From: Cyanobacteriota bacterium | Lineage (GTDB): Bacteria; Cyanobacteriota; Cyanobacteriia; CACIAM-69d | Direction: 5' to 3' | NCBI GenBank assembly: GCA_022402445.1 | Contig: JAKRSF010000006.1 | Span: 1 to 64,000 of the forward strand | DNA length: 64,000 nt | Shown here: positions 1 to 64,000 of the stretch, one piece after another | Layout: every line of letters starts with the position of its first letter | Numbering within the stretch: position 1 is the stretch's first letter | Notes under the pieces: generated by a model | What the model saw: the letters and a program-made list of their open reading frames with translations, nothing else | What the model was told of the DNA's origin: nothing | The model's database searches: none | Translations under genes and position numbers: made by a program

Positions 1-24
1 TTTGGGCTCCTTCTCCTTAAGTTG

Positions 25-70
25 AAGCCCGTGGGGGAAACCCCGCCCCTACGGGGGGTGTGGGCTTTTT
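25..70 (+). terminator. probable terminator of an upstream gene
   Basis: AAGCCC (25-30) pairs with GGGCTT (62-67) and is followed by a short T run. The loop contains a copy of the window's dispersed GC-rich hairpin repeat. It would end a plus-strand gene lying left of the window. Confidence 0.5.
31..53 (+). repeat. dispersed GC-rich hairpin repeat, copy 1
   Basis: The right half, GAAACCCCGCCCCTACGG, is identical to the better preserved copy at 5666-5711. The left arm is degraded, so the hairpin is imperfect. The family recurs near 5.6 kb and 25.3 kb. Confidence 0.6.
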
Positions 71-123
71 GGGGTTGATTTTGGGTTGATTTTGCCGAGG
101 GGTGGGCGGGCCTCGCGATCACG

Positions 124-171
124 CGGAATTCGCTACCCTGGGACGGAATTGATCTGCACTGAAACGGAATT
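124..171 (+). promoter_or_regulatory. three phased CGGAATT direct repeats upstream of slt
   Basis: CGGAATT occurs at 124-130, 144-150 and 165-171, with repeat starts 20 and 21 bp apart, or about two helical turns. The last copy ends 12 bp before the start codon at 183. The spacing suggests a protein binding one DNA face, but no known regulator motif is recognised. Confidence 0.4.
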
Positions 172-182
172 CCCTTAAACCC

Positions 183-2411
183 ATGCCCCTGCGCCTAACT
201 CGATCGCAATTGGTGGCCGCTGCCGGTGGTGTGGCGTTGCTGGCCGGTGTGGGGCTGGCGGTGTCGCCCTTGGGGGGGTGGCTGGAGGCGCGCCTGGGGA
301 CGGCTCCGACGGCGATGGAATCGGGGGCGATCGCGATTCCTGAGGATTCCCCCCTGCTGCCGCTGCTGACCCAGGGGGCAAGCGATCGCCAAACGGCCCT
401 GACACAACTGGCCGAAACGGCTTCGGGATTGGATCGTCACCGGGCAAGGTATCTCCTGGCGGCGGATGCGATCGCGGCGAACCGGGGGGCCGATGCCCTG
501 CCCTGGCTTGAAAATTTAGAGGCGGATTATCCCGTCCTCGCGCCCCAGATTTTGGTCCTGCGCGCCCAGGCGTATGAACAGGCGGGGCAGGGCGATCGCG
601 CGATCGGCACCTGGCAAACCCTGCTCGATCAACACCCCAACGATGCCGCCGTGGCCGAAGCCCTCTACGCTCTCGGTCGCCAGGACGGCCGCCACTGGGA
701 ACGGATGATCGCCGCCAACGCCCCCGGTGATGCTGCTGCGAATTCATCCGGCAATGCCCAGGCCAGCCCCAACCCCCTCCAGCGGCACCCGCGCACGATC
801 CAACTGGCGAAGGACCTGCTGGAAAAAAATCCCCAGCGCCCGGATCTGCTGTCGCTGATTGTCCGCCATGCGCCGGATGATCCCAATGTGGGCACCTATC
901 TTGTACGTCTCGAAAAGGGGTTTACGGCCCAGGTCACCCCCGAGGATTGGCGGGCGATCGCCCTGGTCTATTGGCGCAAGTGGCAGTACGAAAACGCCGC
1001 AAAAGCCTACGCCAAAGCACCGGCAACGCCCCTCCATCGGTTCCGGGCGGGACGCGGTTTTCAACTGGCGGGCAAACGGCCCGAGGCGATCGCGGCCTAC
1101 CGCACCTTGATCCAAGCGTTTCCCGAGGCCCCAGAAACCGGCACCGCCCTGGTGAATTTAGCCGTTTTGCTGCCCCCGACCGAGGCGATCGCCCCCCTAG
1201 ACCAAGCCATTGCCCGCTTCCCCGACGAAGCCCCCCGCGCCCTGCTGCGCAAAGCCACGATCCTCGATGGCCTCAATAGCGCCGCCAGCGCCTCCCAGGT
1301 GCGCCAAACTTTACTGAGTCAACATCCCACCAGTGAAGCCGCCGCCGAACTGCGCTGGGAACTGGCCGAAGCCGCCGCCCAGGCCAAGAACCTCGCCGAA
1401 GCCCAAAATCAGGCCGCCGCGATCGCCAGGGACGCCATCCAAACGGATCTCGGGCCTCGGGCCACCTACTGGGCGGGCAAATGGGCCATGGCCAACGGCC
1501 AAGCTGAAACGGCCCAAACCCTCTACCGGCAACTGCTGCGCGATCGCCCCGGCACCTACTACGCATGGCGGGCCGCCACCCAACTGGGCCTGCCGGTGGG
1601 CGACTTCACCACCGTCCGCAGCCTCCAGCCCGAGGTCATCCCCACCCCCCCGCGCGATCGCCTCCCCGCCGGATCCGACCTCCTCCAGGAACTGTATTTA
1701 CTGCACCAGGACCGCGCCGCCTGGGAACGCTGGCAGGTGGAATTGGTCAACAAGGCCGAACCCACCGTGGCCGAACAGTTTACCGATGGCCTCATGCGCC
1801 TGGGGGTGGGCGACAATCTCCAGGGCATTTTCATGCTCTCGAACCTGGCATGGCGCGACGATCCCGGCGATCGCGCCGCCTTTGACGAACTGCAAAAACG
1901 CGACGCCTACTGGCAGGCCCTCTACCCCTTCCCCTACCAGGATTTGGTGGTGAAATGGTCCACCCAGCGCAACCTCAACCCCATGCTCGTGACCGCCCTC
2001 ATGCGCCAGGAATCGCGCTTCGAGCGGGAAATCGTCTCCGTCGCCGGGGCCGTGGGCCTGATGCAGGTGATGCCCGCCACGGGGAAATGGGTCGCGCCCC
2101 AGGCGGGCATCGCCACCTATGACCTCAACAATCCCGACGACAACATTGCCCTGGGCACCTGGTTCCTGGACTACACCCACCGGGAATATGACGGCAATTC
2201 CATGTTCGCGATCGCGAGCTACAACGCCGGTCCCGGCAACGTGTCCCAATGGATTCGGCGCTTTGGCACGGCGGATCTCGATGCCTTCGTCGAAGCGATC
2301 CCCTTTGGGGAAACGCGCGGCTATGTGGAATCGGTCTTTGAAAATTATTGGAACTATTTGCGGCTGTACAACCCCGAAACCGCCCGCCTCCTCAATGGCG
2401 ATGGCCGGTAA
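183..2411 (+). CDS. lytic murein transglycosylase (Slt70-like)
   Basis: A 742-residue protein that should cleave peptidoglycan glycan strands in the periplasm. Residues about 11-30 form an N-terminal membrane or signal segment. A long alanine-rich helical region with TPR-like repeats fills about 100-560, as in the superhelical part of Slt70. The C-terminal SLT domain (about 590-725) carries ALMRQESRFE with the expected catalytic Glu610, then GLMQVMP and ASYNAGPG, the family's standard motifs. The length is slightly above that of E. coli Slt70. It is preceded by three phased CGGAATT repeats and has no close partner gene. The family assignment is firm; the exact substrate role is not. Confidence 0.93.
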   Translation: MPLRLTRSQLVAAAGGVALLAGVGLAVSPLGGWLEARLGTAPTAMESGAIAIPEDSPLLPLLTQGASDRQTALTQLAETASGLDRHRARYLLAADAIAANRGADALPWLENLEADYPVLAPQILVLRAQAYEQAGQGDRAIGTWQTLLDQHPNDAAVAEALYALGRQDGRHWERMIAANAPGDAAANSSGNAQASPNPLQRHPRTIQLAKDLLEKNPQRPDLLSLIVRHAPDDPNVGTYLVRLEKGFTAQVTPEDWRAIALVYWRKWQYENAAKAYAKAPATPLHRFRAGRGFQLAGKRPEAIAAYRTLIQAFPEAPETGTALVNLAVLLPPTEAIAPLDQAIARFPDEAPRALLRKATILDGLNSAASASQVRQTLLSQHPTSEAAAELRWELAEAAAQAKNLAEAQNQAAAIARDAIQTDLGPRATYWAGKWAMANGQAETAQTLYRQLLRDRPGTYYAWRAATQLGLPVGDFTTVRSLQPEVIPTPPRDRLPAGSDLLQELYLLHQDRAAWERWQVELVNKAEPTVAEQFTDGLMRLGVGDNLQGIFMLSNLAWRDDPGDRAAFDELQKRDAYWQALYPFPYQDLVVKWSTQRNLNPMLVTALMRQESRFEREIVSVAGAVGLMQVMPATGKWVAPQAGIATYDLNNPDDNIALGTWFLDYTHREYDGNSMFAIASYNAGPGNVSQWIRRFGTADLDAFVEAIPFGETRGYVESVFENYWNYLRLYNPETARLLNGDGR

Positions 2412-3232
2412 CCGTGGGGTGACCGCAGGGCCGAAGACCCCCCACCGGAAGAAAATCTAAACCCAAGGCCCCCACGGGCTTTCGGGACGTTTTTCACAAT
2501 CGGAGCCCCCCGCGATCTCCGTGCCTAACAAAAATAACCCAGCCCCTAGGCCGCGATCGCCTCGATCTGCCATTACAAACCGTTACAAAGTCACCCGTCG
2601 ATCCTGGGGCGATCGCGGAATTTTTGGCAACTTCCCCAAATTGATCAAATTCTTATACCAAAAGCAATTCAAGGATTTTTAGCCCCACCTAGATCGACCC
2701 CCAAACCTCCGCGATCGGCCCTCATCGGCTCCGGGATAAACATAAAGATTTTGTTAAGGAAGGCATAGGTTCTTGACGAAGGCTGCCTAAAACTATAGGA
2801 AGCTTCGCCCCTTGGCGCAGCGATTCGCGATCCGGCCCCCACGCAATCGGGAGGTACGTAATGGACGTGGTTAAGGTTCACCCTTGGTTACAGCGGCGGT
2901 GCCGATTTGTCCGGGTGATAGCCGCTGCCGGTCGCGCAGTTCAGTTCTCTCATCAACCCATGGCCTGGGCTGTCCGGCTCTCGACACTGGTCCCGCCGTT
3001 GACAGCCCGCCCCGATCCCAGTTGTTCTTGGCTACGTCCGTCCGTCGGCGGTGCCGCAGGTTTGCTGGATGCTTTGCCCAATGCCTTGACGCCAACTGCC
3101 CGTTGCGGTTGGCCACCTGCCGCCTGCCCCTGGCCGTAGCCCGTCGGCTGCGATCGGCCGGATTGGGGCCGCTGGACCCGTTGTAAGGGCTCCGTCGGTT
3201 CCATCCCTCTCACAAGGAGGCTTATTGCAACC
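2412..3232. other. long intergenic region with structured leader of the GT4 gene
   Basis: No convincing gene is seen in these 821 bases. A promoter-like pair lies at 2773-2799, so a transcript could carry an untranslated leader of about 430 nt. Within it GGTTAAGG near 2869 can pair with CCTTGGTT near 2882 (with G-U pairs), and AGCGGC near 2892 with GCCGCT near 2922. AAGGAGG sits 11 bases before the ATG at 3233. The open frame from 2861 has no recognisable protein features. The leader matches no riboswitch class that I recognise. Confidence 0.4.
2773..2799 (+). promoter_or_regulatory. possible sigma70-type promoter
   Basis: TTGACG (2773-2778) and TATAGG (2794-2799) are separated by 15 bases, a little short. 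It would drive the GT4 gene through a long leader. Based on motif only. Confidence 0.3.
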
Positions 3233-4645
3233 ATGAAGACTAATTTTGATCGGCCTGTGATGCGTACGGTGCGGCCCTTGGCCCTGACTCCCCCGATCGC
3301 GCCGCCGTCCTTTGCCACCCCGCGATCGCGCCGTCCTGAGCGGCAGGCGATCGCCCTGATCTCGGTCCATGGTGACCCGGCGGCGGACATCGGTAAGGAG
3401 GAGGCGGGCGGCCAGAATGTGTACGTGCGCGAGGTGGGGGAAGCCTTAGCCCGTCTGGGTTGGCAGGTGGATCTGTTCACCCGCCGCACGGATCCTGAGG
3501 CCCCCGCGATCGTCGAGCATGGTCCCCACTGCCGCACCATTCGCCTGGAGGCGGGGCCGGTGGCCTTCGTGCCGCGCGATGCCCTGTTTGATCACTTACC
3601 GGAGTTTGTGGAGGCGTTTGAGCGCTTCCAAAATGCTGAGGGCAACCACTATCCCCTGATCCATACCAACTACTGGCTGTCGGCCTGGGTGGGTCTGCGG
3701 CTCAAGGAGCGCCACGGGGTTCAGTTGGTTCATACGTATCATTCCCTGGGGGTGGTGAAGTACGGGGCGATCGCCCAGTTGCCTCCCATCGCCACGACCC
3801 GCCTTGGGGTAGAACGGGAGATTTTGGAGCGGGCCGATCGCGTGGTCGCCACCAGCCCTCAGGAAAAGGAGCACATGGAAACGCTGGTGTCTGCCCTGGG
3901 CCGCATTGACACGATCCCCTGCGGGACGGATGTGAATCGCTTCAGTACGGGCCTGTCCCGGCGGGCGGCGCGGCAGGTGTTGGGGATGGGGGACGATCGC
4001 CCGGTGGTGCTCTATGTGGGACGCTTCGATCCCCGCAAGGGCATTGAAACCCTGGTGCGGGCCTTTGGGCGGCTGCGCGATCGCGACCCGCAGTTGGCCG
4101 ATGCCCAGTTGGCCCTGGTGGGCGGCTGGGATGACCAGGGCAGCGATGGGCGCGAGCGGCGGCGCATTGGCGACATTTTGCAGGGATTGGGGCTAGAGTC
4201 CTCCGTCACCTTTGCCGGTCGGGTGGGCCACGATCGCCTGCCCCTCTACTACGCCGCCGCCAATGTGTGTGTGGTGCCGAGCCACTATGAACCCTTTGGC
4301 CTGGTGGCGATCGAGGCCATGGGCTGCGGTACGCCTGTGGTGGCGTCGAATGTGGGCGGCCTGAAATTCACCGTGGTGCCGGAGGAGACGGGTCTGCTGG
4401 TGCCGCCCCAGGATGTGGAGGGGTTTGCGATCGCGATCGGCCGCATCCTCAAGGATCCCGTCTGGGCGCAGCAGTTGGAGGCGCGGGCCAGCGATCGCGT
4501 CCAGCAAACCTTCAGTTGGTCCGGCGTCAGCGGCCACCTGAGCGATCTCTATCGCCGTCTGCTGGCCGCCACGATCGCCCCGGCTACCCCCGCTGACCTC
4601 AATGCCGTCCGGGCTCGGGCCGTCAAAACCGCCAAGGTTTCCTAA
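3233..4645 (+). CDS. GT4 family glycosyltransferase (sucrose-phosphate synthase/MshA-like)
   Basis: A 470-residue retaining glycosyltransferase with the GT-B fold. The N-terminal half has the glycine-rich acceptor-side motif HGDPAADIGKEEAGGQNVY typical of the sucrose synthase, sucrose-phosphate synthase and MshA branch. The C-terminal half has VGRFDPRKGIETL and the E-x7-E nucleotide-sugar signature EPFGLVAIEAMG (Glu353 and Glu361). A good Shine-Dalgarno, AAGGAGG, supports the ATG at 3233. The donor and acceptor cannot be read from sequence; sucrose or another glycoside are both possible. It stands alone behind a long leader, which suggests separate regulation. Confidence 0.85.
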   Translation: MKTNFDRPVMRTVRPLALTPPIAPPSFATPRSRRPERQAIALISVHGDPAADIGKEEAGGQNVYVREVGEALARLGWQVDLFTRRTDPEAPAIVEHGPHCRTIRLEAGPVAFVPRDALFDHLPEFVEAFERFQNAEGNHYPLIHTNYWLSAWVGLRLKERHGVQLVHTYHSLGVVKYGAIAQLPPIATTRLGVEREILERADRVVATSPQEKEHMETLVSALGRIDTIPCGTDVNRFSTGLSRRAARQVLGMGDDRPVVLYVGRFDPRKGIETLVRAFGRLRDRDPQLADAQLALVGGWDDQGSDGRERRRIGDILQGLGLESSVTFAGRVGHDRLPLYYAAANVCVVPSHYEPFGLVAIEAMGCGTPVVASNVGGLKFTVVPEETGLLVPPQDVEGFAIAIGRILKDPVWAQQLEARASDRVQQTFSWSGVSGHLSDLYRRLLAATIAPATPADLNAVRARAVKTAKVS

Positions 4646-4772
4646 ACGGTTACCGAGGCGCGGCCTTTGGGGGTGGAGCCATGGCGCTGCCTTGTCCTCC
4701 GCCCCCACGAACCAGGCCCTATCCCCAAGCCCTATCCTATGGAGGTGTCCATCGCCTTAACTTCCCTGCTCC

Positions 4773-5573
4773 ATGCTCCTCAAAAAGCTCATCTCCGCCG
4801 ATGTGTTGGCCCCCGCGATCGTTGGACTCGTGGTGTTGATCGGCTGGGATCTCCTGGTGCGCGTCACGGGATTGCCGCCCTATCTGCTCCCTGGCCCGCT
4901 GCTCGTGCTGTCCACCCTGGTGGAAAATAGCGGCGAACTCCTCGCGTCCCTGTGGGTGACTTTTCAGATTGCCCTGTTTGCCTTCCTGGCGGCGGCGGTG
5001 TCTGGCCTCGCGATCGCGGTGCTGTTCACCCTCGATCGCTGGATTGAACGGAGCCTGTATCCCTACGCCGTCATCCTCCAAACCACGCCCCTCGTCGCGA
5101 TCGCGCCCCTGATCATCATCTGGCTCAAGGACAACACCTTTGCCGCGCTGGTCCTGTGCGCCTGGATTGCCGCCTTCTTCCCCGTTGTCGCCAACACCAC
5201 ACTGGGCCTCAACAGCGTCGATCGCAACCTCAACAACCTCTTCAAGCTCTACAACGCCTCCCCCTGGCAGCGGCTCATTTACCTCCGGCTGCCCAGCGCC
5301 CTGCCCTACTACCTGGGGGGATTGCGCATCAGCGGCGGCCTGTCCTTGATCGGGGCCGTCGTGGCGGAATTCGTCGCGGGCAGCGGCGGCGGCGGCAAAT
5401 CCGGCATTGCCTACCAAATCCTGATCGCCAGCTTTAACCTACAGATCCCTAAAATGTTCGCCGCCCTGCTGTTGGTCACGCTGCTAGGGGTGGCCGTGTT
5501 CGCCGCCCTGTCGGCCCTGTCCCACTGGCTGCTGAAGGATTGGCACGAAAGCGCCACCCGCCCGGAGGGTTGA
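4773..5573 (+). CDS. ABC transporter permease (SsuC/TauC/ThiX-type)
   Basis: A 266-residue inner-membrane permease with about six hydrophobic segments. The cytoplasmic coupling loop contains the EAA-like stretch LYNASPWQRLIYLRLPSALP, as in importers for nitrate, sulfonates, taurine or thiamin precursors. An in-frame TAA 12 bases upstream makes ATG 4773 the first usable start. A strong GGAGGTG lies about 27 bases upstream, which is too far to be its own ribosome site. No ATPase or binding protein is adjacent, so it is an orphan component. The binding-protein gene at 62-63 kb belongs to the same superfamily, but a link is only a guess. Confidence 0.85.
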   Translation: MLLKKLISADVLAPAIVGLVVLIGWDLLVRVTGLPPYLLPGPLLVLSTLVENSGELLASLWVTFQIALFAFLAAAVSGLAIAVLFTLDRWIERSLYPYAVILQTTPLVAIAPLIIIWLKDNTFAALVLCAWIAAFFPVVANTTLGLNSVDRNLNNLFKLYNASPWQRLIYLRLPSALPYYLGGLRISGGLSLIGAVVAEFVAGSGGGGKSGIAYQILIASFNLQIPKMFAALLLVTLLGVAVFAALSALSHWLLKDWHESATRPEG

Positions 5574-5595
5574 TCGATCTTCAACTTTGGGGATT

Positions 5596-5711
5596 TCAGG
5601 GATCGGTGGGGGCTGGGTGGGGAAACCCCTGTGGAAAACCGCGCTCCCGTCCCCGCCGTCGTTGATTCCAGGGATCGGTGGGGGCTGGGCGGGGAAACCC
5701 CGCCCCTACGG
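5596..5711 (+). repeat. dispersed GC-rich hairpin repeat, two copies
   Basis: Two direct copies lie at 5596-5634 and 5666-5711. Both begin with the shared stretch CAGGGATCGGTGGGGGCTGG. The second ends in the palindrome GGGCGGGG-AAA-CCCCGCCC followed by CTACGG; the first is decayed on its right side. The same element occurs in reverse orientation near 25.25 kb. Confidence 0.8.
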
Positions 5712-5768
5712 TGGATCGCGCTGAAATCGTTGCGGCGACGCTGTTTCAGGTAATGGCGTTGTTTTGAA

Positions 5769-5840
5769 AGCCGATGGGCGGATTTGAACCGCCGACCGTT
5801 CGATTACGAATCGAATGCTCTACCACTGAGCTACATCGGC
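5769..5840 (-). tRNA. tRNA-Thr (anticodon CGT)
   Basis: Read on the minus strand, a 7-bp acceptor stem GCCGATG/CATCGGC encloses a complete cloverleaf. It has a D arm (TAGCTCAGTGGTAGA), an anticodon loop TTCGTAA with anticodon CGT, and a T arm GGTTCAAATCC. The discriminator is U, and CCA is not encoded. It reads ACG (Thr). Confidence 0.95.
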
Positions 5841-6009
5841 AACGCACGGTTTCAGGGGTTACCTCAAGGCTTACCTTGGGTGGATTTGGGGCGTTTTGGC
5901 CCGTCCCTGAATGCGCCTAAGCAGTATAGCAACAAAGTGCGGAAAGTGATCGCGCGATCGCGAAAAAAATCTGTAGCTTTTGGAGCGCTGCCCCCGATGA
6001 CATGTCCCC

Positions 6010-6363
6010 TTGATCGCGGCGCACCGGATAATGGAAAAATCCCCCTTTCGGCCCATTGGCCCTAGCCCCACCGCCGCCATGCCCCGTCCCCTTGATCGCG
6101 AGCAACTGGCCCGCCTGCGCCGCGAAGCCGCCAACCCCTATCGCGGCCTGCGCAAAACCCTGTACTTCACCTTTGCCGCCTCCGGTGCGATCGGCGCATT
6201 TGTTTTCTTCGCCAAGGCGATCGCCGGACGCGACCTGGCGGAAACCCTGCCGAACCTGGCCCTGCAATTGGGGGTTGTGGCCCTGATGGTCGGCCTCTGG
6301 CGGTGGGAACAGGCGGCGGAACGCACCGATCGCGATCGCCCCACCCCGCCACCGCGATCCTAG
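6010..6363 (+). CDS. DUF3493 protein (LOW PSII ACCUMULATION 1/Rep27-like)
   Basis: A protein of up to 117 residues. The conserved part starts at the internal Met of MPRPLDREQLARLRREA (6079) and holds the family pattern ANPYRGLRKTLYF followed by two hydrophobic segments, about residues 55-75 and 80-98. Plant LPA1 and algal Rep27 help assemble or repair photosystem II, and cyanobacteria carry short forms of this kind. Starts at 6010, 6031 and 6079 are all possible; the conserved region favours the later ones. It should be a small thylakoid membrane protein. Confidence 0.75.
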   Translation: MIAAHRIMEKSPFRPIGPSPTAAMPRPLDREQLARLRREAANPYRGLRKTLYFTFAASGAIGAFVFFAKAIAGRDLAETLPNLALQLGVVALMVGLWRWEQAAERTDRDRPTPPPRS

Positions 6364-6798
6364 GGCCTGCGATCTAGCCGCGATCGCCCCTTTCCCCATG
6401 GGCCGTGGGGACCGCAGTTCTGGCTAGTCCTAGGGCGATCGTCGATCCAAGGGGACTTTTCTATACTTTTGCGAAGAAATCCGGGGGAGGGTCTCGATCT
6501 TTGTCCCCTCTACAAATAGACTTAAAGATATAAATTTGAATGGAGTCGATTCTTATAAAGACTCTAGACGTTAAAAACCCTTAAAGGTTTAGTTATGGCT
6601 TGACCATGGCTAGATTAGCGCCTGTTTACCTATGACCCTGCCGCTAGGTCTATGTAAACAAGACGAGAGCATTTTAAGTTCGCCGCATTCTCTGTTAAGG
6701 GGGACGCGGCGTTCTTTTTGGCCTGCTTTTTGGGGGGGTGCTGGGCCGGAGGCGGTGCGGCGGTGGCGGGCACCATCGGGTGATTTCCAGGGCGGGTG
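6364..6798. other. AT-richer intergenic region, possible small RNA
   Basis: The stretch from about 6460 to 6720 is clearly richer in A and T than its surroundings and has no gene-like frame. An imperfect hairpin (GTTTAC near 6627, GTAAAC near 6656) precedes a strong-looking terminator at 6681-6719, about 320 bases past the last stop codon. That spacing would suit a small RNA of about 80-150 nt or a long 3' UTR. No known RNA family is recognised. Confidence 0.35.
6681..6719 (+). terminator. probable intrinsic terminator
   Basis: CGCCGC (6681-6686) pairs with GCGGCG (6706-6711) and is followed by TTCTTTTT. The T run makes it directional for plus-strand transcripts; the convergent sucD gene ends 80 bases further on. 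Confidence 0.5.
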
Positions 6799-7734
6799 CT
6801 AGGGGGCCGGATCGGCCGGGGTGGGGCGAGCCGCCGCCCGACGGCGCTGGGTTAAGGCCCGCTTCACCAGGGTGGGGATCTGGGATGGGGTTTCGGCGAT
6901 TTTGACCTTCGCTTCCTTCAGGGCCGCCAGCTTTTCGGTCACATCCCCCTGGCCGCGTCCCGCGATCGCGAGGCGGGCGGCGATGATGGCATTGGCGTGG
7001 CCCATGGTGCGATCAATGGGGGCATAGCGTCCGGCAATGTAGGCGATGACCGGCTTATCGATCGCGGTGGCGATGTGGGGGGCGGCGGCGAACTCATTGT
7101 TGCCACTGACTTCCCCCAGCAGAACAATCACCTCCGTGCGCTCATCCTCATCAAGAATTTGGAGCCACTGCTGGAGGGACGACCCCAGGACGCGATCGGC
7201 CCCGATGCTCGCCACGATCGATTGCCCCAGGCCCGCCCGGGTCAGGTGGTTGGCCACCTCATAGGACAGGGTGCTGCTGCGGCTGATGAGGCCCACGGGA
7301 CCGGGGGAATAGAACTCCGCCGGGTGCATCCCCAGCAGCAGTTCGCCGGGGACGATGATACCGGGGCAGTTGGGGCCAACGATCAGGGTTTCCGTGGCCT
7401 CGGCGACCCGCACCAGTTGCACCATGTCCATGGGAGGGACGCCGCCGGTGGTGATCAAAATCTGTCGGATGCCCGCCGCGATCGCTTCGAGGACCGCATC
7501 GAGCACCTCATAGGGCGGCACAAACACCACCGCCACATCCACCTCCCCCGCGGCGGCGATCGCCTGCTCCACCAGATCAAAGACCGGAATACCCGCCACC
7601 TCCGTCTGGCCCCAACCGGGGGACACCCCCGCCACCACCCGCGTGCCATAGCTGCGCATCAGGGGGGCATAGGTTTGGCCGAGCGGTTCCGTAATGCCCT
7701 GGATCAAAACCTTACTAGATGAAGTCAAATGCAC
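6799..7734 (-). CDS. sucD: succinate-CoA ligase alpha subunit
   Basis: A 311-residue alpha subunit of succinyl-CoA synthetase, which links succinyl-CoA and succinate to nucleotide phosphorylation. The N-terminal CoA-binding domain has KVLIQGITEPLGQ and VVFVPPYEVLDAVLEA. The ligase domain has GPNCPGI and the phosphohistidine motif TMGHANAI. His246 falls at the same number as the phosphorylated histidine of E. coli SucD. The start codon is GTG. No beta subunit (sucC) is adjacent, although the enzyme needs one. A related acyl-CoA ligase is possible but less likely. Confidence 0.88.
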   Translation of the reverse strand: MHLTSSSKVLIQGITEPLGQTYAPLMRSYGTRVVAGVSPGWGQTEVAGIPVFDLVEQAIAAAGEVDVAVVFVPPYEVLDAVLEAIAAGIRQILITTGGVPPMDMVQLVRVAEATETLIVGPNCPGIIVPGELLLGMHPAEFYSPGPVGLISRSSTLSYEVANHLTRAGLGQSIVASIGADRVLGSSLQQWLQILDEDERTEVIVLLGEVSGNNEFAAAPHIATAIDKPVIAYIAGRYAPIDRTMGHANAIIAARLAIAGRGQGDVTEKLAALKEAKVKIAETPSQIPTLVKRALTQRRRAAARPTPADPAP

Positions 7735-8175
7735 GGCGGCAAGCTCGATCGCGATGGTGTCTGGGGGGTGGGCGGTCCAATGGCATCCCTGGGCGCGCCT
7801 GCCCCCTCGCCCCTGGGCAGGGTCGAGGCAACGGTAGGGGACGCGCCAAAATTTAAGGATTCAGTGTAGCGCTGATTACCCGGCATCAAGGTTAACGTTT
7901 CACCATGGCTAGGGGCGTTTCGGGAGAGTTGGGTGGGGAGCGTGACGGTCTAGGGGGAGTCTATGGGGGGAACTGGCGGGGGCGGGGCAGTGCGCGATCG
8001 CACCGGTTAAGAAACGCCGCCAGTTCCCGTAGTCTGCGTTACAAACGGCGCGTCCCCTCGATTCCTAAGATACGAGCCAGGTGCATGGTCAACCCTCCCT
8101 ATCCCCCCATTTCTCCCACGGCGGCCCCCATCGTTCCGGGGGGTTGGCCGCCGTGGGGCGCAGGTACTTTACCCT
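7735..8175. other. divergent promoter region with a large inverted repeat
   Basis: Intergenic DNA between divergent sucD and the phosphotransferase gene. No gene-like frame is supported. It contains the 12-bp inverted repeat listed at 7968-8028 and a GC-rich stretch near 8100-8160. Confidence 0.4.
7968..8028. repeat. 12-bp perfect inverted repeat with HIP1 in the loop
   Basis: GGGAACTGGCGG (7968-7979) pairs perfectly with CCGCCAGTTCCC (8017-8028) across a 37-base loop holding one GCGATCGC. There is no T run on either side, so it is not an obvious terminator. It could be a cruciform, a transcript hairpin or a remnant of a mobile palindrome. Confidence 0.6.
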
Positions 8176-9183
8176 ATGGTCGCCCAAATTAACGGGGCCG
8201 CAATGGCTTTTCCGGCTGTCTATTCCACCCTTTCTACCGAGGCCCTGGTGCGCGAAATTCTGCCCCAGTATGCCCTGGGGGAGGTGCAAGCCTGTTACTT
8301 TTGGCACCGGGGCCTCAGTGATGTCTATTGGGTTAAGGCGGGCGATCGCGCCTACATGTTTCGGGTGTCGCACCACCATTGGCGATCGCGGGAGGATGTC
8401 TATTTCGAGCTGGATTTCCTGGATTTCCTGCGCCGCCAAGATTTGCCCGTCGCCTATCCTATCCGCAGCCGCGACGGCCGCCTGGGGGTTGAGATCCACG
8501 CGCCGGAGGGGCCGCGCTACGGTGCCCTGTTTATCTTTGCGCCGGGGGAGGTGGCCGTGGGGGATCTCGACGTGCGCCGCGCCCAGCAGCTTGGGGGCAT
8601 TTTGGCGGCGATCCACCGGGCCTCCCAAAACTTTTCGAGCCCCTGCCAGCGGCAGCCCCTCGCCCCGGAACTGCTGGTGGAGCAGGCGGTGGAGACGATT
8701 GTGCCCTTCCTCAAGGAGCGGCCCGACTGTCGGCGGACGTTTGAGGCGTTGGCGGCGGATGCGGTGGCGGCCCTGCGATCGCTCGATCGCCACGGGGATA
8801 CCTGGGTGGTCTGTTGGGGCGATCCCCACAGCGGCAATGTCCACTTCACCGCCGAGGGGCACCCCACCCTGTTTGACTTTGACCAATGCGGCCACGGGTG
8901 GCGGGCTTTTGACCTGGCGAAATTTTACGAAACCGCCGTCCGCACGGGCCTGTCGCGCACCATCCGTGAGGCGTTCCTAGAGGGGTACCAGGCGATCGCG
9001 CCCCTCCAGCGGTGGGAACTCGACGCCCTCCAGCCCATGGCCCAGGTTGCCCACCTGTGGGCCTGGTGGATTGCCACCGACTCCGCCCGCCGCCACGACT
9101 ACAGCCGCCTGGATGATTCCTTTTTCTCCCGACGCCTGTCCCAACTGCGCCGCCTCGCCAGCCGCGACTGGGCTTTGTTCTAA
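8176..9183 (+). CDS. aminoglycoside phosphotransferase-fold kinase (SrkA/HSK2-like)
   Basis: A 335-residue protein of the APH/choline kinase fold. The catalytic loop is WGDPHSGNVHF (Asp216, His218, Asn221) and the metal-binding motif is FDFDQ (Asp234 and Asp236). The N-terminal lobe has YMFRVS, where such kinases place part of the ATP pocket. These motifs are shared by small-molecule kinases and by stress protein kinases such as SrkA, so the substrate is unknown. The gene stands alone and is divergent from sucD. It is not evidence of antibiotic resistance. Confidence 0.8.
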   Translation: MVAQINGAAMAFPAVYSTLSTEALVREILPQYALGEVQACYFWHRGLSDVYWVKAGDRAYMFRVSHHHWRSREDVYFELDFLDFLRRQDLPVAYPIRSRDGRLGVEIHAPEGPRYGALFIFAPGEVAVGDLDVRRAQQLGGILAAIHRASQNFSSPCQRQPLAPELLVEQAVETIVPFLKERPDCRRTFEALAADAVAALRSLDRHGDTWVVCWGDPHSGNVHFTAEGHPTLFDFDQCGHGWRAFDLAKFYETAVRTGLSRTIREAFLEGYQAIAPLQRWELDALQPMAQVAHLWAWWIATDSARRHDYSRLDDSFFSRRLSQLRRLASRDWALF

Positions 9184-9539
9184 GGGCATGGGCGTTCCTG
9201 AATTCCCCCCCATTCGTGGCTGGGGGTGCCTTTAGGCGGGCCTTTTTTCACCTTCGGGACCATTCGGTAAGCAGGAATGGGGGCGGGGCGGTTAGCCGAA
9301 CGCGATCGCGGTTTTGATTGACTATTCTGTAAATCAAGGAACAGCAATCCGGCGACAATCTTCAGGGGCAGGGCACCATTTGGGACCGCATTTCTTGGCC
9401 TCGCCCTAGGCTTGTGGGACCGCCAACCTAGAGCCCTATAGCTTAAGCCATGGGCTGAATTCATGTCCCAATCGCATTGGAATTTTACCCGATTTAGCCC
9501 GACGATTGTTGCCCCCTAAAGAAAAAGGAGACTCAGATC
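9184..9539. other. intergenic region upstream of hsp20
   Basis: No gene is seen. A GC-rich inverted stretch near 9218-9242 followed by TTTTTT may terminate the kinase gene. No CIRCE element is seen before the heat-shock gene. Its ribosome site, AAAAAGGAG, is clear near 9522-9530. Confidence 0.4.
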
Positions 9540-9983
9540 ATGGCACTGGTTCAATGGTACCCCCACCGCGAATTGGATTCCCTGCGCCGTCAGGTGGATC
9601 GCCTGCTCGATACGCCGCTGTTTGATGGGGTTTGGGATCAAGAACGCCTCGCGATCGTCCCGCCGGCGGAACTGGAGGAAACCCCGGAAGCGTTGGTGCT
9701 GCGCATTGAGCTACCGGGTTTTGAGAAGCAGGATTTGTCCATTGAAGTGACGCCCCAGGCGGTGTCGATCAGTGGCGATCGCAAGGCTCCCCAGCGGGTG
9801 AGCGACAATGGCATCTACCGCAGCGAATTCCGCTATGGCACCTTCCAACGGACGATTCCCCTACCGAAACGGGTGAAAAATTCGGAGGCGGCGGCGACCT
9901 ATGAACAGGGCATTTTGTCCCTGACGCTGCCGAAGGTGGATGAGGAGCGCAATACGGTGGTGAAGGTGAATTTGGGCTCCTAG
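9540..9983 (+). CDS. hspA: Hsp20 small heat shock protein
   Basis: A 147-residue ATP-independent holdase chaperone of the alpha-crystallin family. The alpha-crystallin domain spans about residues 40-140. It contains ALVLRIELPGFEKQDLSIEV at its start and YEQGILSLTLPK near its end, with the usual G-I-L-x-L signature. The short C-terminal tail keeps an I/V-x-V-like pattern (VVKVNL). The length is normal for cyanobacterial HspA. AAGGAG precedes the ATG at good spacing. In cyanobacteria such proteins protect thylakoids and soluble enzymes under heat and light stress. Confidence 0.93.
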   Translation: MALVQWYPHRELDSLRRQVDRLLDTPLFDGVWDQERLAIVPPAELEETPEALVLRIELPGFEKQDLSIEVTPQAVSISGDRKAPQRVSDNGIYRSEFRYGTFQRTIPLPKRVKNSEAAATYEQGILSLTLPKVDEERNTVVKVNLGS

Positions 9984-10111
9984 GTTGCTTGGGCCGAGCT
10001 GACGCTGGCGGAGCGTTTGGCGGCCATGTTTCCTACGGGATGGTGACCCCGTTCCGAGGTGTCCTAGGTGCTAATTCATTTCGAGAGCTCGTTCCAGTCT
10101 GAAGGCCATGG

Positions 10112-10134
10112 GGCCGCGATCGCGGCCTCTTTTT
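10112..10134 (+). terminator. terminator with HIP1 at the hairpin apex
   Basis: GGCCGCGATCGCGGCC (10112-10127) is a perfect palindrome centred on GCGATCGC and followed by TCTTTTTC. It lies about 130 bases after the hsp20 stop codon. Confidence 0.6.
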
Positions 10135-10270
10135 CTAGGGGGGGTTGGGCATTACCAAATCCAGAACGCCAAACACTCACCCCCCGCGATCGCAGCCCGA
10201 GCCACGCGCCAAATTTCATTCCCCAAGATGGAAAAATCGCTAAGCGCGATACGGCAAAAACTGTAACAAC

Positions 10271-10311
10271 TCCTGTAGCTTTGCCTTACAGGACCGGTCC
10301 CTCCATACAAT
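10271..10311 (+). promoter_or_regulatory. promoter with overlapping operator-like inverted repeats
   Basis: TTGCCT (10281-10286) and TACAAT (10306-10311) form a promoter-like pair with a 19-base spacer. The perfect inverted repeat TCCTGTA-N9-TACAGGA (10271-10293) covers the -35 box. A second palindrome, GGACCGGTCC (10291-10300), fills part of the spacer. This arrangement fits a repressor site controlling the gene at 10347. The regulator is unknown. Confidence 0.5.
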
Positions 10312-10346
10312 AGAAGTATCCCCTTGGGGAAGTAGGAGGTGTCCGC

Positions 10347-10547
10347 ATGTTGGTCATCATTGCAGAAAGCGGCCTATTGTCGCCCGGTCAAGTTTGCTGC
10401 GGTTGTCTTATGGCCGATCGCGCCGGACAGCCCCGTTGGCGAGACGGTCAACTGCATTGCGGCCAATGCGTGCGCGGCGCTTCGGACAGCAAGCCCGCCT
10501 GTTTTGAATGTGCGATGGGATTTACCTTGGCCTGGATTGATGGCTAG
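10347..10547 (+). CDS. small Cys-rich (zinc-ribbon-like) conserved protein
   Basis: A 66-residue soluble protein with seven cysteines at 17, 18, 20, 38, 41, 52 and 55. They form CCGC, CGQC and CFEC, and could bind one Zn or an Fe-S cluster. TAGGAGGTG lies at good spacing before the ATG. The promoter carries an operator-like inverted repeat. The opening MLVIIAESGLLSPGQVCCGC resembles short cyanobacterial proteins of unknown function. I cannot name a role; a metal- or redox-responsive protein would fit the cysteines. Confidence 0.75.
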   Translation: MLVIIAESGLLSPGQVCCGCLMADRAGQPRWRDGQLHCGQCVRGASDSKPACFECAMGFTLAWIDG

Positions 10548-10746
10548 GGGCCATGGCACCCGCCCTGGGCCATGGGGGCGATCGGGCAATCGAAAGCGAT
10601 CGCCCCACGGCCCCATCAACCTTTAGAATGGTTCAAGTCCCTGCGAAGGTCAGGGCTGTCGAATTGGGCTCATCCAAAGACTAGCCCCTGACCCAATCTT
10701 TCCCTGGCTAACTGATGGGCAATGCCGGGAATAATCACCTGTTTCT

Positions 10747-11238
10747 ATGGATCCTATGACTACAACTTTATCGGTCAATATTGGCATTAATGATACGGAT
10801 CGTCAGGCGATCGCCCATGGCCTTTCGCGGCTGCTGGCGGACACCTACACCCTGTATCTCAAAACCCATAACTTCCACTGGAATGTGACGGGGCCGATGT
10901 TCCAAACGCTGCATCTGATGTTCGAGCAGCAGTACCTAGAACTGGCCCTGGCGGTGGATAGCATCGCCGAACGCATCCGGTCTTTGGGCTATCCGGCTCC
11001 GGGCACCTATCGCGAATATGCGGAACTCACCGCGATCGCGGAAACGGAAGGGGTGCCATCCGCGAAGGACATGATTCGCCTGCTGGTGGAGGGCCAAGAA
11101 ACCATTGTCCGCACCGCCCGCGAAGTTTTCCCGATTGTGGATGCGGCGAGCGATGAACCCACGGCGGATCTGCTGACCCAGCGGATGCAAATCCACGAAA
11201 AAACCGCTTGGATGCTGCGCAGTCTCCTGGAAGATTAG
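10747..11238 (+). CDS. dps: Dps-family ferritin-like DNA protection protein
   Basis: A 163-residue ferritin-like four-helix protein that forms 12-subunit shells, oxidises Fe(II) with peroxide and stores iron. The ferroxidase ligands of the family are present: His41 and His44 in [10 protein letters not shown], then Asp71 and Glu75 in AVDSIAERI. The spacing of His44 to Asp71 and of Asp71 to Glu75 matches the Dps intersubunit site. A second ATG at 10756 is also possible. The N-terminus has no long Lys-rich tail, so DNA binding is uncertain. It is monocistronic here. Confidence 0.92.
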
Positions 11239-11282
11239 GGTTTTAGTTCAAGCCATTTCAATCCATTGTCCCCAGTTCCACC

Positions 11283-11924
11283 ATGGCCCGTCCCGGCATC
11301 TTTGGCCCTGATCCCAATCAACTGTATCCATTGGCGGGCCAAACGCGGTTAATTTACCTCAAGAATGCGATCCAAAGTCCGCTCATTTCCGTGGGGGACT
11401 ATACCTACTACGATGACCCGGAGGATCCCCTCAATTTTGAGCGGAATGTGCTCTACCATTTCGATTTCATTGGCGATCGCCTCATCATTGGCAAGTTCTG
11501 CGCGATCGCGGCCCAGACCAAGTTCATCATGAATGGCGGCAACCATTTGACCGATCGCCTAGCCACCTATCCGTTCCCGATTTTTGGCAACGGTTGGGAG
11601 TGCGCCATGCCCGAAGCTTGGCCCCACAAGGGAGATACGGTGGTGGGCCATGACGTGTGGCTGGGCCATGGGGTGACGGTGATGCCCGGGGTGACCATTG
11701 GCCATGGGGCGATCGTGGCGACGGGGGCGGTGGTGACGCGGGATGTGGCTCCCTATGCGATCGTGGGGGGCAATCCGGCCCAGGAAATTCGCAAACGGTT
11801 TGATGAGGATGCGATCGCGCGGCTCCTGGCGATCGCCTGGTGGGATTGGGAGATTGAAAAAATCAGCCGGAATGTCAAGGCCATCTGCGGCGCGGATCTT
11901 GATGCCCTAGAACGTAGCGTCTAA
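11283..11924 (+). CDS. CatB/Vat-type hexapeptide acetyltransferase
   Basis: A 213-residue trimeric left-handed beta-helix acyltransferase of the xenobiotic acetyltransferase type. The hexapeptide repeats are clear in [20 protein letters not shown] and the following turns. The likely catalytic histidine is His88 in [16 protein letters not shown], as in Vat and CatB. It probably uses acetyl-CoA; the acceptor is unknown, and many chromosomal members are not resistance enzymes. Its last 30 bases reappear at 12693-12722, beyond the adjacent HNH module. Confidence 0.87.
11895..11924 (+). repeat. boundary direct repeat, left copy (end of acetyltransferase gene)
   Basis: These 30 bases encode the last nine residues, DLDALERSV, and the stop codon of the acetyltransferase. 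They match 12693-12722 at 26 of 30 positions. All four differences are silent in this reading frame. Confidence 0.8.
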
Positions 11925-11975
11925 CGGTCAAGTAATGTCGCCCTTAGCAATCCCTTGCATAAATTGGCTTGTGGA

Positions 11976-12425
11976 CTAGGGGGCCATGGCGTCATCAGAC
12001 GGCGGATGCCAACCGCCCCGAATCCAAAGGCGACGAGCTTTTACAATCGCCTCTTCATTGTGGGCTTGATCATTCAAATCCATGCGATCGCAGGTGGCAC
12101 GACCCACCGCGCTCGTCCCTCGAATCACTAGGCCGTCCTGTTCCCAGACAAAATGGTCGTTCCACCGCTGCGATCGCGGATTGAATAATTGGGTGGAAAC
12201 TTGAGATTCTGGATCGGTTCCTTCTGTGAAATTGTAGCGGTAGCTATTACATCGCTGGCAGGCCAGGGCTAAATTTTCAACGGTATCCGCTCCGCCCCGC
12301 GATCGCGGCTGGATGTGATCAATCTCAAATCGGGCTGCACTGGCATCTTCAGAAGAATGGCAGTATTCACACAGAAACTTAGCCCGTTCTCGCACCTGCT
12401 GCCGAATCTCCTTTGGAATTGCCAT
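11976..12425 (-). CDS. HNH endonuclease
   Basis: A 149-residue HNH nuclease. A zinc-ribbon pair, CEYC (Cys19/Cys22) and CQRC (Cys56/Cys59), frames the core EIDHIQPRSRGGADTVENLA with Asp36-His37 and Asn51. The C-terminal part (FNPRSQRWNDHF and GRATCDRMDLN) resembles a cyanobacterial group that is usually coded with a small partner gene just upstream, as here. The spacing to that partner is 2 bases, so they are co-translated. Its biological role is not established; homing, mobility or defence are possible. Confidence 0.88.
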   Translation of the reverse strand: MAIPKEIRQQVRERAKFLCEYCHSSEDASAARFEIDHIQPRSRGGADTVENLALACQRCNSYRYNFTEGTDPESQVSTQLFNPRSQRWNDHFVWEQDGLVIRGTSAVGRATCDRMDLNDQAHNEEAIVKARRLWIRGGWHPPSDDAMAP

Positions 12426-12427
12426 GC

Positions 12428-12670
12428 CTATGCCGACTCAGCAATGATTTTGGCATTGAGCAACGTAAAAATGCGATCTAGCTCTAAAATTCCTGTCAGT
12501 TCTGCGGTCTCGTCGGGCGATAGCTGTAGCTCTCGCTGCTTTTCGTTGAGACTGGTCAATCGCCCTTGCAATTCTTCGCTGAATTTAAATAGAAATAATC
12601 CTCGAACTGGCCTGAGTTGAACCCCATTCTCAATAAAAAAAGAGGGCTGAATCATCAGTTGAGCATTCAT
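12428..12670 (-). CDS. small partner protein of the HNH nuclease
   Basis: An 80-residue hydrophilic, helix-rich protein ending in an LSPDETAELTGILELDRIFT stretch. This is like the short proteins that precede HNH genes in many cyanobacteria. TGAGGTG lies 5 bases before the ATG. The gene is visibly lower in GC than its neighbours. It could be an antitoxin-like inhibitor or a DNA-binding partner of the nuclease, but no function is shown. Confidence 0.7.
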   Translation of the reverse strand: MNAQLMIQPSFFIENGVQLRPVRGLFLFKFSEELQGRLTSLNEKQRELQLSPDETAELTGILELDRIFTLLNAKIIAESA

Positions 12671-12692
12671 AATTCACCTCACGGCTTGATGT

Positions 12693-12722
12693 AGATCTCG
12701 ATGCCCTAGAACGCAGTGTCTA
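12693..12722 (+). repeat. boundary direct repeat, right copy (acetyltransferase tail remnant)
   Basis: This is a second copy of the last 30 bases of the acetyltransferase gene. It still encodes DLDALERSV plus stop, with four silent changes. It is cut off from any acetyltransferase and overlaps the 3' end of the convergent ykgJ-like gene. Confidence 0.8.
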
Positions 12723-13347
12723 GTGACTCCAGCTTTGTCTGGTCTGACAACTGCATCCAGAATCCCACGCGCCCCAGGGCGATTTTCGCTGCCTCGTTGA
12801 TCGGTAATTGATCGCGGCCCCAACTCGGATCAAGGGCAATGATCTGTTCCGCGATCGCCCCAAAGCTCGGCAAGCAATTAGGATCCGCCGCCAAAGCCGC
12901 GATCGCCGCCGCCACCCCCTCCGGCGTTTGGTCCTTGTGGCGCGCACAGGCCGCCAGCTCCGGCACACCGTATTTACCCATCACCGTCGCAAAGCCAAAC
13001 AATCGGCACAGGGCCGGACGCCAGGGATAGACCGTGCAGCGCCCCCGACCGGACGTGGGGGCCAACGGATCCGGCGCGAAAAATTGACAGATTTCAGCGT
13101 TTGCGCCCGCGCCCGCGCCCGCTGCCCCTTCCCCCTCCAAGCGCCCCAGCCACAGCTCCCCCTCCCCGCGCCGAAATAATTCCACCGCCAGGGGCAACAT
13201 CTCCAACGGCGTCGCCTCCACCTCCGGGTAGGTGCAGCACACCCCACAGCCCGCCGGACAGGCCAACGGCACCGCCGCCTGAAACGCCGCGATCGCCCCA
13301 TCCACCTGCCCATAGAGGGCCATTACCCGCACCGCCAGATCCTCCAT
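12706..13347 (-). CDS. YkgJ-family cysteine cluster protein
   Basis: A protein of about 213 residues of the YkgJ (UPF0153) zinc/iron chelation family. Cysteines lie in ACPAGCGVCC near the N-terminus, in ICQFF and RCTVYPWRPALC in the middle, and in LAACARH later. They probably bind a metal or Fe-S cluster. A GTG at 13350 precedes the ATG at 13347; the ATG is preferred. The gene starts only a few bases after the ArsR gene, so the two are co-transcribed. The stop codon lies in the right boundary repeat of the HNH module, so the C-terminus may have been altered by that event. Confidence 0.82.
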   Translation of the reverse strand: MEDLAVRVMALYGQVDGAIAAFQAAVPLACPAGCGVCCTYPEVEATPLEMLPLAVELFRRGEGELWLGRLEGEGAAGAGAGANAEICQFFAPDPLAPTSGRGRCTVYPWRPALCRLFGFATVMGKYGVPELAACARHKDQTPEGVAAAIAALAADPNCLPSFGAIAEQIIALDPSWGRDQLPINEAAKIALGRVGFWMQLSDQTKLESLDTAF

Positions 13348-13355
13348 CACCCCCC

Positions 13356-13739
13356 CTAGGGATCGCCCCCATCCCTGGAACCGGGGGGCACCATCGGCGA
13401 AAAACAGCGCAATTCCGCCAAATATTGCTCCACCCGCGCAAATTGCGGCACATTCAGCCGGTAATACACCCAGCGCCCCTCCTGACGCCCCAGGATCAAC
13501 TCCGCCTGCCGCAGCACCTTCAGGTGGAACGAAATCTTAGACTGGGCCACCGCCAGCGCATCGCACAGCTCCCCCACACACAGCTCGCGATCGCGCAGGA
13601 GCTCCACCGTCTCCAGCCGCAGCGGCTCTGAAAGGGCCTGAAATGCCCCCAGCAGCATCTCCAGATCCTGCGGCTGGCGATGCCCCTCCCCGCGCCGGAG
13701 CAATGGCCGTAGCGGCCGCCGTTGTTGTTCATCCACCAT
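13356..13739 (-). CDS. ArsR/SmtB-family transcriptional regulator
   Basis: A 127-residue winged-helix repressor. The recognition region VAQSKISFHLKVLRQAEL (about 65-82) and the wing GRQEGRWVYYRL (about 84-95) are standard. ELCVGELC puts Cys54 and Cys59 at the position of the alpha3 metal or arsenite site of ArsR and SmtB, although the classic CVCDL spacing differs slightly. No metal-resistance gene is adjacent; the next gene is ykgJ-like. The likely effector is a thiophilic metal or metalloid, or a redox signal. Confidence 0.85.
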   Translation of the reverse strand: MVDEQQRRPLRPLLRRGEGHRQPQDLEMLLGAFQALSEPLRLETVELLRDRELCVGELCDALAVAQSKISFHLKVLRQAELILGRQEGRWVYYRLNVPQFARVEQYLAELRCFSPMVPPGSRDGGDP

Positions 13740-13950
13740 GCCGTTCTGGTTACCTTGCCGCCATCCATTAGGTTATCGGTCGAGCCCTGCGGGTTGGGCC
13801 TTGCCCCTTGGGACACCGCCCCTTCAGTCCCAGACCTCCAACAGCCAAGGCAAAGGAGCCAGGAATCTCACTTTTTTCCAGAGATCCCCAGCTCCCAGTC
13901 TATCGAAAAACGATCGCGATCAGCGCCACCGCGATCGCCACCCAAGGCCG

Positions 13951-13983
13951 AAAAATAGCAACTAAACCATGAATTTAGTTACT
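13951..13983 (-). terminator. terminator after ndhD1
   Basis: On the minus strand AGTAACTAAA pairs with TTTAGTTGCT (one U-G pair) across a 7-base loop and is followed by ATTTTT. It lies 19 bases past the ndhD1 stop codon. The near-perfect palindrome could also serve as a regulator site. Confidence 0.55.
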
Positions 13984-14001
13984 TTTGCGGATTCCCCCAG
14001 G

Positions 14002-15579
14002 TCAGCGGCCATCAATCGCCGGAGCCGTCAACGGAGCCACCGCGATCGCCCGATCAGCCCGTTGATTTGCCAGCGTCGGCACCGCATCCCGCAGCCGCGC
14101 CGTCAGCTTCGAGGTCGTCGAATCATAGACCTCCGTGAGAATCTTCGGATAGAAGCCAATGCCAATAATCGGCACCAGCAAACAGCCAATAATAAACACC
14201 TCCCGAGGCTCCGCATCAATCAGCACCTCATGGGACGTCAGTTCCTTATTCTCCGGACCGTAGAAAATCTCCCGCAGCATCGACAGCAGATAAACCGGCG
14301 TCAGGATCACCCCCACCGCCGCCAAAAACACCACCAGCACCTTAAACGGCAAACTGTAGGCATCACTGGTCGAAAAGCCAATAAACACCGTCAACTCCGC
14401 CACAAACCCACTCATCCCCGGCAGCGCCAACGACGCCAACGAGCAGGCCGTAAACATCGAAAAAATCTTCGGCATCTGCTGACCCACCCCGCCCATCTCA
14501 TCGAGCATCAGCGTATGGGTCCGGTCATAGGTCGCCCCCACCAGGAAGAACAGGCTCGCCCCAATCAACCCATGGGACACCATTTGCAGCACCGCGCCGC
14601 TCATGCCCAAATCCGTAAACGAACCAATGCCAATGAGCACAAAGCCCATGTGGGAAATGGACGAGTAGGCAATCTTGCGCTTCAGGTTGCGCTGGGCGAA
14701 CGACGTCAGGGCCGCATAGACAATATTCACCACCCCCAAAATCACCAGAATTGGCGCAAAGGTGGCATGGGCATCGGGCAGCATCCCCGCATTCATGCGA
14801 ATCAGGGCATAGCCCCCCATCTTCAACAAAATGCCCGCCAGCAGCATATGCACCGGGGCCGTCGCTTCCCCGTGGGCGTCGGGCAGCCAGGTGTGGAGGG
14901 GGAAGATGGGCAGTTTAACGGCATAGGCCACCAGGAAGCCGCCGTAGAGCAGCAGTTGCAGATTATGGGTGTAGGGCTTGGCCGCCAGGGCGCTCATGTC
15001 GAAGGTCACCGTGTCGCCATAGAAGGCCATCGCCAGGGCGCACACGAGGATGAACAGGGAGCCGCCAGCGGTGTAGAGGATGAATTTGGTGGCGGCGTAG
15101 AGGCGTTTTTTGCCGCCCCAGATGGACAGGAGCAGGTAAACGGGGATCAGTTCCAACTCCCACACCAGGAAGAACAGGAGCATGTCCTGGACGGCGAAGA
15201 CGGCGATCTGGGCACCGTACATCGACAGGATTAGGAAGTAGAAGAGTTTGGGTTTGAGGGTGACGGGCCACGCGGCGAGGATGGCCAGGGTGGTAATAAA
15301 ACCCGTCAGGAGGATGAGGGGCATCGAGAGGCCATCGGCTCCGACGGACCATTTCAGGTCGATTTGTTCGATCCAGGTGTAGCTTTCGACGAGCTGGAGG
15401 TCGGGGTTGCCGAAGTCGTAGTAGTTACAAAACGCATAGACGATGAGGGCAAAGTCGATCAGGCCGACGGTGAGGGCGAACCAGCGGACGGTGCGGCCGT
15501 CCTTGTCGGGTAAGAGGGGGACGAGGAGGGCGGCCACGATGGGCAGCGTGATGACGGTTGTTAGCCAGGGAAAGTCCAT
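14002..15579 (-). CDS. ndhD1: NAD(P)H-quinone oxidoreductase chain 4 (NdhD1-type)
   Basis: A 525-residue antiporter-like proton-pumping subunit of the thylakoid NDH-1 complex, with about 14 membrane helices. The hallmark motifs are MWELE-like [30 protein letters not shown], and LAYSS-like [16 protein letters not shown]. The segment [12 protein letters not shown] followed by EPREVF is typical of NdhD1, the form in the respiratory and cyclic-flow complex NDH-1L. It differs from the second NdhD at 49.7 kb, which has a longer Cys-containing insert at this point. A Crp/Fnr gene lies 127 bases upstream on the same strand. Confidence 0.93.
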
Positions 15580-15706
15580 AGCGGGGGTTTTGAGGGGTCG
15601 CTGAAGCTTCTAGGGGCTAGTTTAAGCAACGGGTTTGATCCCGCCTGCGATGCTTAACAGTTCGATTACAAAGGGGCTGGGGGCACGATCGCGCGATCGC
15701 ATTTGT

Positions 15707-16507
15707 TTAGATTTCTTTAGGGTTTTGGGGAAGACTTTGTGAAGTTTTAGGGGATTTTTGGGTCTGGGGTGCTGGGGAGGGGGGAAGTTTTTGGCCGGCG
15801 GCGAGGGCTTCGAGGCGATCGCGATCGCGCAGGCGGATGGTGTTGCCCTGGAGGTGGAGGATGCCGTGGCGTTCGAGGCGGCCCAGGAGGCGCGAGAGGG
15901 TTTCGGGGCTGGTGCCGAGGTAGGCGGCCAGTTGGCCCTTGGGCAGGGCGAGGGGGATGGAGATGGGGCGATCGGTCGGGTCGGCCTCGGTGGGGTGGTC
16001 GGCGGCGCGATCGCGGAGGTAGGCGGCGAGGCGAGCGGACACTTCCTTGAGGGAGAGGTCTTCGATGGTGTTGGCGAATGATCGCAGGCGGCTGGCGAAG
16101 ATGGCGAGGACGTTGAGGGCCAGTTCCGGCTGGTGGGCGAGGCGATCGCGCAGGGCGTTGCGGGGAAAGAGCAGCACTTCGCTGTCCTCTAGGGCGATCG
16201 CCGTGGCGGGGTAGGCTTGGCCATCGAAGGCGGGCACCTCGGCAAAATGCTCCCCCGGCCCGAACAGTTGCAGGATATATTCCCGCCCGTCGGGGCCTTG
16301 TTTGACGATTTTGATGCGCCCTTCGACGACGATGAAAAATCCCCGCGCCGGATCCCCGTCCGAGAAGAGAATGCTGCCCCGGCGGTGGCGCTGCGGCTGG
16401 GCGATCGCGCTGAGGGTTTCGAGATCCGCTGGCCCTAGGCCCCGCCACAGGGGGGTGTTGCTAAGGAAAGTGGAGCGATCGCGCAGCCGGTCCAACTGGG
16501 GCGACAT
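15707..16507 (-). CDS. Crp/Fnr-family transcriptional regulator (HcpR/Dnr-like)
   Basis: A 266-residue regulator. The cyclic-nucleotide-binding-like beta roll covers about residues 20-130, and the helix-turn-helix is LPKGQLAAYLGTSPETLSRL (about 188-207). There is not a single cysteine, so it cannot hold an Fnr-type Fe-S cluster. Haem-based NO sensing, as in Dnr and HcpR, would fit better. It is divergent from hcp, with a TTGAC-N4-ATCAA box between them, which points to nitrosative-stress control. The last 25 residues are a Pro/Gln/Ser-rich tail. Confidence 0.85.
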   Translation of the reverse strand: MSPQLDRLRDRSTFLSNTPLWRGLGPADLETLSAIAQPQRHRRGSILFSDGDPARGFFIVVEGRIKIVKQGPDGREYILQLFGPGEHFAEVPAFDGQAYPATAIALEDSEVLLFPRNALRDRLAHQPELALNVLAIFASRLRSFANTIEDLSLKEVSARLAAYLRDRAADHPTEADPTDRPISIPLALPKGQLAAYLGTSPETLSRLLGRLERHGILHLQGNTIRLRDRDRLEALAAGQKLPPSPAPQTQKSPKTSQSLPQNPKEI

Positions 16508-16534
16508 GGCAAGACATCAAGAAAGGTGAGGGTT

Positions 16535-16548
16535 TTGACTTAGATCAA
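16535..16548. promoter_or_regulatory. Fnr/HcpR-type operator
   Basis: TTGACTTAGATCAA is a near-perfect dyad matching the Fnr/HcpR consensus TTGA(T/C)-N4-(A/G)TCAA. It lies 28 bases from the regulator's start and 95 bases from the preferred hcp start, so it could control both genes. Confidence 0.7.
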
Positions 16549-16642
16549 GGATGCCCCAGGGGCGCGCAACCATACTGAACTCGACGGGGCAACCCCAGGG
16601 ACGCCCTCCACCATGCGTATCTTCAGCGGGAGATCAGGGCAG

Positions 16643-18301
16643 ATGTTTTGCAACCAATGTGAACAAACGGCGGCGGGGCAAGGGTGTCACCAGTGGGGAT
16701 CCTGCGGCAAGAGCCCGGAATTGGCGGCCCTTCAGGATTTGACGATCTATTGCCTGCGCAGTGGGGCGATCGTGGTGCGCCAAGCCCTGGCGGCACGGCT
16801 CGATACCACTGAGTTTGATGGGCTGGCGATCGAGGCCCTGTTTGCCACGTTGACCAATGTGAACTTTGATCCCCGCCGCTTTTTGGCCTATTGCCAGCGG
16901 ATTATTGCCCTGCGCGATGGCCTGAAGGACCGGCTCGCCGCGATCGCGCCCGTCCTGCTGTGGCCTGAACTGGCGAATTTTCCGGGGCCGGTGGGGGATG
17001 ACCTGGACGCGGCGATCGACCTGGGGAAAACCGTCGAACTGCAATTCATTAGCCAAGCGGGCAAGAACGTCGATCACTTCTCCCTGATGCTGACGGTGCT
17101 CTATGGCCTCAAGGGCATGGCCGCCTACGCCTACCACGCGCGGGAGCTGGGCCAGAGCGATCTCCGGGTGGATCAGTTCATCTGGGAAGCCCTCGCAGCC
17201 CTCAACGATCGCGATCGCCCCCTCGATGGCTGGGTGGATTTGGCCCTGCGCCTTGGGGAAGCGAATTTGGTTGCCCTGGAACTGCTCGATCGCGGCAACA
17301 CCACCGCCTTCGGGAACCCCACCCCCACGCCCATCTCCCTCGATCCGGTCCCCGGCAAAGCCCTGCTGGTGTCGGGCCATGACCTGCTGCAACTGCGGAC
17401 CATTCTGGAGCAGACCGTCGGCACGGGGATCAACGTCTACACCCACGGGGAACTGCTGCCCGCCCACGGCTACCCCCTCCTGAAGGGCACCTATCCCCAC
17501 CTGGTGGGCCACTACGGCACCGCGTGGCAGCACCAAACGACGGAATTCGCCAAATTCCCCGGCGCGATCGTCATGACCACCAACTGCCTGATGCCCCCCC
17601 GTGATTCCTACCGCGATCGCGTCTTTTCCGTGGGGGCCGTCGGCTGGCCGGAGATTGTTCACCTCGATGGCACGGACTTTAGCCCCGCGATCGCCCTCGC
17701 CCAATCCCTGCCCGGATTCACGGAACCAGCCCCTACAGAAACGGGCATGGAACCGCGCACCGTCCTGACCGGCTTTGGGCACCACGCCGTCCTCAGCGTC
17801 GCCGATCGCGTCATCGACGCCGTGAAGGGGGGCCGCATCCGCCACTTCTTCCTGGTGGGCGGCTGCGACGGGGCCAACACCGAACGGAGCTACTACAGCG
17901 ACCTCGTGGATCAAATCCCGGACGATTGCATCGTGCTCACCCTCGCCTGCGGTAAATTCCGCTTCTTTGACCGGAAATTGGGCGAAATCGACGGCCTACC
18001 CCGCCTGATGGACGTGGGCCAGTGCAACGACGCCTACAGCGCCATCCAAATCGCGATCGCCCTCGCCAACGCCTTCGGCACGGACGTGAACCACATCCCC
18101 CTGTCCATGATCCTGTCCTGGTATGAGCAGAAGGCCGTCGCCATCCTCCTGAGCCTGCTGCACCTGGGCATCCAAAACATTCGCCTTGGCCCCACCCTGC
18201 CCGCCTTCCTCTCGCCGAATGTCATGGGGCTCCTGGGCGATCGCTACCACCTGATGCCCATCACCACCCCCGAGGCCGACCTGGCCGCCTGCCTTGGCTA
18301 G
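16643..18301 (+). CDS. hcp: hydroxylamine reductase (hybrid cluster protein)
   Basis: A 552-residue Fe-S enzyme that reduces hydroxylamine and, in E. coli, NO. It begins at the usual MFCNQCEQTA. An ATG 30 bases upstream is open but lacks homology. Cys3, Cys6, Cys15 and Cys21 give the C-x2-C-x8-C-x5-C spacing of the Desulfovibrio-type protein rather than the longer E. coli spacing. Later motifs such as YTHGELLPAHGYP, MTTNCLMPP and GGCDGA carry hybrid-cluster ligands. It is divergent from a Crp/Fnr regulator with a shared operator. It is probably induced by low oxygen or nitrosative stress. Confidence 0.95.
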   Translation: MFCNQCEQTAAGQGCHQWGSCGKSPELAALQDLTIYCLRSGAIVVRQALAARLDTTEFDGLAIEALFATLTNVNFDPRRFLAYCQRIIALRDGLKDRLAAIAPVLLWPELANFPGPVGDDLDAAIDLGKTVELQFISQAGKNVDHFSLMLTVLYGLKGMAAYAYHARELGQSDLRVDQFIWEALAALNDRDRPLDGWVDLALRLGEANLVALELLDRGNTTAFGNPTPTPISLDPVPGKALLVSGHDLLQLRTILEQTVGTGINVYTHGELLPAHGYPLLKGTYPHLVGHYGTAWQHQTTEFAKFPGAIVMTTNCLMPPRDSYRDRVFSVGAVGWPEIVHLDGTDFSPAIALAQSLPGFTEPAPTETGMEPRTVLTGFGHHAVLSVADRVIDAVKGGRIRHFFLVGGCDGANTERSYYSDLVDQIPDDCIVLTLACGKFRFFDRKLGEIDGLPRLMDVGQCNDAYSAIQIAIALANAFGTDVNHIPLSMILSWYEQKAVAILLSLLHLGIQNIRLGPTLPAFLSPNVMGLLGDRYHLMPITTPEADLAACLG

Positions 18302-18340
18302 GGATTCATCCGCCCCCTCCACTTCCTAACCTGTAAACCC

Positions 18341-18383
18341 AAATGCACCGCAGCCTATTTTATTGATGGGTTGCGGTGCGTTT
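18341..18383. terminator. terminator between convergent hcp and NYN gene
   Basis: AAATGCACCGCAGCC (18341-18355) pairs with GGTTGCGGTGCGTTT (18369-18383) with two wobble pairs. It sits 40 bases after hcp and 19 bases after the stop of the opposing gene, and A and T runs flank it in both directions. Confidence 0.65.
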
Positions 18384-18401
18384 CCATAGGAATTGGGAAT
18401 T

Positions 18402-19142
18402 TTAGGGATTGGCGCGGCGATCGCGCACAAACACCTGCAACCCCTGGCGACGCACCTCAAATAAATCGATCGCATTCACCAGATCCAGCAATTTTCGATA
18501 GCCATAATTGCGCGAATCAAAGGACGCCTGATTAGAAATAAACTGGCCCATCGTCCCCAGATCCGCCCAGCCATCCTCCCCCTGGGCATTGTCGATCGCC
18601 CCGCGCAGCAGCTTAATCAACTTCGCATCCCCCTTCATCTCGCGGCCCGTCTTGCGGATGGGGGCCGAGCCACTCTTCTCCGTTTTGGGGGCATCCTCCA
18701 GCTCCTCGCCCAGGGCATTGAGATCTAGGAACCGGGAGCAGGCATTGACGAACGGCGCAGGGGTTTTTTGCTCCCCAAACCCATAGACCCGCACCCCATT
18801 CGCCAGCACCCGCATTACCAGCGGCGTAAAGTCACAGTCGCTCGACACGATCGCCAAAATGTCGAACTTTTCCTCATGGAGGAGATCCATCGCATCGATC
18901 ACCAGGGCCATGTCCGTCGCATTTTTGCCCTTGGTTAAGTCAAACTGCTGCACCGGCTGAATGGCGTACTCATGCAAAATCTGCTCCCACTTCTGGAGGG
19001 TCGCATTTTTCCAGTTGCCGTAGGCGCGGCGGATATTGGTGACCCCATCCTTAGATAACTCCGTCAAGATGGGCTGGAATTTGGCGGCGGGGGCATTGTC
19101 CGCGTCAATCAGCAGGGCAATGCGGCTGGAACGATCGCTCAT
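18402..19142 (-). CDS. NYN-domain (LabA/DUF88) RNase-like protein with LOTUS-type C-terminus
   Basis: A 246-residue protein starting at MSDRSSRIALLIDADNAPA. The NYN (PIN-like) domain has acidic residues in LLIDADN and VSSDCDFTPLV, the expected metal and catalytic positions of a nuclease. The C-terminal part (about 165-240), with FISNQASFDSRNYGYRKLLD, resembles OST-HTH/LOTUS RNA-binding domains. This NYN-plus-LOTUS layout is known in bacteria, and Synechococcus LabA, a clock-output protein, has a NYN domain. The true substrate is unknown. The frame stays open 54 codons upstream, but that part has no homology. Confidence 0.82.
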   Translation of the reverse strand: MSDRSSRIALLIDADNAPAAKFQPILTELSKDGVTNIRRAYGNWKNATLQKWEQILHEYAIQPVQQFDLTKGKNATDMALVIDAMDLLHEEKFDILAIVSSDCDFTPLVMRVLANGVRVYGFGEQKTPAPFVNACSRFLDLNALGEELEDAPKTEKSGSAPIRKTGREMKGDAKLIKLLRGAIDNAQGEDGWADLGTMGQFISNQASFDSRNYGYRKLLDLVNAIDLFEVRRQGLQVFVRDRRANP

Positions 19143-19383
19143 GGGGTGGGGGCAGGTGGGGGACGACTCGCCTTGGGTTGTAGCAACTCCTGGGGTGGGG
19201 CGCAATTGGTCCGGGGTCGAGTTTGCGAGGATTGGGGGAGGATTGGGGCAAAGAATGGACCTTGCCCTGGGAAATTCTGCCCCCCGCGCCCTTAGGATTA
19301 GCAAGACAACCTACAATGAGAACCGCCTAGGCTCGGTCGATCCCGACGAGTCCTGGCAGTGCCGAGCGCTCGACTGAGGACAT

Positions 19384-20982
19384 ATGGATTTTTCAACCGT
19401 AGCTTCCCAGCTCAATGCTTGGACGATCTTGCCCGAAGGCATCGTGATTCTCACCTTGATTGCGGTGCTGCTCGTCGATCTCATCGTCGGGCGATCGTCC
19501 GTCCGCTGGACCCCCTACCTAGCCATTGCTGGTCTGTTCGGCGCGATCGCGGCCCTGTGGCTACAGTGGGCCCCGCCGGATCCCGTTGCCTTCCTGGGGA
19601 GTTTTAGTAGCGATCCCCTCAGTACCCTGTTCCGGGGCATCATCGCCCTGTCCTCCGCGATCGCCATCACCATGTCGATCACCTACGTGGAGCGGACGGG
19701 AACAGCCCTGGGGGAATTCCTGGTGATTTTGCTGACGGCGACGGTCGGCGGCATGTTTTTGTCCGGGGCGAATGAACTGGTGATGGTGTTCGTGGCCCTG
19801 GAAACGTTGAGTATTTCGTCCTATCTGCTGACGGGCTACATGAAGCGGGATCCGCGATCAAATGAAGCGGCCCTGAAATATCTCCTCATCGGTGCGTCGA
19901 GCTCGGCGATTTTTCTCTATGGGGCGTCGCTGCTCTATGGGCTCTCGGGGGGCGAAACCCGCTTAGATCATTTGGCCGCTGCGATCGTTAGTTCCGGTGA
20001 TCGCCCGCCCCTGGCGTTGGTGGTGGCCCTGGTGTTTGTGGTGGCTGGTATCGCGTTCAAGATTTCCGCCGTGCCGTTCCACCAATGGACGCCGGACGTG
20101 TATGAGGGATCGCCGACGCCGGTGGTGGCTTTCCTGTCCGTCGGGTCCAAGGCGGCGGGATTTGCCCTGGCGGTGCGGCTGCTGGTGACGGCCTTCCCGC
20201 TGGTGTCGGAGCAGTGGCACTTCGTGTTCACGGCATTGGCGATTTTGAGTATGGTGCTGGGGAACGTGGTGGCCCTGGCCCAGACCAGCATGAAGCGCAT
20301 GTTGGCCTACTCGTCCATTGGTCAGGCGGGCTTTGTGACCATCGGCCTGCTGGCGGGGACGACGGATGGCTATGCCAGTACGGTGTTTTATCTGCTGGTG
20401 TACCTGTTCATGAATTTGGGCGGGTTTGCCTGCATCATTCTGTTCTCCCTGCGGACGGGGACGGATGAGATTAGTGAATATTCGGGCCTGTACCAGAAGG
20501 ATCCGCTGCTGACCCTGTGTTTGAGTATTGCGTTGCTGTCGTTGGGGGGGATTCCGCCGCTGGCGGGCTTCTTCGGCAAGATCTACCTGTTCTGGGTGGG
20601 CTGGCAGGCGGGGCTGTATACCCTGGTGCTGGTGGGGCTGCTGACGAGTGTGGTGTCGATTTACTACTACATTCGTGTGGTCAAGATGATGGTGGTCAAG
20701 GAGCCCCAGGAAATGTCGGAGGCGGTGAAGAATTATCCGGCGATCGACTGGTCGGTGCCGGGATTGCAGCCCCTGCGGTTTGGTCTGGTGGTGGCGACGA
20801 TCGCGACGTCGCTGGCGGGGATTTTGTCCAATCCGCTGTTCACGATCGCCAATGATTCGGTGGTCCGCACGCCGATTTTGCAGGCGTCGTTGATGGTGGC
20901 GTCGCCGGTGTCGAGTGTTCCTGATGCTGGGGTGACGGTGGCGGACGCGATCGCGCCGGAGGAGTCGGTGATCGTTCCCTAG
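19384..20982 (+). CDS. ndhB: NAD(P)H-quinone oxidoreductase chain 2
   Basis: A 532-residue antiporter-like membrane subunit of NDH-1. About 14 helices and the family motifs are present: [28 protein letters not shown] and [20 protein letters not shown]. The length and the start [19 protein letters not shown] are typical of cyanobacterial NdhB. TACAAT at 19312-19317 is a possible -10 box, leaving a leader of about 60 nt. The gene stands alone; other ndh genes are scattered, as is usual in cyanobacteria. Confidence 0.95.
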
Positions 20983-21023
20983 GGCGGTGCAGGCTCTCAA
21001 TACCAATCCATCTCAAACTAGAT

Positions 21024-21069
21024 AAAAACCAAGGCCGACAGCGCGATCGCGCTGTCGGCCTTGGTTTTT
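21024..21069. terminator. 46-bp perfect palindromic terminator centred on HIP1
   Basis: A perfect palindrome from 21024 to 21069. Its arms begin with AAAAACCAAGGCCGACAGCG and meet at a central GCGATCGC. The A run on one side and the T run on the other make it a bidirectional terminator. It separates convergent ndhB and the NTF2-like gene. Confidence 0.85.
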
Positions 21070-21092
21070 GGGGTTGATGGGGGCAACCGTGC

Positions 21093-21518
21093 CTAGCGCA
21101 GGAGCGGGCTGCCGTGGTGGTGGATCAAGTACCAGCGGCCCCCCATGTGCTCGAAGAGGTTCGTGGCGATCGATTGGGCCTTGAACCGCTTGCGGCCATT
21201 AACTTGCAGGATGGTTTCTAGGGTGACGACATAGCCAAAACAGCCGTTGACCTGGCTGGAGATCGGGTCGATTTCCACCTCCAGGTAGCTAATGTTTTGG
21301 AAAATCGTGCCCCAGGAGGTGCGGATGCTGTCCCATCCCTGGAGGGCGGCGCGGCCCGGATGGATGCACAGGACATCGGTGCCAGCGGACCAGATTTGGC
21401 CCATGGCGTCGAGGTCTTTGCGCTCGAAGGCTCGATAAAAGTCTTCGTTGGCACTGAGTAGGCTCCGGCGATCGCGGCCCGCAGCGGTGGGGGGCGGTTC
21501 AGGGCTAGGGTGGTTCAT
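21093..21518 (-). CDS. SnoaL/NTF2-like protein (DUF4440-type)
   Basis: A protein of about 141 residues with the cone-shaped NTF2 fold. It has NEDFYRAFERKDLDAMGQIW at the front and a C-terminal FKAQSIATNLFEHMGGRWYLIHHHGS. This pattern is common in small bacterial proteins of the SnoaL_3 or DUF4440 type, whose roles vary (isomerase, hydrolase, stress or binding protein). ATG 21518 is chosen because the conserved region starts soon after it. The promoter is probably shared with the divergent gene at 21655. Confidence 0.75.
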   Translation of the reverse strand: MNHPSPEPPPTAAGRDRRSLLSANEDFYRAFERKDLDAMGQIWSAGTDVLCIHPGRAALQGWDSIRTSWGTIFQNISYLEVEIDPISSQVNGCFGYVVTLETILQVNGRKRFKAQSIATNLFEHMGGRWYLIHHHGSPLLR

Positions 21519-21654
21519 GGGGGATGGCCGTTGAAATGAAGGATGGGTCACGGTCGGCGGAAGCGATTCAGCAATTGGGCCGGGGGCGGGGGGCGATCGC
21601 CCCTTGGGGAGGCCGAGCTGCCAATGGTGTGCATTGAAAACGGGGAAAGAAATC

Positions 21655-22512
21655 ATGGATCAAAGGCGGGTAACAATTTTGGGCTGTGGCTATGGGGGAC
21701 GCGCGGCGATCGCGCCCCTGCGGGCGGCGGGCTATGGCCTGACGGTGACCACCACTTCACCGGACAAGCTGCCTGGGTTGACGGCGTTGCTTGCGGCGGC
21801 GGGGGGATCCGGGGCCGATCGCGCCCAGGTGGCCCATGGTGACGACCCCGATTCGGTGGCCCGCGCGATCGCGGACAGCCACGCGGTGATCCTGACCGTC
21901 GGGGCCAAGGGCAAGGACGATTACCGGCGGGCGTACCTGCAAACGGCCCAAACCCTCGCGGCCCTGGTGCCTCGCCATCCGCAAATTCAGCAGATTATCT
22001 ACACCGGCAGCTATGCGGTCTACGGCGATCGCGACGGTGCCTGGGTGGACGAGGACACCCCCCCGCAGCCGGCCAACCCCAACGGCGAAATCCTCCTGGC
22101 GACCGAGCAGACCCTGGCCGCGATCGCCACCCCCGAGCGCCGCGTATGCATATTTCGCCTGGGGGGCATCTGCGGGCCGGGGCGCGAAATCGTCAAAATT
22201 TTCCGCACCTATGCCGGCACCACCCGACCGGGCAGCGGCGGTGACTGGAGCAACTGGATCCACCTGGACGACATCGTGGGCGCGATCGCCTTTGCCCTGG
22301 AGCGGCGGCTGGACGGCATTTATAACCTGGTCCATGACCGCCCCGAAACCCAGAAAGACCTGTTGGAACGTACTTTTCATCAGCATGGGTTAGATCCGGT
22401 GAACTGGAATCCGACCGAAGCGGGGCCGCTGCGCCCCTACAACGCCCGGGTCTCGAACGAAAAACTCAAGGCGGCGGGCTATCGCTTCCGCCATGCCACC
22501 ATCCCGATTTGA
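21655..22512 (+). CDS. NAD(P)-binding SDR/epimerase-like protein
   Basis: A 285-residue extended short-chain-dehydrogenase-like protein. The Rossmann motif is GCGYGGRA near residue 9, and YTGSYAVYGDRDGAW carries the tyrosine-bearing segment of the family. FRLGGICGPGRE and NWIHLDDIVGAI are typical of the YeeP/YbjT-like epimerase group. GGGGAAAG precedes the ATG at 21655. The substrate is unknown. It is divergent from the NTF2-like gene. Confidence 0.82.
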   Translation: MDQRRVTILGCGYGGRAAIAPLRAAGYGLTVTTTSPDKLPGLTALLAAAGGSGADRAQVAHGDDPDSVARAIADSHAVILTVGAKGKDDYRRAYLQTAQTLAALVPRHPQIQQIIYTGSYAVYGDRDGAWVDEDTPPQPANPNGEILLATEQTLAAIATPERRVCIFRLGGICGPGREIVKIFRTYAGTTRPGSGGDWSNWIHLDDIVGAIAFALERRLDGIYNLVHDRPETQKDLLERTFHQHGLDPVNWNPTEAGPLRPYNARVSNEKLKAAGYRFRHATIPI

Positions 22513-22606
22513 TCTGAGATCCGTTGTGGGCCGCCGACTCCCCTGGGCGGGGGATTGGTCACAGACGGATTTGACATCAGTGCGCGATCGCGGCGGGTGG
22601 CCATGG

Positions 22607-22822
22607 CTAAAACACCTCCGGATCAAGCTGCACCAGCCCCGCCCGAGTGAGGTTGCCAATGGCCTCCTGGATGCGCTCCTGAGACAGGGACAGGCAGACC
22701 GCCAGCGATCGACTATCCACCGATCGCCCCGCCAAAGACAGGTGCAACACCAGTTCCAAAACCTTCTGCTCCGTGGGGTTGAGTTCGTACTGCATCCGTT
22801 TGCCCGTGCGTTGACCAGTCAT
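22607..22822 (-). CDS. small winged-helix protein
   Basis: A 71-residue, probably DNA-binding protein. The frame continues upstream to 23308, but only the part from MTGQRTGKRMQYELNPTEQK onward looks like protein. Three helices and a turn (VDSRSLAVCLSLSQERIQEA, then GNLTRAGLVQLD) fit a minimal winged helix. It may be a conserved cyanobacterial protein of unknown function. It is convergent with the epimerase gene. Confidence 0.6.
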   Translation of the reverse strand: MTGQRTGKRMQYELNPTEQKVLELVLHLSLAGRSVDSRSLAVCLSLSQERIQEAIGNLTRAGLVQLDPEVF

Positions 22823-23174
22823 GGGGAAATGTCCTCCGGGGGTGCTAGGGGATTGGGTCGGGGGCTGGGGCGAGGGGCTCAAAAACCGCCGCCGCCGTGC
22901 AGTCATAGAATCCCGCGAATCCCAAGGGAGTGCGGCGATCGCGACCGTGCTTGCCCCGTGAGCTTTCGGGCGTTTCTGGGCGATCGCAACGGCCCCCCCC
23001 CGCGATCGCAACCGACCTCCCCCTGCGATCGCGATCGCACCCCATTCCCCCCTCGACCCCGCCCCCGCCCCAAGGCCCATCCCCAAAGGCCCGCCCCTGT
23101 GTACAATCGCCATGGCGCGCCTGCCCGCTGCCCCGCCGCGATCGCCCGCCGTTTTTGCCCCATTCCCTGACGCC
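22823..23174. other. intergenic region with a dense HIP1 cluster
   Basis: No gene is seen. At least five GCGATCGC octamers, two of them overlapping, lie between about 22935 and 23040 beside long C runs. Frames across this DNA are low-complexity and repeat the same dipeptides, so they are not treated as genes. Confidence 0.5.
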
Positions 23175-24260
23175 ATGGCCCCCAACGACACTTCCTTCAG
23201 CGCCGCTCCCCCAACCCCGGAAACGGACCCAGAGCGCCTAGAACGGGCCATTCTGAGCCGTTTACTGAGCTGGCAAACCATGCGCGGCGAGGTCACGTTC
23301 CCCTGCATTCCCGCCCTGGCCGATCGCTACACCCAGCAGGTGCAGGGCCTCGCGCGGACCCTGGGGCAACCCTTTGATGCGGCGGCCCTGGAGCGGCTGC
23401 GGACCCTGGTGGCCCAGCGGCTGGAGGAGGGCTATGCGGCGTCGCCCTATTCCCAACTGCTGGTGCGCTACCAAACGGTGCCCGGTCCGGAGCCGCAACT
23501 GTCCTGGAAGGTGGAAACGGTGGTGGTGTCCTCCGAGCAGCAGGCCCGCCACTTTTTGCGCTACCGGCCGCCCGAGGTCCATGATCGCTACCCGGACGCG
23601 AAGGTGGAGGCGATCGCGGCGACGCTGGGCGATCCTGAAAATGCGCCGATTTTGGACGTGGGGGCCGGTCCGGGGCGCAATGCGATCGCCCTGGCGCGGC
23701 GGGGCCATCCGGTGGTGGCGATCGAGCCCAATGGGGCCATGGCCCAACAGTTGCGGACGATGGTGGAGCGATCGGGCCAGACGGTGCAGATCCTGGAGCG
23801 CAATATCCTCGATGGGGAGTTTGACCTGGCCCGCGATCGCTACGGGGCGATTCTGCTGACGGGGGTGGTGCCCTATTTTGACCAGGTGGATCAGTTGCGG
23901 CTCCTGTTCCAGAAGCTGGCCCCGGCGTTGCGTCCGGGGGGCTTGCTGCTGTTCGATGCCTTTGTGGGGGTCGAGGGGTGGGTGCCGACGCGGCTGGTGC
24001 GGGAGTGGGGGCGGGTGACGGATGCCTATCCCCTGGCCATGTCGGAGCTGGCGGCGGCGATCGCGGGGCTGCCCCTGGTGCTGGTGTCCGACGAGGATGC
24101 CCTGGCCTATGAGCGCGAGCACCTGAGCCCGGAAGCGCGTCAGGCTCGCCCCTGGTTTGATCGCTGGGCCTCCGCCAGTCGCCTGTTCCAGCTACCGGGC
24201 GATCGCGTGCCCCCCGTGTCCCTGCGCTGGCGGGTCTATGAACGATCCAGCCAGTCGTGA
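23175..24260 (+). CDS. class I SAM-dependent methyltransferase
   Basis: A 361-residue protein. An N-terminal helical region of about 130 residues precedes a Rossmann methyltransferase domain. Motif I is ILDVGAGPGRNAIALARRGH, followed by the acidic loop VAIEPN and by LRPGGLLLFDAF near motif III. ATG 23175 (MAPNDTSFS) is preferred over an upstream ATG at 23112 that would add low-complexity residues. The substrate is not predictable. The hydrolase gene follows after 38 bases and may be co-transcribed. Confidence 0.82.
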   Translation: MAPNDTSFSAAPPTPETDPERLERAILSRLLSWQTMRGEVTFPCIPALADRYTQQVQGLARTLGQPFDAAALERLRTLVAQRLEEGYAASPYSQLLVRYQTVPGPEPQLSWKVETVVVSSEQQARHFLRYRPPEVHDRYPDAKVEAIAATLGDPENAPILDVGAGPGRNAIALARRGHPVVAIEPNGAMAQQLRTMVERSGQTVQILERNILDGEFDLARDRYGAILLTGVVPYFDQVDQLRLLFQKLAPALRPGGLLLFDAFVGVEGWVPTRLVREWGRVTDAYPLAMSELAAAIAGLPLVLVSDEDALAYEREHLSPEARQARPWFDRWASASRLFQLPGDRVPPVSLRWRVYERSSQS

Positions 24261-24298
24261 CCCAATCTGGCCGTTAACCGCAGTCAATTTTCCCAGCC

Positions 24299-25147
24299 AT
24301 GGCCTTGACCCCTGAACGACGCATTCTGACCGTTGATGGCCTTGCCCTGGCCGCGTGGCACTGGCGATCGCCCGGAAAACCGGCGGTGCTGCTGCTCCAC
24401 GGCCTCGGGGACTGCGGGGCCACCTGGCGGGGCGTGGGCGATCGCCTGGGGGGGCGCTATGACGTGGTGGCGCTGGATCTGCTGGGCCACGGGGACAGCG
24501 ATAAACCCACGGACCCGGCGGCCTATGGCTTTGAGGCGGTGATCGGTTGGCTGGAGGGGGCGATCGCGCAGTTGGGCTGGTCCCAATTCCATGGGGTCGG
24601 CCATTCCCTCTCGGGCAAAATTCTGCCGGTGTGGGCGCGATCGCGGCCCGAAGCATTCCTGAGCCTGACCCTGGTGGACCCGTTTTTTATCAATGCCATG
24701 CCCAGTTGGCTGGGGCTCACCTTTCCGCTGCTTTATCGCACCTTGCCCTTCCTAAAACTCTTGGGGCCATTCCCCAGCCGCGAGGCCGCCGAAGCCTGCG
24801 CGCGATCGCTGCGCCAATACGCCGACTGGACGCCCCTGCAACGGCAAGCCCTCGCGGACAATCTTGAACAAAAGCCCGACGGCACCTGGGGCAGCAAACT
24901 CGCGATCGCGGCCCGGAACGGCTTTTTTCGCGAATCCATGCGGGTGGCGGGCCTCACCGACGCGATCGCCATCCCCAGCCTGCTGGTGTTGCCGGAACAG
25001 GGGCTCAACCGCAGCGACTTTCAACTGGCCCCCTGCCGCCAATACCTCACTAACCTCACGGAAGTGCGCGTCCCCGGCAACCACTGGCCCTTTTTAATGG
25101 ATCCAGACGCCTTTACAAACGCCCTGATCCACTTCTGGGAAGGTTGA
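24299..25147 (+). CDS. alpha/beta hydrolase
   Basis: A 282-residue alpha/beta-hydrolase-fold protein. The oxyanion motif is LLLHGLGD, the nucleophile elbow is GHSLSG with Ser103, and the last catalytic residue is probably His262 in VPGNHWPF. A helical lid region lies between about 125 and 200. It has no signal peptide. Esterase, lipase or C-C hydrolase activity is possible. It lies 38 bases after the methyltransferase gene on the same strand. Confidence 0.85.
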   Translation: MALTPERRILTVDGLALAAWHWRSPGKPAVLLLHGLGDCGATWRGVGDRLGGRYDVVALDLLGHGDSDKPTDPAAYGFEAVIGWLEGAIAQLGWSQFHGVGHSLSGKILPVWARSRPEAFLSLTLVDPFFINAMPSWLGLTFPLLYRTLPFLKLLGPFPSREAAEACARSLRQYADWTPLQRQALADNLEQKPDGTWGSKLAIAARNGFFRESMRVAGLTDAIAIPSLLVLPEQGLNRSDFQLAPCRQYLTNLTEVRVPGNHWPFLMDPDAFTNALIHFWEG

Positions 25148-25240
25148 TTGAGCCACGCAAAAAACAACTAAGGCAAGGGACTTAGGGGGCGTCGTCAAAT
25201 GGCCTACAACCCTTACGGTCTCGTCCTCTTAACCGATCAA

Positions 25241-25394
25241 CCGTAGGGGCGGGGTTTCCCCGCCCAGCCCCCGCGATCCCTGGTATGCCCAAGGTTGAGG
25301 TTTCCCCGCCCAGCCCCCGCGATCCCTGGTATGCCCAAGGTTAAGCGGGTTTGGGATGGCCGGTCGGGCGAGGGTTGGGAGACCCAACCCCTAC
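25241..25394 (-). repeat. cluster of dispersed hairpin repeats with 42-bp direct repeat
   Basis: A copy of the 5.67-kb element lies in reverse orientation at 25241-25283. Part of it is duplicated: 25255-25296 and 25301-25342 are identical over 42 bp, with a 46-bp period. A divergent plus-orientation copy at 25372-25394 has stem GGGTTGGG-AGA-CCCAACCC followed by CTAC. The first three bases of CTAC form the stop codon (reverse strand) of the next gene. Confidence 0.85.
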
Positions 25395-25861
25395 GGGTTG
25401 CTGAGGATTTTTTGGACGATCTCCAGCCCCGACACCGCCTGCCAGCCAAACAGGCCCACAATCACCGTATTCAGACCGATGTGGGCATAGCGCGCCAGAT
25501 CGTTCCCCTTCTGCATCGCCGGAGCCAGCGCCGCCGACAGGGCGATCGTACCGGTCATCGCCAAACCCGCCAGCAGGTGCGGCCCCACGAACAGCTTTTG
25601 GTTATTGATATAGGTCGCCGTCATACCCCCCAGCGACCCCAGGACCATAATCGCCAGCACCAGCGACCCCACCTGGAAATGCTTGGTGGCAAACTTCCCC
25701 TTCACCAGGGTTTTCTTCTCCTCGCCCGTCGCCGTGCGGGTGCGGCGGGACTGCCAACCCAGATAGCCCGCATAGAGCGTCAGGGCCAGCAGAATCCACA
25801 TGGTGGCCGGATGGGCAAAGGTGACCACGGGTTTGAGGACATCGGGAATCACTAGGGCCAT
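25391..25861 (-). CDS. DUF4079 membrane protein
   Basis: A 156-residue membrane protein with four hydrophobic segments. Residues such as His at FAHPATMW and HLLAGLAMTG, and HIGLN near the end, resemble b-type-cytochrome-like four-helix proteins. The family is found mainly in cyanobacteria and plastids and has no settled function. GGAGAAGAG before the ATG at 25861 supports this start over the longer open frame. Its stop codon lies inside a dispersed hairpin repeat. Confidence 0.8.
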   Translation of the reverse strand: MALVIPDVLKPVVTFAHPATMWILLALTLYAGYLGWQSRRTRTATGEEKKTLVKGKFATKHFQVGSLVLAIMVLGSLGGMTATYINNQKLFVGPHLLAGLAMTGTIALSAALAPAMQKGNDLARYAHIGLNTVIVGLFGWQAVSGLEIVQKILSNP

Positions 25862-26008
25862 GGGTCTCTCTTCTCCTGTATGAGGTTGGGGGCGCAGCAG
25901 GGCCGGGTACGCCGACGATCGCCGCCCCTTCATAAAAGTTAAAGCAAAACCAGGGGGAATGGGCCGCGCCGCGATCGCCCCCGACTTTCCCAAGTTTTAA
26001 ATTACGCC

Positions 26009-26662
26009 CTAGGAACCGGGCACTAGCTCCGAGTTCAGTTCATTAAAGGACCGCAGGCGCAGCTCCGGCGACTCCTGGCGCGGCACCAGATCAAACACCT
26101 CCCGCAGGCGATCGTCCAGCTTCTCGTAGGGCACCTGGCCGATTTCATCGAGCACCACCTGACCGTTCTGGTCAAAAATCACCGTCTGGGGCACAAATCC
26201 CCGGTAATAGTGGGCTGGATCCGTTGGATCGTCCTTTTTCTCCGGCAGGAGCGCATCGGGCGAGATGGGCAAAATTTCCGCCGCCCGCCCGTAGAACGCC
26301 TGGAGCCGCGACACGGTGGAGGAAAACTGCTTGCAGTCGCTGCTGTCGTCCACGTAATACACCACGATCGCGGGGCGCTGGCGCGCAAAATTGTCCGCCA
26401 GGGTGGTGCGGGGCGGCACGAGGGACCCGTTGCCCGCATAGAGGGCGAAAATATTGCCATCGAAGCGATCGTCCGTCAGGGCCGCCTGGGCCGGAGCCAT
26501 CCCCGGCAACGCCCACAGGGCAACGCTCAGCAGCAGCCCCAGCAGTGCCGCCGCGATCGCCCGTCGTCCCCCCAATCCGGGTGGAACCATCGCCCCCCAG
26601 GGCCGGTCCAAAGGTTGCAGCGTCGGGATCGCCGTCCCAGGGGAAATCGGTGAAATAGCCAT
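26009..26662 (-). CDS. thylakoid membrane photosystem I accumulation factor
   Basis: A protein of up to 217 residues with a thioredoxin-like fold. A signal or anchor segment, AIAAALLGLLLSVALW, ends near APAQA. The mature part opens with ALTDDRFDGNIFALYAGNGS and continues with VYYVDDSSDCKQFSS and FVPQTVIFDQNGQVVLDEIG. These match a conserved cyanobacterial family annotated as needed for photosystem I accumulation. There is no CxxC, so redox exchange is unlikely. An ATG at 26590 directly before the signal peptide may be the true start. Confidence 0.8.
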   Translation of the reverse strand: MAISPISPGTAIPTLQPLDRPWGAMVPPGLGGRRAIAAALLGLLLSVALWALPGMAPAQAALTDDRFDGNIFALYAGNGSLVPPRTTLADNFARQRPAIVVYYVDDSSDCKQFSSTVSRLQAFYGRAAEILPISPDALLPEKKDDPTDPAHYYRGFVPQTVIFDQNGQVVLDEIGQVPYEKLDDRLREVFDLVPRQESPELRLRSFNELNSELVPGS

Positions 26663-26966
26663 CGTGATGATGAAAATGTCCTAGAAAAAGTACGGGGATG
26701 GATGGGGATTGAACGGGGGCCACTCGGCTTGCCATCCTATCGCGATCGCGCGCCCCCCGCTGGCCTTGCCCCCGCTGCCGCAAGCCCAAGGGCCGGTGTA
26801 CCATCGAAAAACCGGTGCATCGCGCCTGAGACGCCCTACGGCCCCCGGCCCAGCCCATCCGCGCCCCAGAGTCCCCTAGGCTGCCCCACCGCGATCGCCC
26901 CGCCCGTCCATTCATTTCAATCCATATCAATTCAACCCGTCACATCAGCCCCAGGGGACACAGGAG

Positions 26967-27950
26967 ATGGTTCGGTTCCGCATCCAGCCCGACAGCGAAA
27001 TTCCCGCCTCGAATCAACTGTTTAATCAAATTCGCTTCGCGATCGCCTCGCGCCAATTTCCACCCGGCCACCGCCTGCCCAGCACCCGCCAACTGGCCAT
27101 GGAAACGGGCCTGCACCGCAACACCGTCAGCAAGGTCTACCGCCAACTGGAGGACACGGGCCTCGTGGAAGCCCAGGCCGGGTCCGGCATCTACGTGCGT
27201 GCCCTGGGCCATGAGGGGGGCGCGAAACTGCGATCGCCCGTCTTCGACACCAACCCCGAAGCCTACGATCTTGTTAAGGAAAGCCTTGATCGCCTCCTGG
27301 AGGGGGGATGCAGCCTCTCGCAGGCGCGGGAACTGTTTTTGGGGGAAGTGGACTGGCGGCTGCGGTGCGGCGCGCGGGTCATCGTCACGGCCCCCCAGCA
27401 GGATCTCGGCGTCGGCGAAATCATGGCCTCGGAAATTGAACAGGCCCTGCAAATTCCCGTCCAACTGCTGCCCCTAGAGGAGCTGGCGGAAGCCCTAGAG
27501 CGCATGGCCTCCGCCACGGTGGTCACCAGCCGCTACTTCATCGGCGACGCGGAACGGATCGCCGCCCCCACCCGCGCCCGCGTGATCCCGGTGGACATTT
27601 ATGACTACGCCGAGGAAATCGAATTTGTGAAAAATCTGCCCGCCGGGAGCCGCATGGGCCTCGTCAGCATCAGTCCGGGCTGGCTGCGGGCGTCGGAGGT
27701 GATTGTCCACAGCTTCCGGGGGGATGAGCTGCTGGTGATGACCTCCCAGCCCAATGACCCGTACAAATTGGCGGCGATGGTCAAAACCGTGCGCTATGTG
27801 GGCTGCGATCGCGACAGTTTCCCCAAAGTAAAAGCGGCGGTGGCGGCGGCCCGGGAAGACATCATCCGCGCGCCCCAGGTGATCTGCTGCGAGAACTACA
27901 TCGGCAGCCAGTCGATGAATCTCCTGCGCCGGGAACTGGGGTTGACTTAA
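26967..27950 (+). CDS. GntR-family transcriptional regulator
   Basis: A 327-residue regulator. The N-terminal winged helix (about 1-75) has the standard LPSTRQLAMETGLHRNTVSK and QLEDTGLVEAQAGSGIYV. The C-terminal domain of about 220 residues is not an aminotransferase-like, FadR or UTRA domain that I can recognise. It includes alternating strands such as RVIVTAPQQDLGVGEIMASE and ends in ICCENYIGSQS. A periplasmic-binding-like effector fold is possible. Neighbouring genes give no clue to the target. Confidence 0.82.
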   Translation: MVRFRIQPDSEIPASNQLFNQIRFAIASRQFPPGHRLPSTRQLAMETGLHRNTVSKVYRQLEDTGLVEAQAGSGIYVRALGHEGGAKLRSPVFDTNPEAYDLVKESLDRLLEGGCSLSQARELFLGEVDWRLRCGARVIVTAPQQDLGVGEIMASEIEQALQIPVQLLPLEELAEALERMASATVVTSRYFIGDAERIAAPTRARVIPVDIYDYAEEIEFVKNLPAGSRMGLVSISPGWLRASEVIVHSFRGDELLVMTSQPNDPYKLAAMVKTVRYVGCDRDSFPKVKAAVAAAREDIIRAPQVICCENYIGSQSMNLLRRELGLT

Positions 27951-27973
27951 CGAAGCTTGACTCAACGGAGATT

Positions 27974-27995
27974 GGGGGCGATCGCGATCGCCCCC
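27974..27995. terminator. 22-bp palindrome built of two HIP1 octamers between convergent genes
   Basis: GGGGGCGATCG followed by CGATCGCCCCC forms a perfect 22-bp palindrome containing two overlapping GCGATCGC. It lies 23 bases after the GntR stop and 12 bases after the asparaginase stop. No strong T run follows, so it is a probable rather than proven terminator. Confidence 0.5.
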
Positions 27996-28007
27996 ACCCC
28001 TTAAACC

Positions 28008-28979
28008 CTAGGCGTGGCCCGTTTGCAGCCCGTCCGGTAGCTCCAGGGTGTCCCCGAGGCGATCGCCCGTGTGGTAGGCCGCCAGCAGCACCTCGCTGCA
28101 TTTGCCCCAGGCGATCGCACCGCGCCGATCGAGCCCAATGGCCCCCAGATCGCGATCGCGCAGCGCCGCCTCCGCCATGGACTTTTCAAACGCCGCCGCC
28201 AACGGCAGCCCATCCCCCGTACGGATCACGATCTTGGCCGCCAGACATTCGTCAATGATGTCTTCGCCGATGCCCGTGCAGCTCACCCCCGCGATCTCCG
28301 TCGCATAGTTGCCCGCCGGCATGGCCGAATCACTCACCCGGCCAATGCGCTCAAAGCCTTTACCGCCCGTGGACGTGCCCGCCGCAATGCGCCCCTCGCC
28401 ATCGAGCACCACCACGCCGATCGTGCCGCGCCCCGCCTCCGGATCGTCCGCCGTCGGTTCTGCCGTCGCTTCTTCCCCGAATTCCGCAATGGTCGAAGCC
28501 ATGCGCCGCTGGAAATCCGTCTTGCGATCGCTCAGCCATTCCTGAAGCCGCAGATCCGTCAAGGGGTTATGGATCGGCAGGGCCAACTCCCGCGCCAACT
28601 CCGCCGTCCCCACATCCGACAGCACGCGATCGCGCTGCCCCTGCAAAAACGCCGCCACCTCAATGGGATTTTTGATGCGCGAGCCATTGATCGTGCCGCT
28701 AAAGCGCTGGGCCGCCCCATCCATCAGGGCCGCGCTCATGCGAATCTGCCCGTCCGATTGCAGCACCGACCCCGTACCCGCATTAAACCGGGGCTCATCT
28801 TCGAGCAGGCGACAGCCTAGGATCACCGCCTCCGTCGCCGTGCCGCCCCCCATTACGCAGCCATAAACCTGCTCCACAATGCCATAGAGCAACCGGCGCA
28901 CCGCCTCGACGCCCCCCTTGCCCTGGAGCGAACTGCCCGCCCCCCCATGAATAATCACCTTCGGTGTCGTGGTGCCCAT
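28008..28979 (-). CDS. isoaspartyl peptidase/L-asparaginase (plant type)
   Basis: A 323-residue N-terminal-nucleophile hydrolase starting at MGTTTPKVIIHGGAG. The precursor should cut itself before Thr186 in GRGTIGVVVLD, creating the catalytic threonine. The conserved INGSRIKNPI and AAGTSTGG segments are present. Such enzymes remove beta-aspartyl dipeptides and hydrolyse asparagine. Cyanobacteria may use them to process isoaspartyl peptides and cyanophycin breakdown products. The frame continues 21 codons upstream without homology. Confidence 0.92.
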   Translation of the reverse strand: MGTTTPKVIIHGGAGSSLQGKGGVEAVRRLLYGIVEQVYGCVMGGGTATEAVILGCRLLEDEPRFNAGTGSVLQSDGQIRMSAALMDGAAQRFSGTINGSRIKNPIEVAAFLQGQRDRVLSDVGTAELARELALPIHNPLTDLRLQEWLSDRKTDFQRRMASTIAEFGEEATAEPTADDPEAGRGTIGVVVLDGEGRIAAGTSTGGKGFERIGRVSDSAMPAGNYATEIAGVSCTGIGEDIIDECLAAKIVIRTGDGLPLAAAFEKSMAEAALRDRDLGAIGLDRRGAIAWGKCSEVLLAAYHTGDRLGDTLELPDGLQTGHA

Positions 28980-29208
28980 GGTCACCTCATCCCCTGCCTG
29001 CAAGCGTTGGTATGTGCAAAAGCCTGCAAGATGGTACTGCAAAATTAGCCCGCCCCTAACGGTCCCTAGGGCCGCGATCGCGCCGGATAGCTAAGGTGGT
29101 GCAGGCGCAGCGGCTAGGTCAACGGAGGAGGACCCAGGGCTAGATGGCAGTGGGCGCTACTGAACGAATTGGACGAATTGAATCACCGAACGACCCGAAC
29201 TGTCCGAC

Positions 29209-29493
29209 CTATTGGAGAGCCGCCAAATCGAAATTGCAATGTTCGACCAGGTAGCACGCGGCCCGGAACCGCAGGGCCACCAACTGGTCATAGACCGGAT
29301 TGAGCTTACATAGGGGCGGAATGCGCATCAGCACGCGATCGCCCCACTTGAAGGTCCGTTCAAAGGGGCATTGCCCCGGAATCAGGCGATAGACCAGGCG
29401 CGCCTGCTGGGGACTGGTCATTTCAATCGCATCGAGCCACTGTTTCAAAGGATTAAGCTGTTCTTCAAGCCACTGTGCAAACCACTTCAGCAT
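29209..29493 (-). CDS. Mo-dependent nitrogenase C-terminal domain-like protein
   Basis: A 94-residue protein matching the Mo-nitro_C family in pattern: LVYRLIPGQCPFER and IPPLCKLNPVYDQLVALRFRAACYL. Despite the family name it is not a nitrogenase subunit, and no nif genes are seen in this window. The family is common in cyanobacteria, often as short stand-alone proteins of unknown role. Its ATG overlaps the stop codon of a small upstream reading frame (29487-29624), suggesting coupled translation. Confidence 0.8.
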   Translation of the reverse strand: MLKWFAQWLEEQLNPLKQWLDAIEMTSPQQARLVYRLIPGQCPFERTFKWGDRVLMRIPPLCKLNPVYDQLVALRFRAACYLVEHCNFDLAALQ

Positions 29494-29624
29494 GGGCTGA
29501 CGGTACCTCGCTTGAGGGAATAGGGGAACTGCGATTCGCCGCTGGCCATCACCAGGGGCATCAATAACAAACCGGTCAAAACGAATACAGCAACAGCAAG
29601 CACATTCACCCAGGACGTACCCAT
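29487..29624 (-). CDS. possible small membrane peptide overlapping the next gene
   Basis: A 45-residue frame beginning MGTSWVNVLAVAVFVLTG, with one clear membrane span and a polar tail ending KRGTVSPC. Its TGA overlaps the ATG of the Mo-nitro_C-like gene (ATGCTGA). A GTG further upstream could lengthen it. There is no recognised homologue and no strong ribosome site, so it is tentative. Confidence 0.4.
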   Translation of the reverse strand: MGTSWVNVLAVAVFVLTGLLLMPLVMASGESQFPYSLKRGTVSPC

Positions 29625-30629
29625 CCAGGGCACAGTGATCAGGAGCGCCGCGGCCACTCCGGGAACCTAGTCCATCTCTAGGCTAGGAAACTCCCCCAAA
29701 AAGTTTGTAAAGAAACAAACAAGATTGGCGATCGCGTTCATCAAGCTTGTGTAAAGCCCAGATCGCCAGGGCGATCGCCGCGCCTTGGCCACCGATCCGA
29801 GGGGGCAATTGGAGCCACCGCCACTTCCAGGGGGCATTTCACCACGGCAATCAAAAGCAATCTCACTCAACAACTGCCGTCGGCGGACACCATCGCCTAG
29901 CCCACCGCTCTCCATATCCAAATACAAGAATGCTTTTGGAAATCAGCTTCAATGGCACGCGACAATGATCGACTTTCTTGTCTTCCTAGACATACCAATA
30001 ACCTCTCCACATCTGTCATCGTCATCACCCAAGATTAGTCCAGGCAAGTTCTTAGAATTTCACCCTTTGTGTCGCTTGGACGATTGGCTTCAGTCTAGGG
30101 CAACCATCGCCTCACCGGCCACCTTTTACTGGACAAAATGGGCTCAGATTAGCGAAGGTTTTATATAAGCTATGCTTATTGCTGTAAGGGTTGCTCCATG
30201 TCCCCAACTTACTCCCCCGTTGCGGCTGGGGTTTGGTGGTCCGTTTCTGGTATATTCCTTTCCCCGTGGGCGGTCAGTGCGATCGCGGCTCCGGCCATCC
30301 CACCCCCGAGTTCCCCCAGCGATCGCCCCGTAGGCGAAAAATTCGGCCATGACAAGCTATAAGATTTGATTATTGAGCGTCTCAGTAAATTTGAAACCCC
30401 CCGACGCCCTAAAAGTCCTTAAGCGCCTAGATATTGCCTAGACTTAGGGAGATGCTCCTTGCTCAAAACATCGGCTTATCCCTAGTCCCTGAGCCCCGCG
30501 CCATCTACGATCCGTCAGTTGCCCTGGAGTCACCGCCCCCATCAGGTCGGTGGATGTTCAGCATCCGGGCTGCGGCGGTTGGCAAAGGCGATCGTTGACG
30601 ATCCACATCATCGACCTGGAGTGAATACC
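29625..30629. other. gene-poor, AT-richer region
   Basis: About 1 kb without a firm gene. The inverted repeat GTTTGT/ACAAAC lies at 29703-29720, upstream of the minus-strand pair. A 54-residue plus-strand frame at 30198-30362 (MSPTYSPVAAGVWWSVSGIF onward) has a signal-peptide-like start and a Pro/Ser-rich remainder; it has no strong ribosome site and is not listed as a gene. Other open frames look random. Confidence 0.4.
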
Positions 30630-30872
30630 ATGGGTAAATTTGAATCGCCGCAAACGCAGTCAAAATTAGGTGCAGATGAGGGATGGGCTGTGCAAATTTA
30701 CAGCAGAAATCGCCGTCTACTCTGCGTGTTAGAACCCTCCCACGGTTGGGTATTTTTGATTGGCTGCGGAGTTGGGCTACTGCTGGCGATTGTTTGGTTC
30801 AATATTGCCCGCCACAGCACCCCCCTAGTGCCGACCTCCCCAACCGAGTCACCAATTTTGCAGGTGGACTGA
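30630..30872 (+). CDS. small single-pass membrane protein, unknown
   Basis: An 80-residue protein with a polar N-terminus (about 1-37), one membrane span WVFLIGCGVGLLLAIVWF (about 40-58) and a short Pro/Ser/Thr tail. A GGAG about 10 bases upstream supports the ATG at 30630 rather than the longer open frame from 30519. No family is recognised. It lies in a gene-poor stretch upstream of sbtA and may be unrelated to it. Confidence 0.5.
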   Translation: MGKFESPQTQSKLGADEGWAVQIYSRNRRLLCVLEPSHGWVFLIGCGVGLLLAIVWFNIARHSTPLVPTSPTESPILQVD

Positions 30873-31265
30873 GGGGCGGGAGGCAACCGATGGTGTCCAT
30901 GCCCCCTCCTGAAGTGATGCGATCGATAACTCTCCCTAATCTCCATTCCCCTTCCCATCCATTCGGCCAACGGATCCCACCCATCCAGGGGATTGATCAA
31001 TGGCATGAATGGGCGTCATGGCTGCGCGATCGCGGCATCAAGCACCCTTGATCCTAGAGATTTCGGGTTTGCTGTGGTCGAAAAAGGCCGCGATCGCCAC
31101 CCATATGGCCGCAGGAACATTAAATAAAAAAACTAAAAGAAAAACTTATCTGTCAGATTGAACATTGCGTTTCAACTCCGGGCCAGGTTACGAAAAAATC
31201 CCAGCACTTCAGGATAAACTGAGTCCCGTAGAGGTTCGAGGCCCAGTCGGCCCTTACTGATACAA
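30873..31265. other. sbtA upstream regulatory region
   Basis: No gene is supported here. An A-rich block at about 31115-31150 is followed by the inverted repeat TTGAA-N8-TTCAA (31158-31175), of the size seen for LysR-type regulators such as CmpR or NdhR/CcmR. Neither consensus matches fully. The region joins directly to the structured leader listed next. Confidence 0.4.
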
Positions 31266-31384
31266 GGCACTGGGGGACCGTAGCCCCCTTCGGAACCGCC
31301 CAGGGATCGATCCGTCATTCCCGGCGATTCCGCTAACCAAGTCCCGCGCAAGTACAGTGCCCCCAGGGCAGTCTCTTGCCCTGG
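31266..31384 (+). promoter_or_regulatory. structured sbtA leader, possible riboswitch or attenuator
   Basis: Competing pairings are visible. GGCACTG (31266-31272) can pair with CAGTGCC (31355-31361), and CTGGGGG (31270-31276) with CCCCCAG (31360-31366). Alternatively CCAGGGCA (31363-31370) pairs with TGCCCTGG (31377-31384). The last hairpin is followed after about 10 bases by a T-rich stretch. GGGGGACC (31272-31279) and CCGCTAACC (31330-31338) recall pieces of the c-di-AMP (ydaO) riboswitch, but the full consensus is not met by eye. Confidence 0.4.
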
Positions 31385-31451
31385 CCGACCTCAATTTTTC
31401 TCACTTTTCATAGTTATTGCTCCCCGTCAGGGGAAGCGGAGGGAGGTGTCC

Positions 31452-32516
31452 GTGGATTTCTTGACCCTTTTCTTAAAGGACTTTGTTGGCCAGTTGCAAT
31501 CGCCGACCTTGGGTTTTCTCATCGGTGGGATGGTCATTGCTGCCCTGGGTAGCGAATTGGTGATTCCAGAGGCGATTTGCACCATCATCGTCTTCATGCT
31601 GTTGACCAAAATCGGTCTAACCGGTGGGATTGCAATTCGTAATTCCAACCTGACCGAGATGGTTTTGCCCATCGTCTTTGCGGCCTGTGTAGGGATTTTG
31701 GTGGTCTTTATCGCGCGTTTTACATTGGCTAAATTGCCAAAGGTCAAAACCGTTGATGCGATCGCAACGGGCGGTTTGTTTGGGGCAGTCAGCGGCTCCA
31801 CCATGGCCGCAGCCTTGACCCTGCTGGAGGAACAAAACATTCAATACGAAGCATGGGCGGGCGCACTTTATCCATTCATGGATATCCCGGCGCTGGTCAC
31901 GGCAATTGTTGTGGCGAATATTTACCTCAACAAGAAAAAGCGCAGTGCCGCTGCCCTTTCGCAAGAGCCCCCCAGCACCCGTCAGGAATATCGCGATCAG
32001 CAGCAGGGTAATAGCAAGGTCAAAATCTGGCCGATCGTCGAGGAAAGCCTGCGCGGGCCTGCCCTGTCCGCCATGCTGCTCGGTCTGGCCCTGGGGATTC
32101 TCACCAAGCCGGAAAGCGTCTATGAAAACTTCTTCGATCCGGCTTTCCGGGGATTGCTTTCAATCCTAATGCTGGTGATGGGGATGGAGGCTTGGTCGCG
32201 GATTGGTGAACTGCGCAAGGTTGCCCAATGGTACGTTGTTTACAGTGTGGTGGCTCCGTTCTTGCATGGGTTGATTGCCTTTGGTCTGGGCATGATTGCT
32301 CACTACACGATGAACTTCAGCATGGGCGGCGTGGTTATTTTGGCGGTCATTGCGTCCTCTAGCTCGGACATTTCGGGTCCGCCCACGTTGCGGGCTGGCA
32401 TTCCATCCGCTAACCCTTCCGCGTATATTGGTGCTTCCACGGCCGTCGGTACGCCGGTCGCGATCGGCCTGTGCATTCCGTTCTTTATTGGGCTGGCCCA
32501 GGCAATTGGTGGCTAA
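31452..32516 (+). CDS. sbtA: sodium-dependent bicarbonate transporter SbtA
   Basis: A 354-residue plasma-membrane Na+/HCO3- symporter of the CO2-concentrating mechanism. It matches the family end to end: QSPTLGFLIGGMVIAALGS, RNSNLTEMVLP, TGGLFGAVSGSTMAAALTLL, then SSSDISGPPTLRAGIPSANP. The start is GTG 31452 (MDFLTLFLKDF), which aligns with other SbtA N-termini and sits 5-6 bases after GGAGG; the GTG at 31446 would touch the ribosome site. The cytoplasmic loop near residues 165-195 is shorter than in Synechocystis. sbtB follows downstream. Low-carbon induction is expected. Confidence 0.96.
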   Translation: MDFLTLFLKDFVGQLQSPTLGFLIGGMVIAALGSELVIPEAICTIIVFMLLTKIGLTGGIAIRNSNLTEMVLPIVFAACVGILVVFIARFTLAKLPKVKTVDAIATGGLFGAVSGSTMAAALTLLEEQNIQYEAWAGALYPFMDIPALVTAIVVANIYLNKKKRSAAALSQEPPSTRQEYRDQQQGNSKVKIWPIVEESLRGPALSAMLLGLALGILTKPESVYENFFDPAFRGLLSILMLVMGMEAWSRIGELRKVAQWYVVYSVVAPFLHGLIAFGLGMIAHYTMNFSMGGVVILAVIASSSSDISGPPTLRAGIPSANPSAYIGASTAVGTPVAIGLCIPFFIGLAQAIGG

Positions 32517-32534
32517 TTAGCCCGAGTAGGTGGG

Positions 32535-32566
32535 GTCTGTCGTTGATCTCTAATGGCCCGACAGAC
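32535..32566 (+). promoter_or_regulatory. sbtA-sbtB intergenic hairpin
   Basis: GTCTGTCG (32535-32542) pairs with CGACAGAC (32559-32566) across a 16-base loop. There is no T run, so it may stabilise or process the mRNA, or lower read-through to sbtB, rather than terminate. Confidence 0.5.
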
Positions 32567-32593
32567 TCGTTAGATTAGTGAAAAAAGAGGTAA

Positions 32594-32932
<339 letters not shown>

Positions 32933-32957
32933 GTTGCCATAATGCAGATCTTTAGAA

Positions 32958-32981
32958 GCCGGGGCATGACCCCGGTTTTTT
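32958..32981 (+). terminator. terminator of the sbtA-sbtB operon
   Basis: CCGGGG (32958-32963) and CCCCGG (32969-32974) form a perfect stem with a 5-base loop, followed directly by seven T. It lies 26 bases after the sbtB stop codon. Confidence 0.9.
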
Positions 32982-33348
32982 TGGGCCTGTGGCGCGATCG
33001 CCGTCTATGGGTAGATCCGATCGCGGACGAAATGGCGACGCTTTGTCCCACAAACTTTTCAGACCAAATATTCCAGTCTTGCTGGGGAATACTGCAACGG
33101 AAGGCCCGATAAGTATCTTGGATTACCGGAAGATCAATGGAAGCCACATCCAGTTTTTCAGGTGTCCTCCCAGCCCCACACTTTTGTATCAAGACTCGTA
33201 TTCTGAAATTAGTGTGTAACAGAAGGCTGAATCGACCAAAGCAACCATTGGCTTCTGCCTCTGGAGATTGACTTTAACCAATCACATCGGCAAGCAATGG
33301 CGCTGCACGGCCCAATTCATCAATCGTCGAAAATGGGGAGCAATCTCA
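32982..33348. other. intergenic region with no supported gene
   Basis: Open frames exist on both strands (for example minus 32929-33192) but show no family signature, ribosome site or plausible start. A decayed gene is possible. No repeat or RNA is seen. Confidence 0.35.
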
Positions 33349-33654
33349 ATGAATCTGCGCAAAGCCGCACTGGTGACTGTCAGTGGTTTGATCGTTGTCA
33401 CCATGGCACCCAATGCCAATGCTCAGCAGGGTAATAATTCGTTTACGGGAACCGTGCAGCGGGTATGGGAAGACGGCTTTCGACTGAATACGGGTAATCG
33501 CACTATCCGGGTTGATTCCTGGGACCTTTGCGGTGACGCTACCGCAAGGTATATCAATGTGGGGGATCAACTAACAGTTACGGGTGAATTCGAGTGGGGT
33601 GAATTTGACGCCATGTCCATCACCCGCCCAGATGGCGAGGCGGCCTGTTCCTAG
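33349..33654 (+). CDS. small secreted protein, OB-fold-like
   Basis: A 101-residue protein with a clear signal peptide, MNLRKAALVTVSGLIVVTMA, cut after NANA. The mature part, about 75 residues, is rich in beta strands: SFTGTVQRVWEDGFRLNTGN, IRVDSWDLC and GDQLTVTGEFEW. This looks like a bacterial OB-fold (BOF/YdeI-like) or NirD-like domain. Two cysteines in the mature part may form a disulfide. GGGGAG precedes the ATG at good spacing. No function is known; the neighbours are SbtB and NdhS. Confidence 0.72.
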   Translation: MNLRKAALVTVSGLIVVTMAPNANAQQGNNSFTGTVQRVWEDGFRLNTGNRTIRVDSWDLCGDATARYINVGDQLTVTGEFEWGEFDAMSITRPDGEAACS

Positions 33655-33762
33655 GAAGATCGTGCGCGGTTATTATCGACCTAGCAACGCCAGCATGGGC
33701 TCTGTCAATGGTGGCCCCTGGCTTGTCCGCGAAGTAATTGCCTAGGAAAAGGTTTGGGTTAG

Positions 33763-33804
33763 GCCGTTGGTGACCAGGGTGTTGAGCCCATGGTGACCAA
33801 CGGC
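33763..33804. repeat. 14-bp inverted repeat downstream of the secreted-protein gene
   Basis: GCCGTTGGTGACCA (33763-33776) and TGGTGACCAACGGC (33791-33804) pair with one mismatch across a 14-base loop. No adjacent T run is present. It lies between two convergent genes and may stabilise 3' ends. Confidence 0.6.
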
Positions 33805-33880
33805 TAGCGTGTTTTGTCAGTCAGTTTGTCCTAGGGCAGGGCTGTGAACTAGGGGCGATCGCGATCGCGGCGCAGTCCCC

Positions 33881-34120
33881 CTACTTTTTCTGGCGACCCG
33901 CCGTCGCATCCACCGCCTGAATTTCCGACAGCCGGAACGTCACCAGCTTGTCCCAATTGCCCCCTTCAAACAGCACCGCAGCTTTCCCATCGCTCACCCG
34001 CTGGACAAGCCCCTGATAGCCGTAGTAGATGTCGGCTGCATTCGTCACACAAACGGCGGAACCCGGCAGAATTGGCATGGTTGTGGCGTCATCAAGAACA
34101 CGAAACGGCCCCCTAACCAT
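33881..34120 (-). CDS. ndhS: NDH-1 subunit NdhS
   Basis: A 79-residue stromal/cytoplasmic subunit with an SH3-like fold that forms part of the ferredoxin-docking site of NDH-1. The strongly conserved run [20 protein letters not shown] is present, followed by [20 protein letters not shown] 11 bases upstream supports ATG 34120; the internal ATG at 34078 aligns with shorter homologues. It is needed for ferredoxin-dependent cyclic electron flow in cyanobacteria and chloroplasts. Confidence 0.92.
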
Positions 34121-34188
34121 AGCAATTTCGACTCCCTTGGGAAATTCCCCAGGCCCCTTGAAGCGCGATCGCCCCCCAACCCCAACGA

Positions 34189-35457
34189 CTAGAACTTAAT
34201 GCGCTGTCGATTATTCGCCACCGACTGCGCCAGCCCAATCGCCAAAAAATTCGTCAACATCGCCGATCTCCCATAGCTCAGCCACGGCAGCGGAATCCCC
34301 GTAATCGGCGCAAGGCCAATGGTCATGCCAATATTCACCGACGCCTGGAACAGCACAATCGCCAGCGTCCCAATGGCAATCAGCGACCCAAAATTATCCT
34401 TCGCCCCCTGGGCAATGCGCACCAGCCGCAAACACACCAGCCAAAACCCCAGCAGCACCAGCAGCGAGCCAATAAACCCAAACTCCTCGCCGATCGCCGC
34501 AAAAATAAAATCTGTATCCTGCTCCGGAATGAAATTCAACTGAGTCTGGGTCCCCTGGAACAGCCCCTTCCCCCACAGCTCCCCCGACCCGATCGCAATG
34601 CGCGACTGGATCAAGTGATAACCGCCCCCCATCGGATCCTGCTCCGGATTGAGGAACATCGTAATCCGCGCCTTTTGGTAATCCTGGAGCACATCCCAAA
34701 ACGCTTTTCCTAACCCCCCCGACACCAAATTCACCGTCACCGCCCCCAACGCCGACGGCACCCGCCACGGCAAACTGCACCAGGCCGCATAGCCCATCAG
34801 CGCCACCCAGGCAAACCAGGCGGGCAAATAGACATTGAATAAAATCGCCGCCACCAACGGCGACAGCAGCAGCAGTAGCCAGCCCGGATGGGCATTGCCC
34901 CAATAGAGCACCCCCAGGCAAATGCAAATCAGCACCAGGGTCGTCCCCAGACTCGGCTGAATGAACACCAGGGCGCAGGGCAGCAGGGTCACCCCCAGCA
35001 CCTGAAACAGCCTCGGCAGCGTCGAAGCCGTTTCCGTATGGAGCATCCCCGCCAGGGTCAAGATGAGGCCCACCTTGGCAAATTCCGACGGCTGCACATT
35101 GAAGCCGCCGATGGAAATCCAGCGTTCCGCCCCCAGGGCCGTGGTGCCCACCAGCCGCACCGCAATCAGGGATAGGTTCGTCGCCCCATAGATCCACCAG
35201 CGCCAGCGCAGGAGCAGATCGTAGCGAAATCGCGCGATTCCCAGGGCCATGGCCACGCCGATCGCGCCGGTCACCGCGTGCTGGAGCCAGTTGATGCCGC
35301 CGGATTTCATTTCCACACTGCGGATGGCGACGCTCCCGAGGGCGGTCAGGGCGATCGTCACGGCCATCAAAATCCAGTCCAGGTTTTGCCAGGGGGCGAT
35401 GAGCCGCTTCAGGAAGAGGGATTTGAACAGGCGGCTGAAGGGGGAGGTGGCGGCCAT
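34189..35457 (-). CDS. rodA: rod-shape/elongation SEDS protein RodA
   Basis: A 422-residue SEDS-family glycan polymerase with about 10 membrane helices. Motifs include [20 protein letters not shown] near the first third, and the C-terminal [20 protein letters not shown]. The long periplasmic loop contains [20 protein letters not shown] and [18 protein letters not shown], placing it in RodA/FtsW. The start [11 protein letters not shown] at 35457 is preferred over 26 upstream codons without homology. It works with a class B PBP that is not in this window. Confidence 0.93.
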
Positions 35458-35546
35458 AGGGCAGGGCGATCGGCGAGGGGGATGGAATTTTTTGGGACGG
35501 ACGGTGGGGCGGCGCGATCGCGCACCCCAGAACAAACCTCTAGAGC

Positions 35547-36626
35547 CTAGGTCAGGGCATTGATCGACACCCGCGCCGCCACCTGCTGGGCCACCGCCGT
35601 CAGGGCCAGGGCCGAGGCGGATTCCGGCTGCGACACGGTGATGGGTACGCCGCGATCGCCCCCCTCCCGCACGGGCATTTCTAGGGGAATGCAGCCCAGC
35701 AGCGGCACCTTCAATTCAGTGGCCGTCCGCTCACCGCCGCCGGAGCCAAAAATGTCGTAGCGATCGTCCGGGCGATCGGGCGGAATGAAATAGCTCATAT
35801 TCTCCACAATCCCCAGCACCGACACCCCCAACTGCTCAAACATCTTCAAGCCCCGGCGCGCATCAATCAGCGACACCGTCTGGGGCGTCGTCACAATCAC
35901 CACCCCCGCCATGGGCACCGCCTGGGCCAGGGTCAGTTGCGCATCGCCGGTACCGGGGGGCAAATCAATGATCAAATAGTCCAATTCCCCCCACTCCACC
36001 TGGTAGAGAAACTGGCGAATGATGCCATTGAGCATGGGGCCGCGCCAGATCACCGGCTGGTCCGGATCGATCAAAAAGCCCATGGACACCATCTTGACGC
36101 CGTGGTTGAAGGCGGGTTCGAGGATTTCCCCCTGGGGACCGGGGCGCACGGCCACCTTGGCATCCGTGAGGCCGAGCATGGTGGGCATGTTGGGGCCGTA
36201 GATATCGGCGTCGATCGCGCCCACCTTGGCCCCCGCTTTGGCTAGGGCGACGGCAATATTGGTGGCGACGGTGCTCTTGCCCACACCCCCCTTACCGCTG
36301 GAGATGGCGATGATATTTTTGACGCCCGCGATGCCCGCGCGATCGGGCAGGGCCTTCTGCTGGGGCGTTTCCGCCGTCACTTCCACCTCCACCGCCTCGA
36401 CTCCGGGCAACGGCGCGATCGCCCGCTTGCAGTCGTCCACAATGAACTCCCGCAGGGGGCAGGCCGGCGTCGTCAGCACCAGGGTGAAGCGCACGGTGCC
36501 CCCCTCGATCTGCACATTGCGAATCATATTGAGCTCCACCAGACTTTTCTGAAGCTCGGGATCCTGCACCGGCCGCAGAACATCAAGGATGGCTTGGGGA
36601 TTTAGGGTCGTGGGCATAGGGTTCAA
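35547..36626 (-). CDS. mrp: Mrp/NBP35-type Fe-S carrier P-loop ATPase
   Basis: A 359-residue protein of the Mrp/ApbC/NBP35 group. The MIP18-like (DUF59) domain covers about residues 10-85, with TTPACPLREFI. A deviant Walker A, SSGKGGVGKSTVATNIA, lies at about 110-126, with the fold continuing through DADIYGPNMP and IIDLPPGTGDAQLT. It should deliver Fe-S clusters to target proteins. The C-terminal CxxC seen in many relatives is not visible, which matches some cyanobacterial and chloroplast HCF101-like members. HCF101 serves photosystem I, so a similar role is possible. Confidence 0.9.
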   Translation of the reverse strand: MNPMPTTLNPQAILDVLRPVQDPELQKSLVELNMIRNVQIEGGTVRFTLVLTTPACPLREFIVDDCKRAIAPLPGVEAVEVEVTAETPQQKALPDRAGIAGVKNIIAISSGKGGVGKSTVATNIAVALAKAGAKVGAIDADIYGPNMPTMLGLTDAKVAVRPGPQGEILEPAFNHGVKMVSMGFLIDPDQPVIWRGPMLNGIIRQFLYQVEWGELDYLIIDLPPGTGDAQLTLAQAVPMAGVVIVTTPQTVSLIDARRGLKMFEQLGVSVLGIVENMSYFIPPDRPDDRYDIFGSGGGERTATELKVPLLGCIPLEMPVREGGDRGVPITVSQPESASALALTAVAQQVAARVSINALT

Positions 36627-37101
36627 CAGTCCGGCGTAAAAGTCCGGTGCAATGCAATGACGAAGGACTCAGGGGGCAATCAACTCTAGGGGATCCGGGG
36701 GCCAATGGCGCAGCCTCGACAACACCAGGGTTGAGCAACGGGCAACATTCTGAAATCTTATCGTCCCCGCTGCCCGTCCCGTTGATTGCCGCAGTTGCCG
36801 GAGCCCCAAAGGCTCCAACCCACGCCCCGCCTCGATTGTTGCCCTCTCCTTAAGAAATGTCGAAATGTTAAATTTTCGAGCCGCCCAGATTTGCATCCGC
36901 GCGATCGCGGTAACCTTGTCGAACAATTAGGCACATTTATCAATACTCCATCAGCAACCGTCAAACAGCCTCCCGGTGGCGCTTTGGCGAAATTTTGACA
37001 AAACTCCGTCAAACCCAATCCATCGCCTATACCCCCCGTTGCTGCGGAATTTTTGACCCTACCTTGCCTTTCCCTGCTGACGCTTACCCCTCGGGATAGT
37101 T
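36627..37101. other. intergenic region between divergent mrp and hemF
   Basis: No gene is supported. A short hairpin, GGAGCC-N5-GGCTCC, lies at 36800-36816. The part from about 36850 to 37060 is richer in A and T, as expected of a promoter region, but no clear -35/-10 pair stands out. Confidence 0.4.
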
Positions 37102-38139
37102 ATGACCGCCTTTGCCACCTCCCCCCGTGAACGCTCGACGCAACCCGCCGCACGGCCCACTCCGCCGGCCGACTCGCGCGAACGGGTTGGGGCCTGGATG
37201 CAGCAGCTCCAAGATGAGATCTGCGCGGGTCTGGAGGCGGCCGATGGCGGCAATGGGTTCCAGGAGGATTCCTGGCAGCGGCCCGAGGGGGGTGGCGGGC
37301 GATCGCGCGTGCTCCGGGACGGCAACGTGTTCGAGCAGGGGGGCGTGAATTTTTCTGAGGTGTGGGGTGAGAGCCTGCCCCCGTCGATCCTGACCCAGCG
37401 CCCCGAGGCGGCGGGCCATGGGTTCTATGCCACCGGCACCTCCATGGTGCTGCATCCCAAAAATCCCTACATTCCGACGGTCCACCTCAACTATCGCTAC
37501 TTTGAGGCGGGTCCCGTGTGGTGGTTTGGCGGCGGCATTGACCTGACCCCCTACTACCCCTTCGAGGAGGACGTGGTGCAGTTCCACCAAACCCTCAAGG
37601 ATGCCTGCGATCGCCACCACGGGGAGTATTACCCCACCTTCAAGCTGTGGTGCGACGAATATTTCTACCTGAAGCACCGGGGGGAAACCCGTGGGGTGGG
37701 CGGTATCTTTTTTGACTACCAGGACGGGACGGGGGAACTGTATCGCGGCCCGGATCCCGCAGGCCCCGCCGCCGCCCACAGCAAGGCCGTCGGTGAGCCG
37801 CCCCAGCGCAATTGGGAAGATTTGTTTGGCTTTGTTCAAGGCTGCGGGCGGGCCTTCCTCCCGGCCTATACGCCCATCATTGACCGGCACCGCGATCGCG
37901 ACTACGGCGATCGCGAGCGGAATTTTCAGCTTTATCGCCGGGGCCGCTACGTCGAGTTCAACCTCGTCTACGATCGCGGCACCATCTTCGGCCTCCAGAC
38001 CAACGGGCGCACCGAATCGATCCTCATGTCCCTGCCGCCCCTGGTGCGCTGGGAATATGCCTACAGCCCCGAATCGGGCAGCCCCGAGGCCAAGCTCTAT
38101 GATCGCTACCTCAAGCCCCAGCCCTGGCTAGGGGTTTAG
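37102..38139 (+). CDS. hemF: oxygen-dependent coproporphyrinogen III oxidase
   Basis: A 345-residue cytosolic enzyme that converts coproporphyrinogen III to protoporphyrinogen IX with O2, for haem and chlorophyll synthesis. Conserved blocks are present: [48 protein letters not shown] and [23 protein letters not shown] 37102 is used; the first about 30 residues are variable. Cyanobacteria usually also hold the anaerobic enzyme HemN, which is not in this window. Confidence 0.96.
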
Positions 38140-38494
38140 GGATTCGCCATCGGATCTCCCCCCACCCCGATGTCCCCTTGTTCCAAAGTGGCGAGGGAGG
38201 GGGACAGGGCTCCCAGGGCAGCGGTGCGCGTTCCGTCGGGTCACGCGATCGCGGCCAAAAAATCCGAGAACTTGATTTTGTCGTAGCCTCGGTGCCAAAG
38301 CGGGCTACATTATACTTGGCGTAAGCGCAGCTTTGTCGCCACTTCCACGTATCTGCGGCGTATCAATCTGCCCACGGGCTAGGGCGCTTTCCTATTGGCA
38401 GCCCCGCGCGGTGCAATAGGATATCGGGAGTGCAACTGCAATCACTGCAATCTTCGTCGTCACGACGTTCCGAGGGGAAAACGAGCGATCCACC
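38140..38494. other. upstream region of the STAS gene with phased repeats
   Basis: No gene is seen. TATACT at 38311-38316 is a good -10 candidate without a clear -35. Closer to the gene, ACTGCAATC is repeated in tandem (38435-38452), followed by the dyad CGTCGT-C-ACGACG (38455-38467), 28 bases before the ATG. Confidence 0.45.
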
Positions 38495-38854
38495 ATGGAG
38501 CAAAGAACATACACGACCAAGGACGGAACCACGGTCATCGTCTTGACACCGTCCGGTCGCCTGGACATCACGACAGCTTGGCAGTTTCGCCTCAAGCTAC
38601 AGGAGTGCATCTCCAAGCTGAGTCACCATGTGGTGGTCAACCTCGGCCAGGTTAATTTTATCGATAGCTCGGGTTTGACGTCCCTTGTGGCCGGGATGCG
38701 CGATGCGGACAAGGTGGAGGGCACCTTCCGGCTGTGTAATGTCCACCCGGAGGCGAAGCTGGTCTTCGAGGTGACGATGATGGACTCGGTTTTCGATATC
38801 TACGATTCTGAGGAGCAGGCCCTCGAAGGGGAGTCCCGCAGCGTGGCGAGCTAG
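38495..38854 (+). CDS. STAS-domain anti-sigma factor antagonist-like protein
   Basis: A 119-residue STAS protein of the SpoIIAA/RsbV type. The central motif VNFIDSSGLTSLVAGM places the phosphorylatable serine at position 58 or 59. Such proteins are switched by a serine kinase (anti-sigma factor) and a PP2C phosphatase, neither of which is nearby. In cyanobacteria, STAS proteins also act in non-sigma pathways. ATG 38495 is preceded by phased repeats that could be a regulator site. Confidence 0.88.
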   Translation: MEQRTYTTKDGTTVIVLTPSGRLDITTAWQFRLKLQECISKLSHHVVVNLGQVNFIDSSGLTSLVAGMRDADKVEGTFRLCNVHPEAKLVFEVTMMDSVFDIYDSEEQALEGESRSVAS

Positions 38855-38877
38855 ACCTACCTAGACCTGGGGGGAGG

Positions 38878-38943
38878 GTGGTGCGCTCCCGTGGGCCGGT
38901 GGTCGCCTTGGCCATCGGCCTAGCGCTGTGGCTGCTGGCCTAG
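38878..38943 (+). CDS. possible 21-residue membrane peptide
   Basis: GGGGGGAG lies just before GTG 38878 and GTG 38881. The frame encodes RSRGPVVALAIGLALWLLA, a basic start plus one hydrophobic span. Its stop overlaps the stop of convergent cpcT. Very short photosystem and cytochrome b6f subunits have this shape, but it matches none that I know. Speculative. Confidence 0.2.
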   Translation: MVRSRGPVVALAIGLALWLLA

Positions 38944-39572
38944 AACCCGAGGCGATCGCGGAAGTCCTGCCGCCGCGAAAATTGAAAGGGTCCCATGATC
39001 GCGCCCCAAAGGTTTTTGCCGGTGTCGGGATCGATGCCTTTGTCGTAGCTGTTGAAGCGATCGCGGCCCGCATCGAAGCCTAGGGAGACCTGCCGAATTT
39101 GGCCATCAATGGTGAAGCAGCAGCGGCAGGCGGGATCCGGGCGGGCCTGAAATTCTAGATCGGGGCTGGGGCCGGGGGCGATCGCCAGGGTGCAGCCCTC
39201 AAGGAATTGAAAATCAGTGGGGGCCATTTCCCGCAGGCGATCGGGGTCAGTGCCGCCGCCGCGCCAGCGCTCCGTTTCGTTGAGCATGGCGTAGCGCACG
39301 GTGATGGGGGCGTTTGGGGTGGCGCGATCGGGGGCGGTGAGGCAAAAAATGCGGGGTCGATAGGGATATTCCAGGCGCACGAGGCTGGCCTGTTCGGCAT
39401 AGAAATAAATGTGGTCGGCGTCGCAGAGGTGGGGCAGGGGCTGGTGCCACAGGCGCAGATGGACGTACCAAACCGGGTCGGCGATCGCCTGCTGCTGGTT
39501 TTCAAATTCTCCGGCCAGGTGATGGGCAAGGCGCTGAAGGGAGGTGGGGGAGTCGGGGGGGGAAAAGGCCAC
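38940..39572 (-). CDS. cpcT: CpcT/CpeT-type phycobilin lyase
   Basis: A 210-residue bilin lyase that attaches phycocyanobilin to the beta subunits of phycobiliproteins (Cys-153-type site in the characterised enzyme). Family blocks are present: LAGEFENQQQAIADP, PVWYVHLRLWHQPLP, FYAEQAS and, near the C-terminus, DRFNSYDKGIDPDTGKNLWG. The start codon is GTG at 39572. It is the only phycobilisome-related gene seen in this window. Its stop codon overlaps a possible tiny plus-strand frame. Confidence 0.88.
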   Translation of the reverse strand: MAFSPPDSPTSLQRLAHHLAGEFENQQQAIADPVWYVHLRLWHQPLPHLCDADHIYFYAEQASLVRLEYPYRPRIFCLTAPDRATPNAPITVRYAMLNETERWRGGGTDPDRLREMAPTDFQFLEGCTLAIAPGPSPDLEFQARPDPACRCCFTIDGQIRQVSLGFDAGRDRFNSYDKGIDPDTGKNLWGAIMGPFQFSRRQDFRDRLGF

Positions 39573-39641
39573 GGCGCGATCGCTCCTGGGGCAAGGGGGG
39601 GTACTCGGTCTTTGATCCTGAGCCTATCAAGGATTGGGGGG

Positions 39642-40949
39642 CTAGGGGTTAGGGCCATCGCCGCGATCGCCGCCCCCCTCCCCATTCCCTTGGGGGCCGC
39701 ACACTTCGGCGGATTTGGCATAGCGAATGGCATAGACAAAGACGCCGTAGCCATTGAAGGGGGTCAGGCGTTTTTTGCCCTCCTCCTGCTGGGCCGTGAG
39801 GGCGGCATCGAGCTGGGCGATCGCGTAGTCATCCAAGGCTCGATAGCCAGAACTGGTCACCACCTGCGGCTGAAAAGCTTCCGGGGGCGTACCCGTGGCC
39901 CGCTGCCCATCGGGGCCGATCAGCACCGCCAGCCGCACCACCTCCGGCGCAGGACTGAGGCTGCATAGGGCCACCGGGGTGCGATAGGGGCTGTCGAGGG
40001 GTTTCCCGTCATTCACCAGGAGCCACGCCCCCTGCATCGCCTCGGGCACCTTGCCGTCCCCGTCGCGCATGGGTTGCTCGCCATAGAGTTGGCCCCAGGG
40101 GGCGTCGCTGGCGAGGAGATTGCCCAGGGTGACCCCCGCCGTGTCCGTGCCCACCTGGCGACCGTCAAAGGTGAATTGGCCGCGATCGCCCGCCGCCGGT
40201 GGATTGCTCGCCACAGGGGGCAACTGGGCCAAAGGACCGGCCACCTCCCGAGGGCCATCGGTCCGATCGCCCTGATTCTGATCGCCCCCTGGGTTAGTCC
40301 CCTGGGTTTGACTACCGGAACTGCCCGTTTTTTGATCCTCGGCTTGGCCTTGGGTGCCCTGACCCCGCGTATTTTTTTGATCTTCAGTTCCCCCGGAGCC
40401 GTCGGCGCGATCGCCCTGGTCACCCTGTTCTTGCCGCCGCCGTGCCTGCTCCTGCTCTTGCCGCCGCCGTTCCTGCGCCCGGATGCGATCGCGCTGGGCC
40501 TGCAACCGCCGCTGCTCCGCCCGTTCCTGGAGGCGATCGCGCTCCTGCTGGCGCAGCCATCGGTCATAGAGAGCCCGTCCCGACCGCTCCTCCGCCAACC
40601 CACCATCCGAAGACGAGGGCAACTGCCACCGATCCGCCGCACGGCTGCCCGACTGCGGCGGCGTTTCCTCCGACGGCACCGGCAACCCCTGCCAGCCCCC
40701 CACCCCCCCCGGCGACGATAGGGGCGGCTCCACCGACGGCTCCAGATCCGGCACCCGCACCAGCTCCTCCGGCGTCAGCTCCACCGTCTCCACCTGCCAT
40801 TGGGTCGCCTCGGGCGATCGCCCCCCCCAGGCCGACAAACTCGCCAGCACCAGCCCATGGATCAGCAACGATCCCAACAGCGGCAGCGATCGCCGCCCCC
40901 AGATCAACAGCGCCGTCCGCCGTCCCCACACCCCATCAAACCCCATCAC
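39642..40949 (-). CDS. TonB-like protein with charged coiled-coil region
   Basis: A protein of about 435 residues. It has an N-terminal membrane segment (SLPLLGSLLIHGLVLASLSA, about 21-40), a Pro-rich stretch, and a long Arg/Gln/Glu coiled coil (about 125-180). A Gly/Gln/Asp-rich linker and a C-terminal TonB-like domain (about 320-425, with RALDDYAIAQLDAAL) follow. This is the order of TonB proteins that bridge the periplasm to outer-membrane transporters. No ExbB/ExbD or TonB-dependent receptor is nearby. The linker is low-complexity, so its function is inferred only from layout. Confidence 0.68.
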   Translation of the reverse strand: MMGFDGVWGRRTALLIWGRRSLPLLGSLLIHGLVLASLSAWGGRSPEATQWQVETVELTPEELVRVPDLEPSVEPPLSSPGGVGGWQGLPVPSEETPPQSGSRAADRWQLPSSSDGGLAEERSGRALYDRWLRQQERDRLQERAEQRRLQAQRDRIRAQERRRQEQEQARRRQEQGDQGDRADGSGGTEDQKNTRGQGTQGQAEDQKTGSSGSQTQGTNPGGDQNQGDRTDGPREVAGPLAQLPPVASNPPAAGDRGQFTFDGRQVGTDTAGVTLGNLLASDAPWGQLYGEQPMRDGDGKVPEAMQGAWLLVNDGKPLDSPYRTPVALCSLSPAPEVVRLAVLIGPDGQRATGTPPEAFQPQVVTSSGYRALDDYAIAQLDAALTAQQEEGKKRLTPFNGYGVFVYAIRYAKSAEVCGPQGNGEGGGDRGDGPNP

Positions 40950-41131
40950 TCACCCTCATCCTCCACAACACCACCCGCCCCCTCCACCGCAGCACACCCC
41001 TCCCATCTTAAAAAGCCCCTCCCCCAACCCGCCAAAATCCCCAGCTCCACCTTGCCGAACCCCCCAAGCAAGTTCTAGACTAAAGAGCTCAGTAAATCCT
41101 ATGATTAGCTCTTGTGGCTTTTTGAAACACC

Positions 41132-41500
41132 ATGAACGCACAAGAGATCGTCCGCTCCATTGAAGCGGAATATCTAAAACCCGCCTCCGACCTTCCCACC
41201 ATCTACGTTGGCGACACCGTTCGCGTCGGCGTTCGGATTCAAGAGGGCGGCAAAGAGCGGGTCCAGCCCTATGAAGGCACCGTCATTGCCATGCGCAACG
41301 GCGGCATCAGCGAAACCATCACCGTGCGCCGTACCTTCCAAGGGGTCGGCGTCGAGCGGGTCTTCCTGCTCAACTCCCCCCGCGTCGCCGAGATCAAAAT
41401 CGTGCGCCGTGGTAAGGTGCGCCGCGCTAAGCTCTACTACCTCCGCGATCGCGTTGGCAAAGCCACGCGCATCAAAGAACGCTTTGACCGCGCCAAGTAG
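41132..41500 (+). CDS. rplS: 50S ribosomal protein L19
   Basis: A 122-residue ribosomal protein at the 30S-50S interface. Family motifs are [39 protein letters not shown] and [20 protein letters not shown]. The length is normal. It lies upstream of tRNA-Trp and secE, a common cyanobacterial order. Confidence 0.97.
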
Positions 41501-41605
41501 AGACCCGGAACCATCGGCGGCGATTTTGCGAAGAACTTCTCCGGAATGGATGCGCACAAATCGCCCAACCGAGTGGTAAACTGATCAAGCGGAAAAACGT
41601 TGCGT

Positions 41606-41678
41606 GCGCTCTTAGTTCAGTTGGTAGAACGTCGGTCTCCAAAACCGGATGTCGGGGGTTCAAGTCCTCCAGGGCGCG
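41606..41678 (+). tRNA. tRNA-Trp (anticodon CCA)
   Basis: GCGCTCT pairs with AGGGCGC as the acceptor stem (one G-U). The anticodon loop is CTCCAAA with anticodon CCA, and the T arm holds GGTTCAAGTCC. The discriminator is G, as expected for bacterial tRNA-Trp; CCA is not encoded. Confidence 0.96.
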
Positions 41679-41695
41679 CTGAGCAGCCAACATAA

Positions 41696-41760
41696 AGAAG
41701 TCTACCCGAGAGCCAACTTTCCATTGCCAATGCAAGGAAAACGCTTTTGGGTAGACTTCT
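41696..41760 (+). promoter_or_regulatory. long hairpin between trnW and secE
   Basis: AGAAGTCTACCC (41696-41707) pairs perfectly with GGGTAGACTTCT (41749-41760). The 41-base loop has an inner partial stem (TTTCC near 41718, GGAAA near 41736). It starts 18 bases after the tRNA and could guide tRNA processing, terminate part of the transcript or control secE. Confidence 0.6.
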
Positions 41761-41893
41761 CTTGAGGGGCTGTCGTCACCCATGCTGGAGCAACGGCCGC
41801 CCTCAACCCACCGCCGCAGACGCCCAGCGCCCGGTCTGCGCGATCGCCCCTTGGCGAACATGCCCAGTCGCTCCCGTAAAGAGGTTTCCAGCC

Positions 41894-42115
41894 GTGGCCA
41901 AGAAAGCAGATGCCCCCGCAGCGGAAAGTGAAAGCTTTAACCCCACCGAATTCCTGCGTGGCACCAAAGAAGAACTGGATCGCGTCGTTTGGCCCAGCCG
42001 CCAACAGTTGATCAGCGAATCCGTGGCAGTGGTCCTGATGGTGACCCTTTCGGCGACGCTGATCTACCTCATGGATAATCTTTTCGGCTGGTTAGCCAAG
42101 CAGGTGTTCGGATGA
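41894..42115 (+). CDS. secE: preprotein translocase subunit SecE
   Basis: A 73-residue single-span SecE of the short type. EFLRGTKEELDRVVWPSRQQ is the conserved amphipathic helix, followed by one membrane helix ending in [14 protein letters not shown] 41894 is chosen because AAAGAGGT lies 7 bases upstream and the codons before it lack homology. Its stop overlaps the nusG start (ATGA), so the two are translationally coupled. Confidence 0.93.
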   Translation: MAKKADAPAAESESFNPTEFLRGTKEELDRVVWPSRQQLISESVAVVLMVTLSATLIYLMDNLFGWLAKQVFG

Positions 42116-42750
42116 GTTTTGAAGACGAAGCGGCCTATACGGGCGAAGGGGGCGATCGCGAAGAATCCCCCACCGCCGGTGTCACCCGCAAGCCCCGCTG
42201 GTATGCCGTGCAGGTGGCATCTGGGTGTGAGAACCGCGTCAAATTGAACCTACAGCAGCGCCTGACCACCCTAGACGTTGCCGATCGGATCTTGCAGGTT
42301 GAAATTCCCCAAACGCCCCTCGTCAAGCTGCGCAAAGACGGCAGCCGCGCCCAGGGCGAAGAAAAAGTTTTCCCCGGCTATGTCCTAATCCGCATGGCCC
42401 TTGACGACGAAACCTGGATGGTTGTGAAGAACACCCCCAACGTGATTAACTTTGTGGGTGCTGAGCAACGCCGCCGCTACGGGCGCGGACGGGGACACGT
42501 CAAGCCAGTGCCCCTCAGCGCCTCCGAAGTGGAACGCATCTTCCGGCAGGCCCAGGAACAGGAACCCGTCGTCAAGATTGACATGGCGGCCGGGGATAAA
42601 ATCGTGGTTCTGTCTGGCCCCTTCAAAGACTTTGAAGGCGAAGTTATTGAAGTTAGCCCCGAACGGAGCAAACTCAAGGCGTTGCTCTCAATCTTTGGGC
42701 GGGATACGCCAGTGGAACTGGAGTTCAATCAGGTTGAAAAACAAGGCTAG
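42112..42750 (+). CDS. nusG: transcription termination/antitermination protein NusG
   Basis: A 212-residue protein with an NGN domain (about 25-140; [27 protein letters not shown]) and a C-terminal KOW domain ([20 protein letters not shown]). It binds RNA polymerase and links it to ribosomes or Rho-like factors. Four-base overlap with secE; rplK starts 8 bases later, so this is one operon. Confidence 0.97.
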
Positions 42751-42758
42751 GAACGCCC

Positions 42759-43187
42759 ATGGCAAAACGCAAAGTCGTCGCCCTTATTAAGCTCGCCATC
42801 AACGCGGGCAAAGCCACGCCGGCCCCCCCGATCGGCCCTGCCCTCGGTCAGCACGGCGTCAACATCATGATGTTCTGCAAGGAATATAACGCCAAGACCG
42901 CCGACAAGGCCGGTTTGGTGGTTCCGGTGGAAATCTCGGTGTATGAGGATCGGAGTTTTACCTTCGTTCTCAAGACCCCTCCCGCATCGGTGTTGATCAA
43001 AAAAGCCGCTGGCATTGCCAGTGGGTCCGGTGAGCCCAACAGCAAAAAGGTCGGCTCCATCAGCCGCGCCCAATTGCAGGACATTGCCCAGACCAAACTG
43101 CCCGACCTGAATGCTCGGGACGTGGATGCGGCCATGCGCATTATTGAAGGGACCGCCCGCAATATGGGTGTCACCATCACGGATTAG
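42759..43187 (+). CDS. rplK: 50S ribosomal protein L11
   Basis: A 142-residue protein of the GTPase-associated centre. [35 protein letters not shown] and GTARNMGV are standard L11 blocks. It lies 8 bases after nusG. Confidence 0.98.
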
Positions 43188-43393
43188 AACCTTAGAAGGC
43201 CGGTTAAAGTCTTCTGGTTTTTGCTTCGAGTTCTTTGGTTGAACGTTGGTGGCCAATGGGGCTGGGCTGATGGGGGTTGACCCAATTGCCGAAGGTCCAC
43301 ATTGTGATCCCCGTTCTAGTTACGATTTGTCCACCCGATTGGGGGAGAAGCGGCCCTACGCAAGGCTTCGTTGGTACCCCGCAGGAGTAAGTT

Positions 43394-44107
43394 ATGTCGA
43401 GTAAAACGTCGCGTCGGATGCGCGCGCTGCTGGAGAAGGTTGAGCCGCGTGCCTATGGCCCCCTAGAGGCACTGACCCTGGTGAAGGAACTGGCTACGGC
43501 TAAGTTCGTTGAGTCGGTGGAGGCCCATGTGCGCCTGGGGATTGATCCGAAATATACGGATCAGCAACTGCGGACGACGGTGGCTCTGCCCAAGGGTACG
43601 GGTCAGGTGGTGCGGGTTGCGGTGATTGCCCGGGGCGAAAAGGTGGCGGAGGCCACGGCGGCGGGCGCGGATATTTCCGGGTCCGAGGATTTGATTGGGG
43701 AAATCCAGCAGGGGATGTTGGATTTTGATGTGCTGGTGGCGACGCCGGACATGATGCCGCAGGTGGCGAAGTTGGGCCGCTTGCTTGGTCCTCGGGGGTT
43801 GATGCCGTCGCCGAAGGGTGGCACGGTGACCTTTGATATTGGTCAGGCGATTTCTGAATTTAAGGCCGGTAAGTTGGAATTCCGGGCGGATAAGACGGGG
43901 ATCGTCCATGTGGGCATTGGTAAGGTGTCCTTTAGCCCTGAGGATCTGTTGGAGAACCTGAAGGCGCTCCAGGAGACGATTGACCGGAACCGGCCGTCGG
44001 GGGCGAAGGGTCGCTACTGGCGGACGATGTATGTGTCTTCGACCATGGGGCCGTCCGTTGAGGTGGATGTGGCGGCGCTGCGGGATCTGAAGCTGGATGC
44101 GGCTTAG
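43394..44107 (+). CDS. rplA: 50S ribosomal protein L1
   Basis: A 237-residue protein of the L1 stalk. It has [37 protein letters not shown] and [20 protein letters not shown]. In other bacteria L1 represses its operon by binding the mRNA leader. The 206-base gap before this gene has no site I can identify with confidence. GCAGGAG lies before the ATG. Confidence 0.98.
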
Positions 44108-44417
44108 GATTTCCTAGAAGTCGATTAGGGGAAGTTTCTGGGCGCGATCGCGCTGAGGATGTCCATCAGCGAGTCCCAGAGACCCGAATTCCACGGCTAA
44201 TGGGCCAGTGGGGGCAAGGGGCGAGTTAAGTTCCTTGCCTTGGGTTCCTGCGCGCGATCGCGGTCCAAGACCTGCCTAAAAACTTCTAGGATCTTCATCA
44301 TTCAGCCGTTGGTTTTGGGCGTAAGTGTGCTAATCTTAGATCTCGCTTGCGCGTGAAACGCAACCCGTTTGCTTTCAGTTCAATTTGAGGTTTCGACACA
44401 TCCCCACTGAGCGCCAC
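44108..44417. other. rplA-rplJ spacer upstream of the L10 leader
   Basis: No gene is present. A promoter for rplJL probably lies near 44310-44345, where the DNA becomes AT-richer (for example GCTAATCTTAGA), but no unambiguous -35/-10 pair can be given. Confidence 0.35.
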
Positions 44418-44578
44418 AACTGAAGATCAGCGTGCCGGAGAAAGCAGGTGCCTATGGCTTAATGTCCTGCTGAGGTTGCTGGAGGATGGGACGATTGGGT
44501 TTTAAACAAACCTAGTTGTCCGGGTTGATTCCTACCTCTTGATGACACTCCGGCCTTGGGTTCGGGGTGTTGTTGTTT
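44418..44578 (+). promoter_or_regulatory. L10 leader (ribosomal protein autoregulation)
   Basis: The mRNA segment CAGGTGCC (44446-44453) to GGCTTAATG and CCTGCTGAGG (44468-44477) matches the conserved L10(L12)4-binding hairpin of bacterial rplJ leaders. Downstream, ACACTCCG (44545-44552) pairs with CGGGGTGT (44563-44570) before a TG-rich run, an attenuator candidate. It would let excess L10-L12 complex lower rplJL expression. Confidence 0.8.
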
Positions 44579-44611
44579 GTGGGGGCTGAAATCGACCGAG
44601 GAGGTGAGTTC

Positions 44612-45148
44612 ATGGGTCGAACATTAGCGGATAAGAAGGAGATCGTTGTTGATCTCAAGGAACAGTTGAGCACGACCAGCTTGGCGGTTGTGGTTGACTT
44701 CAAGGGCCTGAGCGTAGCTGAAATTACGGAACTGCGCGATCGCCTCCACGAAAGTGGCGGTTCTTGCAAAGTTGCCAAAAATACGCTCATGCGGATCGCC
44801 GTTGCGGGCGATGAAAACTGGGAACCGATGACGCAGTTTTTGAAGGATTCTTCCGCCTTCTTGCTGCTGAAAGGGGACATCAGTGCTGGCATCAAGGCAT
44901 ACCAAGAATTCCAAAAGGCCACCAAGAAGACGGAACTTCGCGGTGGTGTGATGGAGGGCCGTGCCCTGAGCCAGGACGAGGTGAAGGCGATCGGTGATCT
45001 GCCGTCTAAGGAACAGCTTATGGCGCAGATTGCGGGGGCCATCAACTCCCTGGCGACCAAGATTGCCGTGGGGGTCAAGGAGGTTCCGGCGTCGATCGCG
45101 CGGGGCATCAAGGCCATTGCCGACGGCGAAGGCAACGGGGCGGACTAG
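44612..45148 (+). CDS. rplJ: 50S ribosomal protein L10
   Basis: A 178-residue protein that anchors the L12 stalk. It starts at MGRTLADKKEIVVDLKEQLS, with GAGGAGGTGA just upstream; the frame stays open 15 codons before this within the leader. SLAVVVDFKGLSVAEITELR and KVAKNTLMRIAV are family blocks. rplL follows 110 bases later. Confidence 0.97.
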   Translation: MGRTLADKKEIVVDLKEQLSTTSLAVVVDFKGLSVAEITELRDRLHESGGSCKVAKNTLMRIAVAGDENWEPMTQFLKDSSAFLLLKGDISAGIKAYQEFQKATKKTELRGGVMEGRALSQDEVKAIGDLPSKEQLMAQIAGAINSLATKIAVGVKEVPASIARGIKAIADGEGNGAD

Positions 45149-45258
45149 GGCCTGTTGTTTCGGGCTGCGGGGCTGTTTTTGCGCAGTCAGCGGCTTACCT
45201 TTTCGCCCTTGGGGCGTGGGATTGTTTGAGTTTCAAGCATTGTCTTTAGGAGCAAATC

Positions 45259-45645
45259 ATGTCTGAAAAAGTTGCAGCTTTGATCGAAGGGCTCAAGGGC
45301 CTGACCCTGCTGGAAGCGGCGGAACTCGTGACGGCGATCGAAGACACCTTTGGCGTCAGCGCGGCGGCTCCGGTGGGCGGCATGATGATGGCGGCTCCCG
45401 TTGCGGCGGCGGCTGAAGAGGTGGAAGAGAAGACCGAGTTCGACGTGATCCTCGAAGAGGTGCCTGCCGACAAGAAGATCGCCGTCCTGAAGGTGGTGCG
45501 CGGTCTGACCGGCCTGGGTCTGAAGGAAGCCAAGGAATTGGTGGAGTCTGCTCCGAAGGCGGTCAAGGAAGGCGCGTCGAAGGACGATGCGGAAGCGGCC
45601 AAGAAGGAACTGGAAGAGGCTGGCGCGAAGGTCGCGATCAAGTAA
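45259..45645 (+). CDS. rplL: 50S ribosomal protein L7/L12
   Basis: A 128-residue acidic stalk protein. N-terminal dimer domain, an Ala/Gly hinge ([20 protein letters not shown]), and C-terminal [20 protein letters not shown] through [16 protein letters not shown]. It recruits elongation factors. It is the last gene of the ribosomal cluster; no clear intrinsic terminator is found in the 208 bases before convergent purQ. Confidence 0.98.
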
Positions 45646-45853
45646 CTCTAGTCTGCTGGGGCTCGACTGGGGGTTGGTCGCTTGATCGATTCGTTCCCTG
45701 GTCGGGTCCGCCCTTCGATTCTTCTATCTATGGACTGGATCTCCTCTGGGGGCGGTGTGTTATCGCTGCTCCCTTGGGGGGCCAGTTTTTTGGTGTTTGG
45801 GGGCTGCAATGGGGATCGGTGTTGCTTCCCCATCACAGCCGACTTGGGGCGGC

Positions 45854-46555
45854 CTAGGCGATCGCGAGGGCCTGCGCCACTAGTCCTTCAAACAAGGCCA
45901 GACCGTCGGTGTTGCCCATGGCGGGGTCGGCGGCGCGCTCCGGGTGGGGCATCATGCCGAGAATGTTGCCGCGATCGCTGCAAATGCCGGCGATGTCGTT
46001 GAGGGAACCGTTGGGATTTTGCCAAGAATCAACCGCTTGGCCCGGAGCGGGGCAGTAGCGGAAGACGACCTGATGGTTATCCTCGATGCGTTTGAGGGTG
46101 TCTTCGTCGGCGAAGTAGCGCCCTTCCCCATGGGCGATCGGGAGGGTGATGACTTGGCCCGCGCCGTAGCCGCTGGTCCAGGGTAAATCCGTCCGCTCAA
46201 CGCGCAGGGCGACGCGATCGCAGATGAAATGCAGGTCCCGGTTGCGGATCAGGGCACCGGGCAGCAGGCCGCTCTCGGTGAGGATCTGAAACCCGTTGCA
46301 GATGCCGATGACGTATCGCCCCTGCTGGGCCGCTTCGACGGTGGCGCGCAGGGCGGGGGAGAACCGGGCGATCGCGCCGCAGCGGAGATAGTCACCGTAG
46401 CTGAAGCCGCCGGGGATGACGATCACGTCGCAGTCCGCCACGTCCGTTTCCTCGTGCCAAATGGCGCGGGTCGGCTGCCCCAAAATGCCCTGGGCTACCC
46501 ACTGCATATCGCGATCACAATTGGAACCGGGGAAAACGATGATGCCAAATTTCAT
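45854..46555 (-). CDS. purQ: phosphoribosylformylglycinamidine synthase subunit PurQ
   Basis: A 233-residue class I glutamine amidotransferase that supplies ammonia to PurL in purine synthesis. MKFGIIVFPGSNCDRDMQW opens the protein. The nucleophile cysteine is in IGICNGFQILTESGLLPGAL, and the C-terminal HPERAAD contains the catalytic His-x-Glu. ATG 46555 starts this conserved block. purS and purL are not adjacent. Confidence 0.96.
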   Translation of the reverse strand: MKFGIIVFPGSNCDRDMQWVAQGILGQPTRAIWHEETDVADCDVIVIPGGFSYGDYLRCGAIARFSPALRATVEAAQQGRYVIGICNGFQILTESGLLPGALIRNRDLHFICDRVALRVERTDLPWTSGYGAGQVITLPIAHGEGRYFADEDTLKRIEDNHQVVFRYCPAPGQAVDSWQNPNGSLNDIAGICSDRGNILGMMPHPERAADPAMGNTDGLALFEGLVAQALAIA

Positions 46556-46659
46556 GGGGGGAGCTGCCGACGGGGAACGATGACGCAAAACCGAACTGGG
46601 GTTATGGTATCGCGATCGCGCGATCGCGGGGACCGTTGGCCCTGCTAGGCTTTGGAATT

Positions 46660-48117
46660 ATGAAACGCTCCGATGCTCCCCCGGTTACCACTGACGATCT
46701 GCTGTTCTACCTGCGCTGCGCCCGCCGCGTCTATCTCGATGCCCATGGGGATTCCCGGCGGCGCGATCGCCCCGGTGGTTTTGTGGAAAAGTTGCGGGCC
46801 GATGCCCTCGAATATCGCGCGGAAATCCTCAAACGGTTTGACATCACCGCGATCGCCAGTTCCCCCCACGATTGGCGCACCGGAGCCGAAGAAACCCTGC
46901 ACCACATGGCCGAAGGGGTCGCGGCCATCAGCGGCGGCGTGCTGGTGAGCGAGGCGGCGGACGGGCGGCCCCTGGTGGGCTATCCCCATGTGCTGGTGCG
47001 CGAGGAGGGGGTGTCCTGCTTCGGGGACTGGCAATATACGCCCATTGACATCCGCCTGGGCAAAAAGCCGAAACAGGAATATCAAATCGTTGCGGCGTTC
47101 CATGCGGAATTGCTGTCGATGGTCCAGTGCATGTGGAGCGATCGCGCGGAAATTGTCCTGCGATCGCCGTCTCGACCCCATCGGGTGGATCTGGAATATC
47201 GGGTGCCGCAGATGCAAAAGGTGCTCGGACGGCTGCTGGCGACCCTCGATCGCCCGGAACCGCCCCCCTACTTCATCTCCCGCAGCCGCTGTAGCCTTTG
47301 CCCCTGGCTGAATGATTGCCGCGATCGCGCCCGCAGCGATCGGCACCTGTGTTTGCTACCGGGGGTCACCCTCAACCGCTACCGGATTCTGGAAAAACTT
47401 GGCCTCACCACCGTCGAAGCCCTCGCCGACGCCGATCCTGATCGCCTCGCCCCCTTCCCGGAATTTGGCAACGGGGTCATCCCCCAAATCCAGGCCCAGG
47501 CCCGCGCCCACCGGGATGCCCAGCCCGTCCCCCGCGCAGCCCACCCCCACTTCACGGGCGATCGCTTCCCCAGCGCCCCCATTGAGCTCTATTTCGACAT
47601 TGAAGCGGAGCCGGAACGGGGGGTGGATTTCCTCTTTGGCGTTTTGGTGGTCGATCGCGAGGCCGATCGCACCACGTTCCACCCCTGCCTTGCGGAGTCG
47701 CCGGACCAGGAGGCGGAAGCCTGGGGGGAATTTTTGGCCCTGGTGGAGGCCCACGGGGACGCGCCAATTTTTCACTTCTGTGAATACGAAGTGGAAACCA
47801 TCCAACGCCTCGGGGAACAGTTCGGGGTCGATCGCGATCGCCTGCAACGGATCGTGACCCGGTGTGTGGACATCCACGCCTGGACGGTCAAAACCGTGGT
47901 CCTGCCGGTGGAAGGCTATGCCCTCAAGCAGATTGCCGGTTACCTGGGCTTCCAGTGGCGCGACCCGACGGCGGATGGCGGTCAAGCGGTCTATTGGTAC
48001 GATCGCTGGCTGCGGTTGGGCGATCGCGCTGCCCTCGATGCGATCGCCGTGTACAACGAAGACGACTGCCGCGCCACCTGGGCCATTAAGGATTGGCTAG
48101 CGGGATTTTTGGCCTAG
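46660..48117 (+). CDS. TM0106-family RecB-like nuclease with RNase H-like domain
   Basis: A 485-residue two-domain nuclease. The N-terminal part (about 1-240) is Cas4/RecB-like PD-(D/E)XK. It has [18 protein letters not shown], the basic [20 protein letters not shown] active-site strand and a Cys cluster ([11 protein letters not shown]) that may hold an Fe-S cluster. The C-terminal part (about 310-485), with [15 protein letters not shown] and [10 protein letters not shown], is an RNase H/exonuclease-like fold, as in YprB. The family's role is unknown. Start 46660 is preferred over 46636. Its TAG overlaps the trpD stop in CTAG. Confidence 0.85.
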
Positions 48118-49181
48118 CCCTCCTTCAGGAATGCCGCCAGGGCTTCCACCTTGTCCCAGGCGGCCCCGCTGGCGAGGATGTCCTGGGCCTGTGCCAACGT
48201 GCGCCGGTGGGTGTCCAGTTCCCCGATTTCCCCGCGATCGCCCGCCACCTGGAGCGCCAACGCCGCATTCAGGGCCACCACATCCCGCTGGGCCTGGGTC
48301 CCCTTGCCCTGGAGGATGGCCTTGAGGATATCCGCATTTTCAGCGGGCAGGCCCCCCACCAGCGCCGCCGTCGGGGCCGGGGCCAGACCCAACTCCCGAG
48401 GATCCAACTCCGCCACCGTCAGGCGATCGCCCGCCACAATCGCCAGCCGCGTCCGATCCGCCAGCCCCGCCTCATCCAGCCGCTCATAGCCATGGAGCAC
48501 AATCGCGCGATCGCGCCCGAGCAGTTGCAGCGCCCCCGCGATCGTCTCCACCAGCGCCGGATCAAACGTGCCAATAATCTGCCCCGTCGGCCCCAACGGA
48601 TTCACCAGCGGCCCCAGCAAATTGAACACCGTCCGCACCCGCAACGTTTTGCGCAGCGGAGCCACCGCCTTCATGGCCGGATGCCAGCCAGGGGCAAACA
48701 AAAACGTAATGCCCACCTCGCGCACCGCCGCCCGCACCCGCTCCGGCCTCGCCCCCAGATTAATCCCCAGGGCTTCGAGCACATCCGCCGACCCGGACTT
48801 ACTCGACGCGGCCCGATTCCCATGCTTCGCCACGGGTACCCCCGCCGCCGCCGCCACGAACGCCACCGCCGTCGAAATATTGAACGTGGACGCCCCATCG
48901 CCCCCCGTGCCGCAGGTGTCGATCAGCGGTTTCGGCAGGTCATCGCCCCCCGTCACCGCCGTCGCCTGCCCCTGCAACACCCGCGCCATGCCCGCCAACT
49001 CCGCCGCGCTGGCCCCCTTCGCCTGGAGCGCCGCCAGAATTGCCCCCGACAGCACCGGCGCAATCGCCTCCGCCAGCCAAGCCTCCATCAGGGCCTCCGC
49101 CTGCTCCGCCTCCAGGGACTGGCCCTCCAGCAGGGTTTGCAGCAGCACCGAAGCATCAAACGCAGTCGCAGCAGCACTCAT
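48114..49181 (-). CDS. trpD: anthranilate phosphoribosyltransferase
   Basis: A 355-residue tryptophan-pathway enzyme joining anthranilate to [24 protein letters not shown] binds [24 protein letters not shown] and [10 protein letters not shown] are further signatures. ATG 49181 gives a normal N-terminus; 37 more upstream codons are open but non-homologous. Other trp genes are not adjacent. It is convergent with the nuclease gene, sharing CTAG. Confidence 0.96.
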
Positions 49182-49315
49182 GGCAAGGGGAGACTCTAGA
49201 ACAGTACAGGGGTCGGGGCAGCCCAAAAAAAGTTGCGAATCCTGGGCGATCGCGGTTGATATTGTCGCACGCGGTGCTATGATACTCACCACCGCAGCGC
49301 GAAGCGTTGCCCAGT

Positions 49316-49387
49316 GCGGACGTAATTCAGTGGTAGAATGTCAGCTTCCCAAGCTGAACGTCGTGGGTTCGAGTCCCATCGTCCGCT
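49316..49387 (+). tRNA. tRNA-Gly (anticodon CCC)
   Basis: GCGGACG pairs with CGTCCGC as the acceptor stem. The anticodon stem TCAGC/GCTGA encloses TTCCCAA with anticodon CCC, and the T arm is GTGGGTTCGAGTCCCAT. The discriminator is U. It reads GGG. Confidence 0.95.
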
Positions 49388-49687
49388 TTCCAGCCATTGT
49401 CCCAAACCCCTAGCCCTTGGTTCCCACCCCCGGAGCCAGGGGCTTGTTGCATGGCCGCCCACGGCCCCCAATCCATTGAAAAATTAGCGGCACAATTCCC
49501 CAGGATCCCCCGCGATCGCCCCCACCGAACCGCCCCCAAAACGGACAATCAACGTAAATAAACTTGCTTAAAACTCAATAAATTTTCTTAATTATTCAAA
49601 TAGATTCACGATCTGAATTTTTGTAAACAATCGCCGCAAAAGTTCCATACAATAACTGAACGAACACAGGCAAAAACATTGATCACA
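49388..49687. other. AT-rich upstream region of the second ndhD
   Basis: No gene. The final 130 bases are much AT-richer than the surrounding DNA. The inverted repeat ATTCA-N5-TGAAT lies at 49604-49618, and TACAAT at 49648-49653 is a -10 candidate about 35 bases before the start codon. Confidence 0.45.
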
Positions 49688-51376
49688 ATGGCGGCTCAAT
49701 TTCCTTGGCTGACCGCAATACTCGTTATTCCCCTGATTGCGGCCCTGGCGGTTCCCATCCTGCCGGACAAAGATGGTAAAACCCTACGGTGGTATGCCTT
49801 CGGGGTTGGTTTATTCGACCTTCTCCTGATGGCCGTGGTCTTTTGGCAGCACTACGACCCCAGCCAATCCGGGTTCCAAATGGTCGAGAAATACGACTGG
49901 ATCCCCTCACTCGGCCTAAGCTGGGCGCTCTCCGTCGATGGGGTTTCCATGCCCCTGGTGCTGTTGGCGGGGGCCGTGACGACCCTCTCGCTGCTGGCGG
50001 CGTGGCCCGTGGATCGGAAGCCGCGCCTGTTTTATTTCCTGATGCTGGTGCTCTATGCGGCCCAGATCGGCGTCTTTGTGGCCCAGGACTTCCTGCTGTT
50101 CTTCATCATGTGGGAACTGGAGCTGGTGCCGGTTTATCTATTGGTCTGCATTTGGGGCGGCAAGAAGCGTCGCTATGCAGCTACAAAGTTTTTGCTCTAT
50201 ACGGCGGCGGCGTCGATTTTCATTTTGGTGGCGGCGTTGGCGATGGCGCTCCACGGACCCATCACCACGTTTGATATTGCGGAACTGGGCCTGAAGAACT
50301 ATCCCCTGGGAATGGAGCTGTTGCTCTATGCGGGGCTGTTGATTGCCTTTGGGGTGAAGCTGGCGGTGTTCCCGCTGCACACCTGGCTGCCGGATGCCCA
50401 CGGGGAGGCGTCGTCGCCCGTGTCGATGATCCTGGCGGGGGTGTTGCTGAAGATGGGGGGCTATGGGTTGATTCGGTTCAACCTGGGGCTGCTGTCGGAT
50501 GCGCACATTTATTTCGCGCCGGTGCTGGCGATTTTAGGGGTGGTCAATATTATTTATGGCGGCCTTAATTCCTTTGCCCAGACGAATATGAAGCGCCGGT
50601 TGGCCTATTCGTCTGTATCCCATATGGGGTTTGTGCTGCTGGGGCTGGCGTCGTTCACGGATTTGGGCGTGAGCGGGGCGATGCTGCAAATGATTTCCCA
50701 CGGGTTGATTGCGGCGGTGCTGTTCTTCCTGGCGGGGGTGACCTATGACCGCACGAAGACGATGGTGCTGTCGGAGATGGGGGACATGGGCAAGCTGATG
50801 CCGAAGACGTTTGCCCTGTTTACGGCGGGTTCGATGGCGTCGCTGGCGCTGCCGGGGATGAGTGGGTTTGCCAGTGAGTTGGCGGTGTTTGTGGGGCTGA
50901 CCCAGAGCACGATCTACAGTATGCCGTTCCGGGCGGTGACGATTTTCCTGGCGGCGGTGGGGCTGATCCTGACGCCGATTTATTTGCTGTCGATGCTGCG
51001 CCAGTTGTTCTACGGGACGGGGCAGGCTCCGACCTGTGAGCTGGGTGGCGGCGGTGCGAATCGTTTGGCGGATGACTCGAATCCGGCGGTGTGTTTCGGG
51101 AATGATTGTGTGCTGCCCGGTGAGGCGGTGTTCCGGGATGCGTCGGCGCGGGAGGTGGCGATCGCGTTCTGCTTCCTGCTGCCGATTTTGGGGATTGGGC
51201 TGTATCCGAAGCTGATGACCCAGACCTATGATTCGACGCTGGTGGCGGTGAATGCCCAGGTGAATCAGTCCTATGGGCAGTTGGCCCAGCGGAATCCGGG
51301 GATTTATGGGTCTTCGGCGAGTGCGGCGGCAACGGCTCCGACGGTGGGCGATCGCGAGGTGGCGGTGGTGCCCTAG
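49688..51376 (+). CDS. ndhD: NAD(P)H-quinone oxidoreductase chain 4 (second NdhD)
   Basis: A 562-residue antiporter-like NDH-1 subunit. It shares [36 protein letters not shown] and [16 protein letters not shown] with the first NdhD. After [15 protein letters not shown] it has an extra hydrophilic insert of about 30 residues with three cysteines (CELGG, VCFGNDC) before [11 protein letters not shown]. Similar inserts occur in one of the cyanobacterial NdhD paralogues, probably a D2-like form. ATG 49688 follows a TTG at 49679. Its own AT-rich promoter suggests separate regulation. Confidence 0.92.
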
Positions 51377-51445
51377 GTCAGGCGGTTGGTTGGCTGATGG
51401 ACCTGATTGGATCTGATCTGCCTACTGCTTGAGTTGATTAATGGG

Positions 51446-51485
51446 ATCCCTGGCCCGGTGGGTCGGGGATTTTTGTTGTTTTTTG
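51446..51485 (+). terminator. terminator after the second ndhD
   Basis: An 11-bp stem, ATCCCTGGCCC (51446-51456) with GGGTCGGGGAT (51460-51470), includes two wobble pairs and is followed by TTTTGTTGTTTTTTG. It lies 69 bases after the stop codon. Confidence 0.8.
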
Positions 51486-51509
51486 TTGTTGGGTTGGGAC
51501 GTGAAATGG

Positions 51510-51995
51510 CTAGGGCTGGGGGCGGTTGGGGTTGAGGAGGGTGCGCTCTACGGCGATCGCGGCGATCGCGAGGGGGATGGCGGCGGTGAGGGCGGCCAGG
51601 GCGATCGCGGCGGGGTCGAAGGGCATCCGTTCTACGGCGGCGAAGGTGCGGGTGAGGGCAAAGGCACCGATCGCGCCGGATTTGAGGTGGGGATTGGCGG
51701 GGTCACTGCGGACGGCGTAGCGGTAGGTGATGCCAAACAAAAACCCCGTCGCGCCGCTGAAGCCAATGCGCAGCCAGGGCCGCACCTGGTCGAGGCCGAA
51801 ACCGTGGGGCAGGGCGATCGCGTCCGTCAGCTCCGTTGGCAAGGGGAGAGATAACCCCGTCGCCAGGGTCAAAATCACGGTGACCAGGAGCACGGTGGTC
51901 CAGGTGGCCGCGATCGCCGCCACTAACCCGGCTTGGATGGACGCAATCCGATCCGCTAGGGGGGTCATGCCCGCCGCTCTAGACTGCTGAACCAT
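51510..51995 (-). CDS. conserved cyanobacterial membrane protein
   Basis: A 161-residue protein with three or four hydrophobic segments. LRIGFSGATGFLFGITYRYAVRSDPANPHLKSGAI is the recognisable conserved part (cited here by its ends, about residues 76-110). GGGAGAGGG upstream supports ATG 51995. It begins 29 bases after cobW ends on the same strand, so it may be the last gene of the cobalt/cobalamin cluster. No function is known. Confidence 0.72.
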   Translation of the reverse strand: MVQQSRAAGMTPLADRIASIQAGLVAAIAATWTTVLLVTVILTLATGLSLPLPTELTDAIALPHGFGLDQVRPWLRIGFSGATGFLFGITYRYAVRSDPANPHLKSGAIGAFALTRTFAAVERMPFDPAAIALAALTAAIPLAIAAIAVERTLLNPNRPQP

Positions 51996-52024
51996 GGTTA
52001 AGTCCCTCTCCCTTGCCCAAACCC

Positions 52025-53149
52025 CTAGGGTGCGATCGCGGCGCGGATGGCCTCCGGGTCCAGGTTGCGGCCAATCACCGCCAACTGGGTCCGGCGTGGT
52101 TCATCGGGCCGCCACCGGCGATCATAAAACGTCTCGAACCGTTGCCCCACCCCCTGCAACACCAGGCGCATGGGTTTGTCCGCCACGTTCACAAATCCCT
52201 TGATGCGATAGATCTCGCGATCGCGCACTAATGCCTGCAACTGCTCGACGAGGGCCGCCGGATCGCAGGGGCCATCGAGCCGCAGGGCCATGGATTCGAT
52301 TTCGTCATCGTGATCATGATCATGGTCGTGGTGATGATCGTGATCGTCATGGCCATCCTCGTGATCGCCGTGATCGTGGTGGTGGCCGTCGTGGTGGCTC
52401 GGGCGGGCCGCGAGGTCATCCTCCACCGCCGCATTGAACCCCAGCAAAATGGCCGGATCGATCTGGCCGCGATCGCACGGCAGAATTTTTACCCCTGGCC
52501 GCAGTTCCGATTGGAGCCAGTTGATCGCGCGATCGCGCCCCGCCCCATCCACACAGTCCGCCTTTGTCAGCAGCACCAGATCCGCGCAGGCCAACTGATC
52601 CTCAAACAACTCCTCCAACGGCGTCTCATGCTCCAGGGTGTCATCCGCCTGCCGCTGCCGTTCCAGGGCCGCCAAATCCCCCACCACGCGCCCCGCCGCC
52701 AACGCCTCGCAGTCCACCACCGTCAGCACCCCGTCCACCGTGGCCCCGTGGCGGATCTCCGGCCAGCGGAACGCCTGCACCAGCGGCTTCGGCAGCGCCA
52801 GCCCCGAGGTTTCAATCACGATGCAGTCCAGGCGATCGCGGCGTTTGAGCAATTCCTGCATCGTCGGCAAAAATTCCTCCTGGACCGTGCAGCAGAGGCA
52901 GCCGTTGGCCAGTTCGAGGATATTGCCGTCCAGTTCATTCCCCGGCGCGCCATTGGAATCCCCGTCCCCGTCCGGCTCGTCGCACACCTGACACGATCGC
53001 AGGAGTTCCCCATCAATGCCCACCTCGCCAAATTCATTGACCAGGACGGCGATGCGGCGACCGCCATTGTTTTGGAGTAAATGGCGGATGAGGGTGGTTT
53101 TACCGGCCCCGAGGAAGCCGGTGATCACGGTGACGGGGATTTTGTGCAT
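52025..53149 (-). CDS. cobW: CobW-family GTPase metallochaperone
   Basis: A 374-residue G3E GTPase. Walker A is GFLGAGKTTLIRHLL, the metal site GCLCC gives Cys84, Cys86 and Cys87, and LTKAD is the guanine-specificity region. A very His/Asp-rich linker (about 250-283) is followed by the CobW C-terminal domain (VNVADKPMRLVLQGVGQRF). A CxxC at 53-56 in a Gly/Asp-rich insert is unusual. Together with the riboswitch and HupE upstream, this favours cobalt delivery for cobalamin rather than zinc. It follows hupE by 54 bases. Confidence 0.88.
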   Translation of the reverse strand: MHKIPVTVITGFLGAGKTTLIRHLLQNNGGRRIAVLVNEFGEVGIDGELLRSCQVCDEPDGDGDSNGAPGNELDGNILELANGCLCCTVQEEFLPTMQELLKRRDRLDCIVIETSGLALPKPLVQAFRWPEIRHGATVDGVLTVVDCEALAAGRVVGDLAALERQRQADDTLEHETPLEELFEDQLACADLVLLTKADCVDGAGRDRAINWLQSELRPGVKILPCDRGQIDPAILLGFNAAVEDDLAARPSHHDGHHHDHGDHEDGHDDHDHHHDHDHDHDDEIESMALRLDGPCDPAALVEQLQALVRDREIYRIKGFVNVADKPMRLVLQGVGQRFETFYDRRWRPDEPRRTQLAVIGRNLDPEAIRAAIAP

Positions 53150-53203
53150 GGTTCAGCTTGGGGAAGGGCGGATGGGCGAAAGGACCGGAACGGGCGGCGG
53201 AGG

Positions 53204-53872
53204 CTAGGCTCCGAGGGCGCTGGCGAGATAGGCGGCTCCGATGCCCGCGATCGCGAAACCGGCATACCGCAGGGGCATTGCGTTTTCGGGGGTGAGGCGA
53301 TTGGCCAGGGTGCGCGCTCCGAGGGCGATCGCCAACTGCACGAGGGTAAATCCACTCAAATAGAAGGCGATCGGGGCCACCTCAACCCCCACCACCGCTT
53401 CGCCGTAGGCATAGCCATGGAAAATGCCGGCGACGATCGCGGCGATCGCCAGGGCCACCGTTGGCCCAAGGCCCGACTTCAACGGTTGCGGCCACGCCAA
53501 TAGAACGCCGATCGCGAGGACCGACAGGGCGATCGTCCCCTCCAGCAGGGGCAAATCCACCGCTTGCAGATGCAGACCCGTACCCGCCAGCGCCGCGATC
53601 GCGAAGGCCACCGGCACCACAACCCCCCAGGGACGCCGCGCCGCCACTAGCCCCGACGCCACCACAAAGGCGCAGTGGTCGAGCCCAATGACCGGGTGGG
53701 CCAAACCGGACATGAACCCTTCGTAGCCCGTTGCGATCGGACGGCCTCCCATGGCGTGGTGGGCCAGGGCGGGCAGGGCCGTCAGCAGCGCCACGGGCAG
53801 GGTCAGCAGGGCCGCCCGCACCGAACGAACGATCGCGATCGGGGACGGTTTCGAGAGGGGAAGATGACGCAT
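53204..53872 (-). CDS. HupE/UreJ-family nickel/cobalt transporter
   Basis: A 222-residue membrane protein with a signal-like N-terminus (about 15-38, ending LPALAHHAMG) and six hydrophobic segments. The metal motif HPVIGLDHCAFVV is typical of HupE/UreJ permeases. Members near hydrogenase or urease genes carry nickel; those behind cobalamin riboswitches are thought to carry cobalt. No hydrogenase or urease gene is seen here, so cobalt is favoured. ATG 53872 is preferred over a longer frame. Confidence 0.85.
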   Translation of the reverse strand: MRHLPLSKPSPIAIVRSVRAALLTLPVALLTALPALAHHAMGGRPIATGYEGFMSGLAHPVIGLDHCAFVVASGLVAARRPWGVVVPVAFAIAALAGTGLHLQAVDLPLLEGTIALSVLAIGVLLAWPQPLKSGLGPTVALAIAAIVAGIFHGYAYGEAVVGVEVAPIAFYLSGFTLVQLAIALGARTLANRLTPENAMPLRYAGFAIAGIGAAYLASALGA

Positions 53873-54178
53873 GGAAAAACCTCGTGAATGGAATTGAAAG
53901 GGTGGAAATGATGGCAACATCGGAGCCAAAAAGGTTGCCCAGCCCCCCAAAACTTAAACCTGGGTGGGGAACGGAGCGGCCAATTTCAAGAAATTTTGGG
54001 GAATTCCTAGGGCGCGGATCCCGGCCATGGCAGCCGCTGCGACCACGGGCCTAGGACGCTCAGGGGGATGCCCTGAACTTGGTCCGCTGCGCAGCGGCGA
54101 GGGGTTGAGGCCCTGGCCACGGCGGCCCCTGGTGCCCGTCTGGGCCATGGAATGCCTTGGGGGGATGTGCCCTCTGGC
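53873..54178. other. spacer between the DUF1636 and hupE genes
   Basis: No gene. A 14-bp perfect palindrome, CCGCTGCGCAGCGG, lies at 54084-54097. No second cobalamin riboswitch is visible. A GC-rich stretch before a T run near 53930-53960 (minus strand) might partly terminate transcription. Confidence 0.35.
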
Positions 54179-54691
54179 CTAAACCGATCGCGCGATCGCG
54201 GCGGGCTCCAGGGGGGGAATTTTCGCCAACAGGCCCCCCTTCAACGGTTCCGGCCGCTCCGCCCAGGGCAACTGGCCATCCGGGCGATCGCAATACCGCT
54301 GGGCGCAGGTCAGCACCGCCGCGATCGCACCTTCTAGGGCATCACCCGCCGACGCATCAACGCCGCCAAAGAGATAATTCGCCTTACCCGGCCCTGCAAA
54401 CGCCACCGCGCAATGGTGACTGCACGCGGACATGCAACTGACCGGCTGCACCTCGATGCGATCCGCGATCGCCGACGCGGCCACCGCCTCCTTTAGATGA
54501 TCGTAGAGTCGCTCGCCGCCACTGGTACCCACCCGCTTCCCCTGCTCCCAGGTGCCATTGCAGGTGGTGCAAACAAACAAAACATGGCGCGATTCCGGGG
54601 CCGCAGGGCTGGAACTGGGCGCACTGGCCGACGCGATCGGCGATCCCGATGGGCGCTCCGACACGGAAATGGACGAACGGGAAGGGGCCAT
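54179..54691 (-). CDS. DUF1636 metal-binding protein
   Basis: A 170-residue soluble protein with a Ser/Pro-rich start and a thioredoxin-like [2Fe-2S]-ferredoxin-type fold. Cysteines lie in FVCTTCNGTW, VSCMSACSHHC and LTCAQRYC. DUF1636 proteins occur in cobalamin-related gene sets and probably handle cobalt or carry a cluster. ATG 54691 has GCGAGGT upstream. It is the first gene behind the cobalamin riboswitch. Its precise function is not known. Confidence 0.8.
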   Translation of the reverse strand: MAPSRSSISVSERPSGSPIASASAPSSSPAAPESRHVLFVCTTCNGTWEQGKRVGTSGGERLYDHLKEAVAASAIADRIEVQPVSCMSACSHHCAVAFAGPGKANYLFGGVDASAGDALEGAIAAVLTCAQRYCDRPDGQLPWAERPEPLKGGLLAKIPPLEPAAIARSV

Positions 54692-54728
54692 CTGTACCTC
54701 GCAGAAGTGGCGCAAAGGACATGGGGAC

Positions 54729-54871
54729 GATCACCGGCGGGCATTCTGACTGGGGCGGCGCGATCGCGCGATCGCGGTTTTCACCCATCACAGCTGCGGG
54801 ACAGTGCCGGACTTTCACCGGACTTTCCCCCTTACCTCCGGGGGCTGTTCCCCCCCAGAACCGGACGATGC
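54729..54871 (-). promoter_or_regulatory. cobalamin (B12) riboswitch
   Basis: On the minus strand the conserved B12-element parts occur in order: GTCCGGTGAAAGTCCGGCAC, CTGTCCCGCAGCTGTGATGG and, near the 3' end, AGTCAGAATGCCCGCCGG. These match the consensus boxes GGTGxAAxTCC, CTGxCCCGCA and the P1-proximal end. It stops 37 bases before the DUF1636 ATG, so it probably acts by hiding the ribosome site when adenosylcobalamin binds. Two HIP1 octamers lie in a variable arm. Confidence 0.93.
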
Positions 54872-54968
54872 AAGCTCGACAATACCATGTCTCTTTGGCC
54901 GCCCTAACGGATCGCCCTGGTCGATCGCCCCGGCCCCGGTGGACCCATTCGATGCGATCGCCTTGGCC

Positions 54969-55424
54969 CTAGCGGCGCACCTTACCCGTAAAGCCCGACG
55001 CCTTAAATTGCTTCAACTGGAGCGGTTCCGGCTGGGTGGCGGGCACAGAAATACGGAAGGAAAATTCACTGCGGCCGGGGGGAATTTCCTCGATCGCCCC
55101 GACCCGGGTGCGGTTTTCCATCGTCGGATTATTGTTGGCGTCGTAGATGCGGCCAAAGACATCCGCATTGATGACGGGCTTGCCGCTGGTGTTGTTGGCG
55201 ATGCCATAGACCAGGAAGCAGTTGGCCGGACGGGTGACGCCGCCGGGGGACACGGTGCCCTCGGCCATTTCCGGCGGGCAGGGGCGATAGGCCACATCCT
55301 CGAGCTGGACGCTGGTGAGGGCTTGGGCCGGGGTCGGCGCGATCGCCCAGAGGACCATCGCCACGACGGCAATCAACAGGGCGGACAGGCGGCGGTGAAA
55401 AGGACGACTCATGGGCAGGCGCAT
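54969..55424 (-). CDS. conserved secreted protein, unknown
   Basis: A protein of about 151 residues with a signal peptide (RRLSALLIAVVAMVLWA, ending PAQA) and a beta-rich mature domain. It has ADVFGRIYDANNNPTMENRT, EIPPGRSEF and a conserved ending QLKQFKASGFTGKVRR. Two Cys (CPPE and NCFLVYG) may form a disulfide. The pattern resembles a cyanobacteria-wide family, but I know no function. ATG 55412 is another possible start. It lies between bioD and the riboswitch on the same strand. Confidence 0.72.
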   Translation of the reverse strand: MRLPMSRPFHRRLSALLIAVVAMVLWAIAPTPAQALTSVQLEDVAYRPCPPEMAEGTVSPGGVTRPANCFLVYGIANNTSGKPVINADVFGRIYDANNNPTMENRTRVGAIEEIPPGRSEFSFRISVPATQPEPLQLKQFKASGFTGKVRR

Positions 55425-55495
55425 GGACAGCAGCGGGGTGAAGGGTTTGGTCTTGAGGATCACTATAGCTAGCCGTCTGTTTCAAACGCTACGGA

Positions 55496-56260
55496 TCAAG
55501 GCGATGGATTGGCCCCGGCCAGGGCTCCGAGGGGGGCGGGACCGGGCCGCAGGGCCGCCCCCAGCAGCCGCTCTAGATCTAGATTGGCCGCCGCCGCCGC
55601 TAGGGTCGTGCCCAGGGCGGGGCGATCGCCGGTTTCTAGATCCGCAAAGTGGGGCAAACAGCCCAGAACCGGCACCCCCGTGAGGGTGGTCAGCAAGTCC
55701 GCCGGGGCCAGATCCGCAATGTCCTGGGGCGATCGCGGGGCCGTGCAGTTTAATACCATCCCCCGCAAATTCACGCCCACCTGCCGCGCTAGGGCCACAT
55801 TCGCCACCGCCGCCGCGATCGCCCCCAGCTTCACCGGCACCACCAACACCGTCGGCAGCCGCCATTCATAGAACACATCGGCGACGGTCAATTCCCAGGT
55901 GACGGGCGACCCCAAGCCCCCGGCCCCCTCCACCAGCACCAGATCCCGGCTCCGTTGCAGCTCCCCGAGCGATCGCCACGCCACGGCCAGATCAATGGTT
56001 TTCCCCTCCCGCTGGGCCGCGATCGGCGGTGCGAGGGGCGCTTCAAACCACAGGGGATTAATACTTTCAGCCGTTTGATTCACCTGCGCCCCAAACCAAT
56101 CGAGGTAGCGCTCGCGATCGCCAAGGCCCGACTGCACCGGTTTGAGTAAACCCAGCGATCGCCGCCCCCCATGCCGCAACCAGTAGGCCGCGATCGCCGC
56201 CGTCACAATCGTCTTGCCCGCGTCCGTATCGGTCCCCGCGATCGCGATCGTCGTCGCCAT
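55496..56260 (-). CDS. bioD: dethiobiotin synthase
   Basis: A 254-residue biotin-pathway enzyme that closes the ureido ring using CO2 and ATP. The P-loop is AIAGTDTDAGKTIVTAA; LLKPVQSG and VEGAGGLGSPV are further signatures. ATG 56260 starts the conserved N-terminus. No other bio gene is adjacent. The final 20 residues are a variable Pro/Gly/Ala tail. Confidence 0.9.
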   Translation of the reverse strand: MATTIAIAGTDTDAGKTIVTAAIAAYWLRHGGRRSLGLLKPVQSGLGDRERYLDWFGAQVNQTAESINPLWFEAPLAPPIAAQREGKTIDLAVAWRSLGELQRSRDLVLVEGAGGLGSPVTWELTVADVFYEWRLPTVLVVPVKLGAIAAAVANVALARQVGVNLRGMVLNCTAPRSPQDIADLAPADLLTTLTGVPVLGCLPHFADLETGDRPALGTTLAAAAANLDLERLLGAALRPGPAPLGALAGANPSP

Positions 56261-56350
56261 CCGGTCCCCCTGCCCCGCCATCACGCCATTGCCCATGGTT
56301 TGCTCTAGTCCTCAGTAATACTCAAATCCTTCACGCTGTCCCTAGACCCC

Positions 56351-58291
56351 CTAGCCTTCCCCCGCTTGGCCCTCCGTCGGCGGCGGCGCGATCGGCTCCG
56401 GCGGCGGCCCCGGATCCGGCTCTGGCGACGGCTCTGGCGACGGCACCGGCTGCGGCTCTGGCACCGGCTGAGGCGACGGCACCGGCTGCGGTGAAGGCAC
56501 CGGGGCGGGGCGCGGCACCGGCGCAGGCGCGGGCGACGGCTGGGGCTGCACCGTGGGCACCGGATCCGGGAGCGGAATCTGGCCCCCCGGCCCCCCATCG
56601 ATCGGCCCCGACGGCTGGGGCACCCGAGGCGCATCCCCCAGGGACACAAACAGGCGATACGGCGTCCCCGATCGCCCCCCCGAAGGACGCACCACCAGGG
56701 CATAATCCCCCCCCATCAGCAGCGGCCCATTCCAGCGGGCCGTCCGCAGGGCACCCTCCGCCACCGCCCGCCCATTGGGATCGAGCACCGTCATCAGCAC
56801 CCCCGCCCCCGTGAGCTGGGCATCGAGCAGTTGACCGGGCCGCGCCGTGAAGCGATAGATCCGCGTCTCGTTCCCCTGCAAGGTCTGCAAATCCTCAAAG
56901 GGCGAACCGGGCCGCAACCCCAGCCGCTGCTCCACCGTGGCCGGGGCCGTGGGGCTGGGGGTCGGACTGGGGCTCGGGCTCGGACTCGGGCTTGCCGTCG
57001 GGAGTTCAGATGCCTCGGGGGATGGTGACGCGATCGGCCCAGGGGCGGACACCTCCCCCAAGCTCCCCAACCATTGATTCACAAAGGCCCAGGAGCCAAT
57101 ACTCGCCCCAAAGACCACCAGCACGCCGATCGCCGTCACTGCCCAGGGATTGTCCCAAATGGACGATCGCCCCTCAAAATCCGATGGGGTCTCGGGCCGC
57201 GATCGATAGCCCTCCCCCCCGCCAGCGCTCCCCCCCACCGGCCCCGTCGAGGGCTGGGGAGCCGGAGCCGATCGCCCCACCGCCACCGTCCTCAAGGCCG
57301 ACGGATTCGGGGCCGTGCGGGGCGGCACCGGTTGGGGATAGGGCGTCGGGGTCGGCGTCGCCGTCGGAGCCGCCGGTGGCATTGGCCCCGGAGCCGCCGG
57401 ACCATTTCCCAACCCCAGCGGCACCGGCGAGGGCGTGGGCTGCCCCTCAAGGCCCAAGGCCCCCAACTCCCGCAGCACCTCCGCCGCCGAATTGTAGCGA
57501 TCGCCCGGTCGATAGCTCAGCATCCGCCGCAGCAGCCCATCGAGTCCCGGCGACAGGCGCACATACGCCTCCCAATGCCACGTCAGCTCGCGATCATTAA
57601 ACAAATCCTGGGGCTCGCGGCCCGTCAGCAGCACCACCGCCGTCGCCGCCAGGGCATACAGATCACTACTCGGATAGGCCCGCCCCGTCTGAATCTGCTC
57701 ACTGGGCGAGTAACCCGTCTTGCCCACCGTCGTCGCCTGCACCACCGTCGCATCCGGCACCTGGAACCGGGTCGCCAACTCCTTGACCACCCCAAAATCA
57801 ATCAGCACCGGCAGGCGATCACGCTCCCGCAGCATCACGTTTTCCGGCGAAATATCCCGATGCACAATCCCCAACCCATGCAAATGGCCCAGCACCGGCA
57901 GCAACTGCCGCAGGAAATAGACCACCTCCCCCTCCCCAAACGCCATCCCCTGCCCTAGGCGGCGATCGAGCAGCGCCCGATAGGTACTGCCCTGCACATA
58001 GTCCTGCACCAAAAACAGCCGACCATTATCCTCAAACGTCGCCTGAAACTTCGGAATTTGAGGATGGTCAATCTGGTATAGAATCGTCGCCTCCCGCTGA
58101 AACAACTCCCGCGCCTTCTCTAGGGCATAGCGATCAGCCTGGGGCGGAATAAACTCCTTCAGGGCACAGCGCTCATTAAAACGCCCCCGATCTTCCGCTA
58201 GATAAGTGCGACCAAATCCCCCCTGCCCCAAGGCTTCGATCAGGCAGTAGCGATTTTGTAAAACAGTCCCGGCGGGAAGCGGCAATTGCAT
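56351..58291 (-). CDS. membrane Ser/Thr protein kinase with extracytoplasmic domain
   Basis: A 646-residue Hanks-type kinase. Gly loop LGQGGFGRTY, catalytic Lys45, catalytic loop HRDISPEN (Asp146) and DFG at 165-167. The usual Lys after HRD is Ser, common in cyanobacterial kinases. A Pro-rich juxtamembrane region, one membrane span (about 387-410) and a Ser/Pro linker follow. Then comes a beta-rich domain like bacterial pre-peptidase C-terminal folds (RIYRFTARPGQLLDAQLTGA onward) and a long Pro/Glu tail of about 80 residues. ATG 58291 lacks a strong ribosome site. Confidence 0.9.
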   Translation of the reverse strand: MQLPLPAGTVLQNRYCLIEALGQGGFGRTYLAEDRGRFNERCALKEFIPPQADRYALEKARELFQREATILYQIDHPQIPKFQATFEDNGRLFLVQDYVQGSTYRALLDRRLGQGMAFGEGEVVYFLRQLLPVLGHLHGLGIVHRDISPENVMLRERDRLPVLIDFGVVKELATRFQVPDATVVQATTVGKTGYSPSEQIQTGRAYPSSDLYALAATAVVLLTGREPQDLFNDRELTWHWEAYVRLSPGLDGLLRRMLSYRPGDRYNSAAEVLRELGALGLEGQPTPSPVPLGLGNGPAAPGPMPPAAPTATPTPTPYPQPVPPRTAPNPSALRTVAVGRSAPAPQPSTGPVGGSAGGGEGYRSRPETPSDFEGRSSIWDNPWAVTAIGVLVVFGASIGSWAFVNQWLGSLGEVSAPGPIASPSPEASELPTASPSPSPSPSPTPSPTAPATVEQRLGLRPGSPFEDLQTLQGNETRIYRFTARPGQLLDAQLTGAGVLMTVLDPNGRAVAEGALRTARWNGPLLMGGDYALVVRPSGGRSGTPYRLFVSLGDAPRVPQPSGPIDGGPGGQIPLPDPVPTVQPQPSPAPAPVPRPAPVPSPQPVPSPQPVPEPQPVPSPEPSPEPDPGPPPEPIAPPPTEGQAGEG

Positions 58292-58700
58292 ACAGAAGGC
58301 CCCAACTAGCAAGCATCCGAAACGATGGCAGCGGACAACGACAACTCAACCTAATCCATCAAATTCTGGCCACAACCGGCCACAACTGGCCATAAACATA
58401 CCCAATTGGCCCATCAAGCGGCTTCAAAAAGCACCAATTGCCCCTTCCTCAGCTATGGCCGTGGATCCTATGGACCCGCTGGCCGCCCATCACCGCCACC
58501 AGCGCCTCTGATCCTAGCCGATCGCGCGATCGCCCGTCCCCCACCTAGGGGCAGGTTTCAAACCGGTCCCCGCCGCGCCGCCGCCGCCCGCGAACAGCCC
58601 CTAACCCTATCAGAATTTAGCCAAAAACTTGCCCCCGGACCTCCCCCCCCACCCCCCCTTCAAAATCCAGAGAAAAGCAAGCAAGAATGTTAGTATTGCC
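58292..58700. other. divergent promoter region of the kinase and prs
   Basis: No gene. Three tandem 10-bp units based on TGGCCACAAC lie at 58367-58396, one per helical turn. The part nearest prs is C-rich. Open frames here are low-complexity. Confidence 0.45.
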
Positions 58701-59717
58701 ATGAATGCGCTTCGAGGGACTGCCGTGATTTGCTCTGCGACTTCTACCATTTCGGTATCGCCAACTGAAGCCCCCTCCAAAAGTCGTTTACGCATCTTTT
58801 CGGGGTCCGCAAACGCGCCGCTGGCGGAGGAGGTGGCCGCCTATCTGGGGCTGCAACCGGGGCCGATGGTTCGCAAACGGTTCGCCGATGGTGAACTCTA
58901 CGTTCAGATCCAAGAATCCATTCGTGGCTGTGATGTTTACTTAATCCAGCCCGTCTGTCGCCCGGTCAATGCTCACCTAATGGAATTGTTGATCATGGTG
59001 GATGCCTGCCGTCGGGCCTCGGCCCGTCAGGTGACCGCCGTGATTCCCTACTACGGCTATGCGCGGGCGGACCGCAAGACGGCGGGGCGCGAGTCGATTA
59101 CCGCGAAGCTGGTGGCGAATTTGATCACCGAGGCGGGGGCGAATCGGGTGCTGGCGATGGATCTCCATTCGTCCCAGATCCAGGGCTATTTTGATATTCC
59201 CCTGGATCATGTCTATGGGTCGCCGGTGCTGCTGGACTACATCCTGGGCAAGAATTTGGCGGATCTGGTGGTGGTGTCGCCGGATGTGGGGGGCGTGGCG
59301 CGGGCGCGGGCCTTTGCCAAGAAGCTGAACGATGCGCCGTTGGCAATTATTGATAAGCGCCGCCAGATGCACAATGTGGCGGAGGTGCTGAATGTGATCG
59401 GTGATGTGCGCGGCAAGACGGCGATTATTGTCGATGACATTATTGATACGGGGGGCACCCTGACGGAGGGAGCGCGGCTGCTGCGGGCAGAGGGGGCGAA
59501 GGCGGTCTATGCCTGTTCGACCCATGCGGTGTTTTCGCCGCCGGCCATTGAGCGGCTGTCGAGTGGCCTGTTTGAGGAGGTGATCGTGACGAATACGATC
59601 CCGGTGCCGGAGGATCATCGCTTCCCGCAGTTGACGGTGCTGTCGGTGGCGAATCTGCTGGGGGAGACGATTTGGCGGGTCCATGAGGATACGTCGGTCA
59701 GCAGTATGTTCCATTAG
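58701..59717 (+). CDS. prs: ribose-phosphate pyrophosphokinase
   Basis: A 338-residue PRPP synthetase (class I). The flexible/ATP regions KRFADGELYVQIQESIRGCD and YYGYARADRKTAGRESITAK are present. The PRPP-binding motif is IIVDDIIDTGGTLTEGA, and MDLHSSQIQGYFDIP is also conserved. It supplies PRPP to purine, pyrimidine, His and Trp synthesis. The start MNALRGTAV is chosen; codons before it are low-complexity. Confidence 0.96.
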   Translation: MNALRGTAVICSATSTISVSPTEAPSKSRLRIFSGSANAPLAEEVAAYLGLQPGPMVRKRFADGELYVQIQESIRGCDVYLIQPVCRPVNAHLMELLIMVDACRRASARQVTAVIPYYGYARADRKTAGRESITAKLVANLITEAGANRVLAMDLHSSQIQGYFDIPLDHVYGSPVLLDYILGKNLADLVVVSPDVGGVARARAFAKKLNDAPLAIIDKRRQMHNVAEVLNVIGDVRGKTAIIVDDIIDTGGTLTEGARLLRAEGAKAVYACSTHAVFSPPAIERLSSGLFEEVIVTNTIPVPEDHRFPQLTVLSVANLLGETIWRVHEDTSVSSMFH

Positions 59718-59857
59718 GGCGATTCGGTTCGGGGCGGTGCTCAAGGGGGCTGGAGTGTTTGTGGTGCCTTGAGTTCGGCCTGTTAGAAGATCTACTTGGG
59801 GCAAGGGGCTGAGGCTCCTTGTCTTTTGTTGTTTTGGGGATTGGGGGTTGATCGGCC

Positions 59858-62011
59858 CTAGAGGGGGGTGGTGAGGCGGGGCGGGGTGGGCTGGTCGCGG
59901 CGCGATCGCGGGATGCGGACATAGAAGGTGGTGCCTTCGCCGGGGACGGATCGGCAGGAGATGCGGCCCCCGTGGCTGTCGGTGACGATTTTGTAGGCGA
60001 TCGCGAGGCCCAGCCCGGTGCCCTGGCCGACGGGTTTGGTGGTGAAGAAGGGGTCGAAGATGCGATCGCGGGTGAGGGCATCCATGCCGATGCCGTTGTC
60101 GCGGATTTCGATCAAGGTGGTGGCTTGGCCGTGGCAGACCTCGGGGGCGGGGGGCAGATCCTGGGTGACGATCGCCAGGGTCGGCGTGCGGGCTGGAGTG
60201 GCTGGGTTGTTTGCACTGCGGTAGGGGTCTAGGGCCGCGATCGCGTTATCGAGCAAATTCATCAGCACCTGATTGAGTTGGGCCGGGTAACACTCCACCC
60301 CCGGAGCCGCCCCGTAGTCCCGCAAAATCTGGATGGGGGCGCGATCGCCATCCCCCTTCAGCTTGTTGCGCAGCAGCACCAGGGTATTTTCCAGCCCCTC
60401 GTGGAGATCCACCGCCTTGTGGTCACTCTCATCAAGGCGCGAAAAATTCCGCAACGAGGTGACCATATCCCGCACCCGGATCGAGCCCTCCGTCATGGAC
60501 TGCATCACCTTCGGAAAATCCTCCCGGATAAAGTCCAGATCCAAATTCGCCAGGGCCTCCCGGAGGGCGGGGGAGGCGTCGCCCGTGTGGCGCTGGTAGA
60601 GCTCCAGGGCCATCAGCAGATCCCGCACATACTGGTCCGCGTGGCTGAGGTTGCCGTGGATGAAGTTGATGGGGTTATTGATTTCATGGGCGATGCCCGC
60701 CACCAACTGCCCCAGGCTGGACATTTTTTCCTGCTGCACCAGTTGCAGTTGGGTTTGTTCGAGCTCCTGGAGGGTGGTTTGGAGGTCTTGGTTCTTTTGC
60801 GCCAGGGTGTTGAAGGAGGTCTGGAGGCGATCGCCCATGGCACTGAAGGCGGCGGCGAGGGTGCCCAATTCATTGCGCGCGGCGATCGTCACCCGGCGGC
60901 GAAAATTCCCTTCACTGATGGCCTTGGCCGCCTCCGTCAGGGCCAGCAGGGGCCGCACCAGCCGCCGGGAGGTGTCGATGCCCAGGGCGATCGCCAGCCC
61001 CAGACTGCCCCCCAGAACCGTCAGCACCAGGACGATCGCCTGCCGCACCGGACGATGGACCGCCCTGAGGGGTTTTTCGATCACCACGAGCCATTGCATC
61101 GAATAGATCGGGGAGATGGCCCCCAACACCTCGCTCCCCCGCAGCCCCCGGTAGCGCAGGAGGGTGCGATCGCGCGGCTGATAGATCGCCCGCAGCAGGT
61201 CCGGTTGATCAATGCGCCCCAGACTGGTCCCCCCTTGGGTTTGGGCCTCCTCCGGCCTCAGGCTGCGGGCCACCACCGTAGCCTTGCGATCAACGATATA
61301 GAGATAGCCATCGGTGCCGATCTGGGATTGGGCCATCAGGAAATTGAGGAAATTCAAATTCAGCCGCGCCACCAGGGCCGCCGCCGGTTGGTCCGCGCGA
61401 TCGCGCACGGGCAGCACCACCATCAGCGTCGGAGCCTGGGCCGATGGGCTATGGGCCACCGAACCGACATAGGGAGCCCCCTGATCAATCACCTCCCGCA
61501 GCAACGCCATCGGAAACAGCCGCCGCACCGCCGCCGTCGGGGTCGCCCGATCAAAGGGGGCCACCGCCGCCAAAATCGCCCCATCCCGCCGCACCAGGGC
61601 GATCGCCTCATAGGCATCACTATCGCGCGCCAGCCCCCGCAACAGATTCTCCAGGGACCGGGCCGGAAACTCCACCAGTCCCGGCACCAGGGCCAGATAG
61701 CGCAGGGGCACCTGGAGCTGCGCCAGATGGAACTCCACCTCCTTGGCCGTCCGCGCCGCCCGCGCCACCTGGAGCGCCTCCACGGAGTCCAGACTGCGCT
61801 GGTAGGTCAGCACCGCCAGGGGCACCCCCACCGCCAGCCCCACCCCCGCCGCCATCCCCACCAGGCCGTAGCGCAGGAGGGAGGTGATGGAAAGCTGGGC
61901 CACCAGGGAAGACCACCAGTCTAGGGGCGCTGCCCAGGGGGGCCTTGGGGGGGCCGGGGGAGGGGATGGCGGCAACTGCTGACCGCCCGTGCTCTCAAAC
62001 CGCTTCCGCAT
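59858..62011 (-). CDS. sensor histidine kinase with double-Cache-type sensor domain
   Basis: A 717-residue membrane kinase. A Pro-rich cytoplasmic start is followed by TM1 (about 45-70), a periplasmic Cache-like sensor (about 80-315; [17 protein letters not shown]), TM2 (about 325-345) and HAMP (about 350-400). A coiled coil then leads to the phosphoacceptor [20 protein letters not shown] (His442) and an ATPase domain ([20 protein letters not shown]). ATG 62011 is used; a TTG at 62029 would overlap the preceding gene. It starts 7 bases after the binding-protein gene, and no response regulator is adjacent. Confidence 0.92.
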
Positions 62012-62018
62012 GGTTCCC

Positions 62019-63266
62019 CTAAGGCCCAATCACTTCTGAGCGGGTCAGGCTCAGGGGCAGGCCAAAGGCTTGGGGGCCGCCCACCAACGGTAGGGCCGAT
62101 CGCACAAAGGAGGCATCCACCAGGGCTTCGGCCACCTGGCTCGGGCGCAGGGCATCCATGAAGGGGGGCTGGCCGTTGGGGCGATCGCGATCGCCCAGGA
62201 AGGTCCGTTGCAGTTGCGCCACGAGGGCCTCGGTGTAGGAGGGGAAGGGATAGGGCTGAAAGTCGATGCGCCGCGATCGCCACTCGGGGTGGACCAGGGT
62301 GCCCTGCTCGCGATAGAACACCGTATCGTACTGGGCCAGTACCCGTTCGAGCACCCCCTGGGCATAGGGCATATATTGGCCGCCGTCACTTGAGAGGATA
62401 TGGGCCAGTTCGAGGCGGTTCGAGCGGCACCACTGCTGGGCCTTCACGAGGCCGTTGACCAGGGCTTGGGTCCAGTCCCGGTGCTCGATCGCCCGGGCTT
62501 CGGGCACCACCACCACGCAGCAGGCGTGATCGCGCCACACATCCCCCAACAGGCGCAGGACTTTGCCCACGCGGAAACTTTCGGCGGCGGCGTTGTAGGG
62601 TTCCGCGACGATGTAGCCCGCGATCGCGCCATTGGCTAGGGCCGCAAACATTTCGGGGGGGGGCATCAGCCGCAGGGCGACGGCGTTGGCGGGGACGGCC
62701 TTGGTGGGGTCGGGATCGGCGGGGATGGGGATGAGGCCGCGATCGCGCAGGAGCATCTGCAAAATCAGATTATGGATCGAATACCAGAAGGGAATCGCCA
62801 CCGTGCGACCGGCCAAATCCTCTAGGCGATTGATGTTGGGGGCCACCGTCAGGGCGGAGCCGTTGGTGTGGTTCCAGGCGATGACCTTGCCGGGGAAATT
62901 CTCGCCATAGCGCAGCCACAGGGCCGCTGGCATCAGCAGATGCGCCACATTCACTTCGCCCGCCTGCAACCCCGCCGCGATCGCCGCCCAGGAGGGATAT
63001 TGCACGGGCGGGTCCACCTCTAGCCCCTCCGCCGCCAAAAACCGTTTGTGGTAGGCCGCCAGCAGGGCCGAGGCATCGGTGATGGGGACATATCCTAGGC
63101 GCACGCGATCGCCGGGGCGTGGCCACCGCCTGGGCCTCCCGGCCCCTGGATCACAGCCCGACGCGATCGCCCCAAGGCCCGCCGAGGTGGAAAACAGGGC
63201 CGCCAATTGCAAAAAGCGACGGCGATTCACCGCCTGCCTTGTCCAATGTCCCGCCCCGTTGCCCAT
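62019..63266 (-). CDS. NrtA/SsuA-type ABC substrate-binding lipoprotein
   Basis: A 415-residue periplasmic binding protein. It starts at MGNGAGHWTRQAVNRRRFLQ with a Tat-like RRRFLQ and a lipobox ending AIASGC, so it is probably a membrane-anchored lipoprotein. The mature part (VRLGYVPITDASALLAAYHK onward) has the NrtA/CmpA/SsuA-type fold, with a possible nitrate, bicarbonate, sulfonate or thiamin-precursor ligand. No permease or ATPase follows; instead a sensor kinase gene begins 7 bases downstream. It may act as the ligand sensor of that kinase. Confidence 0.85.
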   Translation of the reverse strand: MGNGAGHWTRQAVNRRRFLQLAALFSTSAGLGAIASGCDPGAGRPRRWPRPGDRVRLGYVPITDASALLAAYHKRFLAAEGLEVDPPVQYPSWAAIAAGLQAGEVNVAHLLMPAALWLRYGENFPGKVIAWNHTNGSALTVAPNINRLEDLAGRTVAIPFWYSIHNLILQMLLRDRGLIPIPADPDPTKAVPANAVALRLMPPPEMFAALANGAIAGYIVAEPYNAAAESFRVGKVLRLLGDVWRDHACCVVVVPEARAIEHRDWTQALVNGLVKAQQWCRSNRLELAHILSSDGGQYMPYAQGVLERVLAQYDTVFYREQGTLVHPEWRSRRIDFQPYPFPSYTEALVAQLQRTFLGDRDRPNGQPPFMDALRPSQVAEALVDASFVRSALPLVGGPQAFGLPLSLTRSEVIGP

Positions 63267-63416
63267 GGCCCCAATTCCCCCTCTGGCAAGCCCGCGGCGG
63301 TTTTGGGCCGCGAGTTCCCCATCCTTCGCTCCCCACCATAGCCGACCGGACTGCGAGAAATGGCTCTTTCCCAACGGACAGGGGGACGCGATCGTGGTGG
63401 CCTGCCCAGGGTTGCC

Positions 63417-64000
63417 CTAGGCGGTGGCGGCGGCGCGGCTCAGGGCGATCGCCTCGGCCAAGCGATCGCACACCAGTTGTTTATCAAGATAGGACAGCAA
63501 TGGACCCGCCTTCGGGCCGCGATCACGGTTCAAAAACGCCCGGTAGATCGACTGGAACGCCACCGGCATCTTGAGGTCCAGGGCCTTCGCCGTGGCAAAC
63601 AGGGCACTCTGCAACGTCTCCCCATCCCAGCTTTCCAGGGCGGTCAACCGCTCCAGCAGCGATTCCACATAGGTGATCTGATCGGCGCTGAGGGTGGCGG
63701 CGGCGGCGGGCGCGTCCTCCAGGTACAGCACCAATTTTTCGTCCTCGTCCGCGTAGTTCTCCAGCCAGTGGCGACCGACGGCCAAACGCTCTTCCACAAT
63801 CGCGCGATCGCGGTCCGTCAGCGCCTCCGCCGCCCGCTGCTCCACCTCCGCCGCCAAATCCAAATGGGGCACCTGGAGCAACGAGATCAATGTACTCAAC
63901 TCGAACGGCTGATAGGGCGAAATTTCCCCATCCGGCTGGGCATAGAGCAGCGGCAAAAACTCCTCTGCCAGACCTCCATCCCCATCCGCCGCCCCCTGGC
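63417..64000 (-). CDS. probable class I lysyl-tRNA synthetase, C-terminal part (truncated by window end)
   Basis: At least 194 residues remain open to the window edge; TTG 63956 is not a believable start because the reading frame continues. The visible part is all-helical and ends with LKMPVAFQSIYRAFLNRDRG and PKAGPLLSYLDKQLV. This resembles the anticodon-binding end of class I (archaeal-type) lysyl-tRNA synthetase. The upstream catalytic domain with its HIGH and KMSKS motifs lies outside, so the call rests on the C-terminus only. Another class I synthetase is possible. Confidence 0.58.
   Translation of the reverse strand, partial: QGAADGDGGLAEEFLPLLYAQPDGEISPYQPFELSTLISLLQVPHLDLAAEVEQRAAEALTDRDRAIVEERLAVGRHWLENYADEDEKLVLYLEDAPAAAATLSADQITYVESLLERLTALESWDGETLQSALFATAKALDLKMPVAFQSIYRAFLNRDRGPKAGPLLSYLDKQLVCDRLAEAIALSRAAATA

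Follow-up and report, generated by a model that had tools for sequence, protein, structure and literature searches.

Does the leader of sbtA in this cyanobacterium act as an RNA switch, and is c-di-AMP the signal that it reads? The original prediction placed two mutually exclusive hairpins ahead of the gene and likened parts of the sequence to the ydaO riboswitch. In our analysis of the window (the whole 64,000-nt stretch of DNA), the leader is a regulatory-looking RNA, and the exact switch and its link to c-di-AMP are not supported. The result worth following is a structured leader that bicarbonate-uptake genes have in common and that Rfam 15 does not contain.

The window organism is a cyanobacterium related to Limnothrix, its nearest named relative in a comparison of SbtA being Limnothrix sp. 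CACIAM 69d (92%). The locus is laid out as follows:

31156–31239 (+), promoter-proximal block common to the sbtA upstream regions of other cyanobacteria, with a putative promoter role
31440–31446 (+), Shine-Dalgarno (SD) sequence AGGGAGG, aligned with AAGGAGG...GTGGATTT in some 80 sbtA genes
31452–32516 (+), sbtA, Na+-dependent bicarbonate transporter (Pfam Sbt_1, 300 bits)
32600–32932 (+), sbtB, PII-like regulator (Pfam P-II, E = 1.7e-16), presumed to be SbtB from its position

The probable sbtA start codon is GTG 31452 rather than the mechanical ORF start at 31446, since about 80 sbtA genes have a CDS opening with (G/A)TGGATTT after AAGGAGG. Elsewhere in the window, a cobalamin riboswitch (51.4 bits) lies at 54719–54880 (−), upstream of a 178-aa ORF at 54179–54715 (−).

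All strings named in the original prediction are present, namely CTGGGGG (31270–31276), CCCCCAG (31360–31366), CCAGGGCA (31363–31370), TGCCCTGG (31377–31384), GGGGGACC (31272–31279) and CCGCTAACC (31330–31338). Two elements dominate the predicted fold around them:

31363–31384 (+), hairpin Pd, CCAGGGCA gtctct TGCCCTGG (GUAGGGGUGA...UCACCCUUAC in relatives), pair probabilities 0.85–1.00 in the window
31266–31361 (+), long-range stem GGCACTG (31266–31272) with CAGTGCC (31355–31361), in the MFE structure with probabilities of 0.73–0.94

The 8-bp hairpin CCAGGGCA/TGCCCTGG is thus real and stable, and a perfect 8-bp hairpin arose in 3.7% of dinucleotide shuffles of 31226–31445. It had been described as lying just upstream of the ribosome site, a position that belongs instead to GCTCCCC/GGGGAAGC (31419–31437). 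The proposed alternative pairing, CTGGGGG with CCCCCAG, fared worse: forcing it costs 9.4 kcal/mol (−79.5 vs −88.9), its probability in the ensemble is 0.00, and the leaders of the nearest relatives do not conserve its arms. A distant 7-bp complement is ordinary on its own, at least one being found in 57% of shuffles of the same region; the overlapping, “mutually exclusive” arrangement occurred in 0.3% of shuffles, yet in 6 of 290 tiles of the window. The MFE partner of the 5′ arm is CAGTGCC, in a stem that makes no contact with the hairpin and is compatible with it; this stem is specific to the window and lacks comparative support. As a whole, the 201-nt window leader folds better than its shuffles (z = −2.24; 4/200).

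To place the leader among its relatives, sbtA leaders were gathered from 80 genomes, which have in common a 3′ half with a hairpin adjoining the SD. Two covariance models were built, neither including a window sequence: R1 (upstream half, 14 leaders) covers helices Pb and Pc and an outer stem, and R2 (downstream half, 30 leaders) covers Pd, P3, P4 and the SD. R2 matched 103 of 390 cyanobacterial genomes (59 of 160 genera) and R1 matched 78 (45 genera). The best 30 R2 loci were all upstream of sbtA, 27 directly and three (L137, L147, L151) separated from it by about 200–590 nt, and a further 70 R2-positive genomes all had sbtA, mostly starting right behind the match. For R1, 68 of the 70 loci fetched had sbtA downstream. 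Two leader copies instead lie directly 5′ of full-length cmpA, in locus L229 (1389–1500; R2 50 bits), where the encoded protein matches CmpA structure 2i48 with E = 3.4e-230 against 2.7e-131 for NrtA, and in L257 (G387:C97:5174–5282, −), with an 89% identical CmpA. No Rfam 15 family matched the window leader or the related leaders scanned, and in the open-access literature we found no description of a conserved structured sbtA leader. In six loci (L005, L006, L040, L042, L053, L073) sbtA has a different, unrelated leader with a ribosome-binding site (RBS) like AAGGAGGAATTACA, hence possession of the conserved leader is not a general requirement for sbtA.

Several loci showed rearranged leaders. 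A decayed cmpA-like N-terminal fragment lies between leader and sbtA in L161, L163 and, less clearly, in L169 and L183; the sbtA RBS differs in these mosaic loci, and by eye L163 also carries a psbA-like fragment. Apparent bicA coding fragments (MAITNLIRFNNLRGDIFGG, TPTLISEPTGPMTV) were likewise seen by eye in the sbtA leaders of L014, L028, L047, L067, L071 and similar loci. In L137/L050 (G098:C74), tandem R2 leader copies about 530 nt apart stand upstream of a single sbtA, and orphan upstream leader halves, with no sbtA or cmpA detected downstream, were found in L206 (G188:C2) and L222 (G384:C72).

The order of elements in the leader is promoter-like block, P0, Pa, Pb, Pc, Pd, P3, P4, SD and start. 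Besides Pd, the following helices were recognised in the window:

31244–31259 (+), hairpin P0, CAGT/ACTG (31244–31247 with 31256–31259), identified by eye; ATAGA/TCTAT in relatives
31264–31290 (+), hairpin Pa in reduced form, AAGG (31264–31267) with CCTT (31287–31290), or GGGGG/CCCCC inside, from the local fold
31291–31332 (+), hairpin Pb, CGGAAC CGCC CAGGGA ... TCCCGGCGATTCCG, from the local fold, with CCGCTAACC in its 3′ side
31419–31437 (+), hairpin P4, GC-T-CCCC GTCA GGGG-A-(A)-GC, adjoining the SD, as aligned by R2

Five helices (Pa, Pb, Pd, P3 and P4) covary across the family. Alignments A5 (87 distinct leaders) and A6 were made to the models, so that their pair counts lean towards the modelled structure, whereas A7 is a plain MAFFT alignment of 50 leaders, window included, and gave the smallest covariation margin. 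In A5, 85.0% of cells were paired and 18 of 20 pairs showed double changes, with 71 double-change cells vs 23.2 in shuffles (0/500); the values were 88.5%, 15 of 21 and 36 vs 13.0 (0/500) for A6, and 82.2%, 14 of 19 and 31 vs 18.3 (0/500) for A7, shuffle tests in which relatedness alone can exceed the shuffles. Shifting the 3′ partners by 1–3 columns lowered the paired fraction from 82–88% to 36–57%.

Among the individual helices, Pa (GGAAGGUG...CACCUUCC in relatives) had double changes in all 8 outer pairs in A7, where the covariation score of Pa and Pb together was reached by 0 of 500 shuffles, and pairing is better between its own arms than after swapping (p = 0.007). Pb, which is UUCGGAGA/UCUCUGAA in the best members, was about 90% paired with double changes (A7/A6), and the window keeps most of its pairs with quite different bases. 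Double changes were seen in 9 of 10 pairs of Pd in both A5 and A6, and the position of this hairpin is kept in relatives; comparison of related leaders, which the original prediction had proposed, thus revealed helices that are conserved and covarying. P4 (CUCCUC GUCA GAGGAG in relatives) was paired in 91.6% of A5 cells, with double changes in 5 of 6 pairs. The best members carry P3 as AACU/AGUU and Pc as CAGGU/ACCUG. In the P0 stretch, some stem of at least 4 bp was present in 46 of 50 leaders, the scan choosing another stem for the window. The outer stem CCCUG:UAGGG, in which the left arm of Pd pairs with upstream sequence, was paired in 90–91% of cells with changes that are mostly one-sided; its competition with Pd is consistent with a switch, not proof of one. 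Of the switch-like overlap first suggested, what stands is that the left arm of Pd can pair upstream in the family, though not with the bases that had been named.

The window itself is a distant member. R2 matched it once in 64 kb, at 31352–31451 (+) directly 5′ of sbtA, across Pd-P3-P4-SD (27.3 bits, E = 0.0019), a weak match whose E-value would be about 0.1 genome-wide. R1 gave no match in the window, the best score being 4.3 bits with filters off, and Pc, not discernible in the window leader, has apparently been lost. In a blastn search with the window leader, the block at 31156–31239 matched genomes G235 (E = 1.3e-4), G280 and G375, other matches being mostly noise, and the distance from this block to the R2 match is 110–111 nt in those three genomes and 113 nt in the window. 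A −10-like ATAAACT lies at 31214–31220 (ATAGACT in relatives), while a sigma-70 consensus scan found no promoter. In the full alignment, the window is co-linear with family members from the promoter block to the SD. The R2 match, the spacing of the promoter block and the co-linear alignment show the window leader to be homologous to the family, albeit diverged. We consider it likely that about 31222–31451 is a GC-rich and diverged representative of a cyanobacterial bicarbonate-uptake leader RNA that acts after transcription start, on translation initiation.

Such an RNA probably determines the amount of transporter translated. No terminator-like sites that would point to transcription attenuation were found in the window leader (n = 0), and together with the placement of P4 against the SD this makes control of translation initiation the simplest reading. 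P4 would fix the surroundings of the SD, and a distal anti-SD sequence may assist it:

31286–31443 (+), candidate anti-SD pairing CCCUUCG (31286–31292) with CGGAGGG (31437–31443), duplex −14.6 kcal/mol

While held by its own left arm, the right arm of Pa would leave the SD free, and by covering the SD it would block it; upstream pairing of the left arm of Pd may provide a second overlap. Across 48 leaders, the pairing of the Pa right arm with the SD averaged −8.8 vs −6.9 (sd 0.3) for permuted arms (0/300). We treat this pairing as a candidate, as own arms fit their own SDs no better than swapped arms do (p = 0.23), and its probability in the window MFE ensemble is 0.00. The arrangement is reminiscent of SD-occluding leaders such as translational riboswitches, ribosomal-protein leaders and RNA thermometers, sharing with them a structured 5′ UTR directly before one operon, a hairpin adjoining the SD, a possible anti-SD and the lack of a terminator-like site, but it differs from them in having no known ligand, protein, temperature signal or Rfam match.

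One candidate for the signal is the small RNA Yfr1, which is reported to target sbtA in the passages of PMC11782454 and PMC6202907 that cite Nakamura et al. 2007; a yfr1 mutant is described there as having raised sbtA mRNA and growing poorly at high CO2. A trans-acting sRNA would be the first candidate signal on account of this reported targeting, with a metabolite or plain folding kinetics as alternatives. Locating Yfr1 by its 11-nt motif and flanking hairpins, we found an intact gene in the genome of the window, with ACUCCUCACAC at G000:C7:266810–266820 (+) (L265), two hairpins around the motif and a U-tail. Yfr1 may pair with the leader and lower sbtA expression at high CO2, with Pd and P4 gating its access; we regard this as a tentative possibility, well short of an even chance. 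The proposed sites are the left arm of Pd (AGGGGUGAA) or P4 and the SD (GAGGAG/AAGGAGG). The best duplex family-wide falls at the left arm of Pd (mean −14.2 kcal/mol) and is equalled by permuted Yfr1 segments in 3% (A6) or 9% (A5) of cases. In the window, however, the best duplex reaches −10.2 kcal/mol, 81% of shuffled leaders are as good or better, and pairing with ACUCCUCACAC above chance was not found; the motif is also similar to an anti-SD and matches many RBSs. The reported regulation and the leader thus agree in gene, in post-transcriptional action and in a possible pairing site inside the family leader, and differ in that the window has not retained this site.

Alternatively, the window leader may have no special function and be a decayed homologue kept as an untranslated spacer, which would fit its low model scores and missing Pc, as well as the patchiness of the family, whose leaders are often rebuilt with bicA, cmpA or psbA fragments. 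We judge this unlikely, given that Pb, Pd and P4 are retained in the window with altered bases and that the leader folds better than its shuffles.

A more ambitious form of the translational model would make the leader the sensor of a new riboswitch-like class reading inorganic-carbon status, the right arm of Pa alternating between its left-arm partner and the SD and so switching translation of SbtA and CmpA. Candidate ligands include 2-phosphoglycolate, 2-oxoglutarate, an adenine nucleotide or bicarbonate itself; we see this as a long shot.

LysR-type regulators bind inverted repeats, and the repeats of the leader could be DNA operators (NdhR/CcmR, CmpR, RbcR or cyAbrB2 sites) rather than RNA structure. 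sbtA is indeed controlled by NdhR, RbcR and cyAbrB2 (PMC13249358), and a conserved block, ATTGCGTTTCAA (31164–31175), lies upstream of the presumed −10 element. As an account of the leader this is very unlikely, since its arms change sequence yet keep pairing, unlike a sequence-specific operator, and P4 is in a transcribed position between leader and SD. Operators probably do explain the upstream block: control by NdhR/CcmR, RbcR and cyAbrB2 (PMC3401165, PMC13249358) concerns the same gene and the block may be their site, but it acts on promoter DNA and leaves the covarying helices downstream unexplained.

We give almost no credence to the idea that a ydaO-type c-di-AMP riboswitch controls sbtA. 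In its favour, two short strings resemble ydaO elements, as the original prediction noted, SbtB was stated in the original prediction to bind c-di-AMP, and riboswitches of this type (RF00379) are common in cyanobacteria (197 of 390 genomes) and present in the genome of the window. Against it, a search of 31050–31500 with relaxed filters gave no RF00379 match up to E = 10, so the window leader does not reach the gathering score (38 bits); scans of 20 related sbtA loci at gathering, and of two complete related leaders at E ≤ 5, were equally negative. The permissive Rfam scan did give PreQ1 and CRISPR-repeat matches, which scored far below gathering and were dismissed. As a positive control, RF00379 detected a 66.6-bit copy elsewhere in the same genome (G000:C13:241545–241694; L001 1501–1650, − strand), the only one found there, hence the search works and the sbtA leader is not a c-di-AMP riboswitch. 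This true copy lies upstream of an ArsB/DASS-like transporter ORF, in agreement with Synechocystis, where the verified c-di-AMP riboswitch target is slr0753, a putative chloride efflux transporter (PMC10117731). Both look-alike strings belong to helices unrelated to ydaO, GGGGGACC aligning with the Pa loop, which reads CGGGACAGC in relatives, and CCGCTAACC with the 3′ strand of Pb (CTCTGAACACC in relatives), and helices in ydaO order together with both ligand-site segments were not found in the window leader. What the leader has in common with ydaO-yuaA is those two strings and its putative nature as a cyanobacterial cis-regulatory RNA; it gives no match to the model. On present evidence, c-di-AMP is not the signal of the sbtA leader. 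A leader peptide, in which a short ORF would couple its own translation to that of sbtA, can be set aside just as firmly: although an ATG at UCUAUG opens ORFs of mostly 33–48 codons in 23 of 50 upstream leader halves, this is under half of the leaders, the window has none, and frame and length switch (33 vs 43–48 codons) through single-base length differences.

Described control of sbtA operates on the promoter, through NdhR, RbcR and cyAbrB2, and on the protein, through SbtB. With a covarying leader before sbtA in about one third of the sampled cyanobacterial genera, and before cmpA in two genomes, regulation of the CO2-concentrating mechanism would gain a further layer at the RNA level. The leader occurs in relatives of strains amenable to laboratory work (Nostoc, Anabaena, Microcystis), and it would offer a concrete place for studying the action of Yfr1 on sbtA.
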